Made by a program: the position numbers and the translations under genes. From Epinephelus fuscoguttatus (Eukaryota > Chordata > Actinopteri > Perciformes > Serranidae), in assembly GCF_011397635.1 (NCBI RefSeq), contig NC_064761.1, positions 43,178,143 through 43,242,142 on the forward strand: a stretch of DNA of 64,000 nucleotides, written 5' to 3'. Under the pieces are notes generated by a model that saw only the letters and a program-made list of their open reading frames with translations, did not search any database and was not told the origin of the DNA. Below, one piece after another: positions 1 to 64,000 of this stretch (positions within the stretch are counted from its first letter, which is position 1; each line of letters begins with the position of its first letter).

Positions 1-190
1 AGTATGTCGCGCAATGTTTAAGAGTGGAAACGCCTCTGAGGCAGTATTTCACATGAAGTATCTGAAGCTCCTGAAACCTCTCAGCCTTCACATGTGCATC
101 AACATTAGGTGTGCAAAGCCATCTAGAGGGCCAGATTGGACCCTTTGGTGGGCTGGTTCTGGCCCCCGGGCCATGTGTTTGACACCCCTG
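1..190. mobile_element. hAT-type nonautonomous element, one end
   Basis: The segment ends at TGTTTGACACCCCTG (176-190), the reverse complement of the CAGGGGTGTCAAACA terminus common in hAT elements. The preceding bases, with repeated GGCC-rich strings, are typical of that family's interior. The other end is outside the window or unrecognisable. It lies in the pfas intron before exon 1287. Confidence 0.5.
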
Positions 191-205
191 GTCTAGAAGC
201 TTACA

Positions 206-472
206 GTGGGAAGTGCAAACGGACTATCAAGCGAACCAAAGAGAGGAAGTGACGTAAAGCGCAGTGCATTTTGGGTAGGAAAAAACAAAGCCAACAGCGT
301 GAACCAGGAGAAGCAGAAAAAAAAAAGAAATAATTGGAAAATGTCTCGCGGACAGACGAGGAGTCGTGAGGAGGTGCAGGCGCTTATTGATACATGGTCA
401 GAGGACTATATGTCGCAGTTGCTTGTGGCTACCCACCATGGATTTCCGTTTTCGGTCGTGACCAATCGATGA
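206..472 (+). pseudogene. Fragment of a SANT/Myb-like (Harbinger-type) protein
   Basis: A short frame contains MSRGQTRSREEVQALIDTW, which resembles the start of the Myb/SANT-like DNA-binding domain encoded beside PIF/Harbinger transposases: a conserved acidic EEV, an aliphatic pair, then Trp. It breaks off after about 20 matching residues and runs into unrelated sequence and a stop. It has no splice context in pfas, so I read it as a transposon remnant in an intron. Confidence 0.35.
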
Positions 473-754
473 ACCGGGTTTTCTTCTTCCTCGTGCTTTT
501 TTTCTTCCTGGTCAATGGTCGTTTCGGGCAATACCGCCCCCAAACGAGCAGCTGGTGTAACTGCGTGACGTTGTCCAGGCGGTTTGGTCCACTTTAAAAA
601 AGTGCAGTGTGAAAGTGAACTGAACCAAATGAAGGTGTGAAGTTTTTCATCATTCACCACCCAGTCGAACTGAATCCACCGGACTATCCTGGTGTGAATG
701 CGTCCTTAGAGTCAATTCATTTTTGATTTTCTGTAACAGCTTATCCTGTTGGGG

Positions 755-1030
755 GTCACGGCAGGGTACACCCTGGACAGGTCACCAGACTATCACAGGG
801 CTGACACATAGAGACAGACAACCATTCACACTCACATTCACACCTACGGACAATTTAGAGTCACCAATTAACCTGCATGTCTTTGGACTGTGGGAGGAAG
901 CTGGAGCACCTGGAGGAAACCCATGCTGACACAGGGAGAGCATGCAGACTCCACACAGAAGGGCTCCCCCACCCTGGAGTTTGAACCCTCCACCCCATGT
1001 TTGAACCAGGAACCCTCTTGCTGTGAGGGA
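755..1030 (+). repeat. Common teleost interspersed repeat, copy 1
   Basis: This is a sequence I recognise from many fish genomes, with an internal stretch about GGACAGGTCACCAG, TAACCTGCATGTCTTTGGAC and TGTGGGAGGAAGCTGGAG. The same core occurs in reverse at about 59760-59945, where the translated core is shared. Its class (SINE or LINE-derived) is not certain to me. Confidence 0.6.
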
Positions 1031-1286
1031 CAATGCATCATGTCATTTATTCTTAGAACATAGGTGAATCATGTTGTGTAGAAAGCCTTAAGAACAGTGG
1101 TGCCAGGATCAGTTCTTTAGTTTCATTATTTGTCAGAAAACACAAATAGTTTCTATAAAATAAAACGGAGAATAGCAAAGACATTTTGGCATCTTGGTGG
1201 TTTCAACTTGATAAATGATGTTATCTCTGTTTTCAGTCTACAGATGGACCGATTGATATTTAATTGTTCTGATTCCCTCCCCTCAG

Positions 1287-4200
1287 GTTTTGCTCGTTCT
1301 TTCGGCATGCGGCTGGCTAATGGAGAGCGGCGAGAGTGGATTAAGCCAATCATGTTCAGCGGTGGTCTGGGCTCTATTGAAGACACACACATACAGAAAG
1401 AAGAGGCGGAGGCCGGTAATGTTTTAGCCCAGTGTGTGTGTGGAATGTGTTTAATCGATGCTGCGGCTATATTTACACACATCCATTAATGACTCACGGC
1501 GTCTCTCTGCTCCTCTGCTCTACTTGTCGATCAGGAATGGAAGTGGTGAAGATCGGAGGGCCGGTGTACAGGATCGGCGTGGGAGGAGGAGCGGCCTCCT
1601 CTGTACAAGTACGTGTGCTACAGTAAATCACACAGCAGCGACCTCACCTGATGTTTCGGTGTGTTGAAATACATGTTGGCTTGCAGGTCCAGGGGGACAA
1701 CTCCAGTGACAGAGATCTGGGTGCAGTGCAGAGGGGAGACGCCGAGATGGAGCAGAAGATGAATCGTGCTCTCAGGGCGTGTTTGGAAAGAAGCAGCGGG
1801 AACCCAATCTGCAGTATCCATGATCAGGGGGCGGGAGGAAATGGTGTGAGACATGGGCTCTTTTCATGATTTATGTAAAGCTTTGATGATGAGACAAAAA
1901 TGAACATGTTGAATCACATTGGCATCTTCAGGTAATGTGCTTAAGGAGCTCAGTGAGCCAGCGGGAGCTGTAATCTACTGCAGTAGATTCAAGGTAATGA
2001 GCACATGAACACGTCTCCAAACACATTCTGCTGCTTCTCATTTTAATTCACTCCGACTGTTTCCTCTTATTGTTTACTTTTCCCTCCATCTTTGTTTTAT
2101 AGAAAGGTGACCCCACACTGAGTGTGCTGGAGCTGTGGGGGGCAGAGTATCAGGAGAGCAACGCCCTGCTGCTCCGTCCATCTGACAGGAGCTTCCTGGA
2201 GAGGGTGTGTCAGAGGGAGAAGTGTCCCGTTGACTTTGTGGGAAACATCACTGGAGACGGCAAGGCACGTTTCAGCCTGGATCAAGTCAATAAAAGCACA
2301 TCCTCTGCACAAATCAATACGTTTTAATGATCAGTGGTTGTTGGCTGGGTCATATAAGCTCAAGTATCACACTACAACCCAGTCATACCCTTTATAGGTA
2401 CTTTACTGTTTTTGTAAGCTCAAAACAAAAATGTAGTTTTTGAACAAGCTGCAGTCAACAAGCGATTCTGCTCCTCTGCTCTTCTCTAATTATACAAAGA
2501 GTGCTTCTGCCTCCCTGCTGAACCCAGGTGCACTCTTTCATTCGGCAGATATTAATTAAACATGAATCAGTACACCATAGTACAAACGTAATTCGGTTGG
2601 TATCCATAAGTACCAAGTCCAGCACACGACCCTGTTCGAGATCAGCATCATTTGTCTTTATTTCGGTCTTAATTTCTGCTACAGATTGTGCTGGTGGATG
2701 ATGAGGGAGGCAGCGGTGATGAAGCCGACAGGAGGCGCCGTCCTGTCGACCTGCAGCTGGAGTGGGTTCTGGGGAAGATGCCACAGAAGGTGTTTAAGAT
2801 GGAGCGTCTGGCCTCAACCCATCAGCCTCTGGCTCTTCCTGCGGGGCTGAAAGTCAAAGATGCGCTGGACAGAGTTTTACGTTTGCCCGCCGTGGCGTCC
2901 AAACGCTACCTGACCAACAAGGTGTGTTTTCCATCCTCTCTGTCTTTAGAGGTACATTTGTGCAGACACTTTGTGACTCTCCGTGTCTTCACTCCCTCCC
3001 TCCCTCAGGTGGACCGGTCTGTTACTGGGTTGGTTGCCCAGCAACAATGCGTCGGCCCTCTTCACACCCCATTGGCCGACGTAGCCGTTGTTGCTCTGTC
3101 ACCGTTCAGCCTGGAGGGAGCAGCCACTGCCATCGGAGAGCAGCCAATTAAAGGGCTGGTGTGTCCCACAGCCGGGGCTCGCATGGCTGTTGGAGAAGCT
3201 CTGACCAATTTGGTGTTTGCCAGAGTCACAGCTCTAAAGGTGAGAGGCTGACGAAGAGTGTGAGGAGAAGCACAGATAGGACAGATCAAAATACTGCACA
3301 TAATGATCCTGTTCGAGAGCGTACTTCAGTACTGAATTATCTCTGTTGTTGAAGTCCACTTCAGTTTGGAATTGGTTTTTCCTTTTTTTAAGTGAATTCT
3401 GGTAAATGTGGTGTGTTTTCAGGATGTGAAGTGTAGTGGTAACTGGATGTGGGCTGCTAAGCTGCCTGGTGAGGGAGCCTGCCTGTGGGAGGCCTGCAAA
3501 GCCATGTGTGAGGTCATGGGTCAGCTGGGAGTGGCCATCGACGGGGGCAAGGACTCTCTGAGTATGGCCGCTAGAGTGGGGAAAGAGACGGTCAAAGCTC
3601 CAGGTACACTCACTGTGTGTCCCTGTGTGTGTTTACATGCGTCTGTGTATGTGTCTTCATTAAGCTCAGCTCTTCCACTGCTTCTGTTTCAGGTGCTCTG
3701 GTTATTTCAGCGTATGCTGTTTGTCCTGACATCACAGCCACTGTGACGCCCGACCTCGAAGACCCAGATGGAAAAGGTATTTCTTTCTAAAGGCCCAGAT
3801 GTACTGAAAGCAATAATTGATTTGCCTCATTCGATGCACGTCACTTGATGCTCCTGTGGCGCACTGCAGCCATCAGATGTGAAATGGCAGCACCACAGAG
3901 GTTACAGGTTCCTCCATTAACGCTCGGTACATTTCTGTTTGCGTCATGTTATATGAAAATGTACAACCACAGAATCAGCAGGATTTTGGTTACAAGAGGA
4001 AGAAGATTTTAAGAGTTTATTAATCCCGGAGGAGAGATTCAGTTTTTTTTCACTTTGTTGTCACATACACAGGCCGGAAATACACACATTCACCAACAGG
4101 ACCTATACATGCATTATATAGAAAGATGTCAGAGCGAGGAGAGGTTTAATGCCTCACTCAAGGGCACCTTGGCAGTGCCCAGGAGGTGAACAAGCACCTC

Positions 4201-7200
4201 TCCAGCTACCAGTAATATTACATAAATATATATATTAAAGGTTATTCACTTCACCTGTCAGTGGTTTGAATGTTTTGGCTGATCAGTGTGTACACATACA
4301 CACACACATATATATGAGGCAGGAGGGTGTGTGCTGCTGCTTTTGTCAGTTGGATGGCAGTAGAAAAGCTGTAAAGCCACTGGGGACCAGCCAGCTCATT
4401 TCATCTTTTATTTTTTCTTCCAAGTGGGTGAAAGTCACATAAAGCACAAACTCTGAACCCATCAGCTGTCGGTCTGATGACAGTCGGCCTCTGGGGGCAA
4501 CAGCCAATATTCAGAGGTTCCAGTGCACCTAGTGCAGGGGAAGGCAACCTGCGGCTCCAGAGACACATCCTGCTCTGTAGCTCCTGTGATTATGTTTTTA
4601 ACATTTAAATGTTCATATACCAATGAAGTGATTCTTACATTCTTCAGTTGTAAACATTTATAGCCTACACACCAGAATATTCAAATGTTTCAACATTTCA
4701 TCTAAAATGTGTCTCATACATCTACTTCCTGGTGCTTTTCCCCTAGATTGTGCTAAACCTGAGTAGCAGTGGCGAGTCTTGAGTCTCCCTCACCAATCTT
4801 GCTTTGGGTTTCAAATCCAAAAGGAAAAGTCTTTTTAATGGTGCATGGACATATTCATTTACTGTCACCACTAACGCTGCAAAGTTAAAGTACTAGTACT
4901 ACAAGCAGCCACCTTGTGGTGAAACATGTTGGATGCTGATTAAGACCGGTTAGTGATGTTGTTAGGATAATGTAGACTCAGTAGACCATGTTACCTTCTC
5001 TATAATGCTCAGATATGATCAGCGGCCCCAAACAGATTTTTATTACCTCCTTGGGTCAAATGTGGCTGACCCCTGACCTCGCAGATATCTGGGCCAAGAC
5101 CTCCTCTTCTGTGTGCTGGTCATTTTGGCTGATCTATATAAACACATATCTGCATTTGATCGTAGAGAAATAAAACTAATTAATACAAAGTTAGATCATC
5201 ATTAGACTATAGCCGATGGGTGCAGAGATTGCATTAAGTCCGAAGCGTTCCGCCTCTCCACACTGACTGTTTACGTGCCGCTCAAACAGGATTGGTCTAT
5301 ACGGTAACACTTTACTTGAAAGTATCTACATAAGAGTGACATGACACTGTCATAACTATGACATGACACGGTCATGAACCTGTCATGAACATCATGTACA
5401 TGTCATTAATGTTTATGACTGCTGTCATTAAGTGTCATTCGGTTTTTGTAATGACAAGTTGACATTAAATTTGTTTGGGATGTCCTTATAATGACAACTT
5501 GACATTAATCAAAGTGACATTACCAGAAGATGTCTTTGTCATGACGAGTTGACATTAAATTTGTTTGGGATGTCCTTATAATGACAACTTGACATTAATC
5601 AAAGTGACATTACCAGAAGTTGTCTTTGTCATGATGAGTTGACATTAAATTTGTTTGGGATGTCCTTATAATGACAACTTGACATTAATCAAAGTGACAT
5701 TACCAGAAGTTGTCTTTGTCATGACGAGTTGACATTAAATTTGTTTGGGATGTCCTTATAATGACAACTTGACATTAATCAAAGTGACATTACCAGAAGT
5801 TGTCTTTGTCATGACAAGTTGACATTAACAAGAAATGCACCTCTTTTTATGCTTATGACAAGTTGACATAATCATTGATACAAAGACATCTTCTGGTAAT
5901 GTCACTTTAATTAATGTCAAGTTGTCATTATAAGGACATCCCAAACAAATTTAATGTCAACTTGTCATGACAAAGACAACTTCTGGTAATGTCACTTTAA
6001 TTAATGTCAAGTTGTCATAATCAAGACAACCCAAACAATGTCAACTTGTCGTTACAAAAACCAAATGACACTTAATGACAGCAGTCATAAACGTTAATGA
6101 CATGTACATAATGTTCATGACAGGTTCATGACACTGTCATGTCATAGTTATGACAGTGTCATGTCACTCTTATGTAGACACCTTCAAGTAAAGTGTTACT
6201 GTCTATGCTACTCAGACTACAAACAGAAACCAGAACACTCCAGATCCCAAAATCTTGTTCAGTTCCCAGCAGATTGTACATATGCATATCTATTTATGGA
6301 GATCACATGATGTACAGCTGATTAACTCTGTACTACGTTAAATAATGGCTGCTGTTAGCTTTATGTAGCAAATTAGGTTCAAAGACCAGTAAACATTCAT
6401 ATAGAATAGATGATATTAGGTGGGTCTGTTATGCTAACATAACTACCAAGGGTTTAAGCTGTTATTTTAGTATCTGACATGTGACAACACCGTGGCTAAG
6501 ATCTATACAAGTATCCATTGGCAGTGGGAGTTGTTTCAGCACTGCTTATATTGTTTATAAAGTTTAAAGCTAAGCTAAGCTAATGTCAGCTGTCTTTTTT
6601 TATTTCCTTCGCTTTTTTATTTTTACTGTCTCAGGTTCAATCCATACAATTATCCTAAACAAAGATAGTTATACAATGTGACAAGGAAACAAAAAAGACA
6701 AAACAAAAACAAAAAAAGCCGTCAGCCGTTGCCATAGTATCAGTACACAGCCAGTAAACAAACTAAATGAGTAGAATGATTTATTGGCTCTTATATTGGC
6801 TCTTTAAAACAGATCAAAAGACACATGGTAAGTCAATAAGCATAAGTTCATCGAAACAATAGCTTTGGTCACTGGAGCCTCATTTGATGTTACAAAACTG
6901 AAACAAGGTCAGTTTGTGCGCCTCATAATGTTTTTAGTGGGTGTTGGGTCATTTAAGACAATAGGTGGTTTTCTTTTAAACACTCAGCAGATGCACACAC
7001 ACACACACACACACACACAGACTCAGTTATAATCAGAGCATATGTGAGATTGTTCTGTTTTCATAGTTACGAAAAGTTTTATTCTTGGCAGAAATACAAC
7101 TTCTGAATTTGAAATATCCTCATTTCACCCAGGCTGCACACATCTCTCTCCAGCAACCACGCACACACATTCCACACACACTCCTCAGTAACAGACTCTG

Positions 7201-10200
7201 ACCCTTTGTCCTTTGTCTGCAGGCGTGTTGTTGTGGGTTCCTCTCAGTCCAGGCCGTCATCGTCTGGGAGGCTCTGCCCTGGCTCAGTGCTTCAGCCAGC
7301 TGGGAGACTGCTCTCCTGACCTGGAGCAGCCAGAGCTATTGACTGCCTGCTTCAGCACCACACAGACACTCATACACGGTCAGCATGCACTCGCAGGCAG
7401 AGAGCTACCTGCCACGGAGGAGGAGAAAGTTAAAGCATTGTTTACTGTGATGCTCTGTGGGCAAACTTTTCCTCTGCTTCATTTTCATATTCAGTTTATT
7501 CTCCTAACAGATTTGGACTGTGACACAGTGCCACCTAGTGGTTTAACTGAGTAGTGTTGGTTAATAAAAAGGAGCAGGACCTGGTGGCTCTTCTCTCTTC
7601 TGACACATTACCTGCTGAGTAACGATGAAACTACTTTGACTGCACAGCACACTGTCAAAGTTATCTTTGTAGTCAGTGAATCAGAATGAGAGATTCCTGT
7701 TCTTTCAGATCATCTGCTGACTGCAGGACATGACATCAGCGATGGAGGCCTCATTTCCTGCTTGTTAGAGATGGCGTTTGCTGGAAATCGTGGGATTGAC
7801 GTTGAGCTGTCGTCACAAGGAGCTGGAGGTTAGTGAGCTGATGTGTGTGTGAAAGTGTGTAGTTGTAATCATAGACAGTATGGAAGAAGTAGACGTAGCC
7901 AGTGTGATGTCACCTCAGTTTATGGACTCAACGTTTGAAGCCTTGACTTTGGCGATCTTGGATTATTGCAGCCATGAGTGACGGTATTTAGAGCAGAGGA
8001 TGAGCATTGCTACTAGGGATGTACGATGATATCACGTCATTGGTATCAGCTGATCTTGGCTTAGGAATGAAATATCGGAATCGGCCAACATGCTCATTTC
8101 TGCTGATATGACAAACTAGGGTTGGGTACCGAAACTCGGTACTTTTTGTACTTGGTACCGATTCACGTCGGTACTACAGAGTACCGATTCACTTAAAATG
8201 AATCAGTGCCAAATTTCGGTACCTGGGGTGGAGGCGGAGCGAGAGCGTATGACTCACACCTCAGACTCGGCAACAATGGCGACAAAAAAAATGTGCAGGC
8301 AAAAGTTAACGTGCAGCGCTGTTCCTAAATGTTCTCAATAAAATGTTGAAACTGAGAAGTTTAGACTATGGGCCCGAACGACGCATAGTGCGTCCAAATT
8401 TACACCCGTTCTTCTCTGTGGATTTTCTCTGCAACCGTGCGTCATAGCAAGAAGCCACGCAAAACAGCGACAACAGCAGAACTGTAGCTTTCCGACAAGG
8501 CCACTTGTCATTAATCCAGTGTTTTCACAGCAAAAAGAATTGATAAAGTTACAATAAAATGATGTATAACAGAGCTTTCATACAGCTCTGCACACACATT
8601 ACTGTTGGATGGATTACTTGCGAATGCAGGCTCGCACAGAAATGCTACATATATCACATGAAAGCGCAGACCAGTGATAACACACACATCAATGTGCTGT
8701 CATCCCATCACGCTGTAAATCCAGATTAATTGTCTACAAAATAAAAACCTGACGAATTTCTTTACAATCCATTACACAGATCTTGTTATCAGTCACTTCA
8801 TATAGTGAGGAATATCGTATCTTACCACGTCTTAGGCTTGCGTGTGTTTCTCCCTGTCTATCCACATTTGTAGTCCGGCTTTCAAGATGCAAATATCTCC
8901 ATATTGTCCAGTTGACACTCCATCAAACTTTGTATGACAAGACCAGCCACTTCACCTTTGCGCACCCAGACAACTGCAGCCTAATTATTAAGTAAACATT
9001 AACATGTTTACTGAGGTAATAAATCGAGTGAGAAGTAGGGTCATCTTCTCATAAATACAGTCTGACTCCTCTTGCAGCCACTGGAGTCGCCCCCTGCTGG
9101 CCATTAGGAAAAAATGCAGGTTTAAAGCACCGTCACATGGGCCTCACTTCTCAGACCTGCAGGCTACGTCCACCTTCTTTATACAGCCTGTGACTGTAAT
9201 CATGAACTCATGCTGTGTCTTTGCTGCTTCTCTGTCTACACAGTCATGGAGCTGTTGTTCAGCGAGGAGCTGGGTTTGGTTCTGGAGGTTTCACAGCTCG
9301 ATGTAGAAACAGTGTGTCAGAGATACAGCGACGCAGGCGTGCAGTGCCATCGCGTCGGCAGAACCTGCGGCTTCGGACCAGAGGCAGTGGTGAGACATCA
9401 ACCTCAGTGTGTCTTCACAAGATTCATCTCATCTGTGATGACCGTTGATTCCCCTCACTTGTCTTTTAGGTCAGTGTTCGTGTGGATGGACAGGAAGTGC
9501 TGAGAGAGCCGCTGCCTCACCTCAGAGCATTATGGGAGGACACCAGTTTCCAGCTGGAGCGCCTCCAGGCCAATGAGATCTGTGTGAAACAGGAAGAGGA
9601 TGGGCTCGCCAAGAGGACACAGCCCTACTTCAAACTGACCTTTGACCCCTCTGAAGTGCCCAGCATCAGCCAGCTCAGTAAGACCAAACAGGATTGATAC
9701 CATTTACAGTGATTTGGTGTTTTCTGAGGCAGAGTCCTGCGTCGGGTTGGGCACCCTGGGTCACCTGCAAAACAAGGGATTCAGGGGTGGTGTTTTTTCC
9801 GAACTTTATTTCCAGAATCAATTCTGGGAGAAAAAAAACAAACACAGGTTGGATCACTGTCGCTGGATCATAATTATTTTAAGATGATGTGAATCCTGTT
9901 TTAAAGTAGTACTTTAGTTTCACACGTATGAAATGACCCAGGATGATCGCTGTTAACGTGCTGCTTAACCAAATTATTTGAACAGCACATTGTTATTATG
10001 GGATGTGCGGTTTCGCTTTGGGCCATGGATCTTGTGTCAGCGGGTCAGGTCGGGTTGCTGAACTATTTGGTCATATGTGCAGGTGGTGGTATTGCACATT
10101 GCGGTTTCGTTTCGGGAGCAGGTCTTAAAAATCAGACCGGTACAGGACTTTGTTCCAAGACTGCAACTGATTGCTGTTTTCATTATCAAGTAATCCTTCA

Positions 10201-13200
10201 ATTATTCTTTGATGACTGCATTAATCATTTGGTGGATAAAATGTTAGAAATAACAAACATATAGCCTTCACAGTTTGCCAGAATATACACTCACCGGCCA
10301 CTTTATTAGGTACACCTGTTCAACCGCCTGTAAACACAAACAGCTAAGTAGCTAAGCATGTTGTAGCATTTAGTCATGTAGACATGGTGAAGACGAACTG
10401 CTGAAGTTCAAACGCAGCTGATGCCAGAGGTCAGAGGAGAATGGCCAGACTGGTTCAAGATGATAGAAAGGCAACAGGAAGTCAAATAAGCACTGGTTCC
10501 AACCAAGGTGTGCAGAAGAGCATCTCTGAAGCAACAACACCTTGTCCAACCTTGAAGCAGATGGGCTACAGCAGCAGAAGACCACACCAGGTGCCACTCC
10601 TGACAGCTAACAACAGGAAACTGAGGCTACAATTCACACGGGTTTTCTCACCAAAACTGGACAATAGAAGATTGGAAAAACCACATTCAGATGGAAGCAT
10701 GGATCCATCCTGCCTTGTATCAACGCTTCAGGCTGCTGCTGCTGCTGCTGGTGGTGTAATGGTGTGGGGGAGATTTTCTTAGTACCAACTGAGCATGGTT
10801 TAAACACCACAGCCTACCTGAGTATTGTTGCTGAGCGTGTCCATCCCTTTATGACCACAGTGTACCCATCTTCTGATGGCTACTTCCAGCAGGATAACGC
10901 ACCATGTCACAAAGCTCACATCATCTCAAACATGACAATGAGTTCACTGTACTCCAATGGCCTCCACAGTCACCAGATCTCAGTCCAATAGAGCACCTTT
11001 GGGATGTGCTGGAACGGGAGATTCTCATCATGGACCAACATCTCTGAGGAATGTTTCCAGCACCTTGTTGAATCTGTGACATCAAGAATTAAAAAGGAGT
11101 CCAACCTGGTACCAGCAAGGTGTCCCTAATAAAGTGGCTACTGAGTGCATGCCAGATAAAACTGGTCTGACCAGCATTAAAAGACAAAAGTCTTCAACGC
11201 AGTCAAGTTTAAATCGTTCAGTCATTTTAACCACTAAGTGTTTGATATGTGATTCTTTAGGTGCAGGCCAGCCTCGTGTAGCTGTGGTCAGGGAGGAGGG
11301 CAGTAATGGAGATCGAGAGATGTCTGTGTCTCTGTATATGGCGGGCTTTGAGGTAACTATTTAAAGCTTCATTAGGTGGATTATATGTTGACGCTGGCTG
11401 TGTTGCTGGTGTGTGTGACTCCTGTCTGTGTCTTTGTGTAGGTGTGGGATGTCAACATGCAGGACCTGTGCTCCGGCTCTCTGACTCTGGAGTCGTTCAA
11501 AGCAGTCGTGTTCGTCGGTGGATTCAGCTACGCAGACGTTCTGGGATCAGCTAAAGGCAAACAGCAGCACTACATACACATGCTCACAGACCACTTTGAT
11601 ATACAAATCCTTTTTGTGTAACACCATCCATCCTTTATAACAGGCTGGGCTGCTACTGTTGCATATAACCCCAAGGCCAAGGCTGAGTTCGATCGCTTCC
11701 GGCGGCGGGATGACACACTAAGTCTAGGAGTGTGTAATGGCTGCCAGCTGCTGGCCCTGCTGGGCTGGGTGGGAGAGGGCGAGGACGGAGCAGGTACAAG
11801 GAAAAGGCACAGTAATAATAACAACAGGGAAAACAACACTGTAGTAATGAACGAGACGACGCAGCAGCTATATGTGAAAACATCATCTCAGAGACCTTTT
11901 ACAGAGGCTAGTTTAAAATACTTCTTTCCATTTCTCCCCCCAGAGAGTGAAGTGGTGCTGACCCATAATAAGTCTGGCAGGTTTGAGTCTCGATTCATCA
12001 GCGTTGGGATCCAGGAGTCTCCGTCCGTCTGGCTCAGAGGCATGGAGGGCTCAGCTCTGGGAGTCTGGGTCGCACATGGAGAAGGTAGAGTATTGTAACA
12101 TCAATCGTCTTTAATTTGTCACACAAGTTGCCAAAACTGGTGCTTGTAGTTGTAAGTTCTGATAATAACACCAAGCGGTGACGGATTAATGAGACAGAAA
12201 TGCGGCATTGTATCTTACGCCTACCACACAAGAAGACTTTGCAAAGACATCCTCTCACATCTAAAGACAATGCGAGTTTTTAGTCACACACTTTAGGATT
12301 TTGCAAAGACTGGAGGATTTTGCAGGGTCACTGTTTACAGACTACAACTAGATTCCTTTTGAGATAACTTCCCAAATCTTACACCAAACTTCCCTCAAGA
12401 AATGTGACATACTAACAATTCCTTACACGTAAGCAAAAATACGCAACTCTTGAAAGATAAGATGAAAGGCGTCTTATGTCGACAGTATCTTTGTCAATTC
12501 AGCATCAATACAATCCATGCAGATAAACTCTGTTTGTGAACAAACTTTACATTTTGGATTGTGTCTCCTCTACCTCTACATCAGCCTCCATTGGGAGCGG
12601 TCATACTTTAGTGGGACTGAGAGGTGAACTGTTTCAACAATTAAAGATTTCTCACTAAATTAAGAGCTGGATGGTGGAACAGATGCATGTGGAATTAAAC
12701 ACTGGCACTGTTGACTCTAAGGTTGGGCAACATGGCCCTAAAATGATACTGCGATATTTCAGGGCATTTTTGTGATAATGATTTTCTTGATGGTGTGACA
12801 AATTAGTACAAAATTTATTATTGATTTATGAAAATGATCTCTCATTTCTTTAGTTTGTGAACAACAACAGTGACAGATTCAGATTCTGTGGTTCAGCCAA
12901 ATAAAATCTACCACAATTAAACAGTCCCCAAATACAGAAAATGTCCCCTGGGGTCTAATACATATAAATCAACAGGTGATTTCCTTCTCTGTTTTTATGC
13001 TCTGCCATTTCTCCTCTAACCATCACGCTGTGACCTGTGACAGGCTGTTACGATACCACAACTATTACACATTCACATATATGTAGTTTTTTTGTTGCGT
13101 CACGAGCATCGCGTAGGTTTACATTACCAAAGGTTTGTGACAGAATCAGAGAGGAGAGGGAGAGACGCTGTGCTGCTGCCAGAGGAGCCGCTGAATGAGT

Positions 13201-14656
13201 TCCCTCTGAGCGGTAAGTCACTAAAAGAGTCTGAGAAGTCCGGGGCTGTTCATAAAACATTCAGGACGCCACAGTTTATTCCACGCTACTGAAGCTGCTC
13301 CTCTTTTTGAACCACCGTGGAGTTGGCAATAATTTAGCTTTCAGCCAACGTGTCATAATATCGCAAGTAGGGCTGCTCGATTATGGAAAAAATCATAATC
13401 ACAATTATTTTGGTTAAAATTGAAATCACGATCATGCGGCGTGCGTAATGACTTATATTGTTTACACGACGGCATGTCATTTCTGTCTCTGTGTGGTCGC
13501 ATGCTTACAATTTTCCTCTGCTCTCTGTATCGCGCATGGCGGAGTTCTGCCCTGATTTTCCGTACGCTGTTTTTGAAATCTTCCGCGATCACCTGCCCCT
13601 CACGTTATTCGTAGTTCACCTACTTGACTGGCTCGTGGAGTGAACAGAGGAGGGGCAGTATTGCGCATGCACGGCTTCCGTAGAAGACAAAATAACATCT
13701 CCAGGCGTCCGTGACCAAAAATCGTTTAGCCTCGATTTCATTACTTTTAACATCGTTTGACCTCAAAATCGTAATCGCGATCACCAGACGATTAATTGCA
13801 CAGCCTTAATCACAAGTATCACAATACTAATTTTTTACATGATATTAAAAATGATACTGGTATAATCGTGAACCAGATGATATGGCACACCTGTAGTTCG
13901 CTCCACAACTCCAGTGTCTCCTCCTTTATCACAGTTTGAGAGCACAGAGACTTGTTCCTCCTCCATGTTTACTGTCTACACGGTATGCTGCGTCCTGGTT
14001 GGTGCTGGAAAGAGCGCAGCTATTGTTTATTGTTTACATGAGCCAAGACTAAAAACTTTTGTTGGTTTTGTCGGAACGTCTAAACAAGAAAAAGACTGAC
14101 TGAAGACAGCTTACTCCAGAACGCACCAACTGAGGTTAAATGATTTTGTTCCCACATTGCGACAGTGAGATCTCTTGAAAAGCCGTTTGGTGTAAGGTCT
14201 GCAGTGTTTGAGCACAAAAAGGTTACTCAGTGTGAAACTTCTGAACTTGTGCAACGATGCTGACTCATGACTCACAGGTCAGGATGTTATGTAATCAGCA
14301 GCTGTGTTTCATATTGATTTTCCCCAAAACCTTTTCTCGGCACAGGTCTGATGCAATTCCGTAGCTCCGTGGCGCAGGATAAGGTTATTTCTGGTGGGCT
14401 CGCCCCCATCCGTTACCTTGACGACCAGGGTCAGCCCACTGAAGAGTACCCTCTGAACCCTAACGGCTCCCCGCAGGGCATCGCAGGGCTCTGCTCCAGA
14501 GACGGGAGACACCTGGCCATGATGCCTCACCCGGAGCGCTGCACCCTGAGCTGGCAGTGGCCCTGGGCCCCGAGGGACTTCAGACGGTCTCTCACACCGT
14601 CACCTTGGCTACGTATGTTCAAGAACGCAGCCGCCTGGTGCAGCAAAACAGAGTGA
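1287..14656 (+). CDS. pfas: Phosphoribosylformylglycinamidine synthase (FGAM synthase), C-terminal two thirds
   Basis: Cytosolic enzyme of de novo purine synthesis: ATP- and glutamine-dependent conversion of FGAR to FGAM. Eighteen phase-consistent exons: 1287-1415, 1535-1608, 1687-1843, 1932-1993, 2103-2264, 2685-2921, 3009-3239, 3423-3603, 3693-3776, 7223-7378, 7709-7828, 9244-9389, 9470-9677, 11261-11352, 11442-11556, 11644-11793, 11944-12084, 14346-14656 (TGA). They give about 917 residues; the vertebrate enzyme has about 1340, so the start lies upstream of the window. Visible motifs are WIKPIMFSGG, HDQGAGGNG, WGAEYQESNALLLR, LPAVASKRYLTNKVDRS, GGKDSLSMAARV and EEGSNGDREM. The C-terminal class-I glutaminase shows GVCNGCQLL (nucleophile Cys codon 11733-11735) and MPHPER (His 14528-14530, Glu 14534-14536). 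Exons 5 and 15 end at GC donors instead of GT. The longest introns (3777-7222, 9678-11260, 12085-14345) are filled with transposons. Identity is near certain; exon edges follow splice consensus and phase. Confidence 0.96.
4010..4215. repeat. Teleost LINE/SINE-type tail repeat
   Basis: In pfas intron 9. It contains TTTATTAATCCCGGAGGAG and CTCAAGGGCACCTTGGCAGT, phrases of a very widespread fish retroposon 3' end. A short relative (ACTTTATTCATCCCCAAAGG) lies at about 46110-46135 next to a GATA run. Confidence 0.45.
4241..4297 (-). mobile_element. Tc1-like transposon terminal fragment
   Basis: On the minus strand this reads as the 5' terminus of a Tc1-like element (CTGATCAGCC, then CACTGACAGGTGAAGTGAAT). 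It matches the start of the element at 38221-39310 and the end of the one at 52540-53191. Only about 55 bases remain. Confidence 0.6.
4535..5075. mobile_element. hAT nonautonomous element (CAGGGG...CCCCTG)
   Basis: Starts CAGGGGAAGGCAACC and ends GGCTGACCCCTG, both typical hAT termini. The flanking octamers ACCTAGTG and ACCTCGCA are only partly alike, so the target duplication is eroded. The interior shares a segment around ACCTTGTGGTGAAA with the reversed copy ending at 22808. Confidence 0.55.
5302..6201. mobile_element. Foldback DNA transposon with long inverted arms
   Basis: Begins CGGTAACACTTTACTTGAA and ends with the inverse, TTCAAGTAAAGTGTTACTG, flanked by TCTATA and TCTATG. The inverted arms contain many TGACAT/ATGTCA words and cover most of the 900 bases. 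No coding frame is present. The left arm is enlarged by a 90-base tandem array, listed separately. Confidence 0.7.
5461..5820. repeat. Tandem repeat, 90-bp unit x 4
   Basis: Four head-to-tail units start at 5461, 5551, 5641 and 5731 (each begins GACATTAAATTTGTTTGGGA), differing at only a few positions. A single reverse-oriented counterpart lies in the opposite arm (about 5885-5965), so the array expanded on one side only. Confidence 0.9.
6994..7019. repeat. (CA)n microsatellite
   Basis: About 13 CA dinucleotides in pfas intron 9, about 200 bases before exon 10. Confidence 0.9.
8013..8330. mobile_element. Degenerate hAT-type element ends
   Basis: Two hAT-like starts lie in pfas intron 11: AGGGATGTACGATGATATCA near 8014 and TAGGGTTGGGTACCGAAACT near 8117. 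The second begins a locally palindromic GGTACCGA-rich stretch typical of these elements. I could not find convincing opposite ends. Confidence 0.4.
9960..10160. repeat. GC-rich palindromic repeat (possible hAT interior)
   Basis: In pfas intron 13. It holds GGGTCAGGTCGGGTTGC and TCTTAAAAATCAGACCGG, which resemble the interior of a common fish hAT-derived repeat. No clear termini. Confidence 0.3.
10288..11147 (+). mobile_element. Tc1-like transposon, degenerate
   Basis: Terminal repeats CACTCACCGGCCACTTTATT at the left and the inverse AATAAAGTGGCTACTGAGTG at the right; TA precedes the element. The interior holds broken pieces of a Tc1 transposase: MARLVQDDRKAT, KSISEATT, SSRRPHQVPLLTANNRKLRL, and FQQDNAPCHKAH around the second catalytic aspartate. 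These are split by frameshifts and a stop after QISVQ. The copy is dead. It sits in pfas intron 13. Confidence 0.85.
12721..13896 (-). mobile_element. hAT-like element (ATATGGCACACC end), interrupted
   Basis: Inserted in the repeat at 12110-14290. Its ends resemble, reversed, the element at 54671-55167. Both contain GTTTGTGAACAACAACAG or its reverse complement, CAGATTCAGATTCTG-like and CAACAGGTGATTTC-like sequence. It is split by the element at 13374-13809. Confidence 0.45.
13374..13809. mobile_element. hAT nonautonomous element with 8-bp target duplication
   Basis: Starts TAGGGCTGCTCGATTA, ends TTAATTGCACAGCCTTA, with flanking ATCGCAAG and ATCACAAG (one mismatch). This is the youngest layer of a nested stack. 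Short frames inside it are not a transposase. Confidence 0.65.
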
Positions 14657-14952
14657 TAGTACTCTGTTTACATTTCTGGTGCGGTCAGAGTAGTATTACT
14701 GTCTTTTTAGAGGCTGTGGGTCATTGAACCTCTAAGGCCTGATTACATTTCTCACTATACCTTTTTACTTCCTGTGGTACTTTGTCTATTGCATAATTAC
14801 AGATGCCTGCTGGGATACTTTATGACTTGTTGTTGATTTTGTTATGAACCAGTCCAGTCTGCTGATGTTATCAGTTAAGAAATGGAATTTGCTAATAAAT
14901 AAATAAATAAATAATGAAACAGCAGAAGCATGTGCAGTGTGTCATGAGATAA

Positions 14953-14958
14953 AATAAA
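14953..14958 (+). terminator. Candidate pfas polyadenylation signal
   Basis: AATAAA about 300 bases after the pfas stop codon. Overlapping AATAAA units at about 14893-14910 are alternatives. The convergent gene's signal lies about 30 bases further on. Confidence 0.5.
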
Positions 14959-14982
14959 GGCCACGTAAGTCAATAAATAATT

Positions 14983-14988
14983 TTTATT
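14983..14988 (-). terminator. Candidate polyadenylation signal of the RNF170-like gene
   Basis: TTTATT on the plus strand is AATAAA on the minus strand. It implies a minus-strand 3' UTR of roughly 780 bases that carries a MITE end (15504 downward). Cleavage would fall around 14955-14970, inside the pfas 3' end region. Confidence 0.45.
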
Positions 14989-15194
14989 TTACACAAAAAA
15001 CACAAAGTCATACAATTTCAAATATTTACACAGATGTTGATATTACAGTACTGACATGACAGCTTCTTAGAGGAATAAAAATGACACCATGGACATTTTT
15101 TCTGGGAAAAAAATTAAAATATAAAGGATAAAACAACAATTTAAACCAAAGACTCTTTAATATGGATTAAACAGCTCCCCGACTAAACACCCTG

Positions 15195-15504
15195 GGCCTC
15201 AGAAACCTATGGTGTGTAGGACTGAGTGGATCAACTGAAACTTCTCACAAGTGCCAAATGTTTAGAAGAACCACAAAGCGAATGGTCCTGTCTAGAGCCA
15301 GTGTTTGGTTTGTCCATTCTGGGCTACTGTAGAACAACATGGCGGACTTTGTGTGAGAGGACCCGCTGATATAAACAGTTCAGTCTAATGTGACAAAAAC
15401 AGAAGACTCTTATTCTTAGGTGGTAATTATACACTACTGAAAACAGTAATTATTATGTTCCATTTCTGCCATCATATCTCCCCAAACCTTACACACTGGA
15501 CCTT
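15195..15504. mobile_element. TTAA-type MITE end inside the RNF170-like 3' UTR
   Basis: The right end is CACACTGGACCT followed by TTAA (15505 on). Its interior (GTTTGGTTTGTCCATTCTGG, GAGGACCCGCTGATATAAA) matches a widespread fish MITE. Right terminus as in the element at 18738-19390. The left end is unclear. Confidence 0.5.
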
Positions 15505-15766
15505 TAAGGAACAAGAATGTGTAAGGACAGCCGAGCCAGCACACCGCGTGACATTGTATTTCAGATACCACTCTTGTAGGCTCTGTAAACACTCGACAAA
15601 CAGGCCTGAAGTCCACAGTCTGAGAGGCTCAGACGGCGTCTAACATCTCGACTGTTGCACGCCGTGCTGTTGTCAATATTCTTGCATCCACTAATCCAAC
15701 TAGCTGCAAGAAATCCAATGAAAGTCCATGTCAGACAGCTTGTACCGACACGCCGGCAGCATCTGT

Positions 15767-18700
15767 CTACAGTGAATCCCCCATTACTCCGTGTGAGGTC
15801 GCAGCATTCGCAGAGCGTCCTCCTCTCTCTGGTGCCATTTGCTGGTTGATGTTGATAACACAGGTAAGGAGCAGGATGACCACCACCAGGTCGTCAAGGA
15901 CCCCCAGCAGTCCACACAGGGAGGGGTCTGTTTCCAGGGGATCTGATGAGGAGGAGACGGGGTCTAGAGGAGGGTAGGAGATGGACACCACGGTCCCCAC
16001 ACAGCACAGGGCCACCCTGAAGAAAAACAACCACACGAGTCCTCCCATGGTGCCGAGGCCCCGCGCCAGTAACTGCAGGAGAAGGGGCGTGTCACACAGG
16101 TAGTCTGTTACCTGGAGGGGTCAGTGTGCAGAAGAGAAGACGGGTCAGACAGGAAAGCTTAATGAATGGTTCTAGATAGAAACATTCACACACGATAAAA
16201 GAGAAGGGAGAAACATTTTTGCAGCACACACACACACACTCAAATTTTCCTTGGTGGTTCCTGTATTTAGTTGAATTCAAAGATACTGAGATTTCATATC
16301 TCCCTCAAAGGGACAGGTTACTGTTGAGTCCTTCAAATGTATTATTTTTGGCACTTTGAGCACCACAAGCCGAGCGCCATCTAGTTGTATTACACTGGAG
16401 TGGAGGCAGTGATATCTCCAGCACTCAGGTGAGAGGAAAAACATGTATACTTTAATTTAGGGGAGCTCTCCTTTTAAAAGTGTGTGGATAAAAAATAAGT
16501 TATTCAGTATCTATTTAAACTCAAATCTCAGGTGCCAAACTTCGAAGACTGGTGTGCTTTAACAACACCTTTTATCAAACAGCTCCACCATAAGATTATG
16601 TGAAAGAGATCCGTGTGGGAAAGGAAGGTGTGTCAGTGCGAGGTGTGTTAATCTGACACCTCCATTGTTGGTGGTTGTTTACAATAAATCCTTGAGGTTG
16701 CATAAGTGGTATTCCTGTTACTAAATCTATTGTCAGAGGGAACGCTGGAGGAATTCTCATCTTTCCCATGATCTGATCTGATGTGGTGTTCAAGGCGATT
16801 AAGAGAAAGTTGAACCACCTGATACAGACACAAGCAGAAGGGGAGATAACAGAGACAAATACCTTTAAGGATAGTTCAATAAGAGAGTACTGACCCTTCG
16901 TGGGGCTCCAGAATAACGTTTGTTATAGTCTGTGATTTCCCCAAGAACCTCCTTTGACTGATGGTCTGATCGACTCTCGTTAAATAGATTACACAGCACG
17001 CTGACCTGGAAAACAGACAAACACTTTAATTCCATGTTCAAACTCAGTCTGAACTGACTGACAAGACTTTTCATCAGATCATGTGTACCGCACCTTCTGT
17101 CTGCAGAGAGGGCAGCTGATTGCATCCAACCAGGAGCCATGTCTCCAGTAGGCGATCAGACAGGGAGCTGCAGAATACAAACAAAAACCAACACTTTGTT
17201 ATCTAACATTCAACAGTTTATACCATGTTGCATCATTGTAGTGAAACCGTGCTGAAGGTATGACCAGCAGTCAGAGAAGTTACAGTATTTCATCACTGTT
17301 AACGATAACAGACCCAAGTGTTTGCTTGATCGAGGGTTGCAAAGGCCCATGAAGGCCGAGGTAAGACACAGGTACAGTGATTACTGTGTTAGGGGTCTAC
17401 AGTATGTTGGAGACATGACGGTCTAATTATAGCAGAGCTCTTGCTTGTCTGTAAGTGCTGGATGCCCTCTCCGTCAGGTCGACTGGTGCTGCCCTCATTA
17501 CCATACTGAGTGCAAATGAGAAAGTTTGGTGAAGCGTGCTTTAGTATTTATGCTCCTGCTGTAGTTGCTCCAACAGCCTCGAGGTATGTTTCGACTCTCG
17601 CTGCCTCACAATGTTGCTGCTGTCTTTCAGTAATGATTTCTTAATCTTAGAAATCAAATATTTTGAGCATGCTCTTCTGTGACTGAGATGCGAAAAATAC
17701 ATAGAAATTTCTTTCTGTCTTTCTTTTCTTTTCTTTTCAATTTCAATTCAAACATGTTGCCTCACGTAGTTGTGGTGGTGTGCTCCTTTCACGCAGTGTG
17801 TTTCAGGCCTGCCTCCTCCGCTGACCACACCCCAATTAGTGCCACATTATTTAAGGCCCTTGGTGGCTAGGTTCATTCTTTTGGCTCGTGTCTTCTTCCT
17901 TGTATCAGCTGGTTCTTCGCAGCTTTGCTTTGCTCCATTATCTGCACACAATGCATGTGGAAACCCTGCTGTCCTGCCCACGAGTGATCCTGTTAGTGCC
18001 CGTTGTTCGAGGTGGTTAACCTGCTGCTGTTTTGCTGTTTAGCACTTATTATTGCTGTTATTAAACTAACTGGGTTGTTAATTGTTTGTAACTCTCTTTG
18101 AACAAATTCTTTTCTTTCAGTGAAGCGGAGTGCTATCTCGTTGAGAGGCTGGACACCTATGGTGAGGTCCCTGCACTTAATGCATGCGAGTAAAAGCACC
18201 GGGACACGAGTGTTGATTGTGCCATTGTATTGCTGTGTTGCACTGGAGGTGAACAGGTGGTGGCACCCCGCAGTGTGGTCTGCCTCTCCATGACTGGACT
18301 CTTGCTCACTTCCCCTAGTTTAGTTTAGTCTTGTGTTGGTCTGGATATTTTATGTAACTTGTGGTTTTATTTTGGATAAAGACTCTTTTAAGTTAATCGC
18401 AGTAAAGTATTTTAATTCCCCTGTTTTGCTCATTTTTGCTCAATTTAATAAAGCATTTGGTTTATTTTGACTTCATGTCTCTGTCCTTGTTTCAGTAACG
18501 AGCCTGTGTGCCCTATTCCTAATTTTCAGCTAAATTTAAGATTCTTGAAAAGGTATTGTAATTGCCCAGGTGGCGCTGTCTTTCCTCTTCTTACTTTCCA
18601 CTTATCCCCCCTCGCCCGTAATATTTGGGTGTATGGTGCCATAGAAAAATTGGACGGTCTTATATAATATCTAACCAAACTCAGAAGAATACGATAATAT

Positions 18701-21066
18701 AACATGGTCATGTGTACTTCTGTGAATTTGAACTTAAAGGTCCAGTGTGTAGGATTTAGTAGCATCTAGTGGTGAGGTTGCAGAACTGAAACCGCTGCCG
18801 TGTGCCACGTGTGCAGGAGAACTACGGCAGTCAGTGTGAAAATGTGAATGTTTAATTTCTTTGTTCTCAGCGATTGTAGAAACAACATGGCAGCCTCTGT
18901 AAAAGAGGAGCCGCTCCATATACGGCTCATTCTACGGTCGATAAGTAGATGCATGCGGCTGAAATGAGTTTCCTCAGAAAAGTGGCTTGGGTAAGGAGCT
19001 CGGACATTCGGAGAGCCGCTCCTTCGCGTTGAAAAGGGTCAGTTGAGGTGGTATGGGTGTGTGATCAGGATGCCTTTTGGCCGCCTCCTGTTGAGAGGTA
19101 TTCTGGGCACGTCCTACTAGTAGGAGGCCTCAGGGCAGACCCAGAACACACTGGAGGGATTATATATCTCATCTGGCCTGGGAACACCTCGGGGTCCCCC
19201 AGGAGGAGCTGGAAAGCGTTGCCAGGGAGAGAGGTCTTGAATACTTTACTTGGCCCGCTGCCCACGCGACCCAACTTCGGATAGGCAGTTGAAAATGGAT
19301 GAATTCTAAGGTAACACATTTTCAGGTGATTAAAAACTAATAAAAACAGTTATGATAATCATATTACACTAAATCGTCCACTCTGGACCTTTAAAAGTGT
19401 GACATATTACGCTTCTGTCCATCTGTGAACTGCTAATTGATTGTGTTTGTTTTGGGTGACCGGCCACACTACATGTTATATAACCGTACACCTTTGAGAG
19501 GAATGATTTGAGTAAAGCAGCCAGGTGAGAATTGGAAAACCATGGCGACAGTTAATTATTTGCAGCCGGACAGAAAGGCCTCGAGGCTTGAGTCATGCTG
19601 ACGCTTCGCCGATCAGCCAATGAATGAATCAACAGGAGATATGAACACATGATGCAACCGTTGAGCAAGTGTGAGAGTGAATAAAACATGAATTAATCCA
19701 GTCTCATAGATGACAGATTGAAAGAACACACGAATGAAAGAACAAAGCTGCTCTGATATGTCGTGTGTTGAATGTCGTACCACAGAACAAATGGCCACAG
19801 TTGGTCTGGACTGGGAAGCTGGCAGTCTGTAAGCACACTGGACAGTGCAAGTCTCGGCTTGTGGAAGGACACGACTGTGTAGGTTCCTGAAGAGATAAGA
19901 AGAGAAGAATACAGAGAAAAATGTTAAGAGACGAGGTGGAAAACAGGAAGAAGGAAATAGAAGCAATGTGAAAATAAGGAAGCAGGAAGAGGACAACGTG
20001 AAGACGAGAAAAAAACTATTGCCAAATTAAATAGTCCTGATACTTTGATCTATATAATTAAAAACAATAATTATAATAGCTGCACAATAGATGTTTGGGG
20101 ACATTTGATCAGGCCAAAGTTTGGGGTTAGACATGTAAACAGATTATTATCGTGTGTTTGGCAGCAACACCACACTGTGACCCTCATAAAAGCATTAATA
20201 ATGGTAACACAGGAGCGCCTTCCAGTAATAATATTTACTGCCTGTGTGCGTCACTGTTTGTTTTACAGCAATAACAAAAATTCACTGAAGACCCAGCCTC
20301 AGCTTCACATGTGTGTGAGTGAATAAACGCTCACCTTGTGGCGGCTCATTAACGTTGATGCTGACTGTTCGGGGGTGCACACCAGAGATGTGGGTGACCC
20401 CAGGTGACTGTGACCCACTGGGCCTTCAGAGGGAAGATAGTCCAGTCTGCAACGTGACACAACACAGCGACAATGATAAACACTCCTAAAATACTGCTAT
20501 TATCTCGCCAGTGATGAAATACTGACACAAAACTAACGATTTGTGAGATAAGGCTGACTGCACTCTGCTCTTTTCTATTTGTGGGAGACACATGCTGATG
20601 CTCTGACCGCAGCAGTTAGTTTACCAACAGGCTTTAAAATAATGAATTAATAATTTAGGTTGAAAGATAGAAGCATAGATTTAGAGATACTGTAGATAGT
20701 CAAATTAAATTCACAACTTCAGCATCACAATCTGGCTTTCATCTTCAATTACATTTACAGTTTATGTAATTAGTTAAAACAGATAAACACATTAACATGT
20801 CGTTAATATGTCATGCATGCATATCATGATAGTTTGTGGTTTGCATTAGTCTAAAACGTGTTTAACTTCATATTTTTTGGAGCTCTTAAACAGATTAAAA
20901 GTAATAATAACAACTGAAGATGTCACATCACAATGTTTTTGATGGACCAAGCAAATCATCTGGCTACAAAACACAGCCCCATGTGAGTTTTAAGAAAACA
21001 AACCCTTCAATACTTCCAAACATATGATGAGACTCACCTGGACTGGGAGCTCTGGTACGGGTGCAT
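15767..21066 (-). CDS. rnf170-like: RNF170-like E3 ubiquitin ligase (RING + DUF1232-like C-terminus)
   Basis: Probable ER-membrane RING E3; human RNF170 mediates turnover of IP3 receptors. Minus-strand exons: 21066-21038 (ATG), 20446-20335, 19886-19781, 17167-17094, 17005-16895, 16111-15767, giving 258 aa, the same length as human RNF170. The C3HC4 RING is complete: C62, C65, C77, H79, C82, C85, C101, C104 ([21 protein letters not shown]). It is followed by an RNF170-type linker with DYNKRYSG. Two hydrophobic segments (about 167-190 and 209-232) enclose a GLLGVLDDL motif like that of DUF1232. The N-terminal 50 residues are Ser/Pro-rich and lack the hydrophobic segment of human RNF170. The start is the only ATG in frame with exon 2 before an in-frame TGA near the first exon's probable acceptor; a further 5' exon is possible. 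Convergent with pfas. The family is secure, but orthologue versus paralogue cannot be settled here. Confidence 0.88.
17560..18480. repeat. Unrecognised intron segment, possible retroelement
   Basis: About 900 bases of C/T-rich sequence in the RNF170-like intron between 17168 and 19780. It has no usable frame, and no paired termini could be found. It may be a solo LTR, but I see no terminal TG..CA pair I trust. Confidence 0.2.
18738..19390. mobile_element. TTAA-flanked MITE (AGGTCCAG...GGACCT)
   Basis: TTAA occurs at 18734-18737 and 19391-19394. The element begins AGGTCCAGTGTGTAGGATTT and ends CTCTGGACCT. TTAA duplications are characteristic of piggyBac and Kolobok families. It carries a LINE tail at about 19040-19290 and lies in an intron of the RNF170-like gene. 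Confidence 0.7.
19040..19290 (+). mobile_element. Non-LTR retrotransposon 3' end fragment
   Basis: The frame contains [22 protein letters not shown] and [15 protein letters not shown], the conserved tail phrases of a common fish LINE, followed by GAAAATGGATGAAT, its usual degenerate ATGGATG tail. It is nested in the TTAA-flanked MITE. The clade (Rex or L2-like) is uncertain. Confidence 0.5.
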
Positions 21067-22484
21067 AGTTGAGTGAGAAACAGCAGCTGACAGGTAGTTA
21101 CTGTCTCCCAGCAGGAAGTGAAGTGCTGCCTGACAGCATCACTGTACAAAATAAATTGGAGTTGCCTGTTAATGATCAACTACACCCTCCAATATCAGCT
21201 GGTCTCTGAGCCTCCCTGCTTAAAGGGAACGCTAATGGAGTCAGATCAATACAGCAGCAGTGCTGCTCCCACAGAACGCTTATAAACACACAGAATATCT
21301 TGACCAACTTTATTGTTAAAGTATTAAAGTCTTCACACTGGAACAAAGCCCTTTCCTTCAGTCTGCTCAGGGACAAACTATTTGGGGTCACATGACTTTC
21401 CGGCAGATCAAAGCAGTGCTGTGTTTAAGTAGGTCAGCTCTGACCTGCCAATCATTTACCCAAAGTTTACTCGGCCAACAAACCCACTTTGCATAATTCT
21501 ACTCTCTAAAGTATTGGTTGTGAAATACATGTGAGTGTCCCTGACATTAACAGTGTTATAAAGGTTGTAGGGAGGGGCCTCAGCTATACATAAAAACTAT
21601 GGAAGCAGATAAGAGACAGACGTATTTGTATTTTAACAGTCACTGAATGCTTGATATTGATATTTAAACACCACAGAATTCACAGCACTGAAATATTTTA
21701 CTTTGAAAACAACATCTGAATTTAGTGATTCTGATTCACAACACTTTCTCACTCCGTCACATGTTGATGTTTGGTCAGGGACTTTCCACGTCCAGATTTC
21801 CACGCTGTGTTAAGTTCAGCCTGTTACATGCATCGTCTTCTTTCAAAATATTTCAAAAAATTTCACTTCCGTTTTCACAGGAAATTGACCTTTACATACA
21901 GTCTCTTTCAAAATAAACGCGTGATTGTTAGATTTAGGCAACAAGAGCGTGTGGTTGGGTGTAGGAAAAAAGAACAGGGTTTGGGACACAAACACCACTC
22001 TCCTGGGTGAAGGTCACTGTTTGTTGGACCCCTCCTGCCTGCCCTACTCACACCTTCATCGCCTTAACTTTCGTACATGTCCCGCCACGTTTCCCCTGAC
22101 GCCACCGAGCACCATTAGAGTATAACGTGACCGGCTGCGTATCATGAAGACGTTAAAGGACAGCTTTTTCAGTGACTGTCGCTGCAAGTCACTGCCCAAG
22201 CGAGTGAGGCCGGGTTAAAATTCACCTCTTTGAAACTATGATTTAAAATGTCTTGATTTGCAATTTCAAAAGCTGAATTTGTTTTCAGTGTTTGCAAGTT
22301 TAGATCCAACAATTTAAGTTTCAGAATTCAAGAAAGGAAGAAAGAAAACATTCAGGTTGCTCAAATTTGATTGGTCATATTCAGATCTAAAAATTCAAGT
22401 TGAAAAGATTCAAAAAGAAAATCTGTGAAATTCAGTTGGTCAAACATTCAGGCTTGAAAAAAAAATCTGTGAAGCCACAAAACA

Positions 22485-22808
22485 CATTTGAGTTTTATGA
22501 ACATACATTACTGTTTTACCACAAGGTGGCTACTCTGCAGTGGCTGTTTATTATTTTTGGCACTTAAATTTTACAGAGTTTGCAAAGAAAGTAAATGAAT
22601 CTGTCCTGGCATTACTAAATTCTCTATTTTCTTAAAAGACTTTTACTTTTTTGGATTTGAAATCCACAGGTAGCCTTGATAGGAGACCAAAGACTAGCCA
22701 ACACTGCTGAGGGTCAGCAAAATTTAGAGGAGAAGGGGCCAGGTCATGCACGAATAAAACAAAACCAGCAGGAGCCATTTGAGAAGAGCTAAAGGTTGCC
22801 CACCCCTG
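22485..22808. mobile_element. hAT nonautonomous element, reversed copy
   Basis: Ends with GGTTGCCCACCCCTG, the reverse complement of a CAGGGGTGGGCAACC hAT start. It contains ACCACAAGGTGGCTACT, shared in reverse with the element at 4535-5075. The left end is not distinct. Confidence 0.5.
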
Positions 22809-24599
22809 GCCTGTACTGTCACCGGTAGCCCGTTTTCTGAAATTGGAATTTTTGGATCAAAATTGTGAAAATTGAAAAAATATATATATAATTTAGTTTT
22901 TTGAAATGCAAATCAATGCATTTCTTATTTTAATTGTCAAAGATGTGAATTTGGAAAAAATAAATGGTTTTCAAAGTTAAGTATTTCAGTGCTATGAATT
23001 TAGTGGTGTTTAAATTTGGCTGTCACTATTCACTCACTTTTGGCTCTATTATGCTTCCATCATCAACCAGCAATAAAAAGGGAGGACTTCAGTCTGCTGT
23101 GGTATAAAGGTAGATTTCTGTATTTGTCAATAATAATGTGGCATTATTTCAATTGTAATATTTGGACAAATGACTCAAACTGCAGCAGTTAAGTAAATAA
23201 AACTACAGAAATAAATTTTCTTTGATTAAAACAAAACAGTTTCTTTCAGTGAGTAAGGATGTGATAATCTTCACATAACTAACTATGGCAGCCATTGCAG
23301 AAACATCTTGGCTAATATTTACTCAGGACCTTCACCTCAAATAGGAGCCGCAGGAGGGGGGGCGACTCAGGTCATCTAAAAATAGCAGCCATCAGTCAGT
23401 GAGGGTCAGGGTCTCGTAATGGCAGAGATCAGGAGATAAAACAGAGGTGCTCACTATACAGACAGACATCCTGCAGACCTCATGAGTAAAGTCCAGACTC
23501 ATGTTATACACACACTGACTTTAGTGTGTGTGATATATATCACTCAGTTGCTTGCCCTGAAAAGTGATGTAAGAGTGTTACAGTCAATCAAAGCTACTTT
23601 AATATGTAATAAGGCTACGTGATATAGCTCACCTCCTCCAAGCTCAGTTTGGACCTGTTGTGACTCAGAGAGCAGGTGACACACCTGAGTGTTGTTATCT
23701 TGCAGTGACTAAAAGCAGTCAGCATTTATAACACACTGTAGCCTCTACATTAGAACACACACCAACACACGTGAGAAGTAAATAGATAACATGAGGATGT
23801 TTATTGTACTCATGAGAAATGATTTACCCTCAGAGAATGGATGGTGTGGTGCCAAGCTCTTAGTGGCCGTCTGAGAGCAGTTTGATTACAGACAAGACTG
23901 TATTTGTAGCGACATAGCTTTTAAAATAAGGGTTATAATTCAATATGTATTCAGTATTTAACTCCAAGCAATGCCTGCAGAGCTGGCCGTGCAGGATCAA
24001 TGTTACCGTGGGCTGTGGGGTGATGTTATGGAGCCTTTTACAGTAGGTCTACGTGACCTACTGGACTACGTGTCCAACATGAAAAAAACTGCAATAATAT
24101 TTCACGTTGGTTGTGCAAGTGCTATCAGTTGTGTTGCTGGCAGAGAAGAGGAGGCCAAATAAATAGGTAAAACATTATCAAATAAACGTGTTTCTACAAA
24201 GTGCTGTGAGCAAAACTAGTTTGCTTGAAATTGTTTGATGTTTTGTTTCATGTTTGCAATTTGTTTTTGTATTTTGTTTTATTTTGCACAACTCAGTCGC
24301 CTTTCCTTTTTTTGTAACCAAACTTTATTCAGCAATTAATATATATGATAATACAGTAGCACAGTGTCAATGTAAATATTAACCCTTTACCCCCCAACAG
24401 TCCCCTCCCAGCTCATAAGAGCACAGAACTTATAAATGAATAACATAAATAAATAGGATTAAATAATATACATAGGCACAAAGCTGGTGTGCAAATAATT
24501 CGAAATAAATAGACAAAGAAATTAATGAAAAAATAAATATTGATAAAATAAAAAATAAAAGTCAGCTGGTAATGCTCAAGATCGACATGCCAACCTAAC

Positions 24600-25392
24600 C
24601 TTGTCTGCATCCTACAAGATCATTGGTCCACAGGGGGAGCCACAGCCATCGGTCGCATTTTAGCCATTTTGAAGCATTTTTCTGTTGTTATAGCGCCACC
24701 CAGTTGCCAATTAGAGTTAAATTTCTCCAGTCACCTTGAGGCGTCCTGTTCTACATATCTACCAAGTTTAGTAAAAATCCATATGGCGGTTAGGCCTAGA
24801 TAAGAAATGAGCTCTCTAGCGCCCCCATTTTGTTTGATGGGCTCAATAATGGAGGGGTCCCCTCAGATTATGTGTGGTCATATGCCTACAAAGTTGCGTG
24901 GTGATGGGTGAAACCCTTGAGATGTTCTACACCTTTATGTGATGAGCCACGCCCTCCGCAATATTCATTGCCTTATAGAAGCTCAGTTTTAGGAAGTTTT
25001 CCAACTTTTGCCAAGAGGGAACTTTAGATATTGCTCTCTAGATTATGTTCACCCAGTTTCATGCAGATCGCTCAAACTTCCTAGGAAGAGATCCATTTGA
25101 AGTGTTTTTCAAAAAATTCAAAATGGTGGAAAATCTATATAAGCGGAAGTTATGGGTTCTTGAGGCAAATGTGTTCCTCATGAGGAGAGGCATCTCTGTG
25201 CAAAGTTTCATGTCTCTACGACATACGGGGCATGAGATATGCCCATTCAAAGTTTGACATTTCAATGGGTTGCTATAGCGCCCCCCTTTGGCCAATTGAT
25301 GTAATATTGCTTCATTGGCATCCTCCCATGACCCTCTACCACTGTGCCAAATTTCACATGGATTGACCAAGTCAGTGAGGAGAAAAACGTGG

Positions 25393-25458
<66 letters not shown>

Positions 25459-25479
25459 TTTCGTCATTATACAGTAAGA
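24600..25479 (-). mobile_element. Helitron-like nonautonomous element, long copy
   Basis: Read on the minus strand, it begins TCTTACTGTATAATGACG preceded by A and continues through a CA/TG tract into GTTCCACGTTTTTCTCCTCA. From 25036 to 25396 it is nearly identical to 61301-61656. It carries more interior (about 24660-25030) than the copy at 61 kb. No CTRR 3' end was found, so the lower boundary is approximate. The minus-strand frame of 130 residues across it is not a gene. Confidence 0.6.
25397..25454. repeat. (CA)29 microsatellite inside the Helitron-like copy
   Basis: An uninterrupted CA run at the point where sister copies carry only about 4 to 12 units. Confidence 0.95.
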
Positions 25480-25792
25480 TTGTACAGTGGGCCTGTTATA
25501 ACTTTGTCACTTGAATGTGGGATAGCAGCTTCACTAGGGAGGGAAAAGAGCTGTTGAACTACTTGTATTAACAGCAGACTGAATACTTAAACCTACAGAA
25601 GCCTGATGCATTTATTTGAGAAAAACATATTTGCCCTGTTTCTCTGAATTAACAAGATCATTATCTGAGGAAAGTTTTTTATGGAAAATAAATCTGAAAA
25701 CTCTGCTTTGTAGCAGGTCACTAGCCTTTCCTCAGATTCATGTATATGATTTTGGATGTAACTTTTTTATTGTCAGTGGACTGAATACTGAC

Positions 25793-26293
25793 CTGGTGGC
25801 TCCCAACCTGGGGGTCCTGACCCCCACTAGGGGTCACCAAAGCTTCACAGGTGTCGCAAGGCCTTCTTGATTTTAAGGGGTGTAAGAGAACTGTTTTAAA
25901 ATTTACAGTAGGCCTACATTTTATATGAATTCTGAGAAGGGAATCAAGATGTAAACCTTTTAAAACATCTCACAGGGTAAGGTCACAGTGAACACCTGAG
26001 TGAACAAGAGCTATATTCACAGAGTATTAATTATAAATTTAATTAAATTAAAAACTGATTGTAAAAAAATATACAATAGAAAAAGAGCACTGTATATAAA
26101 GAATTACTAAAAATATCAGGAAAACTCCCTGATGAAAATAATCTGCTGTTAATCACTGTTTGGATCAGTTGTACAGTCTGTCAGTTGTACTGTTATTATT
26201 ATTGAATATAATATGAAACAGCCATAAAATGTATCACTCATCACTCAATAATGGAAAAGGGGTCAATTTAAGGAAAAAGACTGGGAAGCACTG
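25793..26293. mobile_element. hAT nonautonomous element
   Basis: Left end GGTGGCTCCCAACCTGGGGG and right end GACTGGGAAGCACTG form the inverted ends of the common CAGTGGTTCCCAACC hAT group. No duplication is recognisable. Confidence 0.5.
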
Positions 26294-26762
26294 CTCTATG
26301 TGAAAGTGTGACGCATTCACTTGAGAACAAATATGTGCCCTGTTGTCAACAAGATAATTATCATCAAGAAAATTCTGGGAAAGTTGTTTGTGAAAAAAAT
26401 CGGCTTTGTTTTTTCTGGAATAAGAGATTATTATCTCAGAATTATGAGAAAAGTTTTTATTGAAAAAAGAAAAACAAAGATAATAATCTTGTAAATTCCT
26501 GAATTTCCTGAATTGAGAATATCATTTTATTTATTCACAAAAAGAAAAGGCAAGGAAATGAGAGCAGCTCCATAAATGTGTGGCAGCCACTGATAAAACA
26601 CTTACCCAGTGATTTAAGGGACTTAATTCAAAGAAGAAGCACCGCAGAAATTCACCTTAAGAATGATTTGCCTGGAAACAACAGTGCATTAGTGTGTAAA
26701 ATGAATAATGTGTGTGCATATGATTATAGAGGCACCATTACAACCCCCAATGCACTTTAAAT

Positions 26763-26848
26763 GTTCTATTTTATTTTATTTTATTTTCATTTTCATTTTC
26801 ATTTTCATTTTTATTTTATTTTATTTTATTTTATTTATATTGTTCGGT
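26763..26848. repeat. (TTTTA)n / (TTTTC)n simple repeat
   Basis: Pentamer and hexamer T-rich repeats upstream of hook1; low complexity. Confidence 0.85.
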
Positions 26849-27259
26849 TATTATTCATTTGTTGATTTATTTATTCTTGCTTGTAATACTGATGTATTTA
26901 AAGTATTATTTGTATGTGTATTATCATATCAAGCTCAGGACTGTTACAAAAATGTTGATATTATAATTGGGGGGAAAAAATCATAAAATTTTAATATCCA
27001 GAAACAAAAAAAACGAGGAGAACATTTTTTCCATTAAATATTTGTCAGATAATAATCTAGTTAATTCAGGAAAATAAGTGAATGCTTTCCACTTCCTTCG
27101 TAACCAACCAAAACAGGCTTTCTTTTATGAAATGTAATGAATAATAAACATTTAACTGTGTTTCTTTTCCTTGTGTTTATCCATCAGTGATGACAGAGGA
27201 GCCATTTGATCATTTCACTGGTCTGACTGTATACAGTTTGTCCAGATTACGGGGGCGTA

Positions 27260-27599
27260 CATTAATCGCAGATCGCGCTCGCTGATTGGCTACAGCGATA
27301 TTTATCAGCCGTCAATCTTCACAGATCTCAACGCTGATTGGTTACTGCCTGCATCACCCTCCCTTCATTTCATCCCGAGCCTGCAAGCACGTCAACGTCA
27401 AAGAACTAAGAAGCTGCGCCATTCTCGTACATTTTACGTCCTTTTAACAGCGCAAAGGCCGTCACGGCTCCCGTAGTGTACGTATTTGACGTTAGAGAGC
27501 TACCTCTTGGCAGCAGGTGAGGTCAAATGCGGAGGAAAGGAGTGGAAGAGGTTTGCTGACAGGTGGAGGCAAATATAGCTTTAAGCTAAAGAGGAACAA
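27260..27599 (+). promoter_or_regulatory. hook1 promoter / 5' UTR region
   Basis: The 340 bases before the hook1 ATG are richer in CpG than the flanking intergenic DNA. They contain two inverted CCAAT boxes (ATTGG at 27285-27289 and 27337-27341), each in the same context CTGATTGG and about 52 bases apart. There is no evident TATA box near the ATG, which suits a broadly expressed housekeeping gene. CCAAT boxes are classically bound by NF-Y; the transcription start cannot be placed from sequence alone. Confidence 0.5.
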
Positions 27600-29881
27600 A
27601 TGGACGAGAGTAAAACGGCACTGACGGAGAGCCTCGTAATATGGGTGAGTTTTATTTGACATCTTAGCGTGACGGGAAGGTGTCGCCTGGTACGAGGGAA
27701 CCATGGAGGCGGTTTGGTTTACCTGTTTGTAGGTGGTGGGGGTGGGGGTGGGGGTGTCAGCGAAAACACTCAACAGCCGAGAGAAGTCAATGAAACGTGA
27801 CGGAGAGACGGTTTTAATTCAACGGTCGTCACATAACCGTTATGACGGAGATTAACGTCAGTTTCAGCTGTTATTAGTTTAATAATATGCTGCATGCTAA
27901 CTAAGTGAGCAGCAGGGTTAGCTAATACACATAAAGTTACCAGGTAAAGACACAAAGACAGCAGTATTCTGTAGTTTGGTCGATCCTCGTCGACTGCTAA
28001 TCCAATTAACCGGGATATATTCGTGTAATGTCGCTCTTATTAACCTTATGTAACTGATGAAGCTAATGTTAACAGTTAAGTGCCCTCATTTAGCAACAGC
28101 TGCTGCCTTCACCTGCTCCTCTCCATGGGTGTGAATCAGCGGTTTGTTTCCTTGTTTCATTAGATCTAAGTCCTGTATCGAAGCCACATCAGTTACCTTG
28201 TTGAACAACAGTGTCACTGTCTCACGACTTAATAAGAGGTGAGATAAGTTAGCCTGCCACAGGTACATCCCAGAAACCTGTGTGTCCAACTAGGGAAAAG
28301 GAAACACTTCCCAGTCAAAGACATTTCCTTTCCATTCAGTTAAATATTATACTTAAGTAAAAGCAGTGATACCTCAGTGTAATCTCTCACAAGTAAATGT
28401 TCTGCACTTAAAATCTTGCTTAAAGTGACTCTTACCTTTCTGGAAATTTTACACTTTTCTTTATTTATGCTATTAATAAGCTATTTATACACATTTCTTA
28501 TGTGTGCATATTTTACTTTTATTTGTTTTTTAGACAACACGCCTCTGATTTTTTATTTCTATATTTATACGTAGGCCTACTTTATATATTGTCTTATGAA
28601 TTGTCGCATAATGCATTCTTGCATACTTATTTCTATAATAATAATATCTATAATGCCTATATGCCTATGCATCTGGTAACGGTTAGGCTTTCAGCAATTT
28701 TATACACTGCTGCGTTTCTTAATCTATAACAGCAGGCTATAACATAATTCATTACTGAATTATATATTTTTTTTTAACAATTAAAACTAGAAATATTGCG
28801 ATTATTTTGACAGGTATTGCAGTTGCGATATGAGTTGCGATTTTAGTGGGAATGATTATTTTTGCTGTTTATTTTCATTGAAAAAATATAAAACTAATGA
28901 TATGATTTTTACTGGGGTCTGTACCAAACATCTGGGAAATGATTTGTAGCCTGTGGCCTCTGTGTAGCACCCCAATATTTCATTTATACAGTTTTTTTGT
29001 GACATGTTTTACCTTTATCAAAAAATTGCAGTTCCTGTAATTTGGATATTAAACGTGGGCCATAGTGCGATTTCGATAATATTCTGATTACTCAATAATT
29101 GTGCAGCCCTAGTAACAATCTGAATCTACAAACTAGTAACTAAAGCTGTCAAATAACTGTAGTGGAGTAAAAGTATTTACAAGTACCTTGAAGTTGTACT
29201 TAAAGAACAGTACGCAGTTACATTCCACCACAGGAAGCCAGACACATAACTATAAAAGCTGTCCTCAAACAGTGGATTTACTTTTAATATAAGATGTCAG
29301 TGTTTCCATTTGATGGTTCATTTTGAAATAACACTGTCACTGGCTGATGGGAGTGAATGTCAGAGTGGCAGCCTTTGGAGAGGTTTTGTTATCACTGCAA
29401 ACTGCAGTTTGTGTACAGGACACGGTTTGGCAGTTTGTGTTTGAGTAAAAGGGATGTCAGCCCAGGTCGTTACACCTACCTTACATCGTGGCTGCCACTT
29501 GAATTATTCACACCTTCAAAGCCTTTGTCTTTATCGTGGTGTCTTTGCCACTTTTATCTGCAGTCCAATCTGTCATCCCTGTCCTCCATTGTCTCCGCTC
29601 CTCCCTCGTAGTGGTTTGAATGCAAGTACACAGCACCTCAGCACATCTGCAGTGTTGTGGAGTAAATCTCCAGTGACAGCTTGCTGAATGCAGTGTGCTT
29701 CTGCATGTCACCACCTCCCCAACAGTGTTTTATTCCCCCGTGGAGTGTTGACCAGTCCCCATGATGATGCTGTATTTTGTGCCTCTCAGCTGCAGACCTT
29801 CAACACTGCTGCACCCTGCAGAACAGTGGAGGAGCTGACCACTGGAGCGGCAATATCTCAGGCACTGAATCAAATGTGAGG

Positions 29882-29934
<53 letters not shown>

Positions 29935-32900
29935 AATACAACATATACTGTAGGTCGTCCAGATCTGCCCCATTAATCATGATATCTGGCTCCTCTGCTG
30001 ATACAGTATTTATTCAGAGCCAGTCTGGTATGGGTCAGATAATTCACATCACATGTGGCCTTGGCAAAAAAGCTCACTTAAAGGATTTTGTTTGTCACTT
30101 ATTCAGGGAAAATTGTTGTTTATGGTGTAAAACACTGAAGCACAAATGCTATTGGATGGTTAATTTCTGGTTCTCTTTTTTGTGCAAACCTTTTTTCATT
30201 TCTATAGATAATGAAATGGAGATCAAACAACAACGTCTTGTTTTTAAATTCACCAATCAGCGCAAGTAGTGATTCAAAAAGGTCTAATGTAGTGGAAGGA
30301 GATAAGACGCTCTCCTCAGACAGCAACCTTGAGACTTCACAATGCACCAAAGCTACAGTAGAGAGGCATGTTGTGTTATGACTAAGTGCTGAGACTTTGT
30401 GAGAGACAAAAACTCTCTCTACGTTGCTTTTACTATCACTGCAGAAAAAAAAAATAGTGCAAGTAAAAGAAGGCTGAGAGAAAGCAAACCGCAACATTCA
30501 GTATTATCTAGAAGAATCTGACCTTGAACGACACACAGTCGCTGAGAAGTCACGTGTTGATGAGCTGTTGTTCCCATCTGTGTGCTGCAGAGACCCAGCA
30601 TGGTTCACTGATGGATGGCTCGGCCGTATAAAAACAGATGTTGAGGAAAACTGGAGACTGAAGGTACAGAGCAGTGTTGTCCTCCCCGTCCCCCTCTCTG
30701 ACTTCTCTCTTCATGTTTTGCTGACCCCCCCCTCCACGTGTGCTAAATCCTGTGTTTGCTTCAACCCTGCCAATCTGTCCTTGACACTGACCTCCTGCCT
30801 GCCCCGGGGGTGCTGCTCCTGGCTTAGCCCGCACTCTGACCCCACGTTCTGACTCCTCTGGTGAAATGTGTACATGTATGTTTGTCTAAATGTGTCAGCT
30901 GTATGTAATGTAATTCAAAAAGAAAGTGCACGCTGTTCTCGATCCCTCTGTTTCACTCTGTTTCCCCTGTTGCTGTCTTTCATCCTCAGTCTTTCACAGA
31001 AGACATTTTGACATGCCGCAGTAGGAAACACACAATAATAAAATGAATAGCGGCTCAGTTCCATTTAGGTGCCTCAGTTTAAAGGTCCTTGTGTTGTGTA
31101 TGCAGGGCTTACTGGGACAGTAGTAGAAAAGAACCACCATTAATGTTATTAATAACCTTGTCACCAGAAACAAGTCAAAATGTCTGCTGAGCAAAAGGCA
31201 TGTTTTCACTGTGTACATTTGAAAAGTCTTGATTTTTATTATGGCATGAATATAAATTATGTTTGAAGTGAATCTCTTGTGATTTTGTCGAGGGATGCAC
31301 GTTAATATCAGTACATCATCACTAATGTCGACTTTAAAATGAACTATTAGAATCGGCCAACGTGTTTTTTCTTATTTTACACAATGCATGAATATGACTA
31401 ATATGATGTTGATTCCACGACAGAAGAGACTTAATGATGACTTATATTAGCATTGGTTACCGGCCAAATAAGTTGTTATATATCAACAAATAAATCCAGT
31501 ATCGTGCATCCATAATTTGTCCCCTTGGTCCCAGTTTTGATGATAAACTAAGTTCCTAACATTTTATAATCTTGTGTGTGATCTCAGATGAACAACCTGA
31601 AGAAGATCCTTCAGATGGTGGTTGATTATTATAACGAGGTAGGTTGTGGTCCTGTACAGTATTCTCCTTGTGTTTGCACAGTTGACAGGTTATTTAACAC
31701 CTACTGTGTGTAACAGGCGGACTCGTGCGTGTTTGTTCAGTTCATGTGAGAGTTGTAGTATGCACTGTTGACATAGCGCCCAACCCCAGGAGCCTAGTGC
31801 GCTGTTAAGATCAAAACAAACATCGCGCAGTTTAAGCCTGATACTCAGTACATCCACAGTGGAGTTGTAAAGCCAGCAATTTATATCCACTTTGCTGCAA
31901 CACACAAGTGACATATTTATTCAATAATTCCTGTATGCTTACCATACAAGATAAGACTTAAAAATACTTTTAAAAGGCACAGTCTGACACATGTGAGGAC
32001 AACGTGGGTTTTTAGTGACAGACTGTAAGATTTAGCAAAGACTTGGGATCTTGCAGGGTCACTGTTTGCAAGACTACAACTTGATACCTTTAGAGATTCC
32101 CATCCTACTCCTGGTGAAAACTATTAGGCCAAAGTCCCATTAAGAAAAATAACATATAAACAACTCCTAAAAAAATATCTTCTTTAAAAAAGATGTAAGA
32201 TTTCTCACTATAGTAAGTGCTGGTTGGTGGATCAGATACATGCCGAATTAAACACGGACTCTTATTCACTCTACAACCCAAGCTTATTCATGTTCTTGCG
32301 CTCTCCCAGAATCACGTTCGTGTTTACTGTCTACCTGGTTTGCTGCCTCCTGTTTGGTGCGGGAGAGAATGGTTGTTCACAATCTTCACGTAATTAAACT
32401 CCAGTATTTACATGAGCAAAGACTAAAAACTTAAAATAAAATTCAACATGTTAAATTTTGTCATGAAGGACTAACTTAAGACGGCTCAGACTGAGTTTTG
32501 GACCACCTTACACCAAATGATTGAGATCATGGAGGTGTGCCACAGCTCTAGTAAAACTCTCATGATTTCATTACAACACTGGAAATTTGTCTGCAACAGT
32601 AAAATTGCTTGTGAAGTTGTTTGGCGTCAGGCCGGCATTAGTCTACCATGAGCATGTAAAATCAGTGCCGTTTCACTCACTGTTTTCTTTGTTCCACCAG
32701 GTCTTAGCCCAGGAAATCTCAGACTTCCCTTTGCCAGATCTGGCCCAGGTGGCAGAGCATTCGGACCCCGTGGAGCTGGGGAGGCTGCTGCAGCTTGTAC
32801 TGGGCTGTGCTGTCAAGTGTGAGCGTAAACAAGGTATGTGACCGCTTCTGTGTTCGGCACAATTTTGTGTACACAAATTAGACACAAACAGATATCTGCA

Positions 32901-35900
32901 GTATGTGTGTGGTGTACAGAGTAGAGAGAAAAGGAATTGTCCATCAGAATCCAGTTGGGTTAAGGCCCGTCGGCTGAACAATGTTTAATTATTGCCCTGC
33001 CAAGTCTCTGACAAAGGCAGAGTCCATCAGAGAGCCTCGCGGGGAAATCAATGTCGGTAGTGTTACATTTGGAAGTGGGATGCCAGTGCTGAAAAATGAT
33101 GAATGCTGCAGTCAGCGTGTGTAGTTCATGAATCTCTCATTCTGTTTACAGAATACATTCAGATCATCATGACCTTGGAGGAGTCTGTGCAGCACGTTGT
33201 AATGACAGCCATCCAGGAGGTCAGTCCATCTTAACACCAAGTGTCTCCCTCACTCAGATTAGAGATGTTAAAGATATCCAGTACAGCTTAGCTCAGCAGT
33301 TGTACATTTTTGATAACTGTAGCTGTGTCAAAGGCACAGTAGTTGTTGGTGGGGGGCAGAGGGCATACTGCTTGTGTTCAGGTAAAATAGGTGGAGGCTT
33401 TGCAGCTATTCTAATGAGTGTGTGTGATCCATAAACCCATTTTTCCTCTCCAGCTCATGAGTAAAGAGATCATGGCCCCATTTGGAGCAGAACCATCAGG
33501 GGACTTGGAACAGCAGGTCAGTGTTATTACGACAGAGACTCCCAGCTGGGAAATCTCCTTTGTGTTTGAACAGAGTTGGTACTGTCTGCTGTGTGAAGGC
33601 CTTTACACACCAAGGCTGTGTTTTTCTCTTGTGTCTTTTTAATCCATCATCAGATAGAAATGATTGCACACAGGAACCTTGCACACTGAGTCCAATGCAT
33701 TTTATTGTTCTGTTTTTTTCCAAAAAATTCTCAGTACAAAACAAAATGGAAAGACACATTTGCTCCCTTGCTTCTCTCCACTGGAGGCACCTCCCTGCCT
33801 GTCACCACTCTCTCCTCCTTTCACCTCCTCTCTACCTGAAGTGGCTGAGCTGTCCTCTCTCTCTGTCTCTGTCACTTTCTTTTTCTCTGTCTGCATGTGC
33901 TCTTCGGCCTCCTTTTCATCCTCCTCTTTGTCGTCGCCATCCACCTGAATATTACTATCTCACCTGTTGTAGGCTTTCTGAGTCACAAAATAATACTGTG
34001 CACTTCCTCTCTTTTGTTGCAAATGTATGTGTCTCCTGCAGGTCACATTTGTTTTTCACTGCCTCTTTGTCATACAACGCTCTAAAGGGTTTTGATGGAT
34101 GCAAAAAAACTGCAGATAATTGAACCTGTTCTGAAAACTCTGATGGATGAATTTTCGGAGTTTCGGAGTTGGTGTGTAAATGTGTTTGACTGAACATGAG
34201 GTCATATTTATTTTTCAACGTGCAATGATTTTGGATGAAAAATAAGGACTTGGTGTGTAAAGGTCTTTATTCTCTAACCAAGGGAATTTAAATTGTGTGA
34301 TAATAAAATTATTTATTATAATTACTAGTCCATACCCACTGAGTGTGTTTGGGATACAGGTCATAGGAAATTGCAGATTAAATAGTCAACTGAACCCTTT
34401 AAGAAGAGCAATGTATTCAGACAGAGTTTTTGTGAATTTGATAGTATGATTGCTTTGTTGAAAGTACAGTAGATTGACCACGTCAGTGAGGAGAAAAACG
34501 TGGAACAGACACACACACAGAATTTTCGTCATTATATAGTGAGATAACCTAAATCACTCCAAAAAGAACAAAACAAGAATCCCTGAAAAGTACATAACAT
34601 TCAAACATTAATGTAATGATTCAAATGATTTAAAACAGCTTATTTTGTATCACCAACAGTCATACAGCCTACAGGTGAATTTATTATGATATATGTTGGA
34701 GACAGTAGATCCTCACCTCTTGAGAGGCAGTACTAGGCTTGAGCGGTATCACAGTATTAAGGTATACTGAGGTATTTCGAAATCCCAGAGGTATGATTTT
34801 AAATACTAGTAAAACTTACAGAGCTCCTCTTTTTGTTGAACTGATACAGAGACACTGTTGTTAAGGTGATGCAGTGCACAGCACAAGCCACCAGAGGTCA
34901 GTCTCTACTGGTGTAACAGGTAGCTGAGCTGAGAAAGATGGCGAGTGGTGGGGAGAATGTTACAGGCCTTGTAAAAAGCTGGTCAGCAAAGGCAGAGAGA
35001 AACAGCGAGCATGTGTTCACGTCTGACTCTGTGAAATACGGGTTTATTATGAACAAACCAGAGCTGGTGATTGTTGGAGCAAAGGAACAACGAACCAAGA
35101 TGTTTTTTCTGAGTTTTGTTTCTTGCGGGTTTGAAAGTGTGTTCTATGATGAGGTAACAAGGAAATTATCGTAGTCTTAGTTTGGTGAAAGAGAGAAACA
35201 AGAAGTCAGAAGGTGTCTGTTGTTTTTTCTGTTTAATGAGGAAAATTGATGTAACGATGTTCCTCTTCTTCACATATGAGCTTGTGGAACGTAGGGAACT
35301 CGCTGCTCGCTACCCAAGCCTAGGCAGTACCTAGCAACTGAATGAAAAATGTAATTAATAATCAAAAAAGCTTGTTAACTCTCGGTTGGTTTGTCAGTTT
35401 ATTAAAGGGAAATTTCGGTTTATTTCAACCCATCTCCTATCGTTCTAAATTTGTTTCAAGTGACTAGTGACATAGAAATAATAGTTAGCATGTTAGCCGT
35501 TAGCCTAGATACAGCCAGGGCGCATAGTAGCGTCAGACCTGTTAAAACGTAAGTGAACGGGCAACCTTCAAGTGCAAAGTTAGTCCACTAAACAAGCTTT
35601 TTTCCACAAAGACCGCCTCATATCGTTAGGATAAATGTCAGAGAACATATAGAAAACGACATGTAAACGTGTTGTCTTACCTTACCGGTGTGCTGCCATG
35701 TTTGTTGTTTACCATTTAACGTTAGCTAAGACTGCAACCGGTCCCATTCCTTGCAACAGAGGCATTCCTCTTCTGTGGGCACTGGGGCACAGCATTCACA
35801 GGTACACCACCAATCTCCAGAGCTACGCAGCCTTGCAGCAGCCACTCCTCCCCTCTCGTCCTCTACCTGTTGCGCCTCGCTCTCTCCTCTTCTGTTCTTC

Positions 35901-37416
35901 AATTTCACGAAGCTCTTCGTCAGTGTATTCTGGCTCAAATAAATAAGGGCGGCCATCAAACTCTGCAAAATCAAATTCGTCCTCCACAAAGTCGAAGTCT
36001 GGCAAAAAGTCAGCCATTATTCTATAAATCTTTCATAAAATAAATGAATGAACTTTTCAGGCTACTGTCCGGTTCTGCCTTCCAGCTGTTGCTGCTTGTT
36101 CTCGCGAGATTTCAGGCACGGTATGAGATCGCTGCTTGTTCTTGCGATATTTCGGCCGCGCTTTGGGAAGCAGAGCTAAACGGTAAACACACCATAAGGT
36201 AAGACAACTCTGAAGACCACCTAAATGTGAAATGTTAGTATATAGGCTTTCCACATCGAGAGTCGATGGCTGCCCTTATTTATTTGAGCCAGATTACACT
36301 GACGAAGAGCTTTGTGAAATTGAAGAATGGAGGAGGAGAGAGAGAGAGGCACAACAGGTAGAGGACGAGAGAGGAGGAATGGCTGCTGGAAGGATTTAGC
36401 TCTGGAGATTGGTGGTGTACCTGTGAATGCTGTGCCCCAGTGCCCACAGAAGAGGAATGCCTCTGTTGCAAGGAATGGGACTGGTTGCAGCCTTAGCTAA
36501 ATGGTAAACAAACATGGCAGCACACCGGTAAGGTAAGATAGCACGTTTACATGTCGTTTTCTATATGTTCTCTGACATTTATCCTAACGATATGAGGTGG
36601 TCTTTGTGGAGAAAAAGCTTGTTTAGTGGACTAACTTTGCACTTGAAGTATGCGCGTTCACTTACGTTTTAACAGGTCTGACGCTACAGCTGTATCTAGG
36701 CTAACGGCTAACATGCTAACTATTATTTTTATGTTACTAGTCACTTGAAACAAATTTAGGACGATAGGAGACAGGTTGAAATAAACCGAAATTTCCCTTT
36801 AACTTAACCCGTCAGCTCTAATGTTCTGTATAAACTGCATAAGTCACCAGTCTAACATTCAGTCAGCATCTCAGCTAAAGTCAACATTACCATTTCAAAG
36901 GAGTCACTCCAACCTGGAGTATCCCATCACTGAGGCGTTTTATTCTCCTTGATCTGTTTGACCGCTGTGCAGAGAATCCCAGTGCTCGAATTTTGACTGT
37001 CACTGCACAGCTCCCTGAACAGGCAGAGGCTGGGCAGGATGAGTCCTCTGTAACAGGCTTGACATTGAGTAAAAATTGAACATGACTTTTCATAAAGAGG
37101 AGGTGACGGTTATAAAAGTGTGTTAAGACCATTTGAGCTTCCTGAGCAGCAGAGTGTTGCAGCAGAACCAGTCGATAAGTTGAAGTGAATGTACGTGTTA
37201 GTTAATTCTGCTTTTTCTTCAGCTGAAAAAAGCCCTGGAGGAACTCTCTGAACTTGTGGCAGAGAAGGAAGCATTAGCCCAGCGCTGTCAAGAGCTCGAC
37301 GTACAGGTGAATACAAACTTATGCACACACTACATTAATATACATTGATGTGATGCATTTACAGCCGTCTAGCCTCAGTGCTTTCTGTAGGTTTACCGAT
37401 ATTCAGCTCTTTATGT

Positions 37417-37469
<53 letters not shown>

Positions 37470-40400
37470 TGCCTGTGGTACAGTATAAACAGGAGTTGTG
37501 TAATTCGCTGTGATGCTCGGGTCCATTGTCTGGAGCTGCTGTGGCAGAAGGACTGTGGGCTTAGAGTCTGGGCTCTGCTGGTCCCACTGTGGCACCCAGC
37601 CCATGCTCTGCTGCTGCTAGAAGGCCTCACTCTTTACTGTACAGGCAGGCTACATGTAGCACAGCCACTGATCAACTGTTCAACTGGACTCTCGACAGAT
37701 TGATTTGTTCTGTCACCAGTCTTGCTCATCTCTCGCCGCAGCTAGGTAAGTCCAACATGGCTGACCATCCGACCAAACTAAACCCTTCTAAACCGGCTGC
37801 TCGAATATTAACTCTAACTCAGCTAACAGATGGCTCAGTCAGGATTCTGTTCGAGACGAGTCACGCAATGTGTTTCTGTTTGTAATATTTTGTGGTGATC
37901 CTCTAGTAATTCACCCGGGAACATCTGTCTGTCATAATAACCATTTTGTCATCTTCTTCTGGTAAAAGCAACGTTGCATTATTTTGTAATGCATATTGTT
38001 CTGTGTGAGACTGTAAGTATAGTTCATAGAATAAGAGTTAAAGATAGTTCAATTCCTGTGATAATGATGATCACATCTTGTTATCAATTACAGAAATGAT
38101 TCCAAGCAAACTGAACACGAAGGCAACAATATGAATGATTGAAGTTTATTTTACCTGTGTGGGAAGTTATGTCCATTGTAACGCTCTATATAATATTATC
38201 ATATTTTACTGCATAGAATATACACCAATCAGACATAACATCATGACCACTGACAGGTGAAGTGAATAACACTGATTATCTCCTCATCGTGGCACCTGTT
38301 GGTGGGTGGGATATATCAGGCAGCAAGTGAACGTTTTGTCCTCAAAGTTGATGTGTTAGAAGCAGGAGAAATGGGCAAGCATGAGGATTTGAGCGAGTTT
38401 GACAAGGACCAAATTGTGATAGTTTGACGACTGAGTCAGAGCATCGCCAAAACTGCAGTTCTTGTGGGATGCTCCCAGTCTGCAGTGGTCAGTATCTATC
38501 AAAAATGGTCCAGGGAAGGAACAGTGGTGAACCGGCGACAGGGTCATGGACGGCCAAGGCTCAGTGATGTACGTGGGGAGCGAAGGCTGGCCCGTGTGGT
38601 CTTATCCAGCAGACGAGCTACTGTGGCTCAAATTGCTAAAGAAGTTAATGCTGGTTCCACCGCTGAAAACGGCAACAATGGGCACGTGAGCATCAGAACT
38701 GGACCACAGAGAAATGGAAGAAGGCGTCCTGGTGTAATGAATTGCGTTTTCTTCAACATCACGTGCATGGCCGCGTGTGTGTGTGCGTCGCTTACCTGGG
38801 GAACACATGTCACCAGGATGCACTATGAGAAGAAGGTAAGCCGACGGAGGCAGTGTGATGTTTTGGGCAATGGTCTGCTGGGAAACCTTGGGTCCTGCCA
38901 TCCATGTGGATGATACTTTGATACGTAGCACCTACCTAAGCACTGTTGCAGTCCTTGTTCACCCTTTCATGGAAACGGTATTCCCTGATGGCAGTGTCGT
39001 GGTTCAGGAATGGTTTGAGGAACACAACAACCAGTTTGAGGTGTTGCCTTGGCTTCCAAAATCCCCAGATCTCAATCCAATCTAGCATCTGTGGGATGTG
39101 CTGGACAAACAAGTCTGATCCATGGAGGTCCCACCTCGCAACTAACAGGACGTTAAGGATCTACTGCTAACGTCTTGGTGCCAGATACCACAGCACACCT
39201 TCAGAGGTCTAGTGGAGTCCATGCCTCAATGGGTCAGGACTGTTTTGGCAGCAAAAGGGGGGCCTACACAGTATAAGGCAGGTGGTCATAATGTTATGCC
39301 TGATCGATGTCAGAAAAATATTGTAACTTCAGTCATGATATTGGTTTGAACCATGTAGCTCTGCTGTCGTTAAAGGTTGTTTGTAGATATTTTGTATGCA
39401 GGATTTTTAAACAACGACGAGTTAATGTCCAACATCAGGGAAATGATGGGAGAGAAGTCAAACTAACTAACCGTGTATTAACATGTTTGCTTAAAGTGCA
39501 CTTTGTCTGTGCTCTGCTGCCAGCATGGATTAACTGCACTGTTTGCTTTAACAGCTGGGAGAGGAAGAGAGTTGTCTGTCGGTGTGTCTTTTGATGCTCA
39601 GATGTGACTTTGCTGCTTTGCACGAAATAATTGACCAAAGAGAGATTTAACATCACAGTTTCTTTCTGCTGACTCGACACAAATATTGTGTTTGTATATT
39701 TAATTCACCTTAACTTTGTTCACATTGTGTCACTTGTAAGAGTCGGTCCAAACCTTATTGTACCTGGACAGGTGGCGGTTCTTCAGGAGGAACGGAACAG
39801 CTTGTTGGCTGAGAATGATGTCCTAACAGACCGAGCCAATCAGCTGGACACATTTGACGACCCAAGCACCCCCTCAGGAAGAAAACACAGCCAGCTGCAG
39901 CAACAGTTAGAGGCGCTGCAGGAAGAGAACTTCAGGTGGGTCTCGATCTGCTTAGCAACAACCTCGTTATGGGTGTAGAAGTCTTAACAGTTATGTGTAT
40001 GTGCACGATTCAGGCTGGAGGCTGCCAAGGATGACTACCGGATCCACTGTGAAGAGTTGGAGAAGCAGCTGATCGAGGTTCAGCACCGTAATGACGAGCT
40101 CACCAGCCTGGCAGAAGAATCTCGAGCCCTCAAAGATGAACTGGACGTTCTGAGGTTTGTGTGGAATAAACAACCACTTTCTTTCTTCAGGGAGCAGCAT
40201 ACAAACATCTTTTGTTGCCTCTAAATGAGGAACTAGCTCTTCAGTTAGGTGGAGGAGGAAGGTCAGCTCATGATTTCACTGATTAGCCCCTCTCGTCTGG
40301 TTGAGGGTTTGTTAATCAGTGAAATTAGCTGATGTTTTGTTTGGCTGGAACAAAAATCAGCATTCAGATTTCTCTGCACTGACCTTGAGAGAGTAGCTTG

Positions 40401-43400
40401 ACTCTTTGCATCAGTACTAAGAAAGAGAAGCAGGAAAACAATGTGGACACCCACTTTCCAAAATAAAGTACTCTACAAATTGTAACAGTTCTTCGTCTGT
40501 GCCAGTGGAGACCAGGGATCAGACCCTAAAGATAGAAAATTCCTTTTCTGAAAGCAGTTGGAGTCATAGTTCTTAGAAGAGAAGAGAGAAGTCCTGCACA
40601 CTGTTCTTAAACTTGCAATAAACTTTATTGGAGATGCAGTATGATATGAGCTGTCAGACAGTTCCACAGGCTGAGTGCATTCAGCCAATTAGAGGGCACA
40701 TCACACATTAAAAAATAGACCTTCCACAATCTACGGTGAACAGCAACTACATCAATTTACACACAAATGTGAATTACTGTAAATAAAACTCAAATCAGTG
40801 TATCTACAATCATCTCTTCTATAACGACACTAATAATAAAAGACTAATGGTAGATCTCAGTATCATGATTTCACTGTTTAGGCGACACCATGAATATACC
40901 TCTCAATAGGCAGTAAGTTACTATGATATAAAATAGCCCATCTAATCACTAGATGGGAAAGAAAATAGAAAATATGTGTTATGGAAAATTTCATAGAATC
41001 TCCCAGTTACATAGGATCGGCCTCACCTGAAGCCAGGCTCAGACCACACGAATTATAAAATCCCAACCAAATTTGACATCTGGTTGCAACACACAAACTT
41101 CACAGATGTTCCTCTTTTAATCTCAAACGTGCTCGCACTACAAGATTTGAAAATAATGTTGTATCACACACTGCAACATATTATTAAGATTGCAGTGGCA
41201 AAGGGAGCCTGAATGCACCGCCTCACATGATCTCATGGGGAAACAGGTGTAAACAAAACAGACTGAGGTGGTGCGGCAACGTGCTGTAATGGTAACAATG
41301 TTTTGCATTTAAAACAACAAAAGCAGAAGGCGAAAGAGTGTGGATGAGAAAATGGTTGGGTGGATGCAGTTAACACGGGTCTACTCTATTCATCGGTGAG
41401 AACTGTCAGTTTTAATACCTGATAACAGTAGTATGCTTGCTAACGCTAGCTTCAAGGGCTCGAATGTTTGCCATTGCATGGCAGCACCATCAGCTTCTTA
41501 GTACTGATGCAATCATAACTCTAATCATCCAGATTTCATATCTTAAATATCAGACATGTTTTTAATTATTGGGATGGCCCCAACAAGTCTGGGAGCAGTT
41601 CTGGAGGTTTAGGACTGTATCTGTAAACCTCTCACATCACCAGATAATCTGGGCTGAACATCAGTAACGACCAAGGGTCCAGACCGGATTTCTGCTCTGA
41701 TATCAGGAGGGGTGATTTAGGGATGAATAGATGCAGAACTCCTGTAGTCTGAGCCTGGCTTGAGGAAGTGTCAGCTGTATCTGTCTGCTGAATGTTCTTT
41801 GTCCGCCAGTTTAACCTGATGAAGGTTTGACGATTGAAACGCTGTATGTCCAGTAAAGATTATTGTAAGTAAAAAAGACAGCGTGCACGTCTTCTCATGG
41901 GCCTTTACAGCTTTGTAAATTTACATAATTCATGTATTTATTTTGTATTCATATACTATGAATATAGGAACTGCTCAGACCGTGTGGTGATGTTGGAGGC
42001 TTCAGTGGATACATACAAACGTAAACTGGAGAATTTAGGCGATCTGAAGAGGCAGATGAAGCTGCTGGAGGAGAATAACATGACATACATGCACAACACT
42101 GTCAGCTTGGAGGAAGAACTGCGCAAGGCCAACGCTGCGCGTGCACAGCTCGAGACCTACAAGAGACAGGTAAATTATATGCAAAGCACAGTTGGTTTTT
42201 AAATGGAAACTCCACTTTGACAATTCCTATGTTACAGCTCTCACAGGGTACACATTTTATTTAATAGTATTTTCACATGCTGTCTCACAGGTCCAGGAGC
42301 TACACAGGAAGCTGTCGGAGGAGTCGAGGCGAGCAGATAACCTGGCCTTTGAGATGAAGAAGTTAGAGGAAAAGCATGAAACTGTAATGAAGGAGAAAGA
42401 GGTGTGGCAGTGTTTGAAATGTGTCAGGAGGACTCTGCAGAAGGATTTAGTTTACTCTAGCTGTAACATTTTTTACTAACATTTGAGCTGTTGCTTTAAC
42501 ACGTCTTCCCCTCCATTAGAGGATCATCATCGAGAGAGATTCTCTGAAGGAGATCAACGAGGAGCTGCGATGCACTCAGGCTCAACAGCACCAGCTCTCC
42601 CAAGCAGGTGTGTGACTGGATAGTCATGTCTGACAGTGAAAACGCTGCTTTGCCACTCTGACATTAACACGCACATGTTTATTTCATGTAGGGATGATTC
42701 CTTCTGGCAGCCCCAGCCACGATAATCTGGCAGCTGAATTAATCCCCATTGAGTACAGGTAATGCTTCTGACAGTAAAGAGCTTGTTTACTTCCTGCTTG
42801 AGTGTAACGTGGGAACACTGACCTTGTATGTGATGTTGTTCAGAGAAAAGTTCATCAGGCTGCAGCATGAGAACAAGATGCTGAGAGTGCAGCAGGAGGA
42901 GTATGAGAGGGAGAAGATCGCTGCACTGCAGACCCAGCTGGAGGAGGCACATAAGACACGTAGTGAACTGGACACTGAGAACAGGTTAGCAAAGTTGATC
43001 TCTCTTCGTAAGTCAGCAACAGGTCGATGTGATAGAAGTTCATTTTCTCCCTAGTTATTGACTGTTTGTTCTGTTTTTGCTTGTATTCTGAAAGACAATA
43101 TTCCTACTAAGCTGTTTAGAAAATATTCACCAATATTCCTGTTTACATGCAGATATGCATACTCCCATTAACATGCTGTAGCATGTCGTTTATTGTGTCA
43201 AAATATTGAAAAGAGGTGCTTCAAGAGACGCTTCTTTGCGTCAATAATTGATTTTTTTTATTTTTTATTTTCCATCGTTCACGAACTTGCTCAACAGTGT
43301 CAACACAGACTCTCTTTTATTTCTTCAACCACCTTCTTGAAGAGGACGGCGTGGTGATATTTGCACATATCTTAAAACACATTAATATCCAAGACTTTCA

Positions 43401-46400
43401 TTATGTTAAAAAGTATGTTTGTCTTTCTCTTGTGTGCCATCTCTACCCCATCCTTCAAAGTGTCAGCAAGTTGCTTTGTGTACAGCGTAGCCACTGATGA
43501 CGCACAAAGCCGACTGTAAACAGGCCATGCGTCACAAGCTGCGGTAAAAACCCTAACGGAGATGTACATTCTGAATCCACTGTATACACGTTCAAAGAAA
43601 AATCTTAATACTTCATTTGGAAATAATTCAGAATATGCTGTTTACAGTACCAAACACTTGGAAGCTTTGAAGCATCATTCCTAACACGGACATTCAAATT
43701 CTAAATCAACATACGAATGCTGTGTAGCTTTTTTTCATGTCTATTCATTCTGTTTAAACCAGGTATTTTTGCACAGCTGCAGATAAAGATTAGGCTGCAC
43801 TAATTATTAGTATTACATTATTTATAGAATTAGATTCCAGCTCTGGCTGCGTAGGATTGTTTCTGACTCGTGTGATCCAAACATTTCCAACAACTCCAGA
43901 GTGTTGCGGTCCTAAAGTGAGAATTTATCAAGGAAAATAGATGCAATCATTTCCAAAATTCACAATATATTTTTATCTAATGAAATATTCTTCTTCAGTC
44001 CATATGTGTTTAAATTTAGCCTTTCAAAAACAACATTTTCACTGCAGTCAACACACACAGAAGGAGGCTCACACCTGTATTAATGGGGCGGTCTAGCAGC
44101 ATCTAATATGAAGAATTACTTAACTCAAATTGAGTAATTTTTTCAGGGTGATGATGTCATAAAATATAAATACAGACATTTTAAAACCTCAATAGAAGCT
44201 TTAAATGAAAAGGTACAGCCATAGTTCCTTCATGAATTTATTCCTTCACCAATGTTTCCTCGTCTTCACGGTGATCAATCTGCAGGTTGAGTCGAGAGCG
44301 GGTCAGTGAGCTGCAGCAGCAGGTGGAGGACCTCCAGAGGGCTCTGCAGAGTCAGGCGGCCAAACCTGATGATGTGAGTGTGCCAGGAGTGCTGGCATCC
44401 CGACAGAGAAAACATCCCTCAGAGTTAATCTTATTAAGCTGTTCAGACTTTGTGCTGGCACGGCATGACGGAAAGAAATCACATTTGTTTTTGTTTTCAG
44501 AATGTTAAACTGATTTAGAGGTACTTTTAAAAAAAAAAATGTTTATTTTTTGTTGTGCAATTAATGACTTTACCAAATGTAACCTTTGCACTGTGTCTGT
44601 AGAAGCTTTAAAATCTTTCTTTTCTGTTTTTCAGTCAAACCTGAAGCGGAAACTCGATGCACATATGTAAGTGTGACTTATGTGTCAGTTCTTGTGTGAA
44701 TGTAGAGAGATGTAAAACTAGTGTGTGTGTTCTCCAGTAGAGGGAGGTAAAGAAGCAGCATTGTCTCCTCAGGGTCCAGCTGAACGAGGCTCAGGACGAA
44801 ATCATGAAGAAGAAAGAGCTGCTGGAGGACCTTCAGCCTGACAACACGCAAACCTGTAAGCTTCAATCACATGACTAATTTTGGCAATATGACACCACTG
44901 ATGTAGCCTCGTCTGCAGCGCTGCATCAATACACAACATCACAATATAACTGAAGTGAGACCTCATAACTTCTGTCTTGCGTCTAAGCCTTGAAGCTGGA
45001 TGAGCTGATGGCTGCTCTGAAGAAGAAGGATGATGACATGAGGGCCATGGAGGAGAGGTACAAAATGTACCTGGAGAAAGCTCGCAATGTGAGTGCTAAG
45101 AGATCCATTTTGCTTTCATCCTTTTTTATTTTCAGATTTTATTCTAAGGGTGGGAGAGATATCAGTTATACTCGACGTATCACAGCTTGTACACAGCGTG
45201 TGTAAAATGATCATATTAGGAACATTGAGTTTAAATAGTTAGGTCATTTTTTTTTAAAACCACTGGCACGAAACCTGCTTTGGTCATTTTGGTTCTTTTG
45301 TTCTCTCCGACGGCTCTCTCACTCTTACAGACACAAAAAGGGATATAAGACTCAAACAGATATGACCACTCTTTCTCAGCTGTTTGGGCTGAGAAAGCCA
45401 TGTGTAAGTAAGGTAAAGGAGGTTGTTGGGTTGGTGCGGGGAGCAGTGAGAGCTGGCATTAGGGGAGTGTCTCTGGGACGCCAGAGATCACTGTCTAGCC
45501 TCCTGGAGGTGTCGTGGGACCAACTAGACGAAACACTGGTGAAAGGAGGTTCCCACCTGATGACCCCAAAGACATGTTAGTTATCACTGCTCACTGGTCT
45601 GTATAGTTAAGCCTTGCCATAATAGCTTATCATAGGGCTTAGGAGGTTATTCACTGAGTGCTGATCCTTTCTCTAGAGCACACATTTCTTGTGTTTATTT
45701 GAATTCCCCTTCCCATCCAGATCAATCTTTCCTGGGCTGTTTTGGGTGAGCAGGAGAGACGTGCGTTTTTGTATCTGCAGAGCTCCAGGCTGCAACTACT
45801 TAGTCTCTTTTTGCAACCATGGAGCACCAGTGCAGCTTGCAAACGTTATAAATAAATAAATAACCTGGAGTGTTGTTAGTTTGCTTCCCGCTCACAGTGT
45901 ATGAATCCTTATGTTTAGTGGAGCCACTGTAACGGTTGAATTTTTTGCTAAATGCTGACTATTGACCGCAAGCTTCAAGTTCACTTCCAGCCTGAGACGA
46001 GCCGTGGGTTTCAGAACAAAAGTGCTGCTTTTATTGATTTAATTCCAACAGCATTTTATTTAACTTTATTATAACAGTACTCATTTAACTTATTGTAATA
46101 GATAGATAGATAGAACTTTATTCATCCCCAAAGGAAATTCAACTTAATTTATACAGTAACAATACTTTATTTGACTGTGTTGTATCAGTGCTTTTATTTG
46201 GTAGATTAACTTTTTAGTAGTCGACAGTAGTTTAGAGGAGATTTCAAATATCATTGTATTACAATATAGCCTAAAAATATTGTGATATTATCGATAGACC
46301 ATATCCCCCAGATGTTACTCAAATGTTATGTTGTTAATGGCATCCATTAAAACATGAAGTTGAGTCCAGTGATTTGATCCTGACTTCGGAACTGTTTATT

Positions 46401-46921
46401 CCTCTGTGCTTGTAGGTTATCCGTGCGTTGGATCCTAAACTAAATCCAGCCACTGCTGAGATCCAGGCTCTGAGGAACCAGTTAGCGGATCGGGACAAGC
46501 AGATTCTCAACTTGGAGGTAAATCTGCTTTTTGACTCGTTCACTGAACATGCAGTATTTTTTAAAAAGGGCTGTGTTTCAGACTCAACTCATGTTTGGTT
46601 GATTTGCCTCTGCAGCGTCAGTGTGAGCAGGCCAAACTCAGAGAGTATGAGGAGAAGCTGATCGTCACTGCGTGGTATAACAAGGTAAAATGAAATCAGA
46701 TTATCGGATGTATATTCGGCCTTTTAAGACCTTACTGAAACTCTAAATTTGTCCCTCCTCAGAGTCTGAGCTTTCAGAAGCTGGCGATTGAATCACGTCT
46801 CGGTGGCTGCACCTCCTCCGTGCTGTCCCCCGGCCAGTCCTTCTTGTCCCAGCAGCGGCAAGTCTCAAACGCCCCACGCCGGGCGCTTTCCATCAGCGTG
46901 CCAGCCACTACCTCTAAGTAG
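27600..46921 (+). CDS. hook1: Hook microtubule-tethering protein 1 (dynein/cargo adaptor)
   Basis: Adaptor linking vesicle cargo, via the FTS/FHIP complex, to dynein-dynactin. Twenty-two exons, all in phase: 27600-27644, 29790-29875, 30591-30663, 31588-31638, 32701-32833, 33152-33219, 33454-33516, 37223-37306, 39772-39935, 40014-40154, 41968-42169, 42291-42401, 42520-42607, 42692-42758, 42844-42984, 44286-44373, 44635-44666, 44773-44855, 44988-45088, 46416-46517, 46616-46684, 46763-46921. Product 716 aa (human HOOK1 728). Residues 1-173 form the Hook domain (LQTFNTAAPC, DPVELGRLLQLVLGCAV, MTLEESVQHVVMTAIQELMS). Residues 174 to about 650 are heptad-rich coiled coil (MYLEKARNV near the end). 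The C-terminus YEEKLIVTAWYNKS, then QSFLSQQR and ISVPATTSK, resembles human HOOK1 more than HOOK2. The CYP2 neighbour also supports hook1, since HOOK1 lies beside CYP2J2 in human. hook2 or hook3 is a less likely alternative. Confidence 0.93.
28740..29112. repeat. hAT-type repeat end in hook1 intron 1
   Basis: Ends CAATAATTGTGCAGCCCTAG, the inverse of a CTAGGGCTGCACAATT hAT terminus. The interior repeats TTGCGAT words. The start is not clear. Confidence 0.4.
29884..29931. repeat. (CA)n microsatellite next to a hook1 donor site
   Basis: About 24 CA units begin eight bases after the exon 2 donor (29875|GTGAGG). Confidence 0.95.
31291..31513. mobile_element. Small hAT-type element in hook1 intron 3
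   Basis: Starts AGGGATGCACGTTAATATC and ends CAGTATCGTGCATCC, imperfect inverted ends of the AGGGATGCAC group also seen near 8014 and at 62192-63214. Confidence 0.5.
31960..32645. repeat. Unclassified dispersed repeat, copy 2
   Basis: Uninterrupted relative of the repeat at 12110-14290, in hook1 intron 4. It shows what that copy looked like before the nested insertions. Confidence 0.5.
34325..34544 (-). mobile_element. Helitron-like element, internally deleted copy
   Basis: On the minus strand it starts TCTCACTATATAATGACG (preceded by A) and ends GGGTATGGACTAG (followed by T), 220 bases. Both ends match the copy at 61053-61693, which has about 420 more interior bases. Located in hook1 intron 7. 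Confidence 0.7.
34735..35180 (+). mobile_element. hAT-type element with short relic frame
   Basis: Starts about TAGGCTTGAGCGGTATCACA, a phrase typical of hAT elements. It holds a frame beginning MASGGENVTGLVKSWS that ends at a stop after 78 codons; I do not recognise a domain. The right end is unclear. It is not a hook1 exon. Confidence 0.35.
35735..36017 (-). pseudogene. Left-arm frame: acidic N-terminus plus P2X7-like cysteine motif, frameshifted
   Basis: An ATG at 36017 opens MADFLPDFDFVEDEFDFAEF, an acidic aromatic region, followed by GRPYLFEPEYTDEELREIEE. About 45 codons in, the frame shifts. The following part, GDWWCTCECCAPVPTEEECL then CCKEWDRL, is read in a different frame. The pattern WCxCxxC...C.CC resembles the cysteine-rich part of the cytoplasmic C-terminal domain of the P2X7 receptor, but there is no channel domain. 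Such P2X7-like motifs are, to my knowledge, common in uncharacterised fish proteins. Confidence 0.55.
36266..36496 (+). pseudogene. Right-arm frame: second decayed copy of the P2X7-like motif
   Basis: The mirrored copy reads CPYLFEPDYTDEELCEIEEW onward through EAQQVEDERGG to a stop. The cysteine block GDWWCTCECCAPVPTEEECL then follows in another frame and ends in TAG. It lacks the acidic N-terminus and the ATG seen in the left arm. Its break lies at a different place from the left arm's. Confidence 0.5.
37418..37466. repeat. (CA)n microsatellite
   Basis: About 24 CA units in hook1 intron 8, 110 bases after exon 8. It explains the CVCVCV and THTHTH frames there. Confidence 0.95.
38221..39310 (+). 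mobile_element. Tc1-like transposon, degenerate but nearly full length
   Basis: Starts TACACCAATCAGACATAACA and ends ATGTTATGCCTGATCGATGT, inverted ends of a Tc1 family. Transposase remnants lie in order: MGKHEDLSEFDKDQIVIV with a following stop, an HTH region with LVGCSQSAVVSIYQKWSREG and GHGRPRLSDVRGERRLARVV, then CARTC-like central debris. The C-terminal FEVLPWLPKSPDLNPI includes the last catalytic region, then a stop. Frameshifts and stops make it inactive. Located in hook1 intron 8. Confidence 0.85.
40588..41890. repeat. Block bounded by inverted related ends in hook1 intron 10
   Basis: The left boundary GAGAAGTCCTGCACACTG... AACTTGCAATAAACTTTATT is mirrored at the right by AAAGATTATTGTAAGT... 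GACAGCGTGCACGTCTTCTC. The right end also carries CCTGATGAAGGTTTGACG and GAAACG, phrases of a fish retroelement terminus that I associate with Penelope-like elements. No reverse transcriptase frame remains inside. Confidence 0.4.
45240..45600. other. Unrecognised intron segment
   Basis: In hook1 intron 19. A 72-codon frame (45362-45580) starting MTTLSQLFGLRKPCVSKVKE has no match I know and no splice context with hook1 phase. Probably repeat-derived. Confidence 0.2.
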
Positions 46922-49910
46922 ACCTCATCAGAGAGCCAAATGTCTCACCTTTAATCAGTGAAGGGAAGAATACTCTTCTCCCAACAGTGAGCACTTAAGT
47001 GACCTTAAACACATCTGCTCTCAGCGCTTCAGGAGGGTCACGGACAAGCTGATTGGGATCAATGAGCACTTACTTTTCAAACAAATCCTTATAGGTCACA
47101 TACCTGACGTTACAGCAAACTATCCCGTAATACACTGGCTACAGGCTGACCTTTCATAGAACAGACACCCACAACCTGTGTTCACCTCACTAGCTGAAGT
47201 AGCGCACACTGTCCCTTAATTCCCTTCTGCTCCGTGTGTTTGCTTTGCCAACTGCAGACTCGGCTGAATACTTGCTGTAATCAATCTAGCCTTCACTCTC
47301 TTACATCCTGTCACGCTGTGTACTTGAACAGGAAGAAGAGAAATGTAAATATATGCTTAACTGTTTTATTCAGAATTGGAGCCCATAATATATATGAATG
47401 TGATTTTTTTAAAAAGGGTTACTTGAATGCTAAAGCCAACTAACTTCAGATGATTGTTGATGTATAGAAAACAGAACCATCATACTATGCAGCTAAAGGA
47501 ATACTTCACTCACAACACGATCAGTTGTGTATCACTTACTCTACTCACACTGTTACCATGAATTGGTGAAGAACACTTTGTTTTTCTCACGTGCCTCCAC
47601 AGGGAACAAAGATTTCTTGATGAGTAAAAGGGGGCCTCATTTAACAACAGCAAAACAATATCAAAACATTAAACTCGTGCAGTATAATCCAGGTCTCATC
47701 GATCCAGTTATATACTCAGTGCTTCCCAAACACATGCATTTTTGCTCAAACTATTTAATCACTTCTGCATAAACAGTCTCACACAACTCTGCTCTTGCAC
47801 TCCATTAGGCAGAGTTCAAACGCACATGCCTGCCCAGGCGCACTACTCATCCATCCATGTGTGAGACTGTTCTCTGATATAACAGTGAATACTTACTGTG
47901 ACCGTGTTTAAAGATATTGAACATTGTGCGAAATATTGTCAAACAGCAGTTTCACTTCAAAAGAATCTGTGTCAGGAAACGTGTGGATGAATACACATGT
48001 AATGACAGTGAGAAGTAGACTGGCTGAATGTGGAATAACTGAGCCATACTAAGATATCTGAGGCTGTTCATCTGTTTTGTAAAGGGATGAACGTCTACCG
48101 AACGTACCTGTAATTCTTAAAAATATTGGAGCTGGTGGTACCTACAGGTTATTGTGCGATGGTTTTATTGGTTCGGCGCATCTGAGATCAAATTGGGCTG
48201 AATGTGGCCCATGAACTGAAATGAGTTTGACACCCCAGGTTTACGCGTATGTGTTTTAAAAGAAAAAATGCATGTGTTTGAGAAGTATTGATCGTACGAC
48301 TAGATAAGTTAGACTTGGATTATACTGCCAGGTTGTGTTTAAGTTTGTAAATCGATGTTTTGATAAGTTTTGTTGTGGTCACTGAAAAAAAAACCTTTTT
48401 GCAAAACTCTCTCCAGGGTAAAGACTTTCAGAAACTGAGAACACTGAGTTTTTGTCTTTTAATGGCAGTGTGTGCTGTTAACTCCTTCGTCAGGCCTAAC
48501 TTACATAAATGAACTGTTACTTTTCAACTTATTTGGGAACAGCAGTACCAGAATGCGCCACCAGAGGTCGCTGCTCCAGGTAGCCTTCCTGTAACAGCTG
48601 TTTTTCAGGCTGCTAATTGGCCAACATCATCCTCGTCGTGAGGTGTTAGGGTTATGGTTGTATCCCTGCTGTAGGTTTGGCATCTCCTGACAGCTCTTCA
48701 GTTGTGTTTTGCATTTTCATTTGGAGATTTCTTTCTAACAGTGCATCTGGACAAGATTCTTTTTGAGTTTTTGAGAACAAAGAATGGAGAAACCTTCTTT
48801 TCGAAAACACCCATGCTCATGTCGATTAGGCTTAGATTCCTTGTTTACTGTTAAGGCATGCGAGGCAAAGTGTTTGTCACAAATCCACCTAAACACGGTG
48901 TGTATAGATATACAAATGATCATTTTGTGGGTGAAGTATTCCTTTAAGGGGGAACTAATGTAATCACGCAGCAGACTGACTAAAAGACAGACGTGCTTCA
49001 GATTTCTTTGAGAAATGGATTGCTATATTTGGTGCTGGCCACCACCTGCTGTCAAGCATCAGACATCAGTCAGTTTACTAAAATGAAACAAGCACATCAT
49101 GTAAAGCTGTGAAAATCCTATAAATCATATAAAGTGATCAACGTCTGAGGTGCTGCAACAACAAACCCTACACAAGAAATCCAGGACGAGTGTATCTCAT
49201 GTATTTTCTATACTCCTAAAGTGTGATTTGACTTCCTTGCTGGCAGCATGCTCTAAATGAAAACTGGCAGGCCTTTCTATTCACTAAAGCTCTTGAGTAA
49301 TCAAGTCTGTGAAGTTGTACAGCTGTAATGTAAACATGATTTAACACCAGCTTCTGATCCGAATGTCAGATCCAGGTTAAGCTTTCATCAGTACCTGCAA
49401 ATTGTAACTTGAGAATTTTAATTGTAGTCGATATTGTATTTAATCATCGACGTTTTCAGGCTGTTTTAGTGTCAGTGGGAGTTCAGGGTGGAGAGCGCTG
49501 TTAGAAGCTGCTGTTCTCTTTGATATTGTGGGTTATTGGCTGTCCAACCCTCTTCAAGTTAAACTGCACTACTTTCACACCATGAAATGGCTGTTGATTG
49601 TCACTCTGTATGTTTGCATTAACACTAAAGAGGCATTCTGTTATGATGGTTTTGCCATTTGTGATCTATATGTCGAAGCGCTTTTATTTTCCTTTGCAGT
49701 GGATGATTCTCGTAGATTGCTGATTTAAAAGCAGTGTCATTTATATGATGATAAGTACAATCAAACGTAGAACAGCACAAGGTGTTGTATGTTTGTGTGT
49801 AAATGAAGAAAAGTTGAGGAAGGAAGTATGAATTTTCAGGAATTTAAGGAAAAATTAAAGCCTTTGGTTTTGTTGTGAGTAAATGAATAAATAAATAAAT
49901 AAATCCTTTT
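46922..49910 (+). other. Probable hook1 3' UTR and downstream DNA
   Basis: No coding frame of note follows the hook1 stop. A hAT-type end (GAGTTTGACACCCC) lies at about 48222-48236. Overlapping AATAAA units at about 49884-49903 could end a very long 3' UTR, but earlier sites cannot be excluded. Confidence 0.35.
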
Positions 49911-51700
49911 TCTAAAAATGTGTTTTACGTCCAGTAGCATCAATCTCAGTTTGGGTCCAAAGATGAAAGAATGAAGGTGTATTCTGTCAAAAATCATGAT
50001 GTGTGCACGGGCCAACTCTGTTCTGAGTCAGCCAGAATTATTATAAATCACTATACTTCCACGCCCACAGTTCTCTACATAACCTCCTGAGACTCTGCGT
50101 CCTCATATGAGGACATCATGTTTTGGGTTTCCTGCACATTGTACTTAAATCTGTTTAACTTAGTTGTCCTGGTTTGTGGACACTCTTCTGCTCAGTCTGC
50201 AGCAGATCTTGACACAAAAGTGGACAAGGTAGAAAAACCTGATCAAATTTAATGGTCAATACTTGTTTATTTGTGCTAAATAATGTCTGAAGTTTGATAT
50301 GGCAAATAAATTTGACCAGTTTTACCAACAGTAACAGGCTATGCAATGCTGTTAATTAGGAAGTACTCATTTGAGGACACTGGGACCCCCCATATGTGGA
50401 CATAATTTTTTTCCAAAAACTACTTCCTGTTCAACAACATTGCTCAAATTTTTTTATACTTATCAGGTCCTAGTTTCCCAGATAGCTTGGAGAAATTAAG
50501 CATATACCAAACGAAAGCTGGGGTCTTTGGAGGATAAGGAAATAACACCTTAACACCTACAAGGAGGTTAATCAGACTTTTTATACCCTGCATACGCTAA
50601 CAATTAATATTAGGGACATAGGTGCAATTTCATGGTTTTAGAAATTGGTTGGAGTAGGTGATCATTATAGTGATTCTTCCATCTTCATCTGCTCATCTGG
50701 TGCCAGGTGGAGGGAGCAGCAGATGTCTCTCTCCTCTCAGTAAAAACAAAGAAACCAGATCTGTTAATTGTAAATATTTTCATATACCCAGCTGTAAGCT
50801 AGGACTGGGACACTAAATTTTTATAGTTGGGTGTTTTATGATGATACTTAACCATGATGAGAGGATGTCAGTCTCATATTTAATGTATTTGGCCAATTAA
50901 TTAGTAATTTTTTTAATGAATGCAGTTTTCACATGCTGTGTAATTAGTTAAAAAAATGTGTGTTTACATTTTGTACGACAGCTGGCAGTTCTTTTTTTTT
51001 TCTTTTTTCTTTTTTAATTTAATTTAATTTAATTTAATTTTTTTTATTTTATTTTATTTCATGTTGCAGATTAAGAACAAATTAAGGTAAGAAAATATTG
51101 ATGAATCCCGATTTTGTACGTAAACCGTGCGTACGCAGCGTTCCCGCCTCATTTCCGCCCCCTGGTGTTCAACGCAAGGAAATGCACCCATTTACGTACG
51201 GATAGAAACGCCTCGTCGTCGCCGAAACGGGAGTTAAGTTCATTTATTTCCTGTCCAAGCTCGTGGAAAATAAACATGGAACAGTTTGGAGAAACAACGG
51301 CACCAATAATAATACATGGCGACAAATAATGAGGAGGATGGCTGTCAGGTGTGTTGCCAGGTTGGTGAAATATTTTGTTAAAAGGCTCATGAACTCTGTT
51401 AGCTAGCATGCTAGCAGTGTTAGCTAGCTAAACATGCCGTTGAACTTTTCACTTCCAAATAAACGTATAGATAGAGCTGTGTTATATCAATACATCTGTT
51501 AGCTAATTGTTTTTATGCTAACTTCCTGTCTGCCCCAAATATAAACCAGTGGGCACTGTCCACTGTCTGTTTGGATCTATTTGAAGAGAATGGCAATCTT
51601 TATAATTATGAAAATGTCTTAAAAACAAAATTCTTTTCAGTTAAATTCAAAGAATTTGCTTCTGTTAGTCGATTAGTCGATATTAATTAGCCTAAAACAT
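49911..51700. other. Intergenic DNA, mostly unrecognised
   Basis: No genes. A T-rich simple tract with (TTTAA)n lies at 50990-51060. A CpG-rich patch at 51110-51240 (repeated CGTACG) and a palindrome-rich patch at 51398-51435 (TAGCTAGCATGCTAGC) look repeat-derived. The rest shows nothing. Confidence 0.4.
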
Positions 51701-51709
51701 GGCTGTGCC

Positions 51710-52150
51710 CCTTTCAGGTCTGTATTTCAAATAAAATAAGAGAACTTCAGTTCAAAATACTACACAACATTTATCCTTGTAACAACACAATTTCCAGGTT
51801 CACAGACTTGGATGATAAATGCACTTTTTGTGGGACTGAGTCGGAGACAATTGCACATTTATTCTGTATTTGCCCTGTGTCATCTGTCTTTTGGAGGGAT
51901 TTTGAGAAATATATCTATGAAAAAACTGGACATATCATCACAGTCGGTCTGAAGGATATTATTACAAGATTGTAATTAATCTTATGCTACTGATCGGCAC
52001 ATTTTACTTACATAAAATGAGAATGTCCAAATCCCTGCCAAGTTTTCACGTATTTCTGGTAGATTTTGATTTGTACATAAATACTTTAAAACTAACACAA
52101 GATGAGAAAAGTGACTATACGCTGCAATACCTTAGTGACTTGTCATTAAT
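51710..52150 (+). mobile_element. L1/Tx1-type LINE ORF2, C-terminal remnant
   Basis: One frame reads NKIRELQFKILHNIYPCNN, then CTFCGTESETIAHLFCICP followed by SSVFW: the Cys/His motif at the end of L1-clade ORF2. It stops at TRL-TAA. Homology resumes in another frame with LMLLIGTFYLHKMRMSKSLP through to DFDLYINTLKLTQDEK, so there is a frameshift. An A-rich tail follows at about 52350. Confidence 0.7.
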
Positions 52151-52539
52151 TGATCTTGAGTAAAAGGGAATTTACTGTGCCTTATAGCCTTTACTTCTCT
52201 TTTCTTTGTTTTGTTTTTATTTTCATTTTGCAATAATCCTGACAAGACCTGATATACACTACATTATATTGATGTAATTATGTGTTCTATTATGTGCCAA
52301 ATGTCTGCATGTGCCGTACACATTGTTTGTATGACCTGAAATTTGAAATTAAAAAAAAAGCAAAAAAAAAAGCAGCAATAGTTAAAGTAGCCCATCAGGA
52401 TCCTGTCCATCAAACTGTAGGTGACCAACCAGAGACAGAAAGAGAACAAACTCTGGCCTTTTCTGTGTCAACATTTATTTTTGTAGTGGTCCAACTGAAA
52501 TCATTTTCAGAGATGAGCCGCAGCATCAAACCTACTGAC

Positions 52540-53191
52540 AGGTGAGCTGTGGGACAGTTGACAGTGGAGTCCTGGCAGTTATGTGGATTGGCTGCCACTT
52601 GGCACCCGCCACCCACTCAAACACCAGTGCAGACCGATGTTGTGTTTGTGTCCAGTGTAATGAAGTGTGTTGTATGTTTCGTGTTGGACCCCTCGCAAGC
52701 CAGACGGTTCATCTCAAAGAGGCTATCTGCTGATAAACCTTTATTCCCCCCAGTACGATGCCCCAGACTGCTCAGGGATGGCCAGAGGAACACGACGAAG
52801 AGCTCAAGATGTCGCCCTGGCCTCCAAATTCCCCAGATCCTAATCTGATCAGTCAAATGTGGGACGTGCCAGGACCTGACCTCACACCCCACAAGACTCA
52901 AGAGATCTGGTACCAGACACCACAGAGAGGTCCTGTGTCCATTCCTCCAAAGGTCAGGGCCAAATCCAATCCAAGGAGGCCCCACAGTGAATCAGACTTG
53001 GCTCTGAGCCTCTGACCCATGGAGGCATGGACACAGGACCTCTGGGGTAGCGGTACCTCCCGTGGATGCTCAGTCAGATTAGGATGTGGGGAATTTGGAG
53101 GTCAGGTCAACACCTTGAGCTCTGTCACGTTCTCCAGGCCATTCCTGAGCAGATTTTTGGTTGGTTTTAATGTTGTGGCTGATCGGTGTCC
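52540..53191 (+). mobile_element. Tc1-like transposon, 3' half remnant
   Basis: Transposase C-terminal debris (EEHDEELKMSPWPPNSPDPN) is followed by AGACTCAAGAGATCTGGTACC. The terminal repeat TTAATGTTGTGGCTGATCGG ends at 53191, the same family as 38221-39310. The 5' half is scrambled. Confidence 0.65.
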
Positions 53192-53540
53192 ACCACAAGT
53201 AGTGTCAAGTGAGTAACAGTGGATACTTGGAGAGTTTTGCTGCTGCTTGCTGGTTACAGATCAGTGTCAGCGTTGGAAAAATGACAATTTATCAACAGTC
53301 ACACATTATGCTATTATGTGCTGCAGCAGAACAAAGTAGGCTATAGTTCCCCTATTACCTATTACACAAAACATTCCCTCATGCCACCATAATCAGTTCC
53401 AGTATTTGACACACACGTGCTGTAGACAGGACATATTGTTGAATTCTGGCATTTGTATTGACAGGAGAACAAGCCACAGATGCAGCATGTGTTGTCTGTG
53501 TATAAAGCAACAGTTTGTAGTTTGGGATATGTTGCAGGGT

Positions 53541-53982
53541 TCAGCGGGCTCTGGCATAGATCTTAAAGGGGTACGGCGTGCGTGTGGCTCCGATGATTCC
53601 CTCTGTACTCAGCTCGACTCCATCCAGAGTGGAAAAATAAAATTTCTGAAACAAAGTGATGAAAAACAGGAACAGCTCCACTCTGGCCAGGCCTTCACCC
53701 AGACATGCACGCTTTCCTGGAGAAACAAGCGTAAGTGAAAACGAATGAAAGCAGATGCATGGAAAATATCACCTTTAATGCCCTCATTGTTTATGTCTCC
53801 TAAATGATTTCATATCTTGTGGTTCAAAGTTTCAAGTTACCCGCAGAGAAAGGTAAAAATGCGTCCCTCCTTGCAAACTTTCCTTCTGCATCCAGGAAGT
53901 GTTCAGGGTTAAATGTGTCGGGAGTTTCCCATTCAGTCTTGTCAAACAGCACAGAGGTCAGGTTGGGCATCACTGAGGTTCC

Positions 53983-54013
<31 letters not shown>

Positions 54014-57000
54014 GGCTGCAATCATTTCATATTTATTATACAAACAAATAAGAAGCGAGCATGGACAGTGCAGCCAAACCTTGTTGCCAGACCATGAGGT
54101 CATGTGGGTATTATATGTACACTCAATAAATAATCAGTTATTTGTCATGTCAGATGTTCATATCATGTTCTTTCATCTTTATCAGTGGATTGAACTCATG
54201 ACGAAAACTTTGTTTATCTCACATGCCTCCTCAGTGAACAGACAATCCAAAAAGACAAACATTCTTCATGAACTGAAGTCACTGGACTCCATGTTTAACA
54301 ACGCATCCTGACAACGGTGGAACGGCGCCCACCGCCCCTTCTTACACAACTCTCGCTCTGGTACTGTTGCAGCTGACCAGCACACTGCGAACTCAGTCGC
54401 AGGTGGGTTTTCCTGCTCCAGGATATTAATTTATGCTCATCCTACTGAATCAGCTTGTTTTGCTAATCTCAGCATTTGTCTATTATGTTTCATGTGATTA
54501 TCTTACTATATAAAGACGAAAACTCTGTGTGTGTGTGTGTGTGTGTGTGTTCCACGTTTTTCTACTCACTGACGTGGTCAATCTATGTGAAACTGCACAT
54601 AGGCATTGAGGACTGGCATAGGTAGAAGGTGACAAAGCTACCAATGGCTGTGGACTAGTAGATATCCATCTAGGGGTGTGACATATCATCTCGTTCATAA
54701 TATGGTAGAACTTTTAATATGATATGAAGAATTCCTTTTGTGATACTCGCGATATTTCAACGTCATATTGTTACGCACAGTTCAAACAACTCAATCATTT
54801 AGGATTTTACTAAAAGAAAGAAATCACCTGTTGATTTTTTATATATGGATCCCAGGGTACATTTTTTGTATTTGGGAAGTGTTAAATGTGCAATTTGTGA
54901 TAGATTTAATTTAGTTGAACTATTAATATTGTAACAGAATCTGAATCTCACTCTGAGTTACTGTTGTTGTTCACAAACTAAAGAAATTATTAATTTTTCT
55001 TTAGTTTTTACTGAATATTTGAAGCAAACTGTAAAACTAGAACTCTTATTTTGGTACAATTCTATGTCCTTAAATTAATAATACTTTTTTTTTTACTAAC
55101 TTGTTATATCATCAAAAATATCCTGAATTATGGTAAAATTATTTCAGGGCCATATCGTCCACCCCTAATACCCACCATAAAACAACCTGACCCTCTAACA
55201 TTTATAATGCTTCGTCATACTTCAAAGGTTATTTTGGTGAAAGAAGCGCAGACATAGTGTGACACACTCCTCTACATAGACAGTAATATTGTAAAGTAAC
55301 TTATTACTTTCAAATGAAGGGAACTAATAAGATGTAATGTAATACAGTTTGAGAGTAAGTTGCCCAACAGTGTTTTTTCTGTTGTTAAATGCGGCTTTGG
55401 AGCCTCTGTTCACTGTGGAGGCATGTGAGGAATTTTCTTCCCAAAATTAAGGTGCCACATAATTGATATAGATGATTATCATTTTATGGGTGAGGTATTC
55501 CTTCAGCTGACTTCCACACATTATTGTATCACAAACTTACAAACTAGTTATGTAATAAACACATCCAGGACACAACTGTCTGTTCTGACTCTGTAGTTAC
55601 TGAGCGCTTTAAGTAGATGCACCTTGGGTATGACGTAACCGCCCACAGTCGTATCCTTGGCGGCCATTCTGAGTCCATTGAGAGGAACGATGTTTCCCAT
55701 CCTCTGGATCTCATGGATGACAGCGTCGCTGTAGGGCAGGTTGGGTCTGTCTGCCATTGTGGGCTGTCGGGTCTGTCCGATCACTCTGTCTATCTCTGCC
55801 TGGACTTTGTCTAGGAGGTGAAATAAGAGATTTTTAACTCATCAGTTAAAGTGACTTCTTTGACCTTCTACGTGTTCTTTTGTATCTTTTAATCTTGTTT
55901 CTGTGCTGCTGCTGTGGAAGTCACTGATATGTGAACACACACCCTGGATATGAGGGTTCTTGATGAGGTAGATGAGGCCCCACTGCAGAGTCTTAGAAGT
56001 GGTTTCACTTCCAGCCAGGAACAGATCCAGACAACACAGAACCAAGTTGCCTTCGTTAAAACCAAGGTCACTGTTCCTGGTGTGCTGTGAGGCGCAGACA
56101 CAGACAGACATGTAGTCAGTTGCAGTTTAGGTCTCATACATACTGATTGGCTCATCAACATTGTAAGCACCGTACTTTCTCCTCTATCAGGAAGGTGTCG
56201 ATGTAATCTCGTGGGTTGCTGGGGTCCAGATCCAACTTGTGCCTCTCGACCTCTGCCCTGATAGATGCCTCCAGACATTTGGAGTTGCTGAAGATGCCGT
56301 TGTGAGGCCCCGGCAGGTGTTTCATCAGTGCTGGGAACGCATCATAAAGCTGTTTGGAGAGGAAACAAGGGACTTGTTCAGTGGTGACGTTTATATCCAC
56401 TGGCAAATAAAAGTCTCGCTTTAGTTTACAGTGTTTTCTGATATGAAACTTTGAATTGACATTACGTAGCTTCAGCCTGCACCTTTTTGGATTACAGAAG
56501 TGTCTAAGTTATGTTAGGTTACTTTGTTGTATCTGCCATTTTCTGTGAGAGGCTGTGACTTTATTTACATGAATTTGTAGATTAATACATGATGTTCTTG
56601 TTTCTATTTGCAGACCAAAATAAATTCTAATAATACATCCTACCAAAAAAAAAAAAAAACGCAAAAATTAATAAGCCCACACGTCACACAAATTAACAGC
56701 CAGCCAGACTGATATCATAACTGGACACAGTCACTGTCATTAGATTTTAAAACCTTACTTTTGGTGTTTGAATGTTAAGATTCGAAAACAAAATACTGCA
56801 GTTAAAAAAAGCCTCAGTTTTTCACTATAGTCATGCATGCTGCTGGTGAGTTAGTGCCAGCAGTTTGTTTTGGCCAAATTTTGAATGAGACTTGTGGCTA
56901 AAGTGATTTTGGTGAAATATCACAATTTGTTTTTTGTTTCTTTTCTGATAATTTCTGTTTATACAGTTTCTTGCTGTAATAAATGATGTCATTTTGGCAG

Positions 57001-58779
57001 TTTTTGAAGAAAACGTCTTTGAGACCCGGAGGTGGCTTTGGCGATTTATTTTTACTTAGAGGAACATACGTCCCTCCCTAATACTTAAAAAATTATTTGA
57101 CACTCCTCCCCTGTTTTGCACTCCCTCATAAGTACAATCAGTCCCTAACTCAAGTTCATTAGTTTCCTACACATTCCTGTTGGCTTTCTTGACGTTTATC
57201 AACAGATTACTAAGTTAACACGCTGGTTCTGATCCATGGTATGGATGGATATAGCCATGTGAGGTTGTAAGTTGTGTTTTGATGCCTTAAGACAGTGGTT
57301 CCCATCTGGTCTAGGCACGTGGTCCAGATTTCTCCTTAGTCATTAGTTCAAGGTCCACACAGTTTAATATATTCAGTGTCATACATGTGTTAGGCCATGT
57401 CGTTGAGCTAGTTCACTGTCTCTGTCAAGTAGCTATCAGATAGCCACAGGAAACGACACTTCAAAATAAAAGCTACTTGCGGTCCATTCAGAATGATCCC
57501 GCAACCCACTTTTGGACCACGACCCACCGGTTGGGAACCGCTGCCTTCAGAGCATGGTTGATGTGTGTGTAGATGCTCATATAAGTGAGGAAGGAGCCTT
57601 CTTTGCATCTTACTAGAGCCCATATGGAGCCCTCCAGATAGGCCATCTCAGTCAGATTCCTCAGCATGCTCTGGAAGTTGTGGTCACTGTAGTCAAATCG
57701 TCTCCCAAACACTATCTGGCAGATGATGTTGGCCACGGCGTTGTTTAAGAGGGGCACAGGGTCAAACGGCTCACCTGTAAAGAAGAATCATCCTCAGTCC
57801 GAGTACACTGTGTATTATATGTTTAAATTCCATCGTGTTTTGCTCTTTTTTCTGTTTGTTCTTTCTGCCAACCTTTCTCCTTCTCCATCGCCTCCTGCAG
57901 ATGATGACTCTCCTCGAGGATGCTCTGCTCCATGGAGCTCTTGGCCAGACCAAAGGTACGTAACATGGCCATGGCAAAACGCCGCTGTCTCCTCCACACA
58001 TTCCCATTACTGAAGAAAAGCCCGGCTGAAAGAGAAAAACCACACGACTTTACTCAGGCAGGGATCAGGAGGCAGGTTGACCTCTTTGACACTGATGTAC
58101 TGTGTGTTTGTGTGACCCACCTGAGTTCCCTGAATAAATTCTGGTCACCATCGGGCTGTAAGGCCGGTCCACAAAGTTGTCGGCCTGTGTGACTAAGGCT
58201 TCCTTCACCATTCTCCACCCAGACACAAACACTGTTTTGTGTCTTCCCAGACGTATGCAGAACACATTCCCGTAAACATCAGCTAGCTGTGGAAGCAGGA
58301 GCAGAGAATAAGTGTCCTGTTGTCTAACATGTGACTCTGATAAGATGCATATTTCAGGACAATAATTTCTCTGACTCTGTGACTCACCATCGACAGGTTT
58401 TTAGCATTGTTTGTACCATAAACTTTGTAATGTTCTGTTGAATCTCATAGGATTTTTTCTTTGTTTATGGATCAGTCTCTGCTGCACAATACAGCTTAGT
58501 TGCGTAGATACAGAGAAAGTAGCACCTTACACTTTCTTTTGCAGAAACACAACTGCATAATATCAGAGTCTGATTCTGTCATCTTACCTTGGTGAGGTAA
58601 ACGTGAGGCTGTTTAGATTCAATGTTGAATATGTTTCCTAAAAGAGGGAGAGATGGCGGTCCTGGTGGAAAGTTGGGTGGATCCTTTTTGCTCTGAAAAT
58701 ACACTAGGAGGAGAACGGCAAAAATAAAAAGCAGCATTCCCCTCGGATCGAGCCACAGACACAAATCACACAGCCACAT
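53541..58779 (-). CDS. Cytochrome P450 family 2 (CYP2J-like; fish CYP2N/2P/2AD group), complete
   Basis: ER-anchored haem monooxygenase of the CYP2 family. Nine exons, the standard CYP2 count: 58779-58588, 58286-58121, 58025-57873, 57774-57614, 56349-56176, 56084-55943, 55810-55623, 53982-53841, 53716-53541 (TGA); 497 aa. The N-terminal anchor ([14 protein letters not shown]) precedes the proline hinge [16 protein letters not shown]. Helix C has WRRQR (W130-R134), helix I AGSETTS (306-312), helix K EIQR (E363, R366), then a PEHF segment. The haem loop FSAGKRACLG is split between the last two exons, with ligand Cys444. All hallmark residues are present, so the gene looks functional. Exon 8's acceptor directly abuts a (TG)n tract. 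Position beside hook1 points to the fish relatives of CYP2J2, which in mammals oxidise arachidonic acid; the exact subfamily cannot be assigned by eye. Confidence 0.95.
53986..54013. repeat. (CA)14 microsatellite forming the CYP2 exon 8 splice tract
   Basis: On the gene's strand this is (TG)14 followed at once by the CAG acceptor at 53985-53983. Confidence 0.95.
54501..54658 (+). mobile_element. Helitron-like element, shortest copy
   Basis: Starts TCTTACTATATAAAGACGAA preceded by A. It has a (GT)12-13 tract, then TTCCACGTTTTTCTACTCA, and ends GGCTGTGGACTAG followed by T. It is 158 bases long and lies in CYP2 intron 7. Confidence 0.7.
54671..55167. mobile_element. hAT-type nonautonomous element in CYP2 intron 7
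   Basis: Starts TAGGGGTGTGACATATCATC and ends CCATATCGTCCACCCCTA. The flanks ATATCCATC and ATACCCACC are similar. It is related, reversed, to 12721-13896. Confidence 0.6.
57293..57543. mobile_element. hAT nonautonomous element with 8-bp duplication
   Basis: Starts CAGTGGTTCCCATCTGG and ends CCGGTTGGGAACCGCTG. The flanking octamers are CCTTAAGA and CCTTCAGA (one mismatch). Located in CYP2 intron 4, 70 bases from exon 4. Confidence 0.75.
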
Positions 58780-59499
58780 TGTGAGGCTGAGGAGAAGAGC
58801 AGGGGACTGATAAAGATCACTTGTTCCATCGTCAATTTGTAGTTAGAGATGGGCTGGTACTCTGCTGACTCACAGCTTATGTTGATATAATGACCTGTGT
58901 GTGTGAGGGAGAGGAAACAGCACTCCATTAACTAAATACAGAGTATGAATAAGCTAAAACTGACCCAAACTTACACACTATAACAAAGCGGAGGCGTTAA
59001 ATTAGAAAATTTCAGCCATAACATCAGAAGCTGCCTCATAGTGCATATGATATGTAGGCATCAGTTTTTGAGAGAGAAAGACGTCAAGTAAAAAACACAA
59101 TATCTCTGGTGCTGCATTAATTTTGATCATTTCATCATTTCCTCAGACAACAGCACCTTTAACACTGTCTCTTCAAGGAAGGAATTTTACGCTGTTGTGT
59201 AGCCTCAGTTCTGTATAGAAGGTACAATCCCAGGATGAGGGGACTGTGTTGTCTCGCCTTTAAGACGGCATCAGATGTAGTAACAGCACCGAAATGATGT
59301 CTGTAGAAAAGGGACAGCCAGCGGGATGGGATCCTAGGCAGCATGGGTGTGATGTTTTGACGCTGTGTTGCGACCTACCACGGAAGATTTAACAAGTATG
59401 TGGTAGCAGTTAGCAGCTAACTTAAAGAAGAAGAGCAGCAGCTGAACATGTTTTCAAATTGGAAAAATAATGTGGTCCGCCATTTAACAGAGACGGTTC

Positions 59500-59765
59500 G
59501 AACACGCCCCCTCCCTCTGGAACACCCTCCCTATACACATCCGTGACTGTCCAGATCCATCCACCTTCAAATCACTCCTCAAAACCCACCTTTTCAAATC
59601 CGCTTTTAACCTTTAAACATTAGCTTTTTGTTCTTGGTTCCTCATGTACCCCCCCCCCCCCCCCTTTTATTTTTTTTTGAATGCACTTCTTTTCTTTGTT
59701 TTAAATGTAAAGCATCTTTGAGAGCTGTAAAAGCACTATATAAATAAAATGTGTTATTATTATTT
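59500..59765 (+). mobile_element. L2/CR1-type LINE 3' end
   Basis: The frame WNTLPIHIRDCPDPSTFKSL, then LKTHLFKSAFNL with a stop (ending 59616), is the conserved C-terminus of a fish non-LTR reverse transcriptase. After a poly-C/T run come AAGCACTATATAAATAAAAT and a TTATTATT tail, typical of L2 elements. Confidence 0.65.
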
Positions 59766-59945
59766 ATGAGGTGGGGGAGCCCATCTGTGTGGAGTTTGCA
59801 TGTTCTCCTGTTCTTCTGCGGGTGCAGGTTAATTGGTGACTCTAAATTGTCCGTAGGTGTGAATGTGAGTGTGAATGGTTGTCTGTCTCTATGTGTCAGC
59901 CCTGTGATAGTCTGGTGACCTGTCCAGGGTGAACGCTGCCTCTCG
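59766..59945 (-). repeat. Common teleost interspersed repeat, copy 2
   Basis: Reverse copy of the repeat at 755-1030. The shared core reads GGACAGGTCACCAGACTATC on the minus strand. Confidence 0.6.
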
Positions 59946-61052
59946 TCCAGTGTCAGCAAAAATTTTGTATTATTATTTATGTCATGGTCAGTTGGCAATA
60001 TCTGGGGCTGAAAAATAAAGCCCATGTGGAAGTGCCACAAACTGCAGTTATGTGAATGGTCACTAGAGGCTGTCTGCAAAAGCAAGTCAATGTTAAAATG
60101 ACGTTACGGGACAATTAAACGTGTTTACAGCCTGGTACGAAAACAGTTTTGGTCTTTGTCGTTAGTTTACTCATTCATGACAACTGTACATTTGAATTAG
60201 AATTTTTAAGGGCATTGGAAGTTGTGTAACATGGCCGCTTTTAGTGACAGGCAGTTTGTGAGGCGTCTATGAGTCAGCTCCACCCTCTCATCCACATATG
60301 GTCACTTGTGGCTCCGAAAAGCCAAGATAATGACTAGCAAAATGCTGAACTCAAAATAGAAGTCCACAAACCAGTGGATGAAGTCACGGTGGCTATGTTC
60401 ATATTTTTTTTACAGACTGTGGCTGCACTGTACAGTGTGTATCATTGTCTACTGTCATTCCTGATACTACCACTAGATGGCACCAAAAATATATATAAAA
60501 AAAAGTCTTTAATACTGTGATACCATGAACCAATATTTTCTGAGACGGTCATCATACCGTGAAACTCTCATACTGCTGCATTCCCAGAAGAAGCTCTGGC
60601 TGACGGGGGCGGAGTGGCGTCAGTGGTCCATAAATCCTTCAGTCTATTAGCCAAACAGCATTGTAGCACAAAAGCGACCAAATATAGGGTTGCAGATTAG
60701 AGAGTGTTATCGCGAGAAAGCCAAAAACCAATACAGCGTCTCATTTTAGTTTCAGTGTTAGTTACTTCCTGTCATGGCCTTAAACAGTTCCTAGTATTTA
60801 TTCGTTTGACTGCAGACCCCTCTGTTCTGTATCAAGACCTTTTCCACTGTTCACCTCACCTGCCTCCCATTTCTCCATCATCTTAGCAGTACCTGTAATT
60901 GTCCCTTGTCTCCATCCAGTTGCCATATTACCTAGTTTGCGTCTGCCCTAGCTTTTCCAACACCAGTTTTTCCACATACCTTAATCTGCATGCCTGGCTG
61001 CTTGTTGTTTGGATTGATATTTATTTGCCTGCCCTTTCGGAATAAGTTAAAA

Positions 61053-61693
61053 CTAGTCCATACCCACTGAGTGCACAGTTGCCCATGTACAGTTTCACAT
61101 GGTGTGTGTTTGGGATACAGGTCATAGGAAATCGCAGATTAAATAGTCAACTGAACCCATTAAGAAGAGCAATGTATTCAGACAGAGTTTTTGTGAATTT
61201 GATAGTATGATGTCCGATGTACGATTTCCTTAACCTGCTGTCCTGCAATTCGGCCACAGGGGGAGCCACAGTGATCGGTCGCAGAGATATTGGTCCCTAG
61301 ATTATGTTCACCCAGTTTCATGCAGATCGCTCAAACTTCCTAGGAAGAGATCCATTTGAAGTGTTTTTCAAAAAATTCAAAATGGCGGAAAATCTATATA
61401 AGCGGAAGTTATGGGTTCTTGAGGCAAATGTGTTCCTCATGAGGAGAGGCATCTCTGTGCAAAGTTTCATGTCTCTACCACATACGGGGCATGAGATATG
61501 CCCATTCAAAGTTTGACATTTCAATGGGTTGCTATAGCGCCCCCCTTTGGCCAATTGATGTAATATTGCTTCATTGGCATCCTCCCATGACCCTCTACCA
61601 CTGTGCCAAATTTCACATGGATTGACCAAGTCAGTGAGGAGAAAAACGTGGAACACACACACAGTTTTCGTCATTATATAAGATATAGTAAGA
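61053..61693 (-). mobile_element. Helitron-like nonautonomous element, well bounded copy
   Basis: On the minus strand it begins TCTTACTATATC (preceded by A) and ends GGGTATGGACTAG (followed by T), 641 bases. A short inverted repeat CACTCAGTG lies 9 bases before the CTAG. Its interior matches 25036-25396 almost base for base, and its 3' part matches 34325-34450. Confidence 0.75.
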
Positions 61694-61984
61694 TGAAAAA
61701 TAAATAAAATAAAATACAAATAAATTTTAAAAAAGCATTATCAAGTTCACAATTATGTGACACACCGACGTCTTCCCCAACACACACACTTAAAGGGGGC
61801 TTTACATTACTTAAACTGTTTTTCCTGTTGTTCAGTAAAGGCTATCTTGAACCAGGCACTCAGTTACCATCCCACATAACCAGAGTGGACTGTAGTTAGT
61901 AGATAAAAGATATGTTTATTTTATCTTGGAAACATCGTCTTCTCCTCTGTCTACAGATGCACAGATCTGGTTTAGGTCAGCCAG

Positions 61985-63330
61985 GTTGGCTCTGTTCTTT
62001 AGTTGCTTCCAACATTCAGCTCACCTACTGTCCTAGATACAAGATTGTCATGGCAAACATCCTGTCCCGTCTGTTATAGTCAGAGAATGTCCTTTCCCAG
62101 CTTGACAGTTTCCTTTTCACTGCCTGTATCATTGATGCGGTTTCCTGGGCCACTGAGTTCAAGATTGAGAAGTCTTACTCTGAGTTTCTTGTAGGGATGC
62201 ACCGAATATTCGGTGACCGAATATATTCGGCCGAATATTGCAAAAAAAACCCCACACATTCGGTATTCGGTGGAATAAGTTAAAAGCAAGGCCAAATAAT
62301 AGCGGCGTTTTGATAATGCAATCAAACAGCGTGCTGTGACGGGCGGTATAAAATGTCGGCAGTGTGGCGATCCGCCCGTCACCGCACTCGCATTTGCGAC
62401 TAAAAATAGTTTTGAGCGAGCAAAATAGGCTTAAATCATTCAGCACGCTGTGCGAGCAGCCTACAGATTTCAACCAGCAGCAGAAACGAAAGGCGAATCC
62501 CACCGATTGTGGGTTGAACGGGGGTCACAGACACAGTAACGTTAATGTATTCCTGTCAAATACGGCGGCTATCGGCTTACCCGGCGATGGGGAAGTCGGC
62601 TCAAATAATATCCTCTTCTTGGTGTCATGACTGCCCAGAAGTACCTGAACAGCCGAGCCATGGCGGCACACAGGTATGTGATGTGTCAGAGGAGAAACGA
62701 GCCGTTCACATTTCTCTCTTTGTGTCAGTAACGGCCCACAAACCTCACCGCACTTTAGGGACTGTTCTTTACTTATGAAGGGACTGTTCTTTACTTGTCA
62801 GGGGAGGAGGGTGGCTGGTTGATTTTTATTTATTTATTTTATTTTGATCCCCCCTATGTTAATCACTGATTGATGCTGTCTTTGAAGTATGAATAAGTCA
62901 ATAAGTAATTTATTCCATTGAAATATCATTGATGTATTATAGAAAAGTGATTTATCTTTTTATAAATGACAAAAGGCACATCTGCCTCATTTTTGCTGTG
63001 GTATCCTGATACTACTCAGAACCATAATATTTTCATTGGTATCGCACAGTGGGTCCCAATTTTGGTACCGTGACAACACTAATCTGGAGGGGGTTCATCT
63101 GCAAAAACGAATGAAAAACTAAACAATGATATTCGGTATTCGGTACTCGGTATTGGGCCAAGTGTTTAATAATATTCGGCTTCGGCCACAAATTTTCATT
63201 TCGGTGCATCCCTAGTTTCTTGCTCCGAGCACCTGCCCTCCTAATTGTCTCTTTGTTCATGGTATGCCAGACGTGACGTGCCGTATCTTGCATCACATAT
63301 GGCATGCCACCCAGATATGACAAACACCAC
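61985..63330 (+). pseudogene. Ty3/gypsy-like polyprotein remnant, split by a hAT insertion
   Basis: Left of the insertion: VMANILSRLL, resembling the ADALSR end of the gypsy RNase H region, then VSWATEFKIEKSYSEF. The frame resumes to the right with LAPSTCPPNCLFV, resembling the PPxxLFVP stretch at the start of the integrase zinc-binding domain. Stops and loss of neighbours make it a relic. Matches are short, so the class is probable rather than certain. Confidence 0.5.
62192..63214. mobile_element. hAT nonautonomous element with perfect 8-bp target duplication
   Basis: Begins TAGGGATGCACCGAATATTC and ends TTTCGGTGCATCCCTA. GTTTCTTG flanks both sides (62184-62191 and 63215-63222). About 1.0 kb, with CpG-rich interior and no transposase frame. 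The precise duplication suggests a fairly recent insertion. Confidence 0.88.
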
Positions 63331-63834
63331 TTACATTGATAATGGCTTGCAAATATGTCGCTACCTGTGAATGCATGTTATATTGTGTTTTTACCAAAGA
63401 AGTAAACCAGATTTGTAAAACAAGTCATTTCTTAGTCATTAACAAATGTGTTAAATAGTTTGTGTATGTAATTTAGTTCATTATTAACTTATAGATACAT
63501 TACGTATCATACATAGCAGTAGTATGAAGAAATCTGAAACAATACAGCTTGAATGTAATTTTGAAGAGCATATGTCTATGAAGTCTTTTTACATTCTGTC
63601 ATTAAAGTCAAAGGTAAATTACAAGCAGTGCCATTATTACAAAAATATTTGTATGTAAAAAAACAACAACTATCACATAGATTTGATTGTACAGGCAGTA
63701 GGAGTAAACCAGGCAATCATTAAACAGTTAAAGTCTGAGCTTGAAAAGTAACTGCAGCTTTCTCTCCTAAAGTGTTCGTCTTGTTTGTTGCATATTGTTT
63801 AGGTGAAAAATGACAGAGTGGGATGTTACAAAAT

Positions 63835-64000
63835 TCAGCGCAACTTGGCGTAAACCTTGAAGGGGTGTGGTATACGCGTAACTCCAGTTATTCCCTCTGT
63901 GCTCAGCTCTACTCCATCAGGAACGGAGAAAGTGAACTTCTGTAGTAAAGCGACCAAAAACAGGAACAGCTCCATCTTGGCGAGGCCTTCTCCGAGACAC
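63835..64000 (-). CDS. Second CYP2 gene, C-terminal exon (partial, runs off the window)
   Basis: On the minus strand a frame opens at the window edge with CLGEGLAKMELFLF, directly after the haem cysteine, and ends FKVYAKLR at a TGA (63837-63835). The 54 visible residues align without gaps to the last exon of the CYP2 gene at 53541-58779 ([14 protein letters not shown] through FKIYARAR). Both genes are on the same strand, about 5 kb apart, so this is a tandem duplicate. The remainder lies beyond 64000, so whether it is intact cannot be judged. Confidence 0.9.
   Translation of the reverse strand, partial: CLGEGLAKMELFLFLVALLQKFTFSVPDGVELSTEGITGVTRIPHPFKVYAKLR

Follow-up and report, generated by a model that had tools for sequence, protein, structure and literature searches.

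How does a stretch of DNA that is almost wholly palindromic, lies between TTAA sites and carries a P2X7-like cysteine motif in both arms come about, and does it carry a working protein domain? The element in question occupies positions 35402-36802 (1401 bp) of a 64,000-nucleotide stretch, which we call the window. Aligned by BLASTN with its reverse complement, the element shows an inverted repeat with arms at 35402-35957 and 36265-36802, identical at 508 of 559 aligned positions (90.9%, 24 gaps; 774 bits), whereas none of 200 first-order Markov controls gave a self-inverted match above 50 bits. The outermost 29 bases of the element, TTAA counted, are exact inverse complements, and the TTAA copies lie at 35402-35405 and 36799-36802. 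The DNA encoding WWCTCECCAPVPTEEECLCC is the same in both arms and reads outward in each. These results confirm the structural part of the original prediction, namely a near-palindromic element between TTAA sites with exact inverse termini and an outward-reading cysteine motif in each arm.

Kol0 elements of the Kolobok superfamily encode a second protein, KolX, that is similar to the C-terminal ballast of P2X7 (PMC9587614, 2022). Using KolX as the reference for the coding parts, the element is composed of the following features:

35402-35405, no strand: left target-site copy, TTAA (sequence; TTAA on both sides of most full-length copies; empty site of one copy)
35406-35718, plus strand: left terminal inverted repeat (TIR), starting AGGGAAATTTCGG (alignments; genome-wide terminus count)
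35727-36017, minus strand: KolX exon 1 copy 1, start codon at 36017, reading outward; frameshifted and cut after the cysteine cluster
35958-36264, no strand: non-palindromic spacer with KolX codons 1-21, 5' region, TIR-like stretch and filler (alignment)
36100-36109, no strand: TCTCGCGAGA, a promoter-type motif (1 match in the window against 0.01 expected)
36179-36208, plus strand: short TIR-like stretch at the rearrangement junction (reading of the alignment)
36209-36264, plus strand: filler, confined to the palindromic form (39 of 39 fetched palindromic copies, 0 in L048-L074)
36265-36495, plus strand: KolX exon 1 copy 2, from about codon 22, reading outward; stop ahead of the cysteines
36495-36798, minus strand: right TIR, ending CCGAAATTTCCCT (alignments)
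36799-36802, no strand: right target-site copy, TTAA (sequence)

On the inside the arms are unequal. The start codon and codons 1-21 of the KolX exon are present in arm 1 only, the exon of arm 2 begins at about codon 22, and the 307 bases separating the arms are non-palindromic. As it stands, the arm 1 exon closes at 64 amino acids from its start codon without meeting the cysteines in frame, and the frame of the N-terminal part in arm 2 runs into a stop ahead of them. By reading, the element holds short open reading frames only, none of them transposase-like. TCTCGCGAGA, whose class of promoter-type motif is named in PMC6192621, suggests that KolX may be driven by a CGCG-element promoter near the TIR.

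To gain insights into the family, the genome holding the window (1.05 Gb, 26 contigs) was searched with the whole element, which yielded 142 matches, with the best 40 of 1924 candidates scored. The spacer part 36019-36264 matched at 40 scored places of 1675 candidates with 93-100% identity. We fetched 39 copies from outside the window (L009-L047), all picked by their similarity to the window copy. A copy counted as full length if one BLAST match covered the query from base 1 to base 1399 or beyond, which applied to 22 of the fetched copies and, together with the window copy, gives 23. The other 17, which are truncated, interrupted or, as L029, end at 1394, did not enter the target-site and arm tests. 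Of the 23 full-length copies, 20 are flanked by TTAA on both sides, and each of the remaining three has one base changed on one side, so that the full-length TTAA-flanked copies initially proposed as a BLASTN check do exist in the host genome. The 150-bp flanks showed no match between different copies; extending the flanks to 300 bp brought up, for some copies, matches of 35 to 304 bp to other loci or to the window, which we took for other repeats. Copy L028 is inserted in a Tc1-like repeat (labelled by reading) of which the window holds an uninserted relative at 10778-10958, and its joined flanks align across the empty site in this paralogue, TTAA against TTTA. Full-length copies have a mean pairwise identity of 94.9% and diverge from their majority sequence by 3.0% on average.

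The first 26 bases of the element, TTAA included, matched the genome 1439 + 1437 = 2876 times with at most two mismatches, and the reversed control 0 times. Among the 100 terminus matches listed, 21 neighbouring head-to-head pairs lie within 15 kb of each other and are 631 to 2257 bp long, 14 of them measuring 0.99-1.25 kb, and no neighbouring divergent pairs were seen among these 100. With 1401 bp, inverted ends, no transposase and 2876 termini in the genome, the window element has the hallmarks of a MITE. A search of IMG/VR with the TIR pattern and the exon returned no relative.

TTAA targets had at first been read as a sign of either piggyBac or Kolobok, and the termini decide between the two. 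After the TTAA the window element reads 5'-AG...CT-3', and left ends among the matches listed start AG or AA after the target site. PiggyBac-type termini begin 5'-CC, which is not what is found here. Kolobok elements generate TTAA duplications and have 5'-RR/YY-3' ends, unlike piggyBac (Kojima and Bao 2022, PMC9587614), and both the 4-bp TTAA target-site duplication and the 5'-RR and YY-3' termini are present in the window element, which is a copy of a non-autonomous Kolobok transposon. The T2-MITEs of Xenopus, taken as Kolobok MITEs in PMC6004289, likewise combine a TTAA target with high copy number and no transposase, and their end motif AGGRR is fitted by AGGGA in the window. The window family differs from them in the KolX exon within its arms and in its near-full palindrome.

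Related loci in the same genome reveal what the palindromic form may have been built from. L071 (1151 bp) and L072 (1235 bp) have window-type ends and a single KolX exon, which reads past the point where the window exon is cut; we refer to this arrangement as the base form. A 34-base marker of its further KolX stretch gave 930 genome matches. The pattern of its inner TIR border gave 800 + 740 matches but can match twice per copy and was therefore not used as a copy count. The 2257-bp TIR pair was considered as a possible autonomous copy and rejected, as it is a base-form copy with an insert of about 1.08 kb in one end. This insert, at L069:220-1296 within one TIR, shows an apparent 8-bp duplication and is presumably hAT-like.

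A much longer relative at C2:1699729 (L073/L074) has ends that are 88-91% like those of the window element and lie about 9.2 kb apart. One of its strands carries KolX exon 1, which lacks a stretch close to its start, and a second KolX exon; the opposite strand carries, facing KolX, transposase-like exons and two pieces of a split THAP. The transposase-like exons are conserved with L068 (tblastx E 7.5e-49), where KolX likewise faces such exons. Pfam recognised neither the transposase exons nor the THAP pieces of L073, so the THAP of this element rests on tblastx to L068 (E 7.9e-6), and NCBIfam gave no match for three L073 readings. The reading frames of L073/L074 are broken as they stand, and its right end is split by an insertion of about 2.5 kb in the right TIR (L073:6664 to about L074:2278). 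The proposed search for transposase-bearing relatives thus succeeded in part: putative transposase remnants are present, but in broken frames, and the direct donor element was not found. L068 also contains, at 3148-4627, a separate TTAA-bounded unit with inverted ends of about 273 bp (TTAAAGGGATAGTTAGAC), in which a weak KolX-like stretch faces a THAP exon (45.2 bits); this unit is probably another Kolobok deletion derivative.

Taken together with its relative, the window family resembles the Kol0 lineage with KolX (PMC9587614) in its TTAA target, its 5'-RR/YY-3' ends, a KolX with P2X7-ballast cysteines and, in the relative, putative remnants of a THAP-type transposase. Unlike Kol0 elements, the window copy has no transposase and holds only a truncated KolX exon, twice and inverted.

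The relation to P2X7 was examined with protein profiles. Pfam P2RX7_C (PF20478) matched arm 1 at profile positions 52-101 of 192, weakly (E=0.0069, 16.8 bits) and below the 23.5-bit cut-off. The open exon of L069 gave E 0.0015 and 18.9 bits, also below the cut-off, and three shuffles and the reversed sequence of that exon gave no P2RX7_C match. The anticipated match of the cysteine motif to a P2X7 profile is accordingly present but weak. Three readings of the window element matched no Pfam family besides P2RX7_C. Scores over the cut-off came from the second KolX exons of relatives: 30.4 bits for that of L068, which also matches the KolX of L073 (79% over 34 amino acids), and 31.9 bits for that of the long relative at C2:1700659-1700817. 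Genome-wide, PF20478 yielded 148 matches at E up to 10 (150 of 228 candidates scored), and none of the 14 control genomes had a match. Compared by BLAST with 20 KolX loci (L048-L067, with about 1.5 kb per side), the element gave short chance-like matches only, not its ends. No credible match was found in the PDB for the exons of the window element, of L068 KolX or of L069. The strongest P2RX7_C match of the genome, 216 bits at L048 (G000:C6:43142617-43143069), is probably the host's own P2X7 receptor gene. With the ballast of the P2X7 receptor (PF20478; PMC7016195) the window family shares the first cysteine cluster, the stretch matched by the profile; it differs in that the rest of the ballast domain and any receptor sequence are absent, and no complete ballast domain joined to a P2X channel was found in the three readings of the element.

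Two other identities for the element were weighed on this evidence. It could be a piggyBac-type MITE, which would share the TTAA target sites, but the 5'-AG ends are of the Kolobok type by the rule of PMC9587614 and led us to reject this reading. A cysteine-bearing KolX is a Kolobok feature as well, as is the putative THAP transposase of relatives, and the piggyBac proteins similar to KolX are described without most of the cysteines (PMC9587614), which makes a piggyBac origin hardly credible. The other possibility is that a transposon captured the domain of a host P2X7 receptor as cargo. The cysteine motif does match P2RX7_C, yet the PF20478 matches in the genome include KolX genes facing transposase-like exons in L068 and L073/L074. 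Moreover, the open exon of L009 is far closer to L068 KolX (44% over 73 amino acids, E 1.6e-17) than to L048 (E 0.029). KolX has already been described as a Kolobok protein, and P2X7 has been argued to have arisen by fusion with the KolX of a transposon (PMC9587614). We therefore regard capture as extremely improbable. Where the original prediction had offered a captured or a natively encoded domain, it is the second that stands: the P2X7-like domain is native to the transposon, in line with KolX in PMC9587614, and nothing points to capture. A P2X7 domain in a transposon is also a published observation (PMC9587614).

What sets the window family apart is its palindrome. Set against the base form, the window form lacks the innermost part of the left TIR and the final KolX stretch. 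Its other end carries in addition a short TIR-like stretch, a filler of about 56 bases and, ahead of the TIR, a second KolX exon. All 23 full-length copies and all 39 fetched ones, which were picked for their resemblance to the window copy, contain the filler; L048-L074 all lack it. A 31-base filler marker matched the genome 74 + 75 = 149 times, with 0 matches for the reversed control. Given the same filler throughout the fetched copies and these marker matches, the structure seems to have a single origin and to have spread from there. The suggestion that this particular copy was made by head-to-head duplication is not borne out, as the palindrome is ancestral to the subfamily with 149 marker matches.

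The explanation that best accounts for the whole, with a probability of roughly 0.86, is a palindromic non-autonomous Kolobok of the Kol0 lineage that formed by deletion and a single repair event and spread in trans. An ancestor of the C2:1699729 type would have had inverted ends, the start of KolX just inside one end and the start of a THAP transposase just inside the other, pointing at KolX. Internal deletion would have reduced it to about 1.15-1.24 kb, leaving a pair of long inverted ends and a single, truncated KolX exon 1. In one event, most likely when a break within or beside one end was repaired, such as a gap left after excision, the end with the KolX exon may have overwritten the opposite one, a switch on the way accounting for the short filler and the result being TIR-exon-spacer-exon-TIR. 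Transposase acting in trans on the shared ends could then have mobilised the palindromic form into TTAA sites, to about 150 copies, while the arms went on exchanging sequence and the KolX pieces presumably travelled as passengers.

The repair step is modelled on Galileo of Drosophila mojavensis, in which 'two recombinant TIR' copies have been explained by break repair templated on the opposite end (PMC3573991). As Galileo shows the same change, we adopted break repair by analogy as the likely mechanism for the palindrome. Both families have drawn internal sequence into their inverted ends (TIR1-F1-F1-TIR2 in Galileo) and show exchange among copies (PMC3573991). Galileo differs in belonging to another superfamily and host, and in the window family one junction has spread to 149 marker matches and the recruited stretch is coding. 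This suggests that the extension of inverted ends by internal sequence also occurs in Kolobok and may swallow a coding exon.

Exchange between the arms was assessed in the full-length copies. The arms of the majority sequence are distinguished by 6 of 547 positions, at which the same two main bases segregate in both arms. A minor base occurred in four or more of the 46 arms at 50 sites, of which the 20 outside CpG were used. Agreement between arm 1 and arm 2 within a copy was 0.752, compared with 0.642 (sd 0.020) after random re-pairing, and 0 of 5000 permutations reached the observed value; with all non-CpG sites, this was 0 of 2000. Fifteen changes were private to both arms of a single copy, compared with 186 confined to one arm; these counts include CpG sites, at which the same change can recur. 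Sequence has thus moved between the arms, either directly or by way of other copies. The alleles of the palindromic arms also occur in the base-form copies examined (L069-L072), so the permutation result fits arm exchange and conversion in trans alike. As one genome contains about 150 copies that share a junction, along with a larger base form, the family offers material to measure arm-to-arm exchange.

The shared alleles could also be taken to mean that palindromes formed from the base form repeatedly rather than once. The same filler in 39 of 39 fetched copies, found as they were by similarity to the window copy, argues against this reading, which we consider very unlikely. A further proposal is compatible with the single repair origin, which concerns how the palindrome arose, and addresses why it was kept: the hairpin of its transcript might silence KolX or the family. 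If read through in gonads, the element would yield long double-stranded RNA matching the family ends and KolX exon 1, and a repair derivative would have become a dispersed silencer of its own transposon. The Mu killer locus of maize is a known case of hairpin-type silencing of a transposon family. In favour of such a role, the single-stranded transcript is predicted to fold almost end to end (-1047.8 kcal/mol, a value without a shuffle control at that length), and the likeness of the arms is maintained through exchange; if the proposal were true, arm-to-arm exchange would keep the silencing hairpin near-perfect. However, the arms hold no recognised transposase sequence, the 149 marker matches look like ordinary transposition, and every long-TIR element folds in this way. 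Both the retention of the palindrome for silencing and its conversion into a dispersed silencer are, in our view, unlikely.

This leaves the question of whether the KolX exon works in its present state. Counted from the start codon, 3 of 23 arm 1 exons (L009, L017 and L026) remain open through the cysteine cluster, with one cysteine changed in L017; in L011 and L027 the start anchor found nothing. In codons 1-44, the non-synonymous share of changes was 0.84 compared with 0.74 expected if neutral, an expectation that uses the transition rate of the spacer and does not model CpG. This share is not below the neutral expectation, and the exon therefore shows no sign of purifying selection. Divergence was 0.032 and 0.031 in the exon parts and 0.033 in the spacer, with somewhat lower values in the TIRs (0.025 and 0.028). 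The domain of the window family ends after the first cysteine cluster and is mostly broken, and so does not look like working cargo. A working KolX cargo was rejected for the window family on the basis of the three open copies and the missing sign of purifying selection. Judged from the sequences, the KolX pieces would be passengers, probably lacking a function.

In summary of its standing, the initial observation at this locus is real and its interpretation partly supported, the element being mostly of a known kind and revealing no new system. The window family adds a fish family to the KolX-bearing Kolobok elements thought to be the source of the P2X7 ballast (PMC9587614). A palindromic KolX form is not mentioned in the abstract, Background or section 12 of PMC9587614, nor is the palindromic form described in the titles and abstract openings returned by literature searches on KolX, palindromic or MITE Kolobok and the origins of palindromic MITEs.

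As to its surroundings, a HOOK-type exon lies to the right of the element at 39673-39975 (Pfam HOOK, 63.0 bits), and a likely earlier exon, seen by reading and not recognised by Pfam, at about 37222-37305. The element is thus probably located within or just before an intron of a HOOK gene. Elsewhere in the window, 10405-11092 and 38428-38913 are Tc1-like transposase remnants by reading, and two minus-strand readings at 25059-25463 and 61318-61737 share a long nearly identical stretch, a repeat. An inverted pair of 118 bp, 98% identical, lies at 760-877 and 59823-59940, 59 kb apart.
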